Of a stretch of DNA of 45,772 nt, positions 1-45,772 are shown piece by piece; within the stretch, counting starts at the first letter, position 1; every line of letters begins with the position of its first letter. Below the pieces are notes generated by a model. That model worked only from the letters and a program-made list of their open reading frames with translations, was not told the origin of the DNA and ran no database searches. This stretch comes from Candidatus Hodarchaeota archaeon (GTDB lineage Archaea > Asgardarchaeota > Heimdallarchaeia > Hodarchaeales > Hodarchaeaceae). The translations under genes and the position numbers were made by a program. The stretch is from contig JAEOTQ010000057.1 of NCBI GenBank assembly GCA_016839785.1, forward strand, positions 1 through 45,772, written 5' to 3'.

Positions 1-1183
1 AGATCAAATATTGTAACAAATTTGAGTATATGGATTTAGAAGAAAAGAAAGAGATGGAATTTGATACAATATTCCGTATTTTCTCAATGACGAAACCTAT
101 CGCATGTCTTGCAGCTTTGATGTTATATGAAGAGGGGAAATTTGACTTAGATGCCCCTATCTCGGACTATTTACCCGAATTTTCTAACATGAAGATATTA
201 GAATCAATGGAAAAAGATATTGTAAAAACAAAAGACGCTAAGAATAAAATACGATTCAGACATTTATTTAATCATACTGCGGGTATAAGTCATGCGTTGT
301 TTACAGAATTTAAAAATGAGCATGAACAACTCTACATTAAAGAATTGGGAGAATTTACTGAGAATTTTCATAATCTTGGATCATTAGAAGAACTATCTAA
401 AAAAATTGCTCAATTACCACTAGCTTTTGAACCAGGAACAAAATGGTGGTATGGGTTGAACCATGAGATATTAGCATGGTTTGTTGAGCAATTATCAGGC
501 ATAAGATTTGATGAATTTCTAAAAAAGCGAATATTTGACCCCTTAGACATGAAAGACACCGATTTCTATGTACCCGAAGAAAAATGGAGTAGATTATCGA
601 AAGCGTATGTACAAAATGCTATAAAGAATCCCCAAAATTCAGCTCCCTCAAAACAGCCTTCAATACCACAGAAATTAATAGAATATAAAGAATTTACTAA
701 AGCCTTTGGTGTTTTAAAACCCGAAAAGATGGCAGATAATTTCAAGAAACCCCCAAACACACTTAGTGCCTCCGAGGTCTCGTTTCGACATTATAGGACT
801 ATCTCAGATTTTGTATTATGTTACTAAATCAAGGGAGGTTTAATGGTAATCAAATTTTTGAACTGGAATCAGTGAAACTAATGAATATCAATCAATTGGA
901 GGATAATAAAACCTTGAAAGATGTCATATGGCAAGAAGAGCCTTGGAAAGACTTTTCACATCTTGATTATGGGATGGGATTGGGAGTAAGAGTAAAAATA
1001 AACCCCGATGATAATAAAAGTGAAATTGGAGAGAATGGTTGGGAGGGAGCTGCGGAGACAAAATACTGGATAGACCCCCAAAAAGAGGTAATAGGCATTT
1101 TAATGACTCAAATATTCAGTTCAGATTTTTATTTTATTGATTTTAACGTATTAATGAATCTGACGTATGATTTAATAAAATAG
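1..1183 (+). pseudogene. Serine hydrolase (class C beta-lactamase/esterase family), frameshifted and 5'-truncated by the window
   Basis: Two open frames together encode one beta-lactamase-fold serine hydrolase. The first (30-827) has the nucleophile motif SMTK in FRIFSMTKPIACLAALMLYE and the following DLDAPISDYLPEF. The reading frame is open to base 3, so the real start is outside the window. The second (818-1183) continues the family pattern with MLLNQGRFNG and ends with GENGWEGAAETKYWIDP, the usual C-terminal glycine motif. The frame of the second part can be followed upstream as GLVST, then a TAG stop at 794-796, then DYLRFCIMLLNQG. One frame shift near 755-780 plus this stop therefore break the gene. 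I read it as a pseudogene; a sequencing indel alone would not explain the stop. No substrate can be named. Confidence 0.75.
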
Positions 1184-1547
1184 AAATATACATACACTTT
1201 GTGAGTTAATAGGGGTGAACGGTTTTTATTAAGGATTTTTAAGCAGGGAATGCTTAACTGTATATACTCTTGATGTCATTTAACAAAGGTTAATACACAT
1301 TGTACATGCCCCAGTACTACATTTTGGGATATGTCCAACGTTAAGCGATATTCCGTAAGCTCTAAAATAAGAGAAGAGATTTTCTTCTCCACTTTTTCTC
1401 TTATCTCAAATAAATCAATATAATGATAAAAGCAATACTGTTTTAAGTAAATAATTTGAGAAAGAATCCTTGTTATTTACCTCTATCCTAATAAAATGGA
1501 ATTAAAAACAGGTAGGTAAAGTTTTTCTACAAAAAAGTTGATTAAAT
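1184..1547. other. Gene-free stretch with one hairpin
   Basis: I see no plausible coding frame. The stretch holds an inverted repeat with perfect 9-base arms, ATAAGAGAA at 1367-1375 and TTCTCTTAT at 1396-1404. A smaller alternative stem (GAGAAGA/TCTTCTC) nests inside. It could act as a terminator or processing site for the decayed gene upstream. The 3' part must carry the promoter of the next operon, but no clear TATA box stands out. Confidence 0.4.
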
Positions 1548-2426
1548 ATGAATTCTAATGATATTAAGTCCTTAATTGCAATATTGATAATTTTATTGCT
1601 CTCTACAGTTTTGGCTCTCGCGGGAAGTCATGAAGGTGCAAGAGTATTTGGTGGAATACCTTTGTTCACTCTTGGAGTTGCTATAGCCTTTATTATCCAA
1701 TGGATAGCATTCATACCCGCATATCTCAAACAAACAGAAAAATTCTTTGATTTAACTGGCTCTGTAACTTATAGCCTTGTAATTATTGTAACCGTTTTAT
1801 TGAGTCCTAAGATAGACACACGTACAATTTTACTAATGATTCTGGTTTTAATCTGGGCGATTCGTCTAGGGTCATTCCTCTTTAGGAGAGTCATGAAAGC
1901 AGGTGAGGACGAACGGTTCAGAGAGCTAAAGAAATCGAGTATAAGATTTTTGCTTACTTGGACTCTTCAAGGGTTATGGGTGAGTTTTACATTAGCAGCT
2001 GCGTTGGCGGCTATTACTGCAGAAAAACGAGTTGATTTAGGAGTTATTGGTTATATAGGATTAGTTATCTGGATTATTGGTTTTGCTTTTGAAGCAATTG
2101 CAGATTATCAAAAAAATAAGTTCAGATCGCTTCCAGAGAACAAAGGAAAATTCATCAATACTGGTTTATGGTCAATATCTCGTCACCCTAATTATTTCGG
2201 AGAGATTGTGATCTGGATTGGCATCGCAATAATTGCCCTTCCAACGCTGGAGAGTTGGAGATGGCTAACACTTATATCCCCAATTTTTGTGGCACTACTC
2301 CTTACTAAAATTAGCGGGGTTCCATTACTTGAGAAACGTGCGGACGAGAAGTGGGGAAATCAAGAAGACTATCAAGAATACAAAAAAGTCACACCTGTAT
2401 TAGTTCCAAAGCTCTCTTGGAAGTAA
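1548..2426 (+). CDS. DUF1295 / steroid 5-alpha-reductase-like membrane protein (first copy)
   Basis: The 292-residue product is an integral membrane protein with about seven hydrophobic segments. It carries the C-terminal signature of the DUF1295/steroid 5-alpha-reductase-like group: NTGLWSISRHPNYFGE near residues 204-219, followed by a helix pair and VPLLEKR. In related enzymes this Arg-His-Pro-Asn-Tyr segment helps bind a nicotinamide or S-adenosylmethionine cofactor, and substrates are lipids or isoprenoids. The actual substrate is unknown. ATG start with no clear Shine-Dalgarno, so the mRNA may have a short or absent leader. The next gene starts 28 bases downstream, and a paralogue lies two genes on, so 1548-4208 looks like one operon. 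Confidence 0.85.
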   Translation: MNSNDIKSLIAILIILLLSTVLALAGSHEGARVFGGIPLFTLGVAIAFIIQWIAFIPAYLKQTEKFFDLTGSVTYSLVIIVTVLLSPKIDTRTILLMILVLIWAIRLGSFLFRRVMKAGEDERFRELKKSSIRFLLTWTLQGLWVSFTLAAALAAITAEKRVDLGVIGYIGLVIWIIGFAFEAIADYQKNKFRSLPENKGKFINTGLWSISRHPNYFGEIVIWIGIAIIALPTLESWRWLTLISPIFVALLLTKISGVPLLEKRADEKWGNQEDYQEYKKVTPVLVPKLSWK

Positions 2427-2454
2427 CAAAATCTGATAAGAACGAGGTAATTCC

Positions 2455-2907
2455 ATGCTGGGAAAAGTAAAAGAATATCTTGATCAGTCTATAATTCCAT
2501 TAAGACTTTCTGGTGTAACAAAATCCGGTTGGCCATTTGGAGTGAGTCTCTGGTATATTTATTTGGATGAAAAAATCTATTTAGCGACTATTGAAACTGC
2601 AAAAGTTGTCAAACATCTTTCAAACAATCCTAAATGTGCTTTTGAAGTTTCAAGTGAGATTCCTCCATATTGTGGAGTTAGGGGACAAGCATCAGCAAAA
2701 ATCATCGATTCAAAGGGCGATGAAATCCTAAGACTACTATTAGAAAAATATTTAGGTGGAACTGATAACCGTTTAGCCCAGAACCTATTGAATCGTAACG
2801 TGAAAGAAGTTGCCATCGAGCTCACTCCTATTAATATGTATCAGTGGGATTTCAGTCAAAGGATGAAAAAATTAGTTACACCTTCGATAATTAAGGTGTG
2901 TCCATAA
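2455..2907 (+). CDS. Pyridoxamine 5'-phosphate oxidase-like flavin-binding protein
   Basis: The 150-residue product has the split-barrel PNPOx pattern: PLRLSGVTKSGWPFGVSLWYIYLDEKIYLAT, then AKVVKHLSNNPKCAFEV and a glycine-containing GVRGQASAKI strand. Proteins of this fold bind FMN or F420 and act as small oxidoreductases or flavin carriers. GAGGT sits seven bases before the ATG and supports this start. It lies between the two DUF1295 genes with gaps of 28 and about 58 bases. It could supply a reduced flavin or F420 cofactor to these membrane reductase-like proteins, but that is inference from context only. Confidence 0.8.
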   Translation: MLGKVKEYLDQSIIPLRLSGVTKSGWPFGVSLWYIYLDEKIYLATIETAKVVKHLSNNPKCAFEVSSEIPPYCGVRGQASAKIIDSKGDEILRLLLEKYLGGTDNRLAQNLLNRNVKEVAIELTPINMYQWDFSQRMKKLVTPSIIKVCP

Positions 2908-2965
2908 AGATGGTTGATTCAATGAGAAAATACTCTCAAATAGTAGAAATAAGAGGATGTTGAAA

Positions 2966-3775
2966 ATGATAGAAATACTAGGCTTCTCTTTTCTAATTTT
3001 ATTTGTATTTTTCAGTGGATTTTACTTATTGGCTCTAAAACAAGGGATATACAATACAGTAGATATTGCATATGGATTCTCATACATTTTAATTGCAGTC
3101 TATGCATTGATTATGAGTGAGGATATACTAATTAAGAGGAAAATACTTACTACGGTACTTGTTTCTCTCTGGGGAATTCGAATTGCTTATTTCCTGACCA
3201 TTAGAAAATATGGCAAGGATGAAGTGACCAATGAAGATAAGCGTTTTAAAATAATGCGTGATAGATGGGGTAAGAGTAGTACATGGAAGGGGTTCTTAAT
3301 TCTATATATTCCACAAGTCTTCACAGTCCTTTTAGTTTCCTCTCCAGTTTCTGTAATCAATTTTTACAGCAATGCTTCAAAACTAACTTTTCTTGACATT
3401 ATACTCCTAATCTTAATTTTCATTGCAATAATAGGTGAAGCGTTGAGTGATTATCAACTATTTCGCTTTAAAAGCAATTCTTCAAATAAAGGCAAAATCT
3501 ATTCCGGAGGATTATGGAAATATAGTCAACATCCCAATTATTTTTTTGAGATCATGATATGGTGGGGATTTTGGCTCTTGGCTATTGTTTCAGTACCTAC
3601 CAACCAAATGCTTTGGGCTATAAGTTCTATAATTGGACCAGTGCTCATTACATTAAGTCTATTGAAAGTATCGGGTATTCCACTACTGAAGAGACGATTT
3701 GAATCAGAATCTGACTATTCTGAGTATAGTAGACGAACTTCCGTATTAATTCCATGGATACCGAAAAAGAAGTAG
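2966..3775 (+). CDS. DUF1295 / steroid 5-alpha-reductase-like membrane protein (second copy)
   Basis: A second member of the family at 1548, with the same architecture: multiple hydrophobic helices, then SGGLWKYSQHPNYFFE near the C-terminal third and SGIPLLKRRFE at the end. The conserved Arg of the first copy (SRHPNYF) is Gln here (SQHPNYF), which may mean a different cofactor or substrate. An ATG at 2957 sits directly against AGAGG, so I prefer the in-frame ATG at 2966, which leaves a normal nine-base spacing. It is third in the 1548-4208 operon. The two copies are clearly diverged, so this is not a recent duplication. Confidence 0.85.
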   Translation: MIEILGFSFLILFVFFSGFYLLALKQGIYNTVDIAYGFSYILIAVYALIMSEDILIKRKILTTVLVSLWGIRIAYFLTIRKYGKDEVTNEDKRFKIMRDRWGKSSTWKGFLILYIPQVFTVLLVSSPVSVINFYSNASKLTFLDIILLILIFIAIIGEALSDYQLFRFKSNSSNKGKIYSGGLWKYSQHPNYFFEIMIWWGFWLLAIVSVPTNQMLWAISSIIGPVLITLSLLKVSGIPLLKRRFESESDYSEYSRRTSVLIPWIPKKK

Positions 3776-3800
3776 AATTGATAAGATCAGAGGTAATAAT

Positions 3801-4208
3801 TTGTCAGAAGTTCAATATACTACTGGAGTTTGCAATATTGGCGAAGCTGAAATTAACCAGCGACGACGTATAGGATATATAGGCCTTGGGCTGACATTAG
3901 TCTTCCTTATTGGATATGTAGCAATGATTTATCTCATAAGGTTACCTCCTCTTTTTGGAGTAATTGTGTTCATACCTGCAGAAATATTAACGGTAGGATT
4001 CCTTCAGGCCAGGAAAAAATTTTGTGCAGCCTACGGGTTGACTCGTCGACAGAATGTATCCTCAAAAATAGGCTTCACTATAAAAATAGAGGATTCTTTA
4101 GCCCAAAAGAAAGACAGAAATAAAGCTCTTGTAATTATTATCCAATCTATTATCCTGGCATCAACTATTACTATTTTAACACTGTTTCTGGGATCTATAC
4201 TTTACTGA
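3801..4208 (+). CDS. Small four-helix membrane protein of the CNIG type
   Basis: The product has 135 residues and starts at TTG with GAGGT seven bases upstream. It begins VCNIGEAEINQRRRIGYIGLG, then has two membrane helices, a segment ending in QARKKFCAAYGL, a charged stretch (SLAQKKDRNKA) and a final hydrophobic helix. The first part resembles the C-terminal half of the longin-like membrane protein at 9487-10242, which has QCNIGPQERQRRLLTGFGLG and ends FKFCVTNAL. The last part resembles the 59-aa protein at 9294-9473. I recall similar CNIG/FCA proteins in bacteria but know no function. It closes the DUF1295 operon, 25 bases after the previous gene. Confidence 0.7.
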   Translation: MSEVQYTTGVCNIGEAEINQRRRIGYIGLGLTLVFLIGYVAMIYLIRLPPLFGVIVFIPAEILTVGFLQARKKFCAAYGLTRRQNVSSKIGFTIKIEDSLAQKKDRNKALVIIIQSIILASTITILTLFLGSILY

Positions 4209-4336
4209 CAAATCTACTGATATGTTGGAAAAAATCAATTCTATCCGTATATGGAATCAGATTTAGGATACCTTTCAGATTTATGTTTTCCAATTCAATG
4301 GGGGAAGCAATCTAAAAAATATAGGAAATCAATACG

Positions 4337-5230
4337 TTGAAAATTGGGTTTGTAGGTTCCGCAAATACAACAATTAATTGTAGGCCAGACAAGTCTTTTC
4401 GACTAGCCTCATACACCAAGAAAAAAGCATTAGAAATAATTGAATCAAATTTAACATGTATTCAAAAGACAATCGAGTTTTGTATTCGAAATCATTTCTA
4501 TTTTTACCGAATTGCAGATTTTATTCCATTTTTCTCGCATTCTATTTCAATATCGTGGGTTCAGATTGAAGAGATCTTTTCTGAATTATTTTTAGATATC
4601 GGAAAAAGAATTAGGAATAATGATATGCGAATCAGTATGCATCCTGGCCAGTATACAATACTAAATTCTCCTAAGGAAGGAGTTCTGAACAATAGTATTA
4701 AAGAATTAGAGGCGAATGTCTGGATATTAGATAAGCTGAAGCTAGACCATACCGCAAAAGTACAAATACATGTAGGGGGGATATATGGAAACAAAGAAGA
4801 AGCGACACTGCGCTTCATAAAAAATTTTCAACGCTTACCAGAATTCATGAAAAATAGAATTGTTATAGAAAATGATGATCGGTTATTTGATTTTAAAGAC
4901 TGTACAGCTCTCTCCAAGGAGCTAAACATACCTGTTGTATTTGATGTGTTTCATCATACTATTAAGAACAACAATGAGAGTACTTTGGAATCTTTAAACA
5001 TATTAGGATATTTATGGGACAATAAGGACGGTATCCCCATGGTTGATTGGAGTTATCAAGAAGTAGATGCACGAATGGGAAAGAATGCCAATACAATTGA
5101 TCTCATGTTATTTAAGAAATTTATTACTGAAATTAGTGATGAGGATTTTGACTTAATGCTTGAAATACGAGATAAGGAAAAAAGTGCGCTTCAAGCAGCC
5201 AAATTATTGCGTACACTTGGGCGATTATAG
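4337..5230 (+). CDS. uvsE: UV damage endonuclease (UvsE/UVDE)
   Basis: The 297-residue product is a TIM-barrel endonuclease that nicks DNA on the 5' side of UV photoproducts. It matches the family along its whole length: MKIGFVGSANTTINCRPDKSF at the N-terminus, HFYFYRIADFIPFFSHS, MHPGQYTILNS, VQIHVGGIYGNKEE, VIENDD, PVVFDVFHH and LMLEIRDKE at the end. The metal-binding His, Glu and Asp residues sit in these segments. The start is TTG, with a weak AGGAAA upstream. Its stop codon TAG is followed directly by the ATG of the photolyase gene, so the two are translationally linked. Together they give a light-independent and a light-dependent repair route for the same lesions. Confidence 0.93.
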   Translation: MKIGFVGSANTTINCRPDKSFRLASYTKKKALEIIESNLTCIQKTIEFCIRNHFYFYRIADFIPFFSHSISISWVQIEEIFSELFLDIGKRIRNNDMRISMHPGQYTILNSPKEGVLNNSIKELEANVWILDKLKLDHTAKVQIHVGGIYGNKEEATLRFIKNFQRLPEFMKNRIVIENDDRLFDFKDCTALSKELNIPVVFDVFHHTIKNNNESTLESLNILGYLWDNKDGIPMVDWSYQEVDARMGKNANTIDLMLFKKFITEISDEDFDLMLEIRDKEKSALQAAKLLRTLGRL

Positions 5231-6613
5231 ATGAGTCAAAAAGATGAAACAGGGAATAATTCCCTTTTTATTTTTCGAAGAGATTTACGTCTAGTAGACA
5301 ACACCGCTTTTTGCGTAGCAGTGGAATCATCAAAACTCGTTATTCCAGTTTTTATTTACGATTCACATCTTTTGAATAACCCAAACCGCAGTTCAAATGC
5401 AATTCAATTCATGCAGGAATCCGTCCTTGATTTAAAAAGACAGTTAAAGAAAGCAGGAGGAGGGATGTATTTATTTAAAGGGAAACCTTGGATTATTGTA
5501 AAAAATTTGCTCAGTGATAGGAACCTAGACATTAAATCAATCTTTATCAATCGGGATTATACTCCTTATAGTCGGAAGCGTGATGAATTAATCAGAAAAA
5601 AAGCTAAGGACAGAAATGTAAGATTAAGGATTTTCAGTGACCTATTATTGAATGAACCTGAATCAGTATTAAAAAAAGATCGGACACCATACACTGTTTT
5701 CACCCCTTTCTATAAAAAGGCCTCTGAAATGAAAATAACCCTTCCTAATAAAGTTAAGCCAAATAATATGTATTCTGATTCCATTGAAAAATTGTCCGAC
5801 TTTAAAGGTCTGGATATTTCAACGAATTCTGATATATTCATTAAGGGAGGAAGAGAAAAGGGAAAAATAATACTGAAGAACATCTCTGAGTTTAGTAATT
5901 ATGAAACTGAAAGAGACTATCCTGCGATAAAAGGAACTACCTTGCTTTCTCCACACCTACGATTTGGAACCTTATCAATACGAGAAGTATATAAAGCCAT
6001 CTCAAGTCAGGGTAACATTTCACTGGTACGACAGCTTTACTGGAGAGATTTTTACCATTATATTGGCTTTTATTTTCCACATGTATTTACTGGATCTTTC
6101 CGTAGTAAATATGAAAATCTCCAATGGGCTTATGATAAAGAAGCTTTTAAAAAATGGACCGAGGGAATGACTGGCTTTCCAATCGTAGATGCAGGTATGA
6201 GACAGCTCAATAAAACGGGTTATATGCATAATCGTGTTCGAATGATCACTGCATCTTTTTTAACTAAAGACTTACACATCAATTGGCAATGGGGAGAGCG
6301 TTATTTTGCACGAAAACTGTTGGATTATGATATCTCAGTGAATAATGGAAATTGGCAATGGAGCAGTAGTACAGGTTGTGATCCAGTACCCTACTTCCGT
6401 ATTTTTAATCCCTGGACTCAACAAAAGAAATTTGATTCGAAATGTCTCTATATCAAGGAATATATTCCAGAGCTTCAAGGATTAACCCCGAAGGAAATTC
6501 ATGGCCTAGAAAAACAGAGGCCTAAAGGATTAAAATATCCCAAACCGATTGTAGATCATTCAAAGGCTCGAAAAGAAGCAATCTTAATATTCAAAAACAT
6601 TCAGGAATTCTGA
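5231..6613 (+). CDS. phr: Deoxyribodipyrimidine photolyase (class I, CPD type)
   Basis: The 460-residue product is a full-length photolyase that uses FAD and blue light to split cyclobutane pyrimidine dimers. The N-terminal antenna domain starts LFIFRRDLRLVDNTAF. The FAD domain shows LSPHLRFGTLSIREVY, RQLYWRDFYHY, GFPIVDAGMRQLNKTGYMHNR, HINWQWGERYFARKLLDYD and NNGNWQWSSSTGCDPVPYFRIFNP. The Asn and Trp residues expected for flavin reduction and the electron-transfer chain are present in the last two blocks. The ATG directly abuts the stop codon of uvsE. A cryptochrome role cannot be excluded, but the CPD-type active-site context favours repair. Confidence 0.93.
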   Translation: MSQKDETGNNSLFIFRRDLRLVDNTAFCVAVESSKLVIPVFIYDSHLLNNPNRSSNAIQFMQESVLDLKRQLKKAGGGMYLFKGKPWIIVKNLLSDRNLDIKSIFINRDYTPYSRKRDELIRKKAKDRNVRLRIFSDLLLNEPESVLKKDRTPYTVFTPFYKKASEMKITLPNKVKPNNMYSDSIEKLSDFKGLDISTNSDIFIKGGREKGKIILKNISEFSNYETERDYPAIKGTTLLSPHLRFGTLSIREVYKAISSQGNISLVRQLYWRDFYHYIGFYFPHVFTGSFRSKYENLQWAYDKEAFKKWTEGMTGFPIVDAGMRQLNKTGYMHNRVRMITASFLTKDLHINWQWGERYFARKLLDYDISVNNGNWQWSSSTGCDPVPYFRIFNPWTQQKKFDSKCLYIKEYIPELQGLTPKEIHGLEKQRPKGLKYPKPIVDHSKARKEAILIFKNIQEF

Positions 6614-6666
6614 AACCAGTCAACGTAGAACCAGCTGTACCTATCTAATGTTAAAAGCTTATACAG

Positions 6667-7401
6667 TCAAAAAATACGCCCTAGTGAAGCATCTAATATC
6701 TTTCCAGTCATTAAAGGGGTCATTGCGGCAAACTCTATCATCTCATTCAAATCCTCTGGTAATAATGGATATTGTAGAAGTTGTTTAGTTATTCGTTGAG
6801 ATGATAAGTCTTCAAATGGAACACCAGTCTTCTCTGATTTCTTCTTTAATTCTCGATTGTGCCGATCAGTAAAGACGTATGTAGGAGAAACTCCATTAAT
6901 ACGAATTTGCGGTGCTAAAACCTGTGCCATTGACCGAATGTAATATACTAACCCAGCTTTGGCGACTCCATATGATAATTTATCCAATGAAGCTTCATAT
7001 GCAGAAGAACTAACTATATGGACAATAGCCCCAGTAGTCATAACTTTAGTTGCCATTTGTGTTAATAAAATAGCAGAAGTTAAATTCACTTTTATAACAC
7101 GATCGAAAAAAGCAGGATTAATTTCTAATGGGTTTTTAGAGGCTAAGGATCCCCCTATAGCATTTATGATGATATCTATCGATCCACATTCAGTTTTTGC
7201 CCATTCATTTAACCTATCAATTCCTTTTTCAGTTGTACAATCAGATGAAAAGCTTTTAATGCCTGGAAAACGATCACCTGACATTTTTAAACTCGTTATA
7301 AGAACTTGATTGTTTTGTTTAATGAGTTTGTTCATTATAGCTTCTCCAATCCCTCCAAGAGCGACACCAGTAATTAGAATATTTTTATTTTCAATGATCA
7401 T
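6667..7401 (-). CDS. Short-chain dehydrogenase/reductase (SDR)
   Basis: A classical SDR of about 244 residues. It has the Rossmann motif TGVALGGIG near the start, a DIIINAIGGSL segment equivalent to NAG, and a catalytic set with SSSAYEASLDKLSYGVAKAG, where the Ser and YxxxK are intact. The open frame extends 20 codons upstream, but the ATG at 7401 starts directly at MIIENKNILITG and has GAGGAA about nine bases upstream, so I chose it. The likely reaction is NAD(P)-dependent oxidoreduction of a hydroxyl or keto group. It is divergent from the acyl-CoA ligase at 7549 and might share its control region; the substrate is unknown. Confidence 0.85.
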   Translation of the reverse strand: MIIENKNILITGVALGGIGEAIMNKLIKQNNQVLITSLKMSGDRFPGIKSFSSDCTTEKGIDRLNEWAKTECGSIDIIINAIGGSLASKNPLEINPAFFDRVIKVNLTSAILLTQMATKVMTTGAIVHIVSSSAYEASLDKLSYGVAKAGLVYYIRSMAQVLAPQIRINGVSPTYVFTDRHNRELKKKSEKTGVPFEDLSSQRITKQLLQYPLLPEDLNEMIEFAAMTPLMTGKILDASLGRIF

Positions 7402-7548
7402 ACCTATTTTCCTCAATTCAAAATTAATAGTTTTTACGTAATAAATTCTAGGACAAATCAACTTTGAGTATAGAAAAACGTCTTTAAAAAGGAATTAATG
7501 TCATATTGAAAAGCGATTTCAATTCATAGAAATTAAGGAATTAGGAAT

Positions 7549-9225
7549 ATGGAATCAAAATGGTATAAATCTTGGCCAGAAGGAGTCAGAAAGCACTTAG
7601 ATTATCCTAACGTCACTCTTCATAAACATTTTGAAGATATCGTAAAGAAAAATCAGGACAACCCTTTTCTGTCAATTCTTGGGATGAATTTCTCATATGG
7701 GGAGGTCAACGAGCAAGCTAATCGTTTAGCAAATGCTCTTCTAAAGAGAGGTATCTCGAAAGGAGATAAAGTGGGAATATTCGCACCGAATATTCCTCAA
7801 TGGGCGGTAGCCTTCTTTGGAATCTTAAAAACAGGAGCCACTGCTGTCTTAATCTCACCTTTACTTGGTTCAGAAGATCTAAAATATCTGATACTAGATT
7901 CTGACATAAAAATGATACTAGCGCTTGATTTACTTTATCCTAAGCTTGCAGATGATTGTTTTGACTGTCCAGTTTTGAGTGACGTAGAAAATATTATTAT
8001 TACATCACTGGGTGACCTCCTATCTCCTGTAAAGAGATTTCTGGCAACAGCAATACGCAAACTACCTAAAAGCCCTCCTATTCCAAAGAACGTTTTAAGA
8101 TATCAACAGCTCTTGAATGAAAATGAACCAGTCCTAAATAGTGTAAAATGCGATCCAGATGAAGACATTGCCGTTTTGGCCTATACAGGAGGGACAACAG
8201 GAACCCCAAAAGGTGCCATGCTTACACACAAAAACATTATCAGCAATATGCGGCAAGCGCGGGAGTGGGCTATTGCATCACATCCAGAAGGGATACGAAA
8301 AAAATTCTTAGGAGCTGTTCCGTTTTTCCATTTAATAGGATTAACTACCGTGTTTCTTGCTACTGCAGAGTTCGAAAGTACAGTATATCTTGTTCCCAAT
8401 CCGCGAGAATTTGAATCAATCTTAAAACTAATCCAGAAAGAAAAGATAAATTATTTTCACGGAGTTCCAACTTTATTCAAAGCTCTAATGAAACAACCAA
8501 ATTTCAATAAATATGATATGAGTTCTCTCGATATTATTTTCTCGGGTGGTGCACCACTGCCTGCAGAATTAGCTTTGGAGATAGAAAATTCATTTAAAAA
8601 TGCAATTGTAGTAGAAGCGTACGGTATGACTGAATTATCCCCTATGGTCTCCGCAAATCCCCTAGAAAAAAATAATAGAAAATTTGGCAGTATTGGTCTT
8701 CCCATTCCTGATACCAAATTGAAGATTGTGGATGTAGATACAGGAAAAGAGATACCACAAGGAGAATCTGGCGAAATATGTGCTAAAGGTCCCCAGGTCA
8801 TGATGGGATATTACAAAAGAGATGAGGAATCCAAACTTACGATTGATGAAGAGGGATGGCTACATACTGGGGATATAGGTAAAATGGATGGAGATGGTTT
8901 CTTTTTTATTCAGACTAGAAAGAAAGATATGATCATTGTATCAGCCTATAAGGTTTTTCCGCCCGAATTAGAATCTTACATCGAAAAAGAATTTCCACAA
9001 ATTGAGGAGGTTGCTATTATTGGCGTTCAGGATGAATATCAAGGGGAATCAGTGAAGATGATTGCAGTATTAAAAGAAGGAAAATCATTAACAGATCAAC
9101 AAGTCATATCCCATTTGAAGGGGAAAATTGCATCATATAAGATTCCAAGATTTATTGAATTTCGATCTGATCCCTTGCCTAAAACTGGAATCGGAAAAAT
9201 AGATAGAAAAGCCCTGAAACAGTGA
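7549..9225 (+). CDS. Acyl-CoA synthetase (AMP-forming, long-chain fatty acid-CoA ligase-like)
   Basis: The 558-residue product has all core motifs of the ANL superfamily: the phosphate loop YTGGTTGTPKGAMLTH, VVEAYGMTELSP, the hinge region GWLHTGDIGKMD, and the C-terminal catalytic lysine in LPKTGIGKIDRKAL. It activates a carboxylic acid as acyl-AMP and then forms the CoA thioester. The N-terminus resembles FadD-type long-chain enzymes (YPNVTLHKHFEDI). AAGGA lies nine bases before the ATG. Fatty acid activation in an archaeon with ether lipids points to fatty acid breakdown or protein/lipid acylation; two PlsC-type acyltransferases occur in the same window. Confidence 0.9.
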   Translation: MESKWYKSWPEGVRKHLDYPNVTLHKHFEDIVKKNQDNPFLSILGMNFSYGEVNEQANRLANALLKRGISKGDKVGIFAPNIPQWAVAFFGILKTGATAVLISPLLGSEDLKYLILDSDIKMILALDLLYPKLADDCFDCPVLSDVENIIITSLGDLLSPVKRFLATAIRKLPKSPPIPKNVLRYQQLLNENEPVLNSVKCDPDEDIAVLAYTGGTTGTPKGAMLTHKNIISNMRQAREWAIASHPEGIRKKFLGAVPFFHLIGLTTVFLATAEFESTVYLVPNPREFESILKLIQKEKINYFHGVPTLFKALMKQPNFNKYDMSSLDIIFSGGAPLPAELALEIENSFKNAIVVEAYGMTELSPMVSANPLEKNNRKFGSIGLPIPDTKLKIVDVDTGKEIPQGESGEICAKGPQVMMGYYKRDEESKLTIDEEGWLHTGDIGKMDGDGFFFIQTRKKDMIIVSAYKVFPPELESYIEKEFPQIEEVAIIGVQDEYQGESVKMIAVLKEGKSLTDQQVISHLKGKIASYKIPRFIEFRSDPLPKTGIGKIDRKALKQ

Positions 9226-9293
9226 AATCGAAGTACATCTCACTTATTTCCTCTATTACGTTGTTTTTAAAATCTCGGAGCTATTAATCTTCG

Positions 9294-9473
9294 TTAAAAT
9301 TCCAATAGATATACAATCGCAGTCACTATAACAGCAGAAATTATGGATAATCCTGTTATTTGTAGTGCTTTCCGGAAATCACGTTTTCGCATTTCCTTGT
9401 TACTGACCTTTCCAGTGTAAAACATCGTTGTCATTGCATCAAGCGAAAAAAATCTTTCTTTTTGTCCTGTCAT
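9294..9473 (-). CDS. 59-aa single-helix membrane protein
   Basis: A short gene with a clear AAGGAG Shine-Dalgarno 8 bases before the ATG at 9473. The product begins MTGQKERFFSLDAMTTMF, has a charged stretch KVSNKEMRKRDFRKAL and one C-terminal hydrophobic helix ending TAIVYLLEF. It starts 13 bases after the longin-like membrane protein gene at 9487-10242, so both share an mRNA. The charged stretch plus helix resembles the C-terminal end of the 135-aa protein at 3801-4208. This suggests that the module encoded by one gene there is split into two here. Function unknown. Confidence 0.7.
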   Translation of the reverse strand: MTGQKERFFSLDAMTTMFYTGKVSNKEMRKRDFRKALQITGLSIISAVIVTAIVYLLEF

Positions 9474-9486
9474 CTATTTTATCTCC

Positions 9487-10242
9487 TTATTTCATAGAAT
9501 ATTGATTCTTTAATGCGTTTGTGACGCAGAACTTGAAAAAATATTGGTAGAGTCCTTGAAAAGACATAAACAGCGGAAAAACAATGATTAAACGTAAAGT
9601 CCGGAAAAATTCTGCATAATCGGGTGTAAGCTGTTCTAGATATACAATTCCTATTAAAATTAATAAAGAAAGTGCACCGAGCCCGAATCCTGTTAATAAT
9701 CTTCTTTGTCGTTCTTGAGGCCCTATATTACATTGGCCTGGCTTATAACCTAAGCTTTTAAACAGAAAACCTTGAACTCTTTGCCGATTCTCCTTATCTG
9801 TCATAATTTTATCGACTTTAGGTGAAGGAATAATGTTCTCTTTGATTAAATGATCCTTAATGGTTTCATTAAAATGTTCTGTTTGCTTTTCAACAAAGTC
9901 ATTAATTCCATCTGGATAATTCCCCGCCATAAAGCCATTAATAAAACCACTTGTTCCATGGATAAATTTTTCGCTATTCTTTAAGTCAACATCAGGGGAA
10001 AACTGGCCAAAAACCAGTTTCATTCTATAGTTTCCAATATTCTTAATGGCGAAAGATTTATTCTCAAAAATTACAAACTTAATTTCATCTTGAGCCATTT
10101 CTTGCGCAAATGCTGAGAGTGCCTGAAAAAGGCTAGATTGTAAAATATATTCGTCGGATTCATTTTTCTCATCCTCACGGGACCAGTGAAACAAAGGAAT
10201 TCCTGAATCTTGTATTACAAAAACTTCATCGATAGTATTCAT
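9487..10242 (-). CDS. Longin-like domain protein with C-terminal membrane anchor
   Basis: The 251-residue product has an N-terminal domain of about 110 residues with the order strand-strand-helix-strands expected of a longin-like fold: DEVFVIQDSGIPLFHW, then SSLFQALSAFAQEMAQDEIKFVIFENKSFAI and a third strand KLVFGQF. A middle helical part (NDFVEKQTEHFNETI) follows. The C-terminal part has QCNIGPQERQRRL and two membrane helices, as in the CNIG protein at 3801. The N-terminus resembles those of the GTPase proteins at 30520 and 34242. A longin-type head on a C-terminal anchor recalls the layout of eukaryotic longin SNAREs, but no SNARE motif is visible. It is cotranscribed with the 59-aa gene at 9294. 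Confidence 0.65.
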   Translation of the reverse strand: MNTIDEVFVIQDSGIPLFHWSREDEKNESDEYILQSSLFQALSAFAQEMAQDEIKFVIFENKSFAIKNIGNYRMKLVFGQFSPDVDLKNSEKFIHGTSGFINGFMAGNYPDGINDFVEKQTEHFNETIKDHLIKENIIPSPKVDKIMTDKENRQRVQGFLFKSLGYKPGQCNIGPQERQRRLLTGFGLGALSLLILIGIVYLEQLTPDYAEFFRTLRLIIVFPLFMSFQGLYQYFFKFCVTNALKNQYSMK

Positions 10243-10384
10243 GTGATTCTCCCTAGTTTGTTGTTTATTCTATACTCTTCGAATGAATAGTTGCCTAATC
10301 CCCAATATTAAAAGATTATTCGTTTTTTATCGAACAAGAAATATAAAACTTTATTGAGAAATCAAGTATAATGAGGATTAGTTT

Positions 10385-11092
10385 TTGGAACCGTACAAGA
10401 TTCGTTCAAAACTTGGTTTTCGGAGACGATTTATTCATTATTTTCTATTAAATTTGGCCCGAATGATCTTCTGGTTCATACCATTTGAGGTGCAGGGGAA
10501 AGAAAATCTTCCAGACGAAGGGATACCTACATTACTCACTTCCAACCATTTAAGCCATATTGACTCAGTTTTTACCGCTGTAGCGGCTTTTCCAGTTAAG
10601 CGAGCTATTCGTTTTACAGGAGCAGCCGATTTCATGAAAAAAATCATGTTTAAATGGACAAAGTATGAATTAGCATTTCCTGTAGGGCGAGGACCATTAG
10701 AAAGAACCAGATTTATTCGCAATAGTCTTACATTGCTTACAAATAAAGAAACTGTAGGAATCTATCCAGAAGGAGGAAGATCAAGATCTGGCAAGTTTCA
10801 ATTTGAAAAAATTAAAGTAGGAACAGGATGGATTGCTAAGTTAGCAGGACCCGATACTAAAGTAATCCCTGTTTTCGTTTATGGTACAAATAATATCATT
10901 CCATTTGGAAAGTTCTTTCGTTTAAACTTCCATACTCAAGTGAGGATCTATTTTGGACCTCCTCTATCTTTAGATCAGTATTATCAGTTACCAAATGATC
11001 TAGAAACGTCCAAAAAAGTAACTAAAGCCATTGTCGAAGGAATTTTAGAACAGGGAAGACAATGCGCCAAGGATTTAGCTTCTAAAGACTAA
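10385..11092 (+). CDS. Lysophospholipid acyltransferase-like protein (PlsC family)
   Basis: The 235-residue product carries the acyltransferase motifs in order: the HX4D motif in SNHLSHIDSV (His55 and Asp60), a substrate segment FPVGRGPLERTRF, GIYPEGGRSRSG, and VIPVFVYGT. A hydrophobic helix precedes the catalytic part, so it is membrane-bound. Bacterial and eukaryotic members acylate lysophosphatidate; in an archaeon the acceptor is uncertain. It starts at TTG with GAGGA about eight bases upstream. The gene ends 7 bases from the 3' end of the converging STAY-GREEN-like gene. The second PlsC-like gene at 23111 is only distantly similar. Confidence 0.88.
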   Translation: MEPYKIRSKLGFRRRFIHYFLLNLARMIFWFIPFEVQGKENLPDEGIPTLLTSNHLSHIDSVFTAVAAFPVKRAIRFTGAADFMKKIMFKWTKYELAFPVGRGPLERTRFIRNSLTLLTNKETVGIYPEGGRSRSGKFQFEKIKVGTGWIAKLAGPDTKVIPVFVYGTNNIIPFGKFFRLNFHTQVRIYFGPPLSLDQYYQLPNDLETSKKVTKAIVEGILEQGRQCAKDLASKD

Positions 11093-11099
11093 GAGCGGA

Positions 11100-11570
11100 T
11101 TAATACTCCTCGAACAGACGATAATTCTCTAGTGAACCCCAATCCTCAATTTTATTAAATTTTTCTTTCTTTGATCGGAAATGAACCTTGATTGGCGCCT
11201 TATCCAGGACAGGATCAGTAAGAAAATGCTGCTGATCTCCATAACGAAAAGCTTCCAGTACTAAAGGCAATTCCTGACGAAATATTCTATCACGAAATTT
11301 CAATGTGCCAATTCCCCCACTTATTTGGCAATAAACATTGAGGGAACAACGCCCTTCATCTTCCAACCATTCAGCTAATACTTCATCACGCATAAGACGT
11401 GTCTGCCATCCCTTCAATTGTTGTCTATTAAATTCGGGAGCAATGGTCAAAAATAAATCTCCAGTTCGGTCTGAATGTGTTAAAGTATAGCAACGGGGTG
11501 TTAAACCGGATTCACTAGCTGTCGGGAAGGTGATCGTCACATGTAATTTTTCAGGGTTTAATCGGCTCAA
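11100..11570 (-). CDS. STAY-GREEN (SGR) family protein, putative Mg-dechelatase
   Basis: The 156-residue product matches plant STAY-GREEN proteins along nearly its whole length: TPRCYTLTHSDRTGDLFLTI, LKGWQTRLMRDEVLAEW, LNVYCQISGG, RQELPLVLEAFRYGD and the C-terminal EKFNKIEDWGSL. Plant and some bacterial SGR proteins remove Mg from chlorophyll a, the committed step of chlorophyll breakdown. The residues reported as important in a bacterial homologue (as I recall, His32, Asp34 and Asp62) fall at exactly these numbers if translation starts at the TTG at 11570, which supports that start. There is no transit peptide. The gene follows the heliorhodopsin gene by 50 bases, with a T10 run between. It looks less AT-rich than its neighbours, which fits transfer. 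The natural substrate here is unknown. Confidence 0.85.
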   Translation of the reverse strand: MSRLNPEKLHVTITFPTASESGLTPRCYTLTHSDRTGDLFLTIAPEFNRQQLKGWQTRLMRDEVLAEWLEDEGRCSLNVYCQISGGIGTLKFRDRIFRQELPLVLEAFRYGDQQHFLTDPVLDKAPIKVHFRSKKEKFNKIEDWGSLENYRLFEEY

Positions 11571-11597
11571 CTGAAAAAACCAATATTGTTCATTATT

Positions 11598-11607
11598 AAA
11601 AAAAAAA
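11598..11607 (-). terminator. T10 run after the heliorhodopsin gene
   Basis: Ten consecutive T residues on the coding strand lie 14 bases after the heliorhodopsin stop codon and 27 bases before the SGR start. Archaeal RNA polymerase can terminate at such runs without a hairpin. It may stop or attenuate transcription between the two genes. Confidence 0.45.
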
Positions 11608-11620
11608 TAGAAGAGGGGGA

Positions 11621-12445
11621 TTATGCAAAAATTAATCCCGAAAATACAAGCCAGGCCAATGCTGATTTGGCAACCAGACTTAAAATTATGTATCCTCGTT
11701 CGCCAAACAGGTAATCTTTCCAAGGTCCAACCTTCTTATACTGAAGGAACATATTGAGAGCAAAGCTGTTGAAAAAGAGGAAATACATCACTATAGCAAT
11801 GTATACAAACGTAGGTGCCTGTTGACCTCCAAGATCGAAGCTAAGAAATGCACCAAGTATCACAATCCATGGCATTATTCCTGCGATCCATCCAATCCAA
11901 TATGGTAGCCAGTTGGTTTTTTTAGTGTATTGATTAATTTGCTCCATTAATAAACCGAACATGTTCATTAGAAAGTTCAATACAAAAACAAGTACTATCA
12001 CCCAAAAATCTAGGATTCCAAATGCAAGTGAAATGAAGATAATCATAACTGATGAGCTAAATGCATATTCCCACCAGCGGATTGGATTCATTTTTTTCTG
12101 TAGATTCGTAATGTAGGAGTTATTCAAAGGATATGCAATTAAGAAATGTGCTAAGGCTGACATTAAAAGAAAACTTGCCAGGAGAATTCCTGCAACATTT
12201 TCGAATGCAAAAAAAACCTCGGGTGCTGGACCAAAGATAGGTTTTGTTCCTGTTAATTCTACAATTTCTAATTTTGAGATATAAACATCTACTGAAAAGT
12301 TCCTTATTTCGTCAATAAATAAACTTAGCCCAAAAATCATTATTCCTTGCACTAAATGCAATATCGCCATTATTTTATTGAATTTTTTCAAATATGGCGC
12401 ACTTATGGAGGATTTCTCCCCATTAATAAAAGTAAATTCACTCAT
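11621..12445 (-). CDS. Heliorhodopsin
   Basis: A seven-helix retinal protein of 274 residues. The last helix has the family signature YIILSLVAKSALAWLVFSG with the retinal-binding lysine (Lys260 from this start). Helix 3 carries IRWWEYAFSSSVMI, where the Glu after RWW (Glu126) is the expected Schiff-base counterion. The long first loop after helix 1 is also typical. Heliorhodopsins have slow photocycles, show no clear ion pumping in most tests, and have been linked to light sensing and to photolyase regulation. An upstream in-frame ATG (12454) overlaps the GAGGA that serves the ATG at 12445, so I chose the latter. The SGR gene follows on the same strand; photolyase lies 5 kb away. Confidence 0.92.
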   Translation of the reverse strand: MSEFTFINGEKSSISAPYLKKFNKIMAILHLVQGIMIFGLSLFIDEIRNFSVDVYISKLEIVELTGTKPIFGPAPEVFFAFENVAGILLASFLLMSALAHFLIAYPLNNSYITNLQKKMNPIRWWEYAFSSSVMIIFISLAFGILDFWVIVLVFVLNFLMNMFGLLMEQINQYTKKTNWLPYWIGWIAGIMPWIVILGAFLSFDLGGQQAPTFVYIAIVMYFLFFNSFALNMFLQYKKVGPWKDYLFGERGYIILSLVAKSALAWLVFSGLIFA

Positions 12446-12752
12446 TTTCCTCATACCTTAATTTCTATGCGGTTTGTGGTAAATAAAAGGAATTCTTCGT
12501 GTTATTTAATAACTTAGCTTCACATTCTCACAATCTTACGATTCTCGTTCTCCCATGTCTAGATTCTCCACAAACAATTTACATTCAATGAATTTACAAT
12601 ATAGTAGTAATCATCATTTCTTTATGACTCTCAAACGTATTTTCGATGTTTATTAGTGAGAAGTCGTACATATTTAATACCAGTCTAAAAGCCATCCTTT
12701 TAGTTTCTTTTTGCTTATCAACAAATTATTCAACTTTAAATTGGTTTAGATC
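12446..12752. other. Intergenic region between heliorhodopsin and ABC remnant
   Basis: No coding frame is apparent. For the heliorhodopsin gene a candidate TATA-like element GTTATTTAATAAC lies at 12501-12513, about 55 bases upstream of the start; its arms GTTATT and AATAAC are symmetric around a central T. Nothing else stands out. Confidence 0.3.
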
Positions 12753-13135
12753 TTGAGTTTCAATGTAAAAAGGTATTCCAGTAATATAAAATGGCTTTTA
12801 AACCATCTATTAAACCAAAAATTACTACTGGCGAGTGTTCTTGTTGGAATTCTTATTGTCACTTTTTCAAGAGTTATCATTCCCATTTTTATTGGGGTAA
12901 TAATTGATAATATTCTTTTAACGGAGAAGCTTTGGATGTTCTTCTAAAAGGAAGAACCTCAATTATCATTGCCCACCGACTTTCAACCATTTTGAATGCA
13001 GATCGAATTCTTGTGATGGACAAGGGCAAGATTATCGAAGAAGGAAGCCACCAATCGTTACTTGAAGGAGGAGGAAAATATAGCCAATTATATAAACAAT
13101 ATTATGAACATCAAAGCGCCAATTGGAGTATCTAA
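12753..13135 (+). pseudogene. ABC exporter remnant with a large internal deletion
   Basis: The 5' part (12753-12928) encodes the start of an ABC exporter membrane domain: a short cytoplasmic lead, then [31 protein letters not shown]. The 3' part, in another frame from about 12929, encodes only the end of a nucleotide-binding domain: [21 protein letters not shown] with the H-loop His, then [18 protein letters not shown] and the tail. Most of the membrane domain, the Walker A, the signature and the Walker B motifs are missing, about 450 residues. The junction near 12925-12932 (GAGAAGCTTTGG) puts the two parts out of frame. It cannot encode a working transporter. A misassembly is the alternative. 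Confidence 0.8.
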
Positions 13136-13214
13136 GATAAAACAATCTCATATCTTTCCGCTAGGAAATCAATTCCCATGTTTAGTGAATAAATTCTTTT
13201 TTGTGTAGGGATTA

Positions 13215-14129
13215 TTACCTCGGTGGTAAAACGAATAAAACCTGAGTATCTCTTAAACTAGCTCCAAGATCTTCAGCGACTTTGCTAGCTAAATCTCCAT
13301 TAGTAAAAGAACTAAATAAAAGGGATTCATCCCAGCTTAGGTCATTACAATGTAAAGCAATCTCTCCAAGAAGTATTTTCCATGTATCTTCAAACCCAGG
13401 ACGGATAGCCGTAAATCGTACAATTATTACATCTTCTACATAACCTCTCAAAGGAGCTCCTGCTGCTACAAGTAGATTATCTCTAAAAATCATAATTACA
13501 TGGTTATCAGGAATGACTCGGTCTTCAAAATAGGATTTCCAAGCCTCATCATTTGGGAAAGCCTCTTTGATATTTGAATCGTTTTTACATAAATCTATTA
13601 GTATATTAATATCATCTATTGCTCCCTTCCTAATCGTAAATTCATGGTTCGAATCTTTATTGACTTCTTTCGTGTCCAGTGAATAGAAAAATGCTTTATC
13701 TTTGATTAGAAATCCCTTATTCTTCGCAAATTCGGTTTGTCTTTTCCATGTTTCTGTAAAATATCCCATAACGATTTCATTTTCTGGAAATTTCTTCAAT
13801 ACATAATCTAGCATTTCCTCATATAAGAACTCTTGGACTTCCACAGGGCAATGCTCCATGGCCCAAGGATATCCGATCCAAGTTTGGGGAGGGGAGTTAG
13901 TAAAAGTAGTTTGAATATAAGCCAGTGGGTGTCCTTGTTCATCTAACGCGTAACGAACCCCTAATCTATCTTTTTTTTCATTAATATACCGTTGTTTAAT
14001 TTGATCGGCAGAGGCCTTACCAAATGCCGATTGAGGATTTCTTTTAAGTTCATCATTATATATCTGTGCCTGTAGTTCTTCAAAGCCTTGATCAGGTTCA
14101 TAATAACGATAAATAATTTTCATTCTCAT
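13215..14129 (-). CDS. GNAT-like N-acetyltransferase, probably with two tandem domains
   Basis: A soluble 304-residue protein. The N-terminal half has a GNAT-like run: RYALDEQGHPLAYIQTTFT, then PENEIVMGYFTETWKRQTEFAKNKGF, which fits the last strand-helix part of the fold. The second half starts again with EFTIRKGAIDDINILIDLC and has a matching IMIFRDNLLVAAGAPLRGY strand pair. A clear acetyl-CoA loop (RxxGxG/A) is not obvious in either half, so enzymatic activity is uncertain. ATGs at 14129 and 14123 are both possible starts. It stands alone between the ABC remnant and the surface protein. Confidence 0.55.
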   Translation of the reverse strand: MRMKIIYRYYEPDQGFEELQAQIYNDELKRNPQSAFGKASADQIKQRYINEKKDRLGVRYALDEQGHPLAYIQTTFTNSPPQTWIGYPWAMEHCPVEVQEFLYEEMLDYVLKKFPENEIVMGYFTETWKRQTEFAKNKGFLIKDKAFFYSLDTKEVNKDSNHEFTIRKGAIDDINILIDLCKNDSNIKEAFPNDEAWKSYFEDRVIPDNHVIMIFRDNLLVAAGAPLRGYVEDVIIVRFTAIRPGFEDTWKILLGEIALHCNDLSWDESLLFSSFTNGDLASKVAEDLGASLRDTQVLFVLPPR

Positions 14130-14211
14130 CAGAATCCGATATTTTTACCAGTTATTATTAAATATATTATTCTGGCAAATAAGCTAGAACATTAATGAAA
14201 AGGGAGAAGAT

Positions 14212-14244
14212 AAAAAAAGAGGTTAGAAGGGGATTAATCCTTCT
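14212..14244 (-). terminator. Hairpin plus T7 after the surface protein gene
   Basis: Directly after the stop codon the transcript can fold AGAAGG/CCTTCT around a GATTAATC core (14225-14244). A run of seven T residues on the coding strand follows (14212-14218). Confidence 0.5.
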
Positions 14245-16695
14245 TTAGCTCTGTTTACGTCGTTTTCGTGATTTATAGAACGAAAATCCAGCAGCAGAGA
14301 ATAGTACCAAAACCAGTTCAAATCCAGGGGCCGATTTCTTCATTTCTCCTGGAGTAATTTTCTTGACTACGAGTGATTTTTGTTTAACTTCATTATCACT
14401 TATCGTATCATTATATTCCTCACTTAATTGGAATGTCATAGCTGTTGAAGGTATTTTCGAGATTACAACTTGAAGTGTACCGTTGTAAAGTGCCACTTGT
14501 CGTTCTAAATCAATGAAGAGATAAGTTGTGTCCGATACAGTTAAAATCAGCATAGTTTGCCATGTCTTGAGATCATCAGAACCTGACATATACGTTCCAA
14601 AGATATCTAGGTCACGGAGATTCGCACCGTGGGTGTGAATTCGATTTTCAAACGATATGTTTAGGCTTGCAGTTGCAGAGTAATTTCCAATTAAGTTCAC
14701 AGTGATGTTATAGATAGTATTTGCATCCAAATTCAGAGGAATACCGAAAATTTGGTCGTCATCAATGGTATGGTCACTATTTATATCAAAGCTTGTGGTA
14801 CTGCTAATACTTGATACAGGAATATAAGTACCTGCAAACCCTGTGGGACCAAATGCTGAAGATAGTGAGGAAAATGTTAATGGTGTGTATGATTGGTCAA
14901 TTACCTCATTTGTACTTACAATCAGTGTACCTGCAAATTCTGATATAGGATCTGTAAGATTCTGGGCTGATGTAGGATTAACTACTAGAATTGGAACATC
15001 GTAATCTCGAGTTGGTAAATATTGAGCAATTACCGTATTATTTGAAGATGGCCAAGCATCCCAGAGGCCATTGTTCTGTCGATTTCCTAATGTTGTAGAA
15101 CTCGATCCAGTGTTAACTAGTTCATTATATTTGCTAACAATGGTGTATTGATAGGTAATTGATTGATTTATATGATCTGTAGTCGATAAGTTAACAAAAT
15201 TTATGAGATTCCGAGTTAAGGGTAGCTCAATTGCTAATACACTCTCTTGGTCGATAGTGAATGGTAAGGCTCCAGGTGTTTGAATTGCCGCCATGTTTAC
15301 ACGAATTTCATCATCGACATTGAAGTTTAAGAACTCAATTGCGTACGTTCCACTCGGTAGATAACGCCAAACACTCCCGAAGAAATTTTCGTTTGCTTCA
15401 TAAATCCATTGACCCGGATCGCCTTCAACATAAATATCATAATCAAATCCGATTGATGAATTGAATCTGAGAACAGCGGGGGAAGACAGTGTAAATTCGT
15501 AGTACACAGAATGCTCAGGTGCAATATCCTGATTAAATGTTAGTGGTTCTATATCTTCCAATGTGAATTGAGATATCTCTTGAAAGAAGATTGAATAAGT
15601 TCCATGGGCTTCTCCTGGCGAATACATGAATAAAACTACCTCTTCATCCTCTGTTGCTCGGATAGATAATCCTTCTTGGTCTAGAGAACCCGAAATAGTT
15701 TCAAAGTAATTTCCAATTATGTATGTCATCGGTTGACTGCTAAGTACACCAGGTTTAACCTCATCCATTTCAAAAACGGTATTAATTCGATAATATTGGT
15801 CTTTCTCCAAAGTTAAATTGAACATCCTTAAAGAAAACATCTCATTATCAGGTTTGATTAATTGATCTGTATTATCATCTTTAAACCAGGGATCTCCTTG
15901 TTTAAATTCCTCCGTGAAAATCGTATTCACCTCTAAGTCTGGGAACCATGATGGGAATTCCCATTCGTGAGGTGTAAGTGTTATAAGGGTAGAATCATTC
16001 GTAACTAGAGTAAATTCTTGAAGACCTCCGACCATTGGAATAAATGGATACGTCATTTTACTTTCGGGGTTACCAACAGTATATCCACCTAATGGATATG
16101 TTGCTCCGAACCAGAGAAATCCCTCTGCTTTACTATTACTAAATGTCACATCCATAAAGAAACTACCGTCTGCTTGTAGAAATCCAGAGTAAAATGTACT
16201 ACCTTCTGCAAAGAAAGTTGAAGCATAATCCTCATGAAGGGATATGGCTGCTTTCTGGGATTTCGTGAATTCCGCATCCTTACTAGAATCTATTCGTACC
16301 GCCCGTGGATACATTGTACTTTCGAAGAAATTATGGTTTGAACTTCTAACATCATCACTTAATATAGAGGAAGAACCGATCAGTTCTCCTCGTGTAAGTG
16401 ATCTATCATAATCGGTGTAATCATTTTGTAATACATCAGTATATTGAGCGGATCCTGATCCTCCGCTTCCACCAAGATAATATACATCATTATAATCTGT
16501 ACCCGGGGGAATTGTATAATAATCCCAATCACCGTACGATGCTGGATACGATTCAGGGGTATAAGTATCTTCAACATCAACAATCGGGATTATTGGTATT
16601 TGATCCGCAACTGCAATTATGGGTGAAAAAGTAAATATCACTAGCACGAAAATGCAGAAGCTAATCAATTTTAAGTTTAATTTTTTTAGTATCAT
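14245..16695 (-). CDS. Large secreted surface protein with C-terminal anchor
   Basis: The 816-residue product has an N-terminal signal peptide (LKLISFCIFVLVIFTFSPIIAVA), a long beta-rich extracellular part, and a C-terminal APGFELVLVLFSAAGFSFY helix followed by KSRKRRKQS. The ending resembles archaeal PGF-type or Asgard CTERM sorting signals, so the protein is probably membrane-anchored outside the cell. Two stretches near residues 280-380 and 385-470 (for example PEHSVYYEFTLSSPAVLRF and YLPSGTYAIEF) look like bacterial pre-peptidase C-terminal (PPC) beta-domains. No protease motif is visible. AAGGA lies eight bases before the ATG. It has its own TATA box and lies downstream of the ParA operon on the same strand. 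Confidence 0.75.
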   Translation of the reverse strand: MILKKLNLKLISFCIFVLVIFTFSPIIAVADQIPIIPIVDVEDTYTPESYPASYGDWDYYTIPPGTDYNDVYYLGGSGGSGSAQYTDVLQNDYTDYDRSLTRGELIGSSSILSDDVRSSNHNFFESTMYPRAVRIDSSKDAEFTKSQKAAISLHEDYASTFFAEGSTFYSGFLQADGSFFMDVTFSNSKAEGFLWFGATYPLGGYTVGNPESKMTYPFIPMVGGLQEFTLVTNDSTLITLTPHEWEFPSWFPDLEVNTIFTEEFKQGDPWFKDDNTDQLIKPDNEMFSLRMFNLTLEKDQYYRINTVFEMDEVKPGVLSSQPMTYIIGNYFETISGSLDQEGLSIRATEDEEVVLFMYSPGEAHGTYSIFFQEISQFTLEDIEPLTFNQDIAPEHSVYYEFTLSSPAVLRFNSSIGFDYDIYVEGDPGQWIYEANENFFGSVWRYLPSGTYAIEFLNFNVDDEIRVNMAAIQTPGALPFTIDQESVLAIELPLTRNLINFVNLSTTDHINQSITYQYTIVSKYNELVNTGSSSTTLGNRQNNGLWDAWPSSNNTVIAQYLPTRDYDVPILVVNPTSAQNLTDPISEFAGTLIVSTNEVIDQSYTPLTFSSLSSAFGPTGFAGTYIPVSSISSTTSFDINSDHTIDDDQIFGIPLNLDANTIYNITVNLIGNYSATASLNISFENRIHTHGANLRDLDIFGTYMSGSDDLKTWQTMLILTVSDTTYLFIDLERQVALYNGTLQVVISKIPSTAMTFQLSEEYNDTISDNEVKQKSLVVKKITPGEMKKSAPGFELVLVLFSAAGFSFYKSRKRRKQS

Positions 16696-16743
16696 TTCAT
16701 GATTCCTTCTTTCAAATAATGATATTCTCGTTCAAGGAATTCT

Positions 16744-16755
16744 GCTTTAAATAGC
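16744..16755 (-). promoter_or_regulatory. TATA box of the surface protein gene
   Basis: On the coding strand the sequence reads GCTATTTAAAGC, a good archaeal TATA element, about 50 bases before the ATG at 16695. It implies a leader of roughly 25 bases. The 197-base spacing from the upstream gene also fits a separate promoter. Confidence 0.5.
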
Positions 16756-16892
16756 TTAAGAAATAAAAAATTCCTAGAATCCATTAAACTATGCAGGAAA
16801 CTGTGGGGATAGGAGACTTCAATAGCTTCTAAGAAATAAAATCTATAGACCAAATAAAAGTTCGATGAAAGATGTTAATTTCAATCAAACAG

Positions 16893-18389
16893 TTACTTTT
16901 TACTTTTACGGCGTCTGTAAGTGATATATACAAGTACAGTAATAATTATTGTAAATTCCCAAGCATACCCAGCGGCTCCTGTTGGTTCTTCAGTTTCTGT
17001 TGTCGAAGTATGCGTTTCATGGGATTCTGTTTTTTCTAATTTCAGGAATTCTTCAAAAGTAAGAAGAAGATTCACATGATCAATAAGAAACTGATTTTCA
17101 CTATCCTCATTCGATGTGAAATAACTAGAATTTTCAGTCCCAAATGTTGATCTCACTATACTGAGTGTATATTCTGCAAAATTCCTTTTTTCATGTAAAA
17201 TGTTCATTCTGATAAAAAATAGTTGATCTAAGAGAAAAATTTTATCGGAAAGTTCATCTGAGGTCTGATTATACCTATAGGCAATACTCCAATCTTGTTG
17301 GAGGAAAAAGTTAGTAAGAAAGTTATTTAATCTAGTTGAAAGACTATCAATGATAGTTAATGCCCCTAAAAGTGATCTTAACTGATTTAAAGCTAATATC
17401 ATCTCAGATTGTTGATAACTGTAAAAAATAGGGGAGGGTATTGTTATGTTATATTCAAAGGATTCTGGAAGACCATCTGTAGTTATTGTAAGGAAATTTA
17501 ATGTTTCTAGTAATTGAATTGCTATTTCTTGCGTTATGCTGAGATTAAATACAGATGGATGCTCAGCTGTTTTGGCCAAAACTTGAGAAAAGAGTATTTG
17601 GTCATGAGTATTAACTAATGTATTGTTATCTGGATCAAAAATACCAGTTTCATTGTTGTATGCTGAACTTATATTTTGCCATAGCTGTTTACTAATATTC
17701 TGATAAGTTTCAAGCTCACTTGTTTCTAGTAGAATATTTTCTGGTGAATAGGCAACTAAGCTTCTTAGAGCCAAAAGCTCGAAACGAAGATTTTCAGTCA
17801 GATATGTTGTTTTATTCCACAATAGATATGTCTCAAATATCAAGCTTCTACCAAGATTCCACCATTCTGAGTTTTCATCGAATTGACTTAGAATCCATAC
17901 TAGATCGAATAATTCGAGGTCAGAAATTGTCTGGGATCGATTAATTGTACCATTGACAACAACTGGGTTGATTGAGGAGTGGTTAGGTGCAATCATAGCG
18001 TTGATAAAAACCTCTACTTGGGGAATTGACGTTGTTATTGCCTGTTCGGTGTCAATAGGTTGGGTTGTTTCCATTGAAGTTGTTGTAGTAGCAATCGTTG
18101 TCGTAGTTGTAGCAGTCGTTGAAGGAGTCGTAGTTGTTGTATCATCGCCGTTGTTATTTTTTCCAGAATCAAGCTCTAGGAAAGATCCTCCAAGCATTAA
18201 GCTCGAGGATATGATTATGAGAATCATTACACCAATTATCTTGAATGGAAGTTTCTTCCTCGGTTTGAATAATAAAGGTGGTTTTCCATTCTTCATTTGT
18301 GTAATGGATTCTCGACTTTGTCGAATATAATCATCTAATTCTTGCTGAGATGGTGATTCAAACCCTTTTTTACCCCGAATTTCACTCAT
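16893..18389 (-). CDS. Two-helix membrane protein with Thr-rich linker and extracellular helical domain
   Basis: The 498-residue product starts with a hydrophilic segment of about 48 residues (with QQELDDYIRQSRESI), then a membrane helix (IIGVMILIIISSSLMLGG, residues 51-68). A Thr-rich linker covers residues 84-109 and is likely glycosylated. A long alpha-helical domain of about 350 residues follows, with repeated Trp, Leu and Asn sequons. It ends with a membrane helix FTIIITVLVYITY and RRRKSKK. I know no family for it. It starts 22 bases after the ParA-like gene, so the two are cotranscribed. The cytoplasmic N-terminus could contact the ATPase; this is inference. The C-terminal end resembles the anchor of the surface protein downstream. 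Confidence 0.65.
   Translation of the reverse strand: MSEIRGKKGFESPSQQELDDYIRQSRESITQMKNGKPPLLFKPRKKLPFKIIGVMILIIISSSLMLGGSFLELDSGKNNNGDDTTTTTPSTTATTTTTIATTTTSMETTQPIDTEQAITTSIPQVEVFINAMIAPNHSSINPVVVNGTINRSQTISDLELFDLVWILSQFDENSEWWNLGRSLIFETYLLWNKTTYLTENLRFELLALRSLVAYSPENILLETSELETYQNISKQLWQNISSAYNNETGIFDPDNNTLVNTHDQILFSQVLAKTAEHPSVFNLSITQEIAIQLLETLNFLTITTDGLPESFEYNITIPSPIFYSYQQSEMILALNQLRSLLGALTIIDSLSTRLNNFLTNFFLQQDWSIAYRYNQTSDELSDKIFLLDQLFFIRMNILHEKRNFAEYTLSIVRSTFGTENSSYFTSNEDSENQFLIDHVNLLLTFEEFLKLEKTESHETHTSTTETEEPTGAAGYAWEFTIIITVLVYITYRRRKSKK
18063..18140 (-). repeat. Low-complexity Thr-codon stretch
   Basis: This part of the membrane protein gene encodes residues 84-109, almost all Thr with a few Pro, Ser, Ala and Ile. 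The DNA repeats ACN codons with varied third bases, so selection acts on the protein and not on a DNA repeat. Confidence 0.7.
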
Positions 18390-18411
18390 AGAGATGCATC
18401 AGCCATAGTTT

Positions 18412-19218
18412 TCATTTTTGGAGTAGTTTATTACAAAAAGTTTCAATTTCAACAGTGAAGGGATGATTTTTTTCATCAAGAACATAAATTCTCTCAGTTA
18501 CGAAAGGAACTCTAGGAAAGGAATGCAAAAGTGGTATTGGAACAGAGCTTTCCTCGAGACATTTAGTGATACCTAGCACATTTACCTTTGCAAAATTGAC
18601 ATCTAATGGATTAGGAGGATGCACTAAATCTTTTATGTTTTCTACTTGATTCATTATGGAGAAAATTTCAGCCCCTTCAAGTTTTGAATAACATTCTGAT
18701 ATAACTAACCTCAATCCAGAAATTTCTGATTTCACAGGACGGGTTACAACCATTATTTTATCCGAAACTATAAGTGCGTCAAGTGAGCGATAAGTAACAC
18801 CTGGCATGCAGTCGAAGATAAGAAAATCAAATTTTTGGGTATTGCAATACCTTACAAACTCGAATAATTTTGCGAGGATTCTTCCTTCACCATGCTGGGT
18901 TAATTTAGTGCGGACTTTAGATTCCTTTTGTTGAAATATTTCAATATCGGAGAATACACAATAGAAATTTTCTTTATCTGTAGAATTAATTACACTTTGT
19001 GGTTCATGATCACCGACGAGAAATCCAGTAAATGATTTTGCGGTTGGTGACATTGAAAAAGTACTTGAGATAAACAATGATTGATGAGATGGTGCGCGTA
19101 GATCAAAATCAACCAAGCATACTTTTTTACCCAATAATGCCAGCTGAACCGCCGTGTTGACGGAGAGGACAGTCTTCCCAACTCCACCTCTGTAGCTGTG
19201 AAACGTAATGGTCTCCAT
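18412..19218 (-). CDS. ParA/MinD-like ATPase
   Basis: A deviant-Walker ATPase of 268 residues. The P-loop reads FHSYRGGVGKTVLSVNTA (Arg10 to Thr16), followed by KKVCLVDFDLRAPSHQSLF (Walker A') and FDFLIFDCMPGV (Walker B). The signature lysine normally at the first position of KGGVGKT is Arg here, which may alter the ATP-driven dimer cycle. Family members position or partition DNA, chemosensory arrays or surface structures. The ATG directly follows the TAG of the winged-helix gene, so translation is coupled. A membrane protein follows. No ParB-like gene is adjacent; the winged-helix protein could take that place. Confidence 0.88.
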   Translation of the reverse strand: METITFHSYRGGVGKTVLSVNTAVQLALLGKKVCLVDFDLRAPSHQSLFISSTFSMSPTAKSFTGFLVGDHEPQSVINSTDKENFYCVFSDIEIFQQKESKVRTKLTQHGEGRILAKLFEFVRYCNTQKFDFLIFDCMPGVTYRSLDALIVSDKIMVVTRPVKSEISGLRLVISECYSKLEGAEIFSIMNQVENIKDLVHPPNPLDVNFAKVNVLGITKCLEESSVPIPLLHSFPRVPFVTERIYVLDEKNHPFTVEIETFCNKLLQK

Positions 19219-19662
19219 CTAACTGTTCGCTCCTACTATTCTATACCAGACTTCAGTTGCTCTACTATCTGATTCGATTTTTTCTCTTTTCTTCATTACG
19301 AATCCTTTTTGAGCTAAATAATTAAGATATCTGGATTCAAGACCCCGACTCCGAGAAGTCATATCCGCAATATCAGCACTTTTTACCCAATCTACCTTCT
19401 TTTGTATAGCTTTATATGTTTTGAAAATCCCAGGACGCGATTCCTGTAAATTTAGTATTTCAAGGCTTGAAGGCATTGAAGTGAGCTCATCTGATCTTGA
19501 AGAATCTGATATAGGTGCATTAGACTTGGATATTTCCAAGGAACCTACTGAAGATGAGTCTAAAGATGATTTGATTGATTGCAAGTTTTGAGAAATTGTT
19601 TTCAATTCATCTAGAATCTGTGAGAGTATTTTCTTTAGTTCCCTATCTTGTAAATCGGACAT
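19219..19662 (-). CDS. Winged-helix protein, probable regulator or ParB-like partner
   Basis: The 147-residue product starts with a helical segment (LKKILSQILDELKTISQNLQ) likely to form a coiled coil. A Ser-rich linker follows, and then a C-terminal domain that looks like a winged helix: KSADIADMTSRSRGLESRYL as the recognition unit, NYLAQKGFVMKKREK and ATEVWYRIV as the wing strands. It is the first gene of the operon with the ParA-like ATPase and the Thr-rich membrane protein. A near-perfect palindrome lies 37-60 bases upstream of its ATG. It may bind that site and control its own operon, or act as the DNA adaptor of the ATPase. Both are inference. Confidence 0.65.
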   Translation of the reverse strand: MSDLQDRELKKILSQILDELKTISQNLQSIKSSLDSSSVGSLEISKSNAPISDSSRSDELTSMPSSLEILNLQESRPGIFKTYKAIQKKVDWVKSADIADMTSRSRGLESRYLNYLAQKGFVMKKREKIESDSRATEVWYRIVGANS

Positions 19663-19689
19663 TTTCTACAACAAGCACTTATGTTTAAA

Positions 19690-19700
19690 TCTTAATAAAC
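19690..19700 (-). promoter_or_regulatory. Candidate TATA box of the wHTH-ParA operon
   Basis: On the coding strand GTTTATTAAG lies about 30 bases before the ATG at 19662, so the transcript would be leaderless or nearly so. A second A/T element, ATTTAAACA, lies closer and is too near the ATG to serve as TATA. Confidence 0.35.
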
Positions 19701-19722
19701 GTTGCGCAATGTTGCACAACGT
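19699..19722. promoter_or_regulatory. Palindromic operator between divergent genes
   Basis: The arms ACGTTGCGCAA (19699-19709) and TTGCACAACGT (19712-19722) are inverted repeats with one mismatch, separated by two bases. The sequence is unusually GC-rich for this intergenic region. It lies directly upstream of the candidate TATA of the wHTH-ParA operon and about 200 bases from the divergent gene at 19920. It is a likely binding site for a dimeric regulator, most simply the winged-helix protein encoded next to it. Confidence 0.6.
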
Positions 19723-19919
19723 ATGGAACGAGAACATTCATGGCGAAATCAAGGTTCATAAATCAAAGATTATCACTTTTCTACTATTACCCTAGATTAA
19801 TTAGATTTCATATATCATTTGTTCTCCATTCAGAATATCTTAAAAAAATACTATCCATAATTATGTGAAAATACATTTCTACCCATCTTTTACACAAATA
19901 CTGTAAAAAGTCCAATTGA

Positions 19920-20819
19920 GTGGAGAATGGACGAATTCGCATGGTCGTAATAAGCCAAATCTGGGTTCAACACCTGAACTGTACCCAGATAATAGGTCAT
20001 TGTCATCTTCGGACGGGTAGCGAGCTCGACCCATTTTTAGGAGGTAGTATGTTTACAGCACTGGTAGCTACTTTAGCTGACATTGAACATGAATTTAAAT
20101 ACACAATGTCAGGTTTTTATGGTTATAGAATCCCTGAGATTGAAGGAATAGGCTTATTTACTGTTTCAAATAAGAATTTCAGAATTTTTTTTCTATGTGA
20201 GGGCCTTTATAGAAAAGGAATTCCATATCTCGCAGGGAAAGAACTTTCCCGACAGATCAATAGGCTTTTCAGTCATCTTCAGGATAAATCATACGCTGAT
20301 TCGTGCACTTATGCCCATCGATTGGAGGAAGGATCTTATTGGTTCGATTTAATGTGTTCAGTGGGTTTTGGAGGGGAAATTTCTGTTGGATTGATCGATG
20401 AGATTTATCCTTTGAGAAGTGTAACCATTCATACAAAATCTCATCTTCAAACAAGTAAGACAAAGATATTCCGATTAGAATCATCATTATTGGGTTCATT
20501 AGGATATGGGTGGAAAGATAGAGACGATATGATTGCATCCAAAATTGAGGGAATATTCAGGGAACCTGAGAGAAGTTATCATTTTTATGAAGCGATTTTT
20601 AAACAAGTTCGGGAATTCATACCTAGCTTTGAACCGAATACGGTAATATTGACGTATCAGCCCTCCTCGGGATCAGAATCCCAGAGTGCATTAGTAGCAT
20701 TTCTCTCTGTGAAAGGAGATTCTTTAGATATTAGATATTGCATACCTATAGTAAAGAGTTCAGGAATGCACGGAACTCCTACAAATCTTTATCTACAAAG
20801 TTTATTTCTTGATTCCTAA
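19920..20819 (+). CDS. Hypothetical protein with a possible longin-like N-terminal domain
   Basis: I do not recognise a family for the 299-residue product. Its first 110 residues run ISQIWVQHLNCTQIIGHCHL, a loop, GSMFTALVATLADIEHEFK, and three further strands (IEGIGLFTVSNKNFRIFFLCEG). This is the strand-strand-helix-strands order also seen at the N-termini of the proteins at 9487, 30520 and 34242, so a longin-like fold is possible. The rest has mixed helices and strands and no GTPase motifs or membrane helices. The frame starts at GTG 19920; an ATG at 19941 (MVVISQIW) is the alternative. It is divergent from the wHTH-ParA operon and shares the region with the palindrome at 19699. Confidence 0.55.
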   Translation: MENGRIRMVVISQIWVQHLNCTQIIGHCHLRTGSELDPFLGGSMFTALVATLADIEHEFKYTMSGFYGYRIPEIEGIGLFTVSNKNFRIFFLCEGLYRKGIPYLAGKELSRQINRLFSHLQDKSYADSCTYAHRLEEGSYWFDLMCSVGFGGEISVGLIDEIYPLRSVTIHTKSHLQTSKTKIFRLESSLLGSLGYGWKDRDDMIASKIEGIFREPERSYHFYEAIFKQVREFIPSFEPNTVILTYQPSSGSESQSALVAFLSVKGDSLDIRYCIPIVKSSGMHGTPTNLYLQSLFLDS

Positions 20820-20844
20820 TTGGAATTTCAGGGAGATTATCTAA

Positions 20845-21486
20845 TCATATCTTCATTAGTAACTCAAAAATTTCAAGATAATCGCGTAACTGATATTTAT
20901 ACCCTCTACTTAGTGAGAGGTCAATGAAATCATCAAAATTAAAATCATTGATGAAATCTCTAATATCCGAACAGATTGAAAGGTTTTCTTGCCTTTTTAG
21001 AGGAATAACCCAAGATGAAACCTGCATCTCTTTTGGGATGAGTAGCACAGTCTTTGGTAAATCAACCAGAACTGGAGAACTCGTTTTTTTGTTAAATAAT
21101 TCCCAAAGTAATTTGGCGTTATGTTTAAGTTGGTCTTCTGCGGTTCCTTCAATAGCTAAAACATTCATACATTCCAAGTAAGAATAATGATCATCGTATT
21201 GGCGTCCATGTTTTGAACGAAACTTCTGGACAATTCCTTGATTTTGGAGAAAGTTATAAGAGATAATATGAATATTTAATTCAACTGAATGAGAATTTAT
21301 GAGTTTCTCTAAATCAGTTGACCATCCAAACTTCTCCGAGACCCTACTTTGTATATTTTTATCAAAATCGTATCCGTGGAAAGTTGAGTAGGGAGTAAAC
21401 CACATATCAGGAGAGCGCTGTTTCCGATCTTGCACCATATCGATAAAGCAAATCTTAAGTTTTTTCAAAACCGTGTTGCCTTCCAT
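20845..21486 (-). CDS. Hypothetical protein
   Basis: I do not recognise this 213-residue protein. It is soluble, with a start LKKLKICFIDMVQDRKQRSP and alternating strands and helices such as VELNIHIISYNFLQNQGIV and SPVLVDLPKTVLLIPKEM, which suggests an alpha/beta fold. No catalytic or metal motif stands out. It converges on the gene at 19920 with 25 bases between, and its start is near the MFS gene's control region. The ATG at 21486 lacks a clear Shine-Dalgarno. Confidence 0.6.
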   Translation of the reverse strand: MEGNTVLKKLKICFIDMVQDRKQRSPDMWFTPYSTFHGYDFDKNIQSRVSEKFGWSTDLEKLINSHSVELNIHIISYNFLQNQGIVQKFRSKHGRQYDDHYSYLECMNVLAIEGTAEDQLKHNAKLLWELFNKKTSSPVLVDLPKTVLLIPKEMQVSSWVIPLKRQENLSICSDIRDFINDFNFDDFIDLSLSRGYKYQLRDYLEIFELLMKI

Positions 21487-21585
21487 AGTTATCTACTTCT
21501 CAATTTGGTGGTCGAACCTGAGTTATTCTGACATTTTACCTTATTAGTTCTACCTAGGTGGTACTGATCTTTTTTGCCACCAAAA

Positions 21586-21611
21586 TTACATTTATATAAA
21601 TACAAATGTAA
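21586..21611 (+). promoter_or_regulatory. Inverted repeat around the TATA box of the MFS gene
   Basis: TTACATTT (21586-21593) and AAATGTAA (21604-21611) are perfect 8-base inverted repeats. The TATA element TTTATATAAA (21591-21600) lies between and partly inside them, about 90 bases before the MFS start. A dimeric repressor bound here would block TBP. This fits drug- or metabolite-controlled exporters. Confidence 0.55.
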
Positions 21612-21686
21612 TTCATTTACAGAATAATTCGCAAGGATGATCTGAAAAGCTCCTTCGAACTTGTATCATTACTGGAGAATTTGACA

Positions 21687-22985
21687 ATGGAACCAGAAAC
21701 TTCAATGAACTCAACTTTTGATAATCAAGATCAATCAAATGACACAACCAACTTACCAGGGTACATACTAATATGGGCAGGTCAAATAATTTCAATCCTC
21801 GGCTCAGGAATTGTACAATTTGCTATAATATGGTGGTTAACCGAAGAATCGGGAAGTACGTTTGTACTAGCATTAGCAACTTTTGTAGGATTAGTCCCAA
21901 TGGTAATAATTGGCCCTTTTTCTGGAGTATTGGCTGATCGTTGGAATAGAAAGAAAATCCTGTTATCAACTGATTTTCTACAGGCACTTGCCACAATTGG
22001 GTTGATAGTATTATTCTGGATTGACCTTGTAGAAATTTGGCATGTCCTACTGCTAATTGCGATTCGTGGAGCATTTCAAGCCTTTCAGATGCCAGCAAGC
22101 ATTTCCATTGTCCCTCAAATGGTACCAAAAAATCAAATAAGCAGAATAAATGGCTTAGGACAGATTTTCAATAATTTTATATTTATTTTAAGCCCAGTTT
22201 TGGGAGCTATTATTCTTGAAGCTTCATCAATAAGCATAATTTTGTGGATTGATGTAATCACTTTTCTCATTGCGGTTTTTACATTAATTCTAGTCACTAT
22301 CCCTCCTGTCATAAGGAGATCAGTTGAGAGCGTCGAAACGAAAAATCCTTCATTTAAATCACAATTCGTAGAAACTTTCGATTATCTAAAAACTCACGGT
22401 TGGTTACCTTTGATTATAGGATTTACAATAGGAAACATTCTGATTAACCCGTTATTCAGCTTACTACCGTTATTCATCAAAGAAGTTCATTTAGGGGGAG
22501 TTTTAGAACTAGCTTTTGTAGTAGGTATCTTTCAAGTCGGAAGCTTAATTGGAGCCGTCCTAATTGCTGTAAGTAACTTTACTCCGAAGGTAATCACAAT
22601 TGTCGGATTCGTGTTCATAGCATTTTTAGGACTATTAGTAATCTCCATAGCACCAGTCGGTGAGTTCGAGTTAATGGCAGTGGGTGGTTTAGTAATTGGT
22701 TTTTCAATTGCTTTTATTGATGTAGGGGTTGTAACACTTCTTCAGATTCATATCCCCCAAGAATTACATGGCCGTATATTTTCAGTAACTTTTACCCTAA
22801 TTAAATCCCTATTACCTATAGCCCTACTCTTTATTGGGGGTATTGCAGAATTTGTGGCACTTGAAATTATCTATATAGTTTGTCCGCTTCTGGGTGTCCT
22901 GTTAGTTGGCTATTTAGTGTTTATAGGCAATATATCATCGCTTGATAAAAAATTAGGAGAATCTACTACAACACCATCCGTTTAA
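21687..22985 (+). CDS. MFS transporter, exporter type
   Basis: A membrane protein of about 432 residues with twelve hydrophobic segments. The loop between helices 2 and 3 carries the major facilitator motif GVLADRWNRKK. The overall pattern (IWWLTEESGSTFVLALATF at the start, GRIFSVTFTLIKSLLPI near the end) resembles the MFS_3 group of drug and siderophore exporters. The open frame allows a TTG at 21681, but it lies only three bases from CTGGAGA; the ATG at 21687 has a nine-base spacing and is preferred. The substrate is unknown. A palindrome overlaps the promoter, and a hairpin with T9 ends the gene, so it is a single-gene unit. Confidence 0.88.
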   Translation: MEPETSMNSTFDNQDQSNDTTNLPGYILIWAGQIISILGSGIVQFAIIWWLTEESGSTFVLALATFVGLVPMVIIGPFSGVLADRWNRKKILLSTDFLQALATIGLIVLFWIDLVEIWHVLLLIAIRGAFQAFQMPASISIVPQMVPKNQISRINGLGQIFNNFIFILSPVLGAIILEASSISIILWIDVITFLIAVFTLILVTIPPVIRRSVESVETKNPSFKSQFVETFDYLKTHGWLPLIIGFTIGNILINPLFSLLPLFIKEVHLGGVLELAFVVGIFQVGSLIGAVLIAVSNFTPKVITIVGFVFIAFLGLLVISIAPVGEFELMAVGGLVIGFSIAFIDVGVVTLLQIHIPQELHGRIFSVTFTLIKSLLPIALLFIGGIAEFVALEIIYIVCPLLGVLLVGYLVFIGNISSLDKKLGESTTTPSV

Positions 22986-22987
22986 AT

Positions 22988-23019
22988 AAGAAGATATACT
23001 TCCCAGCTTCTTTTTTTTT
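22988..23019 (+). terminator. Hairpin plus T9 after the MFS gene
   Basis: AAGAAG (22988-22993) pairs with CTTCTT (23007-23012), and the T run continues to 23019. It looks like an intrinsic-type terminator two bases after the MFS stop codon. Confidence 0.55.
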
Positions 23020-23110
23020 CGATATTTATAGAAATTACATTTATTTAACCCAGATGGTTAGTGGAAACCTACCAATTTCTCCAACAATCCAGTTTTTATG
23101 GGTTTTTTTG

Positions 23111-24028
23111 ATGCCATCCGATATCTCTTACAAATTTATTCGACGATTGGTAAAATTTAGCGCGAGAATTGGGTATCGGCTCGAAGTTCAGGGTAGTGAG
23201 AATCTCGCTAATCATTTGGATGGATTGGGTGACGGGGTAATATTTGCAGCAAATCATGAAAGTGTCATTGATGCATTTCTAATGGGATTGATTGTTCCAC
23301 CAGAAATTTCTCGTGTCTTTTTTCTCGGAAAGCAGTCTGCTTTGTGGCGAAATAGAATTTGGGGAACGATGATGGATTATTTTGGAGTAATTCCAGTACA
23401 AAAAAGAAATAATGACGAGGCGATCAGGAGGGGCCTAGAAGTCCTTCACAAAAACCAAGCACTTGGAATATTCCCTGAGGGGCATATCCGTTATTCTCGT
23501 AAGAGTCTCGATGGGAAGGTGGGAGTAGCTCGATTTTCATTTGAAACAGAGTCTCCAGTCGTGCCTGTTGGTATTGTAGGGACAGATGGAGTCCTTCCAT
23601 ATGGAGGAAATTGGCCGAGTGCAGGGAAAAAAGTCACATTGATCGTAGGAGAGCCCATTTACCTTTCATATGATTTTGATAAATCTGATATTTATAGTTT
23701 AGGAGCTTTGAGACAAGCAACTGATCTTGTTATGTTCAACATCCGACATCTAAGTTCAGGATATGGAGTTAATCCTCTTGACGCATCCAGCTTGAAAAGT
23801 ATGAAAGGCGTGGACAAGATACTAATTCCTCGGCGGAGAATGCAAGTCCTTCGCTCACAACAATTAATCCAGCAAGAAAAGAAAGACGTTGTAGACCACT
23901 TCACGGAATGGATGACTACACTATCTGATGATTGGGAAAGGAATCCTGTAAATGAGGAAATTAGTAGACCTTTACCTAAGAAGGCCGCGAGCGATGAATT
24001 TTTAGAGTGGTTGAACGATCAATTGTGA
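23111..24028 (+). CDS. PlsC-like acyltransferase with C-terminal extension
   Basis: The product has about 305 residues. It shows HX4D in AANHESVIDAFLMG, a middle segment MDYFGVIPVQKRNN, the FPEGHIRYSRKSLDGKVG block and VVPVGIVGTDGVLPYG. This places it in the 1-acyl-glycerol-3-phosphate acyltransferase family. An extension of about 100 residues follows, charged and mostly helical (RRRMQVLRSQQLIQQEKK), of unknown role. An in-frame ATG exists at 23054, but a TATA-like TTTATTTAA at 23040-23048 lies too close to it; with transcription starting near 23070 the ATG at 23111 (MPSDISYKF) fits better. The upstream TTACATTTAT resembles the MFS promoter element. Confidence 0.82.
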   Translation: MPSDISYKFIRRLVKFSARIGYRLEVQGSENLANHLDGLGDGVIFAANHESVIDAFLMGLIVPPEISRVFFLGKQSALWRNRIWGTMMDYFGVIPVQKRNNDEAIRRGLEVLHKNQALGIFPEGHIRYSRKSLDGKVGVARFSFETESPVVPVGIVGTDGVLPYGGNWPSAGKKVTLIVGEPIYLSYDFDKSDIYSLGALRQATDLVMFNIRHLSSGYGVNPLDASSLKSMKGVDKILIPRRRMQVLRSQQLIQQEKKDVVDHFTEWMTTLSDDWERNPVNEEISRPLPKKAASDEFLEWLNDQL

Positions 24029-24057
24029 GGAATAGTTACTGAAACTTATCCCTTGTT

Positions 24058-25116
24058 TCACGAGGAAAATGATGAATCAATTTGTTTTAATAGTGGTCTA
24101 AAATAGGGAAGAAGGGTTAAATGTCCTCCAGGATATCGATAAAGAGGTCTTTCCAACATTCGAGCCAGCTTACTTACTAGATAAAATGGAACAATCCTAT
24201 CATATAGCCCACCTATGATTGTGGTATTTTCATTGGTCGTATAAGGATCAAAATACTTTAAGTTAGTAGAAAAAAGAATTTTATAAGACGAGGCGAAGCC
24301 CTCTGCTTTATGCTTAAGGATATACCTATTTGCTATTGGTACAATTTTAGTTTTCGTTGAGAGTCCAAATAGAAAGGGACTTGCTAACGCAGCTATGCAA
24401 TCGATATCGCTTACTAGTTGTGAAGACACAGCCACTAAATGACCACCAAGGGAACCTCCAAATAAGATCACTCGATCATACTTTTCCTTTAAGTAATTTA
24501 CTAGAAACTGTATTTCAATAATTGACTGAGAAAAAGCTTCTAGCATGCGTATAGGATTACCATTCAGAAAATATGCCCCTGAAAAAGGTGAATCATAAGG
24601 AACACGATGATGATGATACGGAAGTTCAAGAGCGAAAATATCACTTTTGAATTGATTATAAATCAGACGAAAGTAAAATTGTTCATGAAAGATGAAATGT
24701 GACTCTGCATAGCCATGAATAAAAAGAAACGCCGTTTTTGAGTCATTAACCTTTCTTTTCTTTTTATACCTATGGACTACAAGTTGTTTAAGTGGATCAA
24801 ATTTCGAGTTACTAAATATAGCCTCAGATTTTGGACGATAGGGTGAGTAGGCAGAACCAATCGCCTCACGAAATAACCCTCGTCCAACAGAATCTTTCCA
24901 AATAATATCCTTCTCGCCCTTAGACCCAAGAGTAAAGAATAAACGTGGATCTTTCTGTTGATAAGGTAAATACTGTTGGATAAGTTCTTTTGTAGGCTCA
25001 AAATCTTCTAAATAACCATTATTTCGATATTGAAAATAACTTATAACTGGATATTCAAGTAGATCAGATGGAACGAGATGTATTGTCTCGAAAAACTGCT
25101 TGAGTACCGCATTCAT
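24058..25116 (-). CDS. Alpha/beta hydrolase
   Basis: The 352-residue product has the catalytic triad of the alpha/beta hydrolase fold in order: the nucleophile elbow FGGSLGGHLVAV, an acid in GGLYDRIVPFY and the His in YRYPGGHLTLLPYF. The oxyanion strand is FLFIHGYAESHF. About 125 residues precede the core, and no signal peptide is seen. It is probably an esterase, lipase or thioesterase. The gene converges with the PlsC-like gene, 29 bases apart, and may act in lipid turnover. The frame allows TTG 25119; the next codon ATG 25116 is the more likely start. Confidence 0.83.
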   Translation of the reverse strand: MNAVLKQFFETIHLVPSDLLEYPVISYFQYRNNGYLEDFEPTKELIQQYLPYQQKDPRLFFTLGSKGEKDIIWKDSVGRGLFREAIGSAYSPYRPKSEAIFSNSKFDPLKQLVVHRYKKKRKVNDSKTAFLFIHGYAESHFIFHEQFYFRLIYNQFKSDIFALELPYHHHRVPYDSPFSGAYFLNGNPIRMLEAFSQSIIEIQFLVNYLKEKYDRVILFGGSLGGHLVAVSSQLVSDIDCIAALASPFLFGLSTKTKIVPIANRYILKHKAEGFASSYKILFSTNLKYFDPYTTNENTTIIGGLYDRIVPFYLVSKLARMLERPLYRYPGGHLTLLPYFRPLLKQIDSSFSS

Positions 25117-25186
25117 CAAAATCTGTTCCTAATCTTGTTTATCAATCATAGGAATTACAGACTTAAAAAACTAATATTATGTTAGC

Positions 25187-26068
25187 TCATAGTAGATTAT
25201 TTTTTTTGAGAAATGTACCATTCTGATACTCCTCAAAGGCAACACGTAGTTCTTCTTGTGTATTCATCACAATAGGACCTCCCCATGCAATAGGTTCGTT
25301 TATCGGCTTTCCAGATATCAAAAGGAAGCGTACTCCATAATCGTCTTTTGTAGTTACTTGTATGGTGTCTCCTTTTCGATTATACACAACTAGATTATCC
25401 TCTTCTAAATACTTATCACTATTTGGAGAAAATCTTCCTTTCCCTTCAAAAATATAAGCAAAAACAGTATGGCCATCTTCCACTGTGTGCGTAAATGTTA
25501 TACCTGGTGGAATTTCTACATCTAGATAGTGGGGTTCAGCTATGATATCTTTAACTGGACCTTCAGTTTCATTAAATTTACCAGCAAGGACACGAACTTT
25601 TATACCTCTATTTAGCTCTATTTCAGGTACTTGGGAAGCACTTATATCCTGATATCTAGGATCAATCATTTTTGAAGACCTTGGGAGGTTTACCCATAAT
25701 TGAAATCCAGTTAATGCCCCATCTGATAATTGAGGCATTTCCTCATGAACGATTCCTCCTCCAGCTGTCATCCATTGGATATCACCGCTACCTAAAATAC
25801 CCGAATTCCCGATACTATCTTTATGTTTAATGAGACCCTCCAACATGTATGTGACGGTCTCAATTCCTCGATGGGGATGTTCTGGAAATCCTGCGATATA
25901 ATCAGCTGGGTTGTCAGATCCAAACGCATCAAGAAGTAAGAAAGGATCTAGGAGCTTTGTCTCTTGATGACTAAAGACACGTTTGAGTTTAACACCTGCC
26001 CCATCCATCGTCGGAAAACTCGGTTGGATTCTATCAATAGTTCGAAAATTATTCATAGGAGAAGTCAT
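25187..26068 (-). CDS. Pirin family protein
   Basis: The 293-residue product has the double cupin layout of pirins. The N-terminal cupin carries the metal-binding motifs FPEHPHRGIETVTY and GGGIVHEEMP with the expected His and Glu residues. The second cupin (HYLDVEIPPGITFTHTVEDG) lacks a full metal site, as usual. Bacterial pirins can have quercetinase activity or act as redox-dependent regulators; the role in archaea is unknown. An ATG four codons downstream (26056) is an equally possible start. It stands between the hydrolase and the histone gene on the same strand. Confidence 0.92.
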   Translation of the reverse strand: MTSPMNNFRTIDRIQPSFPTMDGAGVKLKRVFSHQETKLLDPFLLLDAFGSDNPADYIAGFPEHPHRGIETVTYMLEGLIKHKDSIGNSGILGSGDIQWMTAGGGIVHEEMPQLSDGALTGFQLWVNLPRSSKMIDPRYQDISASQVPEIELNRGIKVRVLAGKFNETEGPVKDIIAEPHYLDVEIPPGITFTHTVEDGHTVFAYIFEGKGRFSPNSDKYLEEDNLVVYNRKGDTIQVTTKDDYGVRFLLISGKPINEPIAWGGPIVMNTQEELRVAFEEYQNGTFLKKNNLL

Positions 26069-26263
26069 AAAATATTATCATATAAGCATCGTTATGAAGA
26101 AATCAGATTTTTTGAGATTGACCTTACAAAGGAGGTAGAGTGTCCACTATCTAGTGATTTCTTGAAGAGATCATACTGGCTCTGTTAGTAGGATCTAAAT
26201 ATGATTCTCTGACCTCTCAGAGAGCCTGTAAATGAATAAAGAAAATGTGAAGAACTACTAATT

Positions 26264-26542
26264 TCACATTTTGGAGGCAGCTAGTCTGATATCATCACTC
26301 TTGACTGTTTTTCGTCCAGAGTTATTACAAATCTCAACCGCATACTTCGATAATTTCAAGCTGTATTCGGTAAGTTCATTATTAAGTGCATCGACCGCAT
26401 CTGCTGACACTCGGAATGCTCCTGCGTCACGTATTAATCGTTCAACTCTTGCACTTGCAAAACCACCAGCTCCAGAGCTTGATTTCTTTGCTGGGGCTGC
26501 TTTTTTGGCAGGTGCTTTTTTTGCTACTTTTTTCTTCGCCAT
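26264..26542 (-). CDS. Histone with lysine-rich N-terminal tail
   Basis: The 92-residue product has a complete archaeal histone fold from about residue 31: ARVERLIRDAGAFRVSADAV, LNNELTEYSLKLSKYAVEIC and GRKTVKSDDIRLAASKM. These are helices 1, 2 and 3 with the DNA-binding Arg and Lys-Thr residues of HMf-type histones. Most archaeal histones are only this fold of about 66 residues. Here a tail of 30 residues precedes it, rich in Lys, Ala and Pro with nine lysines in the first 20 residues, then a Ser/Gly linker. This resembles eukaryotic H3/H4 tails and the tailed histones reported from Heimdallarchaeia. AAGGA lies ten bases before the ATG. Confidence 0.95.
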   Translation of the reverse strand: MAKKKVAKKAPAKKAAPAKKSSSGAGGFASARVERLIRDAGAFRVSADAVDALNNELTEYSLKLSKYAVEICNNSGRKTVKSDDIRLAASKM

Positions 26543-27065
26543 TTTTTTCAGATTCCTTTTCTCATCAGGTAACTTGACGTGAGTTCTACATAAGGAATTA
26601 TTCCCTTTAAAAACTTATTCCATCAGAAGCAGTTCTTTCTAGAAAGCTAAGCCATGACAACAATCATATGAGTGACCATGATCAAGTAGAATTATAGCTA
26701 GAAGAGGGAACTTTGACTGATCATATATTTTGGAAAATAAAGAATAGTTACCAAAGGTACTACTTCATTATGACCAAATATAAATTCATAAGGCATAGAA
26801 TAGTATCGGATATGAGAACATTCGCTCACTCTGGAATCAGCGGTAGTTCTAAAATATAACTAATTCTTGGAGTAACGCATCTTTTAATCCATTAGATAGA
26901 AAAAAAACATATTTTTCTTATTCTATGAGTCCTGTTCTAACATTAAAAGGAAACTATGTAGTTTGAAAAGGAAATAAATAAAACTACACTATCCTGATCC
27001 TCTTGAAGTCTAGGAAAGTAAAATATAGTAGGGGTATTCCACTAGAATTAAGGAGAATGCAAGAG
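26543..27065. other. Intergenic region upstream of histone and GNAT genes
   Basis: I see no coding frame with gene-like features in this stretch. For the histone, an A/T element near 26607-26615 could be the TATA box. GGAAT and ATTCC (26593-26603) form a small symmetric site between it and the gene. Toward the GNAT gene, AAACTA and TAGTTT (26951-26964) form another inverted repeat. Neither site can be assigned to a regulator. Confidence 0.35.
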
Positions 27066-27938
27066 TTGAATATTAAATTTCATCCAAACCTTTCAGAATA
27101 CTATGAGTATGTTTTCCCGTTTCTGCTTAAACATGAAGCAGAGAATAACCTACTAATTGGCATCCTAAATACTTTGAAAAATGACATTCACTCATATAGT
27201 AAGGAAGATTCTCCAGTATTCATCTCATTAGAGAGTAATAACGAATTGGAATTGGTTTCTATTCGGACTCCCCCCTTCAATCAACTTATTTCATTTACAA
27301 ATAATTTGCGTACAATTGATATCCTTGTAAAGGAACTTAATAAAAAAAATATGGAGATTCCAGGTGTCTTAGGCTTTAAGGAAGGAGCACTGAGATTTGC
27401 ACAATTATGGGGGGAACTGAATAACCTCAGATTTATTCTAGAAACTCATGAACGGATTTATAGGCTTGAGAATGTAAATGCAAATACTTTAGGGGATAAT
27501 AAATTTGAAATAGCGGCAATAGATGATAAAGAGATCATTCTAAGCATGATGAAAGCATTCTTGTTTGAAGCACTTCCAGAAGGATCAAAAGAGGCAGAGC
27601 ACATCGAATCCTCTCAACGAAGAATGGCACAAGCAATTAAAGACCAGATGGTTCACGTTCTAAAAGTTGAGGGGAAGATTGTTTCAATGGCAAAACGAGC
27701 TCACGTAACTCCTAACGGACAAATAGTTAATGCAGTTTACACTCCTCCAAAAGAACGTAGAAAAGGCTATGCTACAGAATGTGTAGCAAGATTAAGTAAG
27801 AAAATTCTCTCTGAGGGAAAGAAATATTGTTTTCTCTTCACAGATCTAGCAAATCCAACCTCAAACAAAATTTATCAGACAATTGGCTATCGTCCAGTTA
27901 CTGATATGGATTTATATCGCTTTCAACCTGGTGAATGA
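27066..27938 (+). CDS. GNAT N-acetyltransferase
   Basis: The product has about 290 residues. Its C-terminal half carries the GNAT core: VLKVEGKIVSMAKRAH, then NAVYTPPKERRKGYATECVARL with the acetyl-CoA loop RRKGYA, and FLFTDLANPTSNKIYQTIGYRPV as the last strand-helix unit. The N-terminal part FHPNLSEYYEYVFPFLLKHEAENNLLIG is typical of a group with an unknown substrate. The frame opens at TTG 27003, but AAGGAG at 27050-27055 fits the TTG at 27066 (ten-base spacing) and gives an N-terminus like that of relatives. An ATG at 27057 is too close to the Shine-Dalgarno. The next gene overlaps its stop codon region. Confidence 0.82.
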   Translation: MNIKFHPNLSEYYEYVFPFLLKHEAENNLLIGILNTLKNDIHSYSKEDSPVFISLESNNELELVSIRTPPFNQLISFTNNLRTIDILVKELNKKNMEIPGVLGFKEGALRFAQLWGELNNLRFILETHERIYRLENVNANTLGDNKFEIAAIDDKEIILSMMKAFLFEALPEGSKEAEHIESSQRRMAQAIKDQMVHVLKVEGKIVSMAKRAHVTPNGQIVNAVYTPPKERRKGYATECVARLSKKILSEGKKYCFLFTDLANPTSNKIYQTIGYRPVTDMDLYRFQPGE

Positions 27939-27939
27939 T

Positions 27940-28173
27940 ATGCAAAAGAAAAAAAAGTGCCAGAACTGTGGAGGAGCTTATATAGTCAATATTCCCAATA
28001 GTTTTTTCGAAAGAGAAGAACATTTATCAATGAAGTGCCCCTATTGTGATTTTTTATTGTCCATGATGGTTGAGGATGGGCGTTTAATTACGGAATCGGA
28101 TGCGAGCTCATATCTGAGGCAATTACCTAAAAAACAGGTGAAGACACAGCCTTGGGTTCAATTGATTAAATAA
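27940..28173 (+). CDS. Small zinc-ribbon protein
   Basis: A 77-residue protein starting at the ATG within GAATGATATGC just after the GNAT stop. It has the four cysteines of a zinc ribbon: KCQNCGG near the N-terminus and KCPYCDF about 28 residues later. The rest is helical and charged. It is probably cotranscribed with the GNAT gene. The role, perhaps nucleic-acid or protein binding, is not evident. Confidence 0.65.
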   Translation: MQKKKKCQNCGGAYIVNIPNSFFEREEHLSMKCPYCDFLLSMMVEDGRLITESDASSYLRQLPKKQVKTQPWVQLIK

Positions 28174-28358
28174 TCAAATAACAATCATCATTACTGGTAT
28201 CCCAAAACTCCTCATTCTTACGTTTTTCAGAGTTCAAATTCTCTTGAACTAAGGGATTTACACATTTATGTAAGTAAAACTATAAGTTAGCCTTGCATAA
28301 TAGTGTATTCAGATATATTCTATTTCGTAAATCGTAAATTTAAGGAGTTAGAATCATA

Positions 28359-28565
28359 ATGAAAACACTTGAAGAGCTGGAAAGGGAAAATATTGCCCAG
28401 CAAGCTAACTGCTGGTGGTGTGGATCAATCTTTAAGAGAGGATCAATATGGAGTGATTCAAATAAACATGGAGTTTCACTCTTGGGAAAAAGTGAAAAAC
28501 AACTTGTTTTCCTCCACTGCAATGATTGTGGTAATGATACTTCCCTGACTAGGTGGATTTCATGA
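28359..28565 (+). CDS. Small protein with two CxxC motifs
   Basis: The 68-residue protein has CWWCGS at residues 18-23 and HCNDCGNDTSLTRWIS at the C-terminus, so one zinc ion is probably bound. AAGGAG lies 12 bases before the ATG. A decayed partial copy of its C-terminal part occurs at 40224-40355. No known family comes to mind. Confidence 0.65.
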   Translation: MKTLEELERENIAQQANCWWCGSIFKRGSIWSDSNKHGVSLLGKSEKQLVFLHCNDCGNDTSLTRWIS

Positions 28566-28998
28566 CATAGTTTGGGATTTTTGGAGTTAATTTTTGAGTT
28601 AACATTCTCCAAACATGATTTCGACTTCTCTAATTTCATTTATTATCTTCTTTGTCCATAAAATAACAGGAAATTCTTATTTCTGTCTTTGGGAAAACGT
28701 ATTAATCTGAAGGGGAAATTAAAAACTCCTAGAACTTGGTTCCAAAGATGTTGGTTATCATAGCAAAAGAACCCAGCGATAATTACGAATTCTTGTAATT
28801 TGCAGCTGTAATATTAATAAGAATTGACCTTGGATTTATGAAGTAGTCCGTTTTTCTTTTTTTCTAATTTTTATTACTTAATATATTTGTTGAGAATGAA
28901 GGCTTAATGAATTGAGTACAAGAACCAACCTAAAATGATTCATTTATATATGAAGACGTTGATTTATCTTATATATTTAACTTCAGGAAGTTTCTAAA
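28566..28998. other. Gene-free stretch before the signalling island
   Basis: No plausible coding frame is seen. The end contains ATTTATCTTATATATTTAAC (28961-28980 region), a likely TATA element for the gene at 28999, with AGGAAG as Shine-Dalgarno at 28985. Nothing else stands out. Confidence 0.35.
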
Positions 28999-29520
28999 TT
29001 GGAAAAGAAAACACAGGTTTACACACTCATATGGGATAATGGTTTTGTACTGAAGAATGACGAGAAACAATCTCAGAACAAGATATTCCTTTTTATGGAT
29101 GAAGAATCAAAATATATGCGATTAACATATCCTTCTTCTATCGATTTGATTACACGGAGAACTCTGGAACGGCAGCTCCGTCAGATTCAGAAAAGAGGTT
29201 TTTTTCTCGAAAAAGAAAATCTGCGAATCGGCCAAGGTTATGAATATCAAATGGAAGAGGATAGAGATGTTTCACCATCAAGTCTAAAGGAGCATTCTCT
29301 TGAAAAAAGCCCTGATTCAACTGAAGCTGAAGATTTCCCCAAAATTGTACCGTTGATACGCGAAATTAAACAGATATGGATCCATAAGCGAACAGGTGAA
29401 GGATCAGACATGGCAGATTCTCTTGAAAATGGCCAACCGAGTTATTTTGTGTCATTTTTAGCATCTAACTATCAGAAGTTAAATATTCTTATCAATAGTC
29501 TTCCAGATAATCTCTCTTAA
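28999..29520 (+). CDS. Hypothetical protein
   Basis: I do not recognise this 173-residue protein. The first 80 residues form a mixed fold (VYTLIWDNGFVLKN, IFLFMDEESKYMRLTYPSSI, RRTLERQLRQIQKRGFFLEK). The Arg-rich helix and following RIGQGYEY could bind nucleic acid. A charged linker leads to a C-terminal part with REIKQIWIHKRTGEG. It starts at TTG with AGGAAG eight bases upstream. It forms an operon with the HTH protein that begins 25 bases after it. Position upstream of the Rag-like GTPase gene is suggestive but not proof of a link. Confidence 0.55.
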   Translation: MEKKTQVYTLIWDNGFVLKNDEKQSQNKIFLFMDEESKYMRLTYPSSIDLITRRTLERQLRQIQKRGFFLEKENLRIGQGYEYQMEEDRDVSPSSLKEHSLEKSPDSTEAEDFPKIVPLIREIKQIWIHKRTGEGSDMADSLENGQPSYFVSFLASNYQKLNILINSLPDNLS

Positions 29521-29545
29521 TGATCTATAAGAATGTGTGTAATAA

Positions 29546-30214
29546 ATGGTAAGAAAAAACCACTATAATAGTGTAGAGACTATTATAACAACCTTAGAGG
29601 AAGCTGATACACAGATCTCATATGAAGAACTGAGTAAACAGACCAAGATTAGAGCAAACAGTTTGAAAATGTGGTTGAGGATTATTGAACTAGTCCAAAA
29701 TAGTACTATTTTCCTAAATTTGACTGAAAATGGGGTAGTAAGCAAATCGTTATCAGATGGTCCCGTTAATGCCCGTATTAGAGTCCAAAAGCGTGAAAAA
29801 GACCCGAAAATTCAAGCATTTCTAACAGAGTTTAAAGGAGTACTATCGAGGACCAAAATATCTTTGGAGGACGATAATATTAAGAATTACCCACAATTAA
29901 AAACTCGAACAGACCTTTCTTCACCTAGATCACCAGTATACACAGATTTACAGTCAGAACTTACTCAAGTACTTGAACAGGGGCTTTCTTTTTTATCTTC
30001 ACCTGAACAAATTAACAAAGGAGAGAATTCTAAGTCCGAAACGCGTTTCATGAATGAATTAAAACAGGCTGTCAATCTTGGAATCAAGAATCTTGAAAAA
30101 GTCGTTGTTACGGATTACAAAGAGAAAAAAGGAAGAGTCACTGCAATGAAATCTGAATTGGAGATGGCTTTTAAAGCTCGTGAAAATCGGCTTATAGAAA
30201 ATAGAAAGAATTGA
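29546..30214 (+). CDS. Helix-turn-helix protein of unknown role
   Basis: The 222-residue product begins with a probable winged-helix: SVETIITTLEEADTQISYEELSKQTKIRANSLKMWLRIIELV. The remainder is charged and mostly helical, with a long C-terminal helix (EKKGRVTAMKSELEMAFKARENRLIE) that may form a coiled coil. No family is recognised. It is second in a two-gene operon. Confidence 0.5.
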   Translation: MVRKNHYNSVETIITTLEEADTQISYEELSKQTKIRANSLKMWLRIIELVQNSTIFLNLTENGVVSKSLSDGPVNARIRVQKREKDPKIQAFLTEFKGVLSRTKISLEDDNIKNYPQLKTRTDLSSPRSPVYTDLQSELTQVLEQGLSFLSSPEQINKGENSKSETRFMNELKQAVNLGIKNLEKVVVTDYKEKKGRVTAMKSELEMAFKARENRLIENRKN

Positions 30215-30519
30215 TGTCATTTTATTATAATGAATACAATAATATCATCAGTATTTTCAAAAAGGAATAACCTTACTTGAGTATGTAAACAACTGTTTAT
30301 TTATCCGTAGAGAGGTATTTTTGTGTATCGTGGTCAAAAATTAATTGCAATACTCTTAAGTTGTGAAAAGTATTTGTTTTGGTATTTCTCCATGATAATC
30401 AGTAGTAGGATGATTCTAATTTAATAGATTCTATAAATAAGCAATCGAATGAGTTTTTAGCTATCGATTTCATGTAGATATAGAAATTCTTTTTATAGCA
30501 GGATTAATCCATCTAAGTT
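30215..30519. other. Intergenic region before the longin/Rag-like gene
   Basis: No coding frame is apparent. An A/T-rich element TTCTTTTTATAGC at 30489-30500 is a candidate TATA box, but it is close to the ATG at 30520 and would give a leaderless message. Nothing else stands out. Confidence 0.3.
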
Positions 30520-31923
30520 ATGAATCATGAGTCATCAAAAACAATCAAACGAGTGTCCATAATTAATGCTGATACTGGGATAGAAATATACCAAAAAGAT
30601 TATGAACCTTCATTCTTCCTAGATAAAGATAATCAATTAATTTCTGGATTCATTTCGGCTTTGGTCCAATTTTCTCAAGAAATTGTTAAAGATAACATCC
30701 AAGAGATGGTTTTTTCGAACTCACAGCTATATTTAATGCGGTTTCCCACCGTTTTAATTGTAATTTTGACTCCGATTGGTATTCCTCATGAAAAAGTCAT
30801 GCCCATATTTGAAGTCTTAGGAAACGAAATTGAGAATAAATTTTCCTCTACTCAACTAGACTTCGTCACTCCAGAATTGTCTATAGAAATTGAAACAGTT
30901 ATTGATAAATGTTTGGAAAAGGATGTTCAGTTTCCTACATTTCCAATCACTAGGCAAGATACTGCCCCTAAGATTGTTATAGCTGGATTAAGAAAAGCAG
31001 GTAAAACTACAGCAATTAGAAGTTTCTTTGACTCGTGGGATAAAGAACAGCTACAAACAATACGTCCAACTGTTGATCACTCAATCTTTCACTCCTTCTT
31101 GGAAGTTATGAAGACTGAACTGACAATTTTCGACCTTGGGGGGCAAACCCAGTATGTAGACATGCATGTTAAGGATCGATCAAAGTGGAGAGGTGCAACC
31201 GCCGTTCTGTTCTTAGTAGACATGCACCAACCTGAAGAATTCTCTGCGGCTCATATTTACCTTGAAAATATAATGAAAATATATGAATCAATGAATGAAA
31301 TTCCATTTATTGCTTTAATGGGCCATAAATACGATCCTGCTGATGTCAGTGAGCTTCAACCTAATCTCATGGAATTGCTAAAGACATTTAAAGATCTCTT
31401 TAAATGGCCCCGTTATTCTGTCTTCCTGTCTTCTATCTTTGATGATTCGCTCTATTTAGCATTGATGCGTACATTGGTACGAATTGTTCCTCGTGCTCTT
31501 CTCCAAAATATCATTGGTAGTGCTATTTTCTTTGAGACGCAAAATCAAGTTTGGAGTACTATTTCAGAGGAAGTAGTTCCAGAGGCTAATTCTCGTGCAT
31601 TCTGGTCCAAAATAATAAATCTATCAATTCCATATGGAGAAAAGCTTGCTAATACTATTTTTAGAGAGTGGTTATCTGGAGAGTTTGATCAGGAAATAAA
31701 ACCAAATCTAAAGCTAATTGATGTTGCACTTAAAGATATTGCTGGGGGGATGCAAATCAATATTGTAATGCCAAAAGAGGGGAATTCTCATATCATGATT
31801 CCTGTTATTGAGGGTTTGCTCACTGGGTTAGGAAACGTTTTTGGTTTCTCACGGATTATGAGGCTTCATATAGATCAACAAACTGGGTACATCTCTACAA
31901 GCTGGGGTTTATACGAATTTTAA
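30520..31923 (+). CDS. Longin-like domain fused to a Rag-like GTPase with C-terminal domain
   Basis: The 467-residue product has three parts. Residues 10-105 form a longin-like domain (KRVSIINADTGIEIYQKDYE, ISGFISALVQFSQEIV, then strands). Residues 150-320 form a GTPase: P-loop GLRKAGKTT (156-164), DLGGQ (205-209) and GHKYD (268-272). The HKxD in place of NKxD is characteristic of Rag/Gtr GTPases. The C-terminal 145 residues (SAIFFETQNQVWSTISEE, then long helices and a final strand pair) may be roadblock-like, as in Rag proteins, but this is weaker. Rag proteins of eukaryotes lack an N-terminal longin. The gene ends 2 bases from the converging response regulator gene. Confidence 0.8.
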   Translation: MNHESSKTIKRVSIINADTGIEIYQKDYEPSFFLDKDNQLISGFISALVQFSQEIVKDNIQEMVFSNSQLYLMRFPTVLIVILTPIGIPHEKVMPIFEVLGNEIENKFSSTQLDFVTPELSIEIETVIDKCLEKDVQFPTFPITRQDTAPKIVIAGLRKAGKTTAIRSFFDSWDKEQLQTIRPTVDHSIFHSFLEVMKTELTIFDLGGQTQYVDMHVKDRSKWRGATAVLFLVDMHQPEEFSAAHIYLENIMKIYESMNEIPFIALMGHKYDPADVSELQPNLMELLKTFKDLFKWPRYSVFLSSIFDDSLYLALMRTLVRIVPRALLQNIIGSAIFFETQNQVWSTISEEVVPEANSRAFWSKIINLSIPYGEKLANTIFREWLSGEFDQEIKPNLKLIDVALKDIAGGMQINIVMPKEGNSHIMIPVIEGLLTGLGNVFGFSRIMRLHIDQQTGYISTSWGLYEF

Positions 31924-31925
31924 CC

Positions 31926-32318
31926 TTAGGAATTCTTTTTTTCACTCAATTTCAGGGTGACCAAATCTAGCAATTTCTCTTCCTGAAAAGGTTTAGTAAT
32001 ATAATCATTTGCCCCAAGAAATCGTGCAAAACGTATGTCGTCAGGAGTAGCTAAAGCAGATAAAAATATTAAAGGTATTTGATTGAATTTTGGATTATTC
32101 TTCAAGAATTGATATAACTCATAACCGTCCATTTCTGGCATCATGATGTCACTGACAATTAAATCAGGGAGCCTCCCTTGTGATATATCAAGCAATTTTT
32201 TTGTTGCCTCTTTTCCATTTGTAGCCATTTCCACTTCATAATTATTTGCTTCTAAAGTAACCATTATATTAAATAAAACGTCAGGATTGTCTTCAACAAC
32301 TAAAATTAATGGAGATAT
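31926..32318 (-). CDS. Single-domain response regulator (probable AUA start)
   Basis: The REC domain has 130 residues when read from the ATA at 32318: SPLILVVEDNPDVLFNI with the acidic pair, phospho-acceptor Asp57 in LIVSDIMMPEMDGYEL, FLSALATPDDI and DYITKPF with the conserved Lys. The first ATG (32264) would remove the first strand and the acidic pair, which a REC domain needs. The frame between the upstream stop (32376) and 32264 has no ATG, GTG or TTG. A perfect AGGAGG lies eight bases before the ATA. It follows the histidine kinase gene by 38 bases and is its likely partner. Confidence 0.85.
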   Translation of the reverse strand: MSPLILVVEDNPDVLFNIMVTLEANNYEVEMATNGKEATKKLLDISQGRLPDLIVSDIMMPEMDGYELYQFLKNNPKFNQIPLIFLSALATPDDIRFARFLGANDYITKPFQEEKLLDLVTLKLSEKKNS

Positions 32319-32326
32319 CTTAAACG

Positions 32327-32332
32327 CCTCCT
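32327..32332 (-). promoter_or_regulatory. Shine-Dalgarno site defining the response regulator start
   Basis: On the coding strand the sequence is AGGAGGCGTTTAAGATA, a perfect anti-16S match with eight bases to the in-frame ATA at 32318. No standard start codon lies within reach. Confidence 0.65.
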
Positions 32333-32356
32333 TTTTAACTACATTACTTGTACCTA

Positions 32357-34099
32357 TTAATCTTTCTTTTCGATTTCAATTTCATCATCTAGCTGATCTT
32401 CTTTCAGCCTCGGGATAAAGAGAATTACAGTGGTTCCATATTTTAATTTGCTTTCTAAGAAAATGTCTCCTTTGTGCATTTTTATCAGATCTCTTGCAAT
32501 TCCTAGTCCTAAACCTGTTCCAGGAATATGGTTTACCTTTTGCGATCGGAAAAATCGTTCAAACATCCTAGGTAGGTCATCATCTGAAATTCCCATGCCT
32601 TTATCTGATATCTTAACTAATACCCCTTCTGAATTCTCTTTATTATATTTTCCTTTATATTTTTCTATTCCCGTAACCAATATTGATCCTTTCTCAAATG
32701 AATATTTAATACTGTTATCTAAAATTATTCTAAATATCTGAGACATCCTATTCGGATCACCAACGAGAGGAAGTTCAATATTATTCGATATATGGACTTC
32801 TATTGATTTTGACTGAGCTCTTGGTTCTAATTGGGTCAGAACCTCCAAAATCACTTCATCTAACAGATATGATTTCCAATGAAATTTAACCCTTCTCTCA
32901 TCAATACGTGATACTAAAAGTAAATCTTCAATTAGCTCGTGTAAGAGCGTTGCATTCCGGGAAATTGCTTCCATCAATTTAGATTTAGTTGAATCAGGTA
33001 ATTTATTTCCATATTTTTCGTAATTACTTATACTTTGGTTTATAACAGTAATGGGTGTTCGCAATTCATGACTAACAGTCGAAACAAATTGTTTTCTCAT
33101 ATTATCAAATTCCACAAAAGGTGTAATGTCCTGAAATTCTATAATGGTTCCTATAGACGAAGTATCGTAATAATTTCCCATTGCAGAACCGAATTGTAGA
33201 AATAATCCTGTCATAGGTTCAATTGAAATTTCTTGTGGGAAATATGAAAAAAACAACTTTTGTATTGTGCTAAAGAATGGATTTCCCTCACTAAGAATTA
33301 AATTAACTCCCTCGATAATTTCTTTTTTGAAAATTCGTCTAAAATACTCCTTAGCGGTTTGGTTTACAATGACAACTTTTCCATCATCATCTAAAACAAT
33401 TATTCCATCTGTGATTGTGTTTAATATTAATTCTATACGTCGTTTCTGATCAAGAAGATCTTGGGTTTTTCTTTGTACTTGAGATTGCAAGAAATCTCTC
33501 GATTTGGACAATGTTTCTTCAGTTTTTTTTCGAAATATCGCAGTACCTAGTATATCTGCAAAGATTCGGATACTTCTCAAATCTTCTTCTTGCCAAGTGT
33601 GAGCCATTGTGATATTTAGGATGAATATGCACCCAGCCAAATATTCAGGAGTGAATATTGGGAAACCGATTAAACTTTGAACACCTTTTTCTTCCAGATA
33701 GTTACGTTCCTGTTCTCCAGTGCTTAGAATTCCTGAATTTCCTGCCAGGATAATTTCATGTCCTTCCCGTATTTCGTTTTGAAACCATTTAAAGTTGTAA
33801 ATTGGAAATGTGCTAAAATAATCATCTCTATTTGAAATTCGATCAGAATTCCAACCAAGAACCATGATTTCATCATTCGTTGGTTCATCAAATAAGCAAA
33901 CTAACACCCCATCCACCATATACATATGAAATAGATCCGCAATCTCTGATAAGTAATATTTCAGTGCCATTTTGAAGTTACTTGAAAATACAAGATAAGT
34001 CGAAATATCACCTATAGTCTTTTCTACCTTCAACCTGAATTCGATTTTCTCTTCCAACGTTTTTATTAACGAATTTTCATAGCTCATAAGCAGTTTCAA
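32357..34099 (-). CDS. Histidine kinase with GAF and PAS sensor domains
   Basis: A soluble kinase of 580 residues. Residues 20-190 form a GAF-like sensor (ISTYLVFSSNFKMAL, VQSLIGFPIFTPEYLAGCIF). A coiled helix and a PAS domain follow (LNTITDGIIVLDDDGKVVIV, about 223-330). The HisKA helix has phospho-acceptor His344 in FVSTVSHELRTPIT. The ATPase domain shows IFRIILDNSIKYS, ISDKGMGIS and GTGLGLGIA. No membrane helix is seen, so it senses something in the cytoplasm. It starts at TTG with AGGA upstream. The response regulator gene follows it, and the longin/Arf-like gene is divergent from it. The PAS-to-HisKA part resembles the kinase at 35921, including DITPFVEFDNMRKQFVSTVS. Confidence 0.92.
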   Translation of the reverse strand: MKLLMSYENSLIKTLEEKIEFRLKVEKTIGDISTYLVFSSNFKMALKYYLSEIADLFHMYMVDGVLVCLFDEPTNDEIMVLGWNSDRISNRDDYFSTFPIYNFKWFQNEIREGHEIILAGNSGILSTGEQERNYLEEKGVQSLIGFPIFTPEYLAGCIFILNITMAHTWQEEDLRSIRIFADILGTAIFRKKTEETLSKSRDFLQSQVQRKTQDLLDQKRRIELILNTITDGIIVLDDDGKVVIVNQTAKEYFRRIFKKEIIEGVNLILSEGNPFFSTIQKLFFSYFPQEISIEPMTGLFLQFGSAMGNYYDTSSIGTIIEFQDITPFVEFDNMRKQFVSTVSHELRTPITVINQSISNYEKYGNKLPDSTKSKLMEAISRNATLLHELIEDLLLVSRIDERRVKFHWKSYLLDEVILEVLTQLEPRAQSKSIEVHISNNIELPLVGDPNRMSQIFRIILDNSIKYSFEKGSILVTGIEKYKGKYNKENSEGVLVKISDKGMGISDDDLPRMFERFFRSQKVNHIPGTGLGLGIARDLIKMHKGDIFLESKLKYGTTVILFIPRLKEDQLDDEIEIEKKD

Positions 34100-34241
34100 T
34101 CCAAAATCCTGATTTGGGGTTAGAGAGAATCAATATAATATAAATTTTAATTAAGCAGAGTTTTTCAGTTCCATATGGATGGTAATGAAACTAATAAGTT
34201 ATAAATGATAATATTAGAATAGACACAATGAGATTTTTTCC

Positions 34242-35123
34242 ATGAACGGGATTTCAGGAATTCAAAACGTCAGGATTTTAGATTTAGTATCAGGGTCAAC
34301 TTTGATAAACCGATCATATTTAAAGAACCTACATGATGAAATTCAACCAGAATTATTGATATCTACAGTATTATCTTTCACTCAAGAGTCTAAAGACCAA
34401 GAAATTACGAATACAATCATGGTCAAAGACCAGAAGGTCGTTTTGGAGACCACTGAGAACTTGGCTTTTATTGCAGTCGTAGCTGCGGATTATGAAACAT
34501 CAGATGCTAAAAGGATTTTATCTCACGTTCGAGCAAGCTTTTTCCGCCAGCATCCTGTACGGGATTGTCAATGGCAATATGGTGAAAGCATAAAATATTT
34601 TCATAAATTCGAAAAGAAATTAGATGAAATTGTACGGCATTTTAGTAATAGAAAAACTGTCCTGAAATTCGTTTTAATCGGTCGTGAGTATGCTGGGAAA
34701 ACAACTTTAACTCATGCATACGCGGGTACCAATTATGAGGGGTACTTACCCACTTTAGGATTAGACATATTGAGAATAGAGTACAAGAATAAACATATTC
34801 GCCTGTGGGATTTAGGAGGTCAACGTCAATTTAGAAGACTCTGGCCTAAATTTGCTACAGAAGCTTCAGGCATAATTTTTGTAATAGATTCGACAACAAC
34901 ACATTGGGTGGAAACTTTAGAGGTTTTTGAGATTTCAAAATTATTCCATTTACCTACTGTTATATTTGCGAATAAACAAGACTTGGTAGATCATGCAAAT
35001 TCTGTTGAATTGATTGCAGAAAAGCTTGGTGTTCCTATATCATCGATCATTGGAGGAAGTGCTTTATTAAATAAAGGTATTTATGAAGTCTTAGATCAAC
35101 TTCTCGATGAGAGTGTTTTCTAA
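34242..35123 (+). CDS. Longin-like domain fused to an Arf-like small GTPase
   Basis: The 293-residue product has an N-terminal domain of about 110 residues (IQNVRILDLVSGSTLINRSY, ELLISTVLSFTQESKDQEI, then strands and a helix), which looks longin-like. A GTPase follows from residue 140: P-loop GREYAGKTT (147-155), the Arf-type switch TLGLDI, WDLGGQRQFRRLW (189-201) and NKQD (244-247). The WDLGGQ switch II is the hallmark of Arf/SRP-receptor-beta GTPases. It lacks an N-terminal myristoylated helix and a prenylation motif. It is divergent from the histidine kinase gene (142 bases apart) and converges with the Ras/Rab-like GTPase gene. Confidence 0.85.
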   Translation: MNGISGIQNVRILDLVSGSTLINRSYLKNLHDEIQPELLISTVLSFTQESKDQEITNTIMVKDQKVVLETTENLAFIAVVAADYETSDAKRILSHVRASFFRQHPVRDCQWQYGESIKYFHKFEKKLDEIVRHFSNRKTVLKFVLIGREYAGKTTLTHAYAGTNYEGYLPTLGLDILRIEYKNKHIRLWDLGGQRQFRRLWPKFATEASGIIFVIDSTTTHWVETLEVFEISKLFHLPTVIFANKQDLVDHANSVELIAEKLGVPISSIIGGSALLNKGIYEVLDQLLDESVF

Positions 35124-35156
35124 ATTCTTCTTAAGTAGGGAATTCCACAAGAAATT

Positions 35157-35879
35157 TTATTTCTTTTCCTGCCTAGCCCGAAGTCGCTGGTAAGCAATAA
35201 TTTGAATTGCTAGTTGCTTAAATGCCTTAGTAACTCCTTCACCTGTTTTTGCACTTGTAATCACTGATTTCGTACTGAATTTGTGTTTTGTGAGAGTTTC
35301 GTAATTGATGATTCTGGCAACTCGCTCTACTCGCTCCTTAGGTACGATATGATGGATTTGGTTTCTAAACAAATCGTATTTATTTCCAACAATCATAAAG
35401 GGTACTGGACCCAAATCATTACTTTTCCATAGTTCATTGATCCAATGGCGGAGGTTATCAAATGATGTCGGGTTTGTTACATCACATACAATTAAAGCAC
35501 CATGAGATCCTTTATAGAATGCATTTCTTACTTGATGGAACTTTAATTGCCCTGCTAGATCCCAAATAATAAATTTCACTTTGGAATATCCGATTTCTGT
35601 TTCGTGGATTGCAAAATCGGCTCCAATCGTTTGTTGATATTTTGACTCGAATCCCTCTCCAAGATAAGAGCGTCTTAAAGATGTTTTTCCAACCGCTCCA
35701 TCTCCTGCTAGAATTATTTTTAGATTATATTCTCCTTCTTGTGTTTCATCAATAGTGAAATTCTTCTCTAGTTTTTTCACAGAATTTTCTTCATGTTTCG
35801 ATAAACGTGTATCTTTAATCCTTTCCCAAAGATCATAAAAAGATGAGTCAGAGCTTTCTGTATATTTTGAATCCTTCAT
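35157..35879 (-). CDS. Ras/Rab-like small GTPase
   Basis: The 240-residue product has a charged N-terminal extension of about 50 residues and then a complete GTPase: GDGAVGKTS (59-67), TIGADF with the switch I Thr, IWDLAGQLKF (switch II), GNKYD and SAKTG. It fits the Rab/Ras group abundant in Asgard archaea. The C-terminus (QRLRARQEKK) is basic and has no cysteine for prenylation. AAGGTG lies eight bases before the ATG. It follows the six-PAS histidine kinase by 41 bases on the same strand, so the two are probably cotranscribed with the response regulator upstream of the kinase. Confidence 0.93.
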   Translation of the reverse strand: MKDSKYTESSDSSFYDLWERIKDTRLSKHEENSVKKLEKNFTIDETQEGEYNLKIILAGDGAVGKTSLRRSYLGEGFESKYQQTIGADFAIHETEIGYSKVKFIIWDLAGQLKFHQVRNAFYKGSHGALIVCDVTNPTSFDNLRHWINELWKSNDLGPVPFMIVGNKYDLFRNQIHHIVPKERVERVARIINYETLTKHKFSTKSVITSAKTGEGVTKAFKQLAIQIIAYQRLRARQEKK

Positions 35880-35920
35880 AATGAGAGCACCTTTATTACA
35901 GATAGATTAATACTTTACCG

Positions 35921-38900
35921 CTATTTATCTAAGACTTCTTTAACATTGAGAATCCTCGGGAGAAATATCGAAAAAACTGTACCATATCCATAGTCGCTTT
36001 CAACTTGGATTTCCCCATGGTGACTTTCTATTATGGTTTTAGCAATATCTAAACCCACTCCACTCCCTGGTACATCAATTATATCATCTGAACGGAAATA
36101 TCTATCAAAAATAAATGGGATATCTTTCTCTGGAATACCTTTTCCTGAATCAATGACTTGAATTAAGATACCATCCTCATTTTTTGGATTATACTCTCCA
36201 TAATAGTGGTCTAAAGCCTCAATCCGTACTTTAGAGTGCCTTTTACTATACTTAAATGCATTATCAAGTAAAATTCGAAAAACTTGACTTAATCTTTTTC
36301 CATCTCCCAAGAATTCGATATTTGACGCAATATTACAACTTAAACTTATCTCTCGCTCAGATCGTTTCGAATCCATCTGGATTAAAACCTCTTTCACGGT
36401 TTTTCTTAATTTTACATTCTGCCAATTAAGATTAAACTTTCCAGCTTCAATCCGTGAGACAATCAGTAGATCCTCTACCATTTGAGTAAGCACATCAGAA
36501 CTGAAACTCATAGTTTCGATAAGAGATTTTTTCTCAAGTTCAGAGAACTTATCCCAATACCGCTGCAAATTTTGGAGAGAGAGACTTATCCCTGTAATAG
36601 GAGTTCGTAATTCATGTGAAACAGTGGAAACAAATTGTTTTCTCAAATTATTCAATTCGACAAATGGAGTTACGTCCCGAACCACAATTACTACGCCTAT
36701 ATGTGTATTAGGTTGACTTATAACTTTAGAAGATGCTAATTCTAAATGAAATCCTTTTACCGGTTCTATAGTTGTATTTATATCTTTTTTTGAATAAAAA
36801 ATCTTAGAAATTGTGTCTCCAAATTTATTCTTCAGAATCAAAACCTCATTCAGAAATTTTGGTAATTTACTCTGATAAATTTTCTGATAAAATTCATGAA
36901 ACTTCTTATTTATCAGAATAAATTTCATCTTCGAGTCAATAACCACAATTCCAGTAGGTATAGTTTCGACTATGGCTTCAATCCTCAATTTTTCTTTTTT
37001 CAAATCGTGTGTTCTTTTGTCAATTTGGTCCGAAAGATAATCTCGTGCTTGTAGCAAGAAATCCTCAGCCTTCTTTTTCGCAGTAATATCTGATACAATT
37101 GCAAAAGATCCCAGGATTTCATTTTTATTATCAAAAATTAATCTTCCAGAGACTCTCGCTATTAACGGTATTCCATCTTTACAAATAAATGTTAGTTCAT
37201 AAGAAGATGAATCTATTTGCTCACTGAACCTCTCTTTCGAAACAGCGGTAAAAGTTGTCAATGAGTTCGTATCCAAGAAATCTTTGACGTGATGCCCAAG
37301 CATTTCATTTTTAGTATAACCTAGCATTTTCTCAAGTGCGGGATTCACGAAGGTTGTTATATCTTCTTTATCTGTTACCCAAATCCCCTCTGGAGAGGTT
37401 GAAACTAACCTTCTGTAGTTTTCTTCGCTTTTCTTCAACGCTTCTTCCGCTTGCTTTCGTTCAGTGATATCCTCACCTGAACTAAGGGTTCCTATGATCA
37501 CCCCTTTTTCATCAGTTAACATGGTATTAAACCAGGAGATCTCTCTAACTTCCCCTTCTTTTGTCATAATTGGATTTTCAAATCGGTCTTTTTGAGATAT
37601 TCTCCCCTCTAGTAAATTTCTGAAAACAGTTCGAACTTTCTCTCTGTATCTGGAAGGAAGGAATGAATCAAACCAGTTTTTACCAAGTATTTCATGTTCT
37701 GAATAACCTAAAGTTTCACATCCCATCCGATTTATTAAAGTCACTTCCTGATTTTTATTCAGTGCCAGCATAATCACTGGAATGATATCAAGATATCTTT
37801 GAGCTGTGTCCCGCTCCTTTCTCAAGATTACCTCGATTGATTTTTGTTCTGAGATATCGTTGAGGATATGGACAACCTCAGTAACATCTCCCCTCTCATC
37901 GTTTATTGGGAATAGTTGACTTTGAACCCATAATTTTTTTGTACCTTCAAATTCATGAATATCTGGATTATTAGGGTTAAAAAAGATAGAAGGAAGAGAG
38001 ATATTTTCACCTGCGAAACCTCGCTTAATAAAAGGCATTAGACCCTTTTTTTCCAATTGCTCATCATCTAAGATATTGTAGTTCCCTAGAATATATTCAT
38101 AGTGTTCCTGAGATATGCCCCAAAGTTTCCTTGCTGCCTGATTTCCAAAAATTACATTACCATTTTTCTCATGCACAACAATACCTGCAGGATATTGTTC
38201 TATTAGACTTCTAAATCGCGATTCTGATTCCTGTAGCTCGTTTTCAATCCTCTTCAACTCAGATACATCGCGAATTATTGATAGAATTGATACTGGTTTA
38301 TCATTCTCATATAAAACAACTGATTTTGCGTATCGATTTACCCATTGGCCTTTTTTATTTTTGACACGATATTCTACACTTGATTTTCCTTTTTCCATAA
38401 GAATTGTGTCACTAATTTTTAGACGAGGAGCGTCATCTGGATGAATACGAGAGTATCTATCTAGATCGATATTGTCTATATCTTCGAATCCTAAGCTTGA
38501 ATAATATGCCTTGTTCCGATAAATATGTTTACCTTCTAAATCAGTTTGAATAATAACATCATCTGCAGCATTGATTAATGTTTCAAATCTCCTTTTCGAC
38601 TTTTTTAATTCGCTGTTAATCCGCTTCTTCTCGGTTATGTCACTTAATATAGCAATTATTCCCCAAGGTGTGGGATATATATCTGAGTTATAATGTCTAT
38701 CTGTAAAAGGTACTTCTAAACTTTTAGCCTTCTTATTATCGAATACATCACTGATTAATGTATATAAAAGAGAATTCTCAAACTCGGAAGAAATTTCAAG
38801 CAAATTTGATCCTTCTATTCCTTCTGCTGTATTTTTGTCTAACAGCTCTGCAAAAGAATCGTTACAAAATAGAATAGAGAAGTCTGAAATAAGTGCCACA

Positions 38901-38968
38901 ATTGGGGATTGAATACACTGTAAAAGAACTCTATGCTTTAGATCGAAATCTTTGTTGCTTTCGGACAT
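35921..38968 (-). CDS. Six-PAS histidine kinase
   Basis: The 1015-residue product has six PAS-type units in a row, each ending in a DIT/DVS linker: about 8-115, 120-240, 245-375, 380-505, 510-640 and 650-770. Examples are AADDVIIQTDLEGKHIYRN and TSPEGIWVTDKEDITTFVN. HisKA follows with His785 in FVSTVSHELRTPIT, then an ATPase domain with LLDNAFKYS, VIDSGKGIP and GSGVGLDIAK. There is no membrane helix, so the signal is likely redox, light or a small molecule in the cytoplasm. No PAS Cys typical of LOV domains (NCRFLQ) is seen. It lies 33 bases after a response regulator gene and 41 bases before the Ras/Rab-like GTPase. Confidence 0.93.
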   Translation of the reverse strand: MSESNKDFDLKHRVLLQCIQSPIVALISDFSILFCNDSFAELLDKNTAEGIEGSNLLEISSEFENSLLYTLISDVFDNKKAKSLEVPFTDRHYNSDIYPTPWGIIAILSDITEKKRINSELKKSKRRFETLINAADDVIIQTDLEGKHIYRNKAYYSSLGFEDIDNIDLDRYSRIHPDDAPRLKISDTILMEKGKSSVEYRVKNKKGQWVNRYAKSVVLYENDKPVSILSIIRDVSELKRIENELQESESRFRSLIEQYPAGIVVHEKNGNVIFGNQAARKLWGISQEHYEYILGNYNILDDEQLEKKGLMPFIKRGFAGENISLPSIFFNPNNPDIHEFEGTKKLWVQSQLFPINDERGDVTEVVHILNDISEQKSIEVILRKERDTAQRYLDIIPVIMLALNKNQEVTLINRMGCETLGYSEHEILGKNWFDSFLPSRYREKVRTVFRNLLEGRISQKDRFENPIMTKEGEVREISWFNTMLTDEKGVIIGTLSSGEDITERKQAEEALKKSEENYRRLVSTSPEGIWVTDKEDITTFVNPALEKMLGYTKNEMLGHHVKDFLDTNSLTTFTAVSKERFSEQIDSSSYELTFICKDGIPLIARVSGRLIFDNKNEILGSFAIVSDITAKKKAEDFLLQARDYLSDQIDKRTHDLKKEKLRIEAIVETIPTGIVVIDSKMKFILINKKFHEFYQKIYQSKLPKFLNEVLILKNKFGDTISKIFYSKKDINTTIEPVKGFHLELASSKVISQPNTHIGVVIVVRDVTPFVELNNLRKQFVSTVSHELRTPITGISLSLQNLQRYWDKFSELEKKSLIETMSFSSDVLTQMVEDLLIVSRIEAGKFNLNWQNVKLRKTVKEVLIQMDSKRSEREISLSCNIASNIEFLGDGKRLSQVFRILLDNAFKYSKRHSKVRIEALDHYYGEYNPKNEDGILIQVIDSGKGIPEKDIPFIFDRYFRSDDIIDVPGSGVGLDIAKTIIESHHGEIQVESDYGYGTVFSIFLPRILNVKEVLDK

Positions 38969-39001
38969 CTACTCATCTCTAAAGGATTGCCATAGGAGAA
39001 T

Positions 39002-39898
39002 TCATGATTGAATCAAATCAGTCATGAGAATTTCGACCATTCTTTTCCAATATGGCTCAATTTTCCACTCTATTCCATTCCTGATATTCCTAGCTAATTC
39101 AGTGAACTCTTCCTCAATCCTCAATGACTCAAGATAATTTATTCTAGGAGCTAAAGCAACTAACATGAACTGTCTCTTACCACCTCTTACCTCGTCATCA
39201 TCGATTGCGTCAAAATATATATATCCATCTTTATTTATGCTAGCTATTCTTAATAAGAGCCCTTGTGGATCATAATCTGTGGTTTGTCCATAGACTGAAA
39301 CTGTTGCTTGGAATAGTTGTGTTCCAATGATATCAAAATCAATAGATGAATCAACTTTTTCTGGAAAAATGGTAGTAATTTTCGGTCCAAATGACTCATC
39401 CCAATCTATAATTAGGATAACTAATTCTTCTTTTTCACCTTTCATGAGTGAAGGTTTAAGATTTTTGATTAATAAGTCCAATATTTTTTGGCCAATCTTC
39501 TGAGAATATGTGCTCTGAAATTTATTTCTCCTTAGCTTTCCCTTTATACTTGCGAGTAAATCATCATTGTCAAAGGGCTTGATGATATAATCATCTACGC
39601 CGAGTTTTTTACCAAATCGAACATCTTCGGGATCAGATTTTGCTGTTAAGAAAATAAATGGAATCCGAAACCAATTAGGATTATCAGAAACTTTCTCAAA
39701 GAAATCGTAGCCATCCATTTCAGGCATCATAATATCACTAAGAATTAAATCTGGAGGATTGTCCATTGTTTCAAGTAGTTTTAACGCTTCGACTCCATTT
39801 TGAGCTTTGTACGTCTGATAATCATTCAACCTAAGAATCAAATCAAGATTCAGCATTATTTGCTTATTATCTTCTACAATCAAGATTGTTTTTGTCAA
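39002..39898 (-). CDS. Response regulator with a novel C-terminal domain
   Basis: The 298-residue product has a REC domain at residues 1-125: TILIVEDNKQ, phospho-acceptor Asp55 in LILSDIMMPEMDGYDF, FLTAKSDPEDV and DYIIKPF. The REC domain is close to the one at 31926. Instead of a DNA-binding domain it has about 145 residues: ELVILIIDWDESFGPKITTI, then a helix, RIASINKDGYIYFDAI, RQFMLVALAPRIN and a helical end. The strand/helix order and the G-P-K turn recall longin or roadblock-type domains, but I cannot name the family. It starts at TTG and is first of the operon with the six-PAS kinase and the Ras/Rab-like GTPase. Confidence 0.85.
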   Translation of the reverse strand: MTKTILIVEDNKQIMLNLDLILRLNDYQTYKAQNGVEALKLLETMDNPPDLILSDIMMPEMDGYDFFEKVSDNPNWFRIPFIFLTAKSDPEDVRFGKKLGVDDYIIKPFDNDDLLASIKGKLRRNKFQSTYSQKIGQKILDLLIKNLKPSLMKGEKEELVILIIDWDESFGPKITTIFPEKVDSSIDFDIIGTQLFQATVSVYGQTTDYDPQGLLLRIASINKDGYIYFDAIDDDEVRGGKRQFMLVALAPRINYLESLRIEEEFTELARNIRNGIEWKIEPYWKRMVEILMTDLIQS

Positions 39899-40223
39899 TG
39901 AGAATCCCTGATTTTTTCAACATAGTCGCGTGAGAATAGTATTCAATTATTGTATGCGTGTTGGTAAATGAAGTCCGCTCTTCATATTTAAAGATATGAA
40001 TTTAAAAAATTCAAACACTCATACAAAATTTTCTTGAGGTGATATGAAAGTGAAGGACTGAATGGAAGCATTGTTCTTCAAGAAAAAAGGCTCAAGATTG
40101 AGTCTTTCAAATTTTTATAAGTTAATTATCTAGATAAATGCTTTAAATTTATTGTTTTAACTCTCGGAAACATTATAGAGATCATACATTCAAATTAGAA
40201 AGATATGTAAGGGATCGGGAAGG
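39899..40223. other. Intergenic region upstream of the kinase-GTPase operon
   Basis: No gene is seen. A small hairpin, AAGGCTCA with TGAGTCTT, lies near 40088-40107 and is followed by T-rich sequence, but no gene ends upstream of it. A GAGGTGATATG at 40035-40045 looks like a ribosome site, but the frame closes after five codons. Confidence 0.35.
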
Positions 40224-40355
40224 GTGATTCTAATTTTGTTTGTCGATTTGACTAACCTTCTTGTTGAGGAAACTGGTATCAAAGAAAAGCAATTGGTTTT
40301 TCTTTTTTTGAGATTGTGGAATGATACCTCACTAACTAGATGGATTACTCAATAA
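40224..40355 (+). pseudogene. Decayed partial copy of the CxxC protein at 28359
   Basis: The frame encodes KEKQLVFLFLRLWNDTSLTRWITQ at its end. The intact gene has SEKQLVFLHCNDCGNDTSLTRWIS. The DNA is still similar (GATTGTGG, then AATGATAC, CTAACTAG, TGGATT), but one base is missing after GATTGTGG and both cysteines of the second CxxC are lost. The first CxxC part is absent. A GTG at 40224 could start a 43-residue peptide, but without zinc ligands it is most likely a remnant. Confidence 0.6.
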
Positions 40356-40383
40356 AGGAGCCAAGAAGGGATTTTAATCCATT

Positions 40384-41058
40384 CTATTGAATAACCCTCG
40401 TCATTATCTTTCCTTCAGCCTTCCGAAGATGTTCTAAGATGGCGGCCTTAGAGACTCCAAATTCACGTGCTAATTCCATTGTAGTAATCTTACGAGGGAT
40501 TTCATAATATCCTGATTGTTTTGCTTTTATTAAAATTGCTTTTTGTCGTTCAGTTAACCCAGATAAGATACTTTCATCATTATATGTGTGATCCTGAATT
40601 CTTAAGACAGTTAAATCTCCGACAACTTTCTTAACCAAAGTTAAAAATGAGGATAACGCTTTTTCTTCACCTAAAATCGAAAAAACCAGACGGTTACCTT
40701 CTAAGTAAGCAGGAGTTTCATAAAATATCTCTTCTATTCCAAAAGGTGAAAAATTCGAATGTATAGTGCTTAGGGTTGCATAGTCATAGTGTATTTGGAT
40801 AAGAACAAGAAATTGATTTTCATGTTGAGTGAAAACTTTTAGGATTCTAGCAAATGGAGGAAAAGGAATATCATCTAAGGTATACCCAGATTTCATGGTA
40901 AATTCAACAATGGCTATTTTTTCACCTTTCTGATAATCAATCTTCAATAAAGATTTAGCCTCGATTTTATCAACTAGGGCTTGAATTGATGAAAAAGCAT
41001 CAAAAGAAATCTTTTCCGTAAGAATGGAAAAATCGATTTCTAAAGTTATGGTTCGCAA
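40384..41058 (-). CDS. HTH_10 (Bat-type) transcription regulator
   Basis: The 224-residue product ends with the HTH_10 domain found in bacterio-opsin activator proteins: LTERQKAILIKAKQSGYYEIPRKITTMELAREFGVSKAAILEHLRKAEGKIM. The N-terminal 160 residues form a ligand-sensing-type mixed domain without known motifs. The start at TTG 41058 is uncertain. It is divergent from the ABC-2 transporter (190 bases) and most likely regulates it. A link to the heliorhodopsin, suggested by the family name, has no support from position. Confidence 0.85.
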   Translation of the reverse strand: MRTITLEIDFSILTEKISFDAFSSIQALVDKIEAKSLLKIDYQKGEKIAIVEFTMKSGYTLDDIPFPPFARILKVFTQHENQFLVLIQIHYDYATLSTIHSNFSPFGIEEIFYETPAYLEGNRLVFSILGEEKALSSFLTLVKKVVGDLTVLRIQDHTYNDESILSGLTERQKAILIKAKQSGYYEIPRKITTMELAREFGVSKAAILEHLRKAEGKIMTRVIQ

Positions 41059-41248
41059 TATCCTAACCTAAGATTGTGAATCATCCGAGTCTTTAAATAA
41101 TACTTACTCAGACAAGCAATAATTAAATTAAGTGACGCAAAATCTCCTTTTAACGATAATAATTGTCTAATTACTTCTAACAAGGATTTAGTCAGAAATT
41201 TCTTATTGAGTATTATTTCATTTTTTTATTTTTTCAATGGTGTAGAAG

Positions 41249-42154
41249 ATGACATCTGAAACAAAGATCGAAATTAAAGGATTAACGAAATACTATGGGA
41301 AAACTCGCGGGATAGAGGATTTAGATCTCGAAGTTAAAAGTGGTGAAATATTTGGATTTCTGGGCCCAAATGGGGCGGGGAAAACAACCACAATACGCTG
41401 TATGATGAATACACTGTTACCAACTAAAGGAGAAATAAGAATCTCAGGTGAGTTAGTAACACGAGGAAATCCAAAGTTGCGAGAGAAGATAGGGTATGTT
41501 CCAGGTGAATTGGCTTTACCTGAATATTATAGAGTTAATGAATTCCTAAATTATATTGAAGCCATGCGAGGTAAACCAGAGACACGACGTCAAGAAATAA
41601 TAGATCGATTTGATCTGAATTCTAACCTTCACAAGAAAATTGGAGAATTGTCGAAGGGTAACAAACAGAAACTAGGCATTGTCTCTGCGTTTATGAATGA
41701 TCCTGAGGTTCTTATAATGGATGAGCCCACAGCTGGGTTAGATCCATTACTCCAACAAGAGGTCTATAAACTTTTAATTGAATCAAAAAAGGAGGGGAAA
41801 ACACTTTTTATGAGTTCTCATAATCTTGAAGAAGTCCAAAGAGTATGTGATCGAGTTGGGATAGTTAAAAATGGTTCACTTATTAGTATAGAGGATATTG
41901 AAAATCTTAACAAGGATGTTCCCCGTATCGTGGAAGCACGTCTTCGAAATCCTGACGAAACTCGCCTTGCCGAATTTGGTAATCGACTACTCGAATTTCG
42001 AAAGCATGATAGTTTCGTTCGAATATTGATTCGCATGGAGGATTCGATAAAGGATAATATAGGGATTCTTTTAGCTCAGGATCCAGAGGAGCTTATTTAT
42101 CCCCCTGCGAGTCTTGAAGAGTTCTTCTTGCAGTTCTATGAAAGGAAAAATTAG
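41249..42154 (+). CDS. ABC transporter ATP-binding protein (ABC-2 type exporter)
   Basis: The 301-residue product has Walker A GPNGAGKTTT, a signature LSKGNKQKLGI, Walker B VLIMDEPTAGLDPL and the H-loop in MSSHNLEEV. The C-terminal 80 residues form the usual extension of drug or lipid exporters of the CcmA type (LEEFFLQFYERK at the end). It is followed 11 bases later by the permease gene. The transported compound is unknown. The promoter region is shared with the divergent HTH_10 regulator. Confidence 0.92.
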   Translation: MTSETKIEIKGLTKYYGKTRGIEDLDLEVKSGEIFGFLGPNGAGKTTTIRCMMNTLLPTKGEIRISGELVTRGNPKLREKIGYVPGELALPEYYRVNEFLNYIEAMRGKPETRRQEIIDRFDLNSNLHKKIGELSKGNKQKLGIVSAFMNDPEVLIMDEPTAGLDPLLQQEVYKLLIESKKEGKTLFMSSHNLEEVQRVCDRVGIVKNGSLISIEDIENLNKDVPRIVEARLRNPDETRLAEFGNRLLEFRKHDSFVRILIRMEDSIKDNIGILLAQDPEELIYPPASLEEFFLQFYERKN

Positions 42155-42165
42155 GTGAACCAAGA

Positions 42166-43878
42166 ATGACTATCAAATTCACAGTTCAACGCCTTTGGCT
42201 TGATATGAAGAGGTATAGAACTTTTTCATTACTAATAGCTCTTATTTTTCCGATAGGTGCTGCTCTTTTTTTTATTATCTACCCTGGTCCTGAATTCTTC
42301 GATGTTTTTCTTGAGATACCTGCTTTTCAAGCTCTTGTTGGGGAGCTACCTGATATTGGAAATCCAAGTTTACTCCTTTGGATCCTAATACTTTTAGCAA
42401 TATTTCTAAATATCCTATATCCAGTAATAGGGATCCTATTTGGAGCTCGTATTTTACCATTTAATGAGAATGACGGAAAAGAATTAATTTTTAGCACAGA
42501 GAAATCACCTTTAGAGTATTTTTTAGAAAATTTGTTCCTTGTGGTCATCTTAATTTCGCTGGTTGTGTTACCAGCGTATCTCGTAGGATTAGGTTTCCTC
42601 TTTTCAGATGAGGGTGCTGTACCGTCTTTTACAATCGCTTTTATCCTTCCTCTCTTTTTTGCATTAGTTGTAACACTAGTTACTAGTCTGGGTTGTGCAA
42701 TTTGGTCATCTACGAGAGCTGGTTATGCCTTAGGTGGTATCTTCTTCATTGTGTCGTTTACTTTGGATCTCTTACAACAAGAAATCGACTTCGTAAAGGA
42801 TTTCAACCTGATGACGAAGAGTAATGCTATGTTGCACGCCATAAAAGGAACTTGGAATTTAGAATTCATCCTCACATGTCTCTTTCTAATGGTACTTCTT
42901 ATAATCTTGACAATTTTCTTCTTATATAGGACAGATTACATTGAAACACGCTCATCATACAATAAACCAGTTAACCTAGAAGAAAGCCGTGGAATTATAG
43001 CTAAATTTTCTTTCATACGTACTCCTGTCGAATCAGTACTTTCTCAAGTTGGATGGAAAAATCCAGCCTTTCGAGATCAGCTACAATCGTCAGCAGGATT
43101 ATTTCTGATTTATTCAGTTGTAACGTGCGGTTTACTAATGTTGGTAGCTTTAGTATATCCTGGAGATGCAGCGATGAAGGAAGTGTTTTCTGGATTGGAT
43201 GCAGTATTTAATTCTCCTATCATAGCTGCTTTTCTGTTTGGGCATCAGTTGACGGCGAGTCTAGAGGGCTTCTTGCTTTACAAGATTATGGCTTTCCATT
43301 GGATTTACTATGGTCCCTTTCTCTTCATTGCAACGTATAGTATTATTTTGCGTGATAAAAGTGCAGGATATGACGAAATAACCTGGTCGATGCCCCGTAC
43401 TCGCTCTAAGGTTATCGTGGAAAGAACGATTGCAGCTATCTTGTATCTCTGGATAATTATAGTTGCAAATTTTGTTGCACTTTACTCAGGGGAAATTATT
43501 CTGAGCACCTATGCAGATATTGTGATGACAGACTTTATGGCTACTGTTCTAACATTTTTCTATCTAGCGTTAGGGTACAGTCTTTTTCTCATAATTTTTG
43601 TTGCATTAGCCTCGATTCCACGGCCAAAATATCTAGCATTAACACTTCTAGGGGCTTTTCTAATAGCGGTGTTTATACCATTAATTTGGTACATAAATCA
43701 AGAGCTTTCATGGTTATTGTACCTCTCGCCCTTCTATTATTTCGATGTCGCAGGATTATTTTTGAGTGATATCCGCCTTGTAGAAATAATCCCCGAAACA
43801 ATCATCTATGGAGCTATTTCTCTCATATTTCTTGTCACAGTTCTCAGATTCTGGACTCCTAGGCGTGATATAACTTAA
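42166..43878 (+). CDS. ABC-2 type permease
   Basis: The 570-residue membrane protein has about twelve hydrophobic segments in two sets of six, so it is a fused duplicate of the ABC-2 permease unit. The second half has AGYDEITWSMPRTRSKVIVERTIAA, the amphipathic coupling segment typical of the family. It pairs with the ATPase encoded 11 bases upstream. The frame opens at an ATG preceded by AGGTGA. A short hairpin with AAGGG/CCCTT (43879-43891) follows the stop codon and may end the operon. Confidence 0.88.
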   Translation: MTIKFTVQRLWLDMKRYRTFSLLIALIFPIGAALFFIIYPGPEFFDVFLEIPAFQALVGELPDIGNPSLLLWILILLAIFLNILYPVIGILFGARILPFNENDGKELIFSTEKSPLEYFLENLFLVVILISLVVLPAYLVGLGFLFSDEGAVPSFTIAFILPLFFALVVTLVTSLGCAIWSSTRAGYALGGIFFIVSFTLDLLQQEIDFVKDFNLMTKSNAMLHAIKGTWNLEFILTCLFLMVLLIILTIFFLYRTDYIETRSSYNKPVNLEESRGIIAKFSFIRTPVESVLSQVGWKNPAFRDQLQSSAGLFLIYSVVTCGLLMLVALVYPGDAAMKEVFSGLDAVFNSPIIAAFLFGHQLTASLEGFLLYKIMAFHWIYYGPFLFIATYSIILRDKSAGYDEITWSMPRTRSKVIVERTIAAILYLWIIIVANFVALYSGEIILSTYADIVMTDFMATVLTFFYLALGYSLFLIIFVALASIPRPKYLALTLLGAFLIAVFIPLIWYINQELSWLLYLSPFYYFDVAGLFLSDIRLVEIIPETIIYGAISLIFLVTVLRFWTPRRDIT

Positions 43879-43891
43879 AAGGGTACCCCTT
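43879..43891 (+). terminator. Short hairpin after the ABC permease gene
   Basis: AAGGG and CCCTT with a three-base loop directly follow the stop codon, and T-rich sequence comes next. It is a weak candidate terminator. Confidence 0.3.
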
Positions 43892-44217
43892 CATTTCGAT
43901 TTTAAAGCATCTACCTGTCCAGGGGAATTGGGAGTTATCTTTTTACTCTTCAACTAAAAATTATCCTTTCCCAGTAAAAGATTGAACCCTATTAGAATTC
44001 AATCACTTGAAGAGAGCTCACTTTCTATATGTATATTAGCTGATTGCAAAAAGCTTTCGGAATTTATTCATTTTAGGTAGATAAATTCGCTCCAGTTTGG
44101 AATTCAGTCATTTCAAGTCCAATACACTTAATCTTAAAAACCAAAGTTAGAGAATATCCTCGTTTATCAATAGTTTGAAATTTCCTTCTATAAAAGGAAA
44201 ATTTAATCACTTTGAAT
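43892..44217. other. Stretch between ABC operon and IS transposase
   Basis: No coding frame with gene-like features is seen. It contains the possible left end of the insertion sequence: TGAAATTTCCTT at 44176-44187. An imperfect hairpin, AAATTTCCTT with AAGGAAAATTT, covers the same place to 44204 and might end the transposase transcript. Confidence 0.35.
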
Positions 44218-45225
44218 TTAATTGAGATAAGAGAGAAGATTAGTTTGAACGAACGGTCTAGAATAGACTTGATGATGCCAGTTCCAGACTCCATACAATT
44301 GACTCAGGATACAGGTGAGTAAAACATATTTCGTGACTTTTTTCACTCCTCTCACGGGAACTGTTCGTCCCTGGAGAATTTCCTTGAAGCTAGAATTGTA
44401 ACGTTCAACAGACATTCGTTGATAATAATACTTTTGACGTAAACGTATCCCTTCAGTTCCTAGACATCGTTTTCTCCAGTTTCTCTGTGGTAGATTAAGA
44501 AACTGTTTGATTTTTGACTTCTTGGGATTATAATCAATCAAAGGAACAAGTTGCAATTGGATACAACGATGATAGCTTTTCTTATCATCACAAGCCGAAT
44601 CAGAGGTTAGTAAAGTAGCGTTACATAAGTTTCGAGATTCTAGATCATCGAATAACCGTTGTGCGGTCATAGATTGATGAATATTGGCGGGACTAACCCG
44701 AGCCGCTCGGACCATTTCACTATCTGAACCTGTTACAAATTGCACCCAATAGCCATGGAATCGTTCTTTATCAGATTTATAGCCGAATCCTGCCTCTGAA
44801 TCGGAATTATGCTTATTTCGACCATTGGAGAGGATATCAGTAGCGTCTAGGGATAATTCGTCTTTTAGAAAAGCTCCTTCTTTAGCTAGATAATCATCGA
44901 TTTTCCGAATGATAGTTTGCAACCGTTTTTGACTTATTTTACGGTTGAATCTAGAAAAAGTATCATGTGAGGGAATATGATCGTTCCTAAATCCACAAAA
45001 CTGGCGATAGGTGACATTCTCTTCCAATTTACGGACTAGAGCGGTATCATACTGGATGTGTTCTCTGATCTTTAATAGTAGAGCCAAAAAGAGATTAATT
45101 GAAGAAAATCCTGTCCTTCCTAAACGAGATTTTCGCTTAGGTAACCATCGGTTAAATTTAAGACTGAGAACACAATCTTTAAGTAGGGGTAACGATACGG
45201 TTGTAGTGGAGCGAATGGTTGCTAT
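44218..45225 (-). CDS. DDE transposase (IS4/IS5-like), probable AUA start
   Basis: The product has about 335 residues. The N-terminal part has LPKRKSRLGRTGFSSINLFL and HIPSHDTFSRFNRKIS. The catalytic core has DDE residues in LSLDATDI, LLTSDSACDD and RMSVERYNSSFKE. This fits IS4/IS5/IS1182-type transposases. The first standard start codon in frame is a TTG at 45087, which would cut off 46 residues of clearly transposase-like sequence. The frame is open up to a TAG about 90 bases further, with no ATG, GTG or TTG between. AGGAGG lies eight bases before the ATA at 45225, so I place the start there. The gene appears intact. Confidence 0.8.
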   Translation of the reverse strand: MATIRSTTTVSLPLLKDCVLSLKFNRWLPKRKSRLGRTGFSSINLFLALLLKIREHIQYDTALVRKLEENVTYRQFCGFRNDHIPSHDTFSRFNRKISQKRLQTIIRKIDDYLAKEGAFLKDELSLDATDILSNGRNKHNSDSEAGFGYKSDKERFHGYWVQFVTGSDSEMVRAARVSPANIHQSMTAQRLFDDLESRNLCNATLLTSDSACDDKKSYHRCIQLQLVPLIDYNPKKSKIKQFLNLPQRNWRKRCLGTEGIRLRQKYYYQRMSVERYNSSFKEILQGRTVPVRGVKKVTKYVLLTCILSQLYGVWNWHHQVYSRPFVQTNLLSYLN

Positions 45226-45233
45226 CTTAGTAA

Positions 45234-45285
45234 CCTCCTGAAGGATTAGATTACGATCACTTTGCTGGGTAACCGTAATCTATCC
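45234..45285 (-). promoter_or_regulatory. Transposase ribosome site with upstream hairpin
   Basis: AGGAGG (45234-45239) is spaced eight bases from ATA. Just upstream in the transcript, TAGATTACG and CGTAATCTA (45247-45255 and 45274-45282) form a perfect 9-base stem, extended by GGA/TCC with a bulge. Such a leader stem could tune translation or protect the element from read-through. Confidence 0.5.
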
Positions 45286-45586
45286 GCTCTACTACATAGA
45301 CGATTATAAAAGGTTTTTGGTCTCTGATATGAATTGCAAGTTATGCAAAAAAGGAAATTTCATCATTCAAACATTGAATCTTAAGATTTACCTCTCTTAG
45401 ATTCAATTCTGAACTCAAATCTTGGAATTAACGGTTCAATCTCCCCTGAGATTAAAAATCGTTTTGCAATTGTCTAAATATAAAGAAGAAAAAGATCTTT
45501 AATGCTAGCATGATTTTTTTTTGCGAATTTTTTCAACTAAAGTGGATTGACCGTAAACACTTCGAAAAAAAATCGACCTTAACAAA
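45286..45586. other. Gene-free stretch at the right side of the IS
   Basis: It contains the possible right end of the IS (45351-45362). A hairpin follows with arms ATTGAATCTTAAGA (45373-45386) and TCTTAGATTCAAT (45395-45407), differing by one extra T. No coding frame is seen. Confidence 0.35.
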
Positions 45587-45772
45587 TTAGAAGAAAACAA
45601 TTTCCTTAACTGCACTCATTATTAAAAATACAACAAACAGGTAAAAAATCTGATAACCTAGGAATTTCTTTCTAGCACCACTCAGATGGAAATAATAAAA
45701 GGTTATGATAAGTTCAAAAAGTGTACTTGATACACTATAGAGAATTAATGCAATAATAACTGATTTGAATAT
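45587..45772 (-). CDS. C-terminal end of a membrane protein, cut by the window edge
   Basis: The open frame runs from the window edge to a TAA at 45587 and encodes 61 residues: FKSVIIALILYSVSSTLFEL, IITFYYFHLSGARKKFLGY and IFYLFVVFLIMSAVKEIVFF. Two hydrophobic helices are joined by a short basic loop, so this is the end of an integral membrane protein. Codon use looks like that of other genes in the window. The family cannot be told from this part. Confidence 0.6.
   Translation of the reverse strand: MFKSVIIALILYSVSSTLFELIITFYYFHLSGARKKFLGYQIFYLFVVFLIMSAVKEIVFF

Follow-up and report, generated by a model that had tools for sequence, protein, structure and literature searches.

A STAY-GREEN family gene linked to light-sensing and photorepair genes in Asgard archaea

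Within the stretch of Hodarchaeota DNA analysed here (45,772 nucleotides at full length, hereafter the window), the gene at 11100..11570 on the minus strand is a full-length and intact member of the STAY-GREEN (SGR) family, and its adjacency to a heliorhodopsin gene is one case of a linkage of SGR genes to light-sensing and photorepair genes that recurs among Asgard archaea. Judged by homology, its product is likely an active Mg-dechelatase, and the interpretation we favour, with modest confidence, is that it would act on foreign chlorophyll-type pigments within light protection. The features of the window on which the argument draws are the following:

1548..2426, plus strand: DUF1295 membrane protein, second copy (PF06966 3.1e-70)
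2957..3775, plus strand: DUF1295 (steroid 5-alpha-reductase-like) membrane protein (PF06966 1.7e-60)
3801..4208, plus strand: conserved protein of unknown family, 135 aa, cluster 10 (no Pfam match)
4337..5230, plus strand: UV-damage endonuclease UvdE, abutting the photolyase start (PF03851 3.2e-51)
5231..6613, plus strand: DNA photolyase (FAD_binding_7 type), 460 aa (PF03441 9.5e-79, PF00875 9.8e-37)
6667..7461, minus strand: short-chain dehydrogenase (SDR), cluster 1 (PF13561 1.2e-26)
7549..9225, plus strand: AMP-binding acyl-CoA synthetase-like enzyme, cluster 14 (PF00501 3.5e-95)
10385..11092, plus strand: acyltransferase (PlsC type), convergent with SGR, cluster 15 (PF01553 5.2e-14)
11100..11570, minus strand: SGR Mg-dechelatase homologue (Staygreen), 156 aa, TTG start (Pfam 1e-46)
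11621..12454, minus strand: heliorhodopsin, 277 aa (PF18761 8.7e-84; NCBIfam HeR equivalog)

Family membership and active site of the SGR protein

A sequence-only reading of this DNA had proposed a STAY-GREEN-type Mg-dechelatase homologue on the basis of five motifs, namely YTLTHSD, RDEVLAEW, QISGG, ELPLVLEAF and FNKIEDWG, leaving the strand unstated; all five are found in the 156-aa translation of the minus strand, and these signature motifs are presumably shared with plant STAY-GREEN. Against the Pfam Staygreen profile PF12638, the protein scores 158.9 bits (cut-off 27; E 1e-46) and covers profile positions 2-147 of 147, which excludes the possibility, raised in that reading, of there being no significant match to the family profile. 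This Pfam domain is common to the window protein and to plant STAY-GREEN (SGR1/NYE1), the enzyme type with which chlorophyll degradation begins. A longer ORF (11100-11723) overlaps the last part of the neighbouring heliorhodopsin gene; the start of the SGR gene is the TTG at 11570, the same start position being found in relatives, with an ATG there in genome G006. Among PDB entries, the sole sequence relative is 7y5y, a Staygreen protein from Anaerolineae (7.8e-48), with about 50% identity across 150 residues. Built on 29 aligned prokaryotic sequences, an AlphaFold2 model (pLDDT 85.9) superposes on 7y5y with a TM of 0.91 and an rmsd of 1.3, this entry also being the only PDB match below 0.001 in the structure comparison, and the family assignment of the earlier reading is as such confirmed by profile, sequence and model alike. 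A likeness of the fold to cofilin was weak (TM about 0.4) and judged not meaningful.

The protein of 7Y5Y, i.e., AbSGR-h of Anaerolineae bacterium SM23_63, is active as a Mg-dechelatase with high activity and low substrate specificity (PMC11006732). Activity of this enzyme requires D34 and D62, mutants of which are still soluble; H32 is important in that its change weakens activity, and R26, Y28, T29 and D114 are structural residues (PMC8531759). In the window protein, the functional residues are R26, Y28, T29, T31, H32, D34, T36, R61, D62, E63, R93 and D112, where D112 is the equivalent of D114 in AbSGR-h and R26, Y28, T29, H32, D34 and D62 bear the same numbers in both; R26, Y28, H32, D34, R61, D62 and E63 are further invariant across the 29 prokaryotic SGR sequences. 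The catalytic His and Asp said to be kept are thus indeed present, as H32, D34 and D62, and because the functional residues of AbSGR-h all have counterparts in the window protein, the latter is likely to be an active Mg-dechelatase as well. While both proteins have the same fold and the same catalytic and structural residues, AbSGR-h comes from a bacterial host and its activity has been measured (PMC8531759, PMC11006732), whereas the window protein comes from an Asgard host and its activity is deduced from homology.

Gene neighbourhood in the window and across Asgard archaea

The heliorhodopsin gene lies on the same strand as SGR, 50 bases upstream, in agreement with the remark that SGR directly follows it. 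Its product reaches 298.7 bits against the NCBIfam HeR equivalog (cut-off 100) and keeps a candidate Schiff-base lysine in helix 7 (Lys263 in SLVAKSALAW), and the UvdE and photolyase genes are found 4.5-7 kb from SGR. SDRs of cluster 1 recur near SGR in family f8 as well. In five genomes of the genus, the protein encoded at 3801-4208 (+) has heliorhodopsin, UvdE or photolyase in its vicinity. At 12753-13135 (+), two short ORFs look by eye like the two ends of an ABC exporter that lacks its central part. Pfam returned no ABC-family match for them, and they would be either the remnant of a gene or the product of a deletion in the assembly. Scans for sigma-70 promoters and terminators gave no more than shuffled sequences, such models suiting archaea poorly.

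Members of the SGR family occur in 49 of 228 Asgard genomes, belonging to 10 of 62 genera. When the neighbours of 36 Asgard SGR loci were clustered, genes not being preselected, the most widespread were heliorhodopsin and an SDR family, joint first with 13 loci each, followed by a methyltransferase (10 loci, family f8) and, more rarely, MFS transporters, photolyase and peroxiredoxin. Defining linkage as a distance of at most 10 kb from SGR and taking the expectation from uniform placement, heliorhodopsin is linked in 14 of the 36 Asgard genomes carrying both genes (expected 0.26) and photolyase in 11 of 22 (expected 0.15). Counted once per genus, heliorhodopsin is linked in 4/8 genera (tail probability 3e-5) and photolyase in 6/8 (7e-10), these probabilities being guides rather than exact values because the genomes share ancestry. 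Heliorhodopsin is present in 36/49 SGR-bearing genomes versus 24/179 other Asgard genomes, which again serves as a guide only since the genomes are related. In 30 of the 48 tabulated SGR genomes, both genes are absent from the 10 kb on either side of SGR, partly on account of short contigs.

The same-strand order of heliorhodopsin then SGR is found in family f1 (G000, G002, G011) and in family f8 (G132, G139), the SGRs of which form two different supported (starred) groups of the tree; with the same gene order in separate groups, the data therefore point to an arrangement that is old or was assembled repeatedly. A class II photolyase adjoins SGR in G151 and G172, and the SGR islands of genus g31 in family f16 comprise photolyase, CrtB, CrtI, rhodopsin and AhpC. 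Beside SGR in some Asgard genomes are further found UvdE, carotenoid-synthesis, rhodopsin, B12-photoreceptor-like, peroxiredoxin and tocopherol-cyclase-like genes.

Several of these loci deserve description in their own right. In G076 (L034:1-10383) and G098 (L064:2756-13822), a light island holds phytoene synthase, two phytoene-desaturase-like genes, photolyase and SGR together with AhpC, fasciclin and a rhodopsin with the helix-7 lysine. A B12-binding protein of G076 carries Wx9EH and ExHxxG and is CarH/PpaA-like, albeit without a recognised HTH; the Wx9EH pattern is characteristic of CarH-type light sensors. Directly upstream of SGR in G006 sits a tocopherol-cyclase-like gene (L029:8517-9467, PF14249 1.8e-13). 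As for the recurrent enzymes of the neighbourhood, the SDR was considered as an NYC1/NOL-like chlorophyll b reductase without this being adopted, as it matched only general SDR NCBIfam models and these far below their cut-offs, and the methyltransferase is not supported as BchM (43.6 bits for a cut-off of 158.9).

In the Chloroflexota and Bacillota SGR neighbourhoods inspected, no light genes were seen, and the link to such genes therefore does not extend to the family as a whole. In this respect, the Asgard SGR loci, often with light genes, differ from the inspected Chloroflexota loci related to that of AbSGR-h.

Proposed role and alternative explanations

In the light-protection reading, the SGR protein would remove Mg from chlorophyll-type pigments, with D34, H32 and D62 serving as they do in AbSGR-h. 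The substrate would be a pigment of phototrophs, or breakdown products thereof, that would be taken up by the cell or invade its membrane. SGR would belong to a light-protection gene group where heliorhodopsin would act as the light sensor and photolyase and UvdE would ensure DNA repair, a group to which carotenoid synthesis and peroxiredoxin would be added in relatives. Dechelation may then be the first step of disposing of a photosensitising pigment; pheophytin being itself a photosensitiser, Mg removal alone would not detoxify. We infer the activity from homology and the protective role from the neighbourhood, and the substrate would have to be external because no Mg-chelatase large subunit (BchH/ChlH/CobN, PF02514) was found in the host genome (84.5% complete) by a search that matched the control genomes. 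This supports the earlier expectation that the host does not make chlorophyll. In plants, the chlorophyll pathway and, downstream of STAY-GREEN, pheophorbide a oxygenase (PaO) are present, whereas neither was detected in the host: PaO (PF08417) had no match in the 15 genomes searched, control genomes being matched, and the late steps of the plant pathway are thus not evident, a plant-like breakdown pathway with PaO being rejected. For the retinal-forming Blh/BCD (PF15461), no match was obtained in the 15 genomes and none in the control genomes either, so that this negative carries no weight.

Heliorhodopsins elsewhere bind and modulate the products of neighbouring genes, including photolyase, an ABC transporter and glutamine synthetase (PMC11109279; PMC9769723), and a direct control of SGR by heliorhodopsin is for that reason worth testing. 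Here, where the two genes are adjacent and run in the same direction, the idea of heliorhodopsin binding to SGR, or of a light-driven control of SGR by heliorhodopsin, is speculative. Its fullest form, a light-controlled Mg-dechelatase where heliorhodopsin would bind or switch on SGR such that foreign chlorophyll-type photosensitisers would be destroyed only in the light, is in our estimation quite doubtful; if true, it would provide a new heliorhodopsin target and the first physiological role of SGR outside photosynthetic organisms.

Other explanations have to be weighed against the light-protection reading. The protein may have a different metal tetrapyrrole as substrate, act on a ligand of an unrelated kind, or be a non-enzymatic partner of heliorhodopsin, chlorophyll dechelation being then only promiscuous. 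Such a role would fit a host where an endogenous Mg-tetrapyrrole pathway was not detected, but it accords poorly with the full conservation of the Mg-dechelatase residues and with 50% identity over the whole length to a highly active enzyme, and we regard it as unlikely while giving it real weight. Somewhat less probable, in our view, is that chlorophyll from sinking or buried phototroph debris is dechelated as a source of carbon (phytol, fatty acyl chains), light playing no particular part, and that the acyl-CoA synthetase and acyltransferase next to SGR are the functional partners. The AMP-binding enzyme and the acyltransferase are indeed kept near SGR in four genomes of the genus each, and alpha/beta hydrolases lie near SGR in G029, L007, L008 and L009; however, the acyl neighbours are seen in a single genus, heliorhodopsin and photolyase in several families, and the hydrolase families are large and unspecific.

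We consider it very improbable that the host makes a bacteriochlorophyll-like pigment turned over by SGR. Bacteriochlorophyll genes have been claimed in deep-sea Heimdallarchaeia (PMC11193907), but the evidence behind that claim consists of homologues such as DGGGP synthase and SDRs, and BchH/CobN is missing from the matches not only in the host but also in 13 of the 15 SGR-bearing Asgard genomes (controls matched), the member of this family in the other two being possibly the cobaltochelatase CobN; endogenous (bacterio)chlorophyll synthesis is as such largely refuted. Finally, the probability that the stretch is a contaminant or a chimera, as the fragmentation of the MAG (248 contigs) and its 84.5% completeness might suggest and as the sequence-only reading had envisaged, is negligible, since the independent congeneric assemblies G011 and G002 have eight or more genes in the same order (UvdE, photolyase, SDR, AMP-binding enzyme, 251-aa protein, acyltransferase, SGR, heliorhodopsin), G008 and G006, the latter a single 4.9 Mb contig, have parts of this run in another order, the SGRs of the genus form one starred clade (support 100/97), and the third-position GC of SGR (0.318) is inside the range of the neighbouring genes. 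The nearest named relatives, at 75 and 72% identity, are Hodarchaeota MAGs, and the host is an Asgard archaeon, as had been surmised.

Some Asgard genomes also carry extra Staygreen copies that are broken or partial (G045:C19, G045:C2, G006:C1:1543065-1543223, G007:C1:90359-90781); internal stops interrupt them or they match just the first ~53 positions of the profile, which suggests that the gene has been gained and has decayed. In G217 (L065:9039-9956), the Staygreen frame extends to 305 aa and contains a masked N run, the C-terminal extension being untrustworthy.

Relation to described homologues

The sequence-only reading knew of no described archaeal case, which does not hold: SGR homologues in Archaea have already been reported in general terms, three of them being aligned by Dey et al. 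(2021; PMC8531759), who also cite those noted by Obata et al. (2019). These archaeal homologues are Staygreen-family proteins like that of the window, and the text available mentions neither Asgard archaea nor a linkage to light genes. Monoderm bacteria are known to have photolyase, UvdE and carotenoid genes on either side of heliorhodopsin (Bulzu et al., 2021; PMC8612252), a setting similar to that of the Asgard loci, but no Staygreen gene is mentioned there, nor is Staygreen among the ten heliorhodopsin neighbour groups of PMC11109279. No description of SGR as part of such a neighbourhood turned up in the literature searched, most subscription journals being outside its scope. The protein thus adds one member to a family already described, and it is the light-gene context of SGR that appears new.

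SGR homologues are scattered through non-photosynthetic prokaryotes without a known purpose, and it is from such prokaryotes that plants are thought to have received SGR; the SGR tree presented here is composed without plant sequences, and placement relative to plant SGR is outside its scope. The linkage, found in several families of Asgard archaea, offers a concrete hypothesis, namely that SGR would protect from pigments in sunlit sediments and mats. It also provides heliorhodopsin with a further candidate partner and lends support to the view that some Asgard archaea live exposed to light.

Outside Archaea, a phage-borne Staygreen homologue with 39% identity was found at L074:5001-5453 on the IMG/VR contig IMGVR_UViG_3300033406_000373, where terminase-like, portal-like and DNA-methyltransferase-like genes are discernible by eye; in the tree, it groups with Bacillota homologues. 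Staygreen genes are also carried by plasmids in Peribacillus, Cytobacillus and Priestia (L075:5001-5453; plasmid hits H2 and H3), that of the Peribacillus plasmid being near a PAS-domain protein and an integrase.
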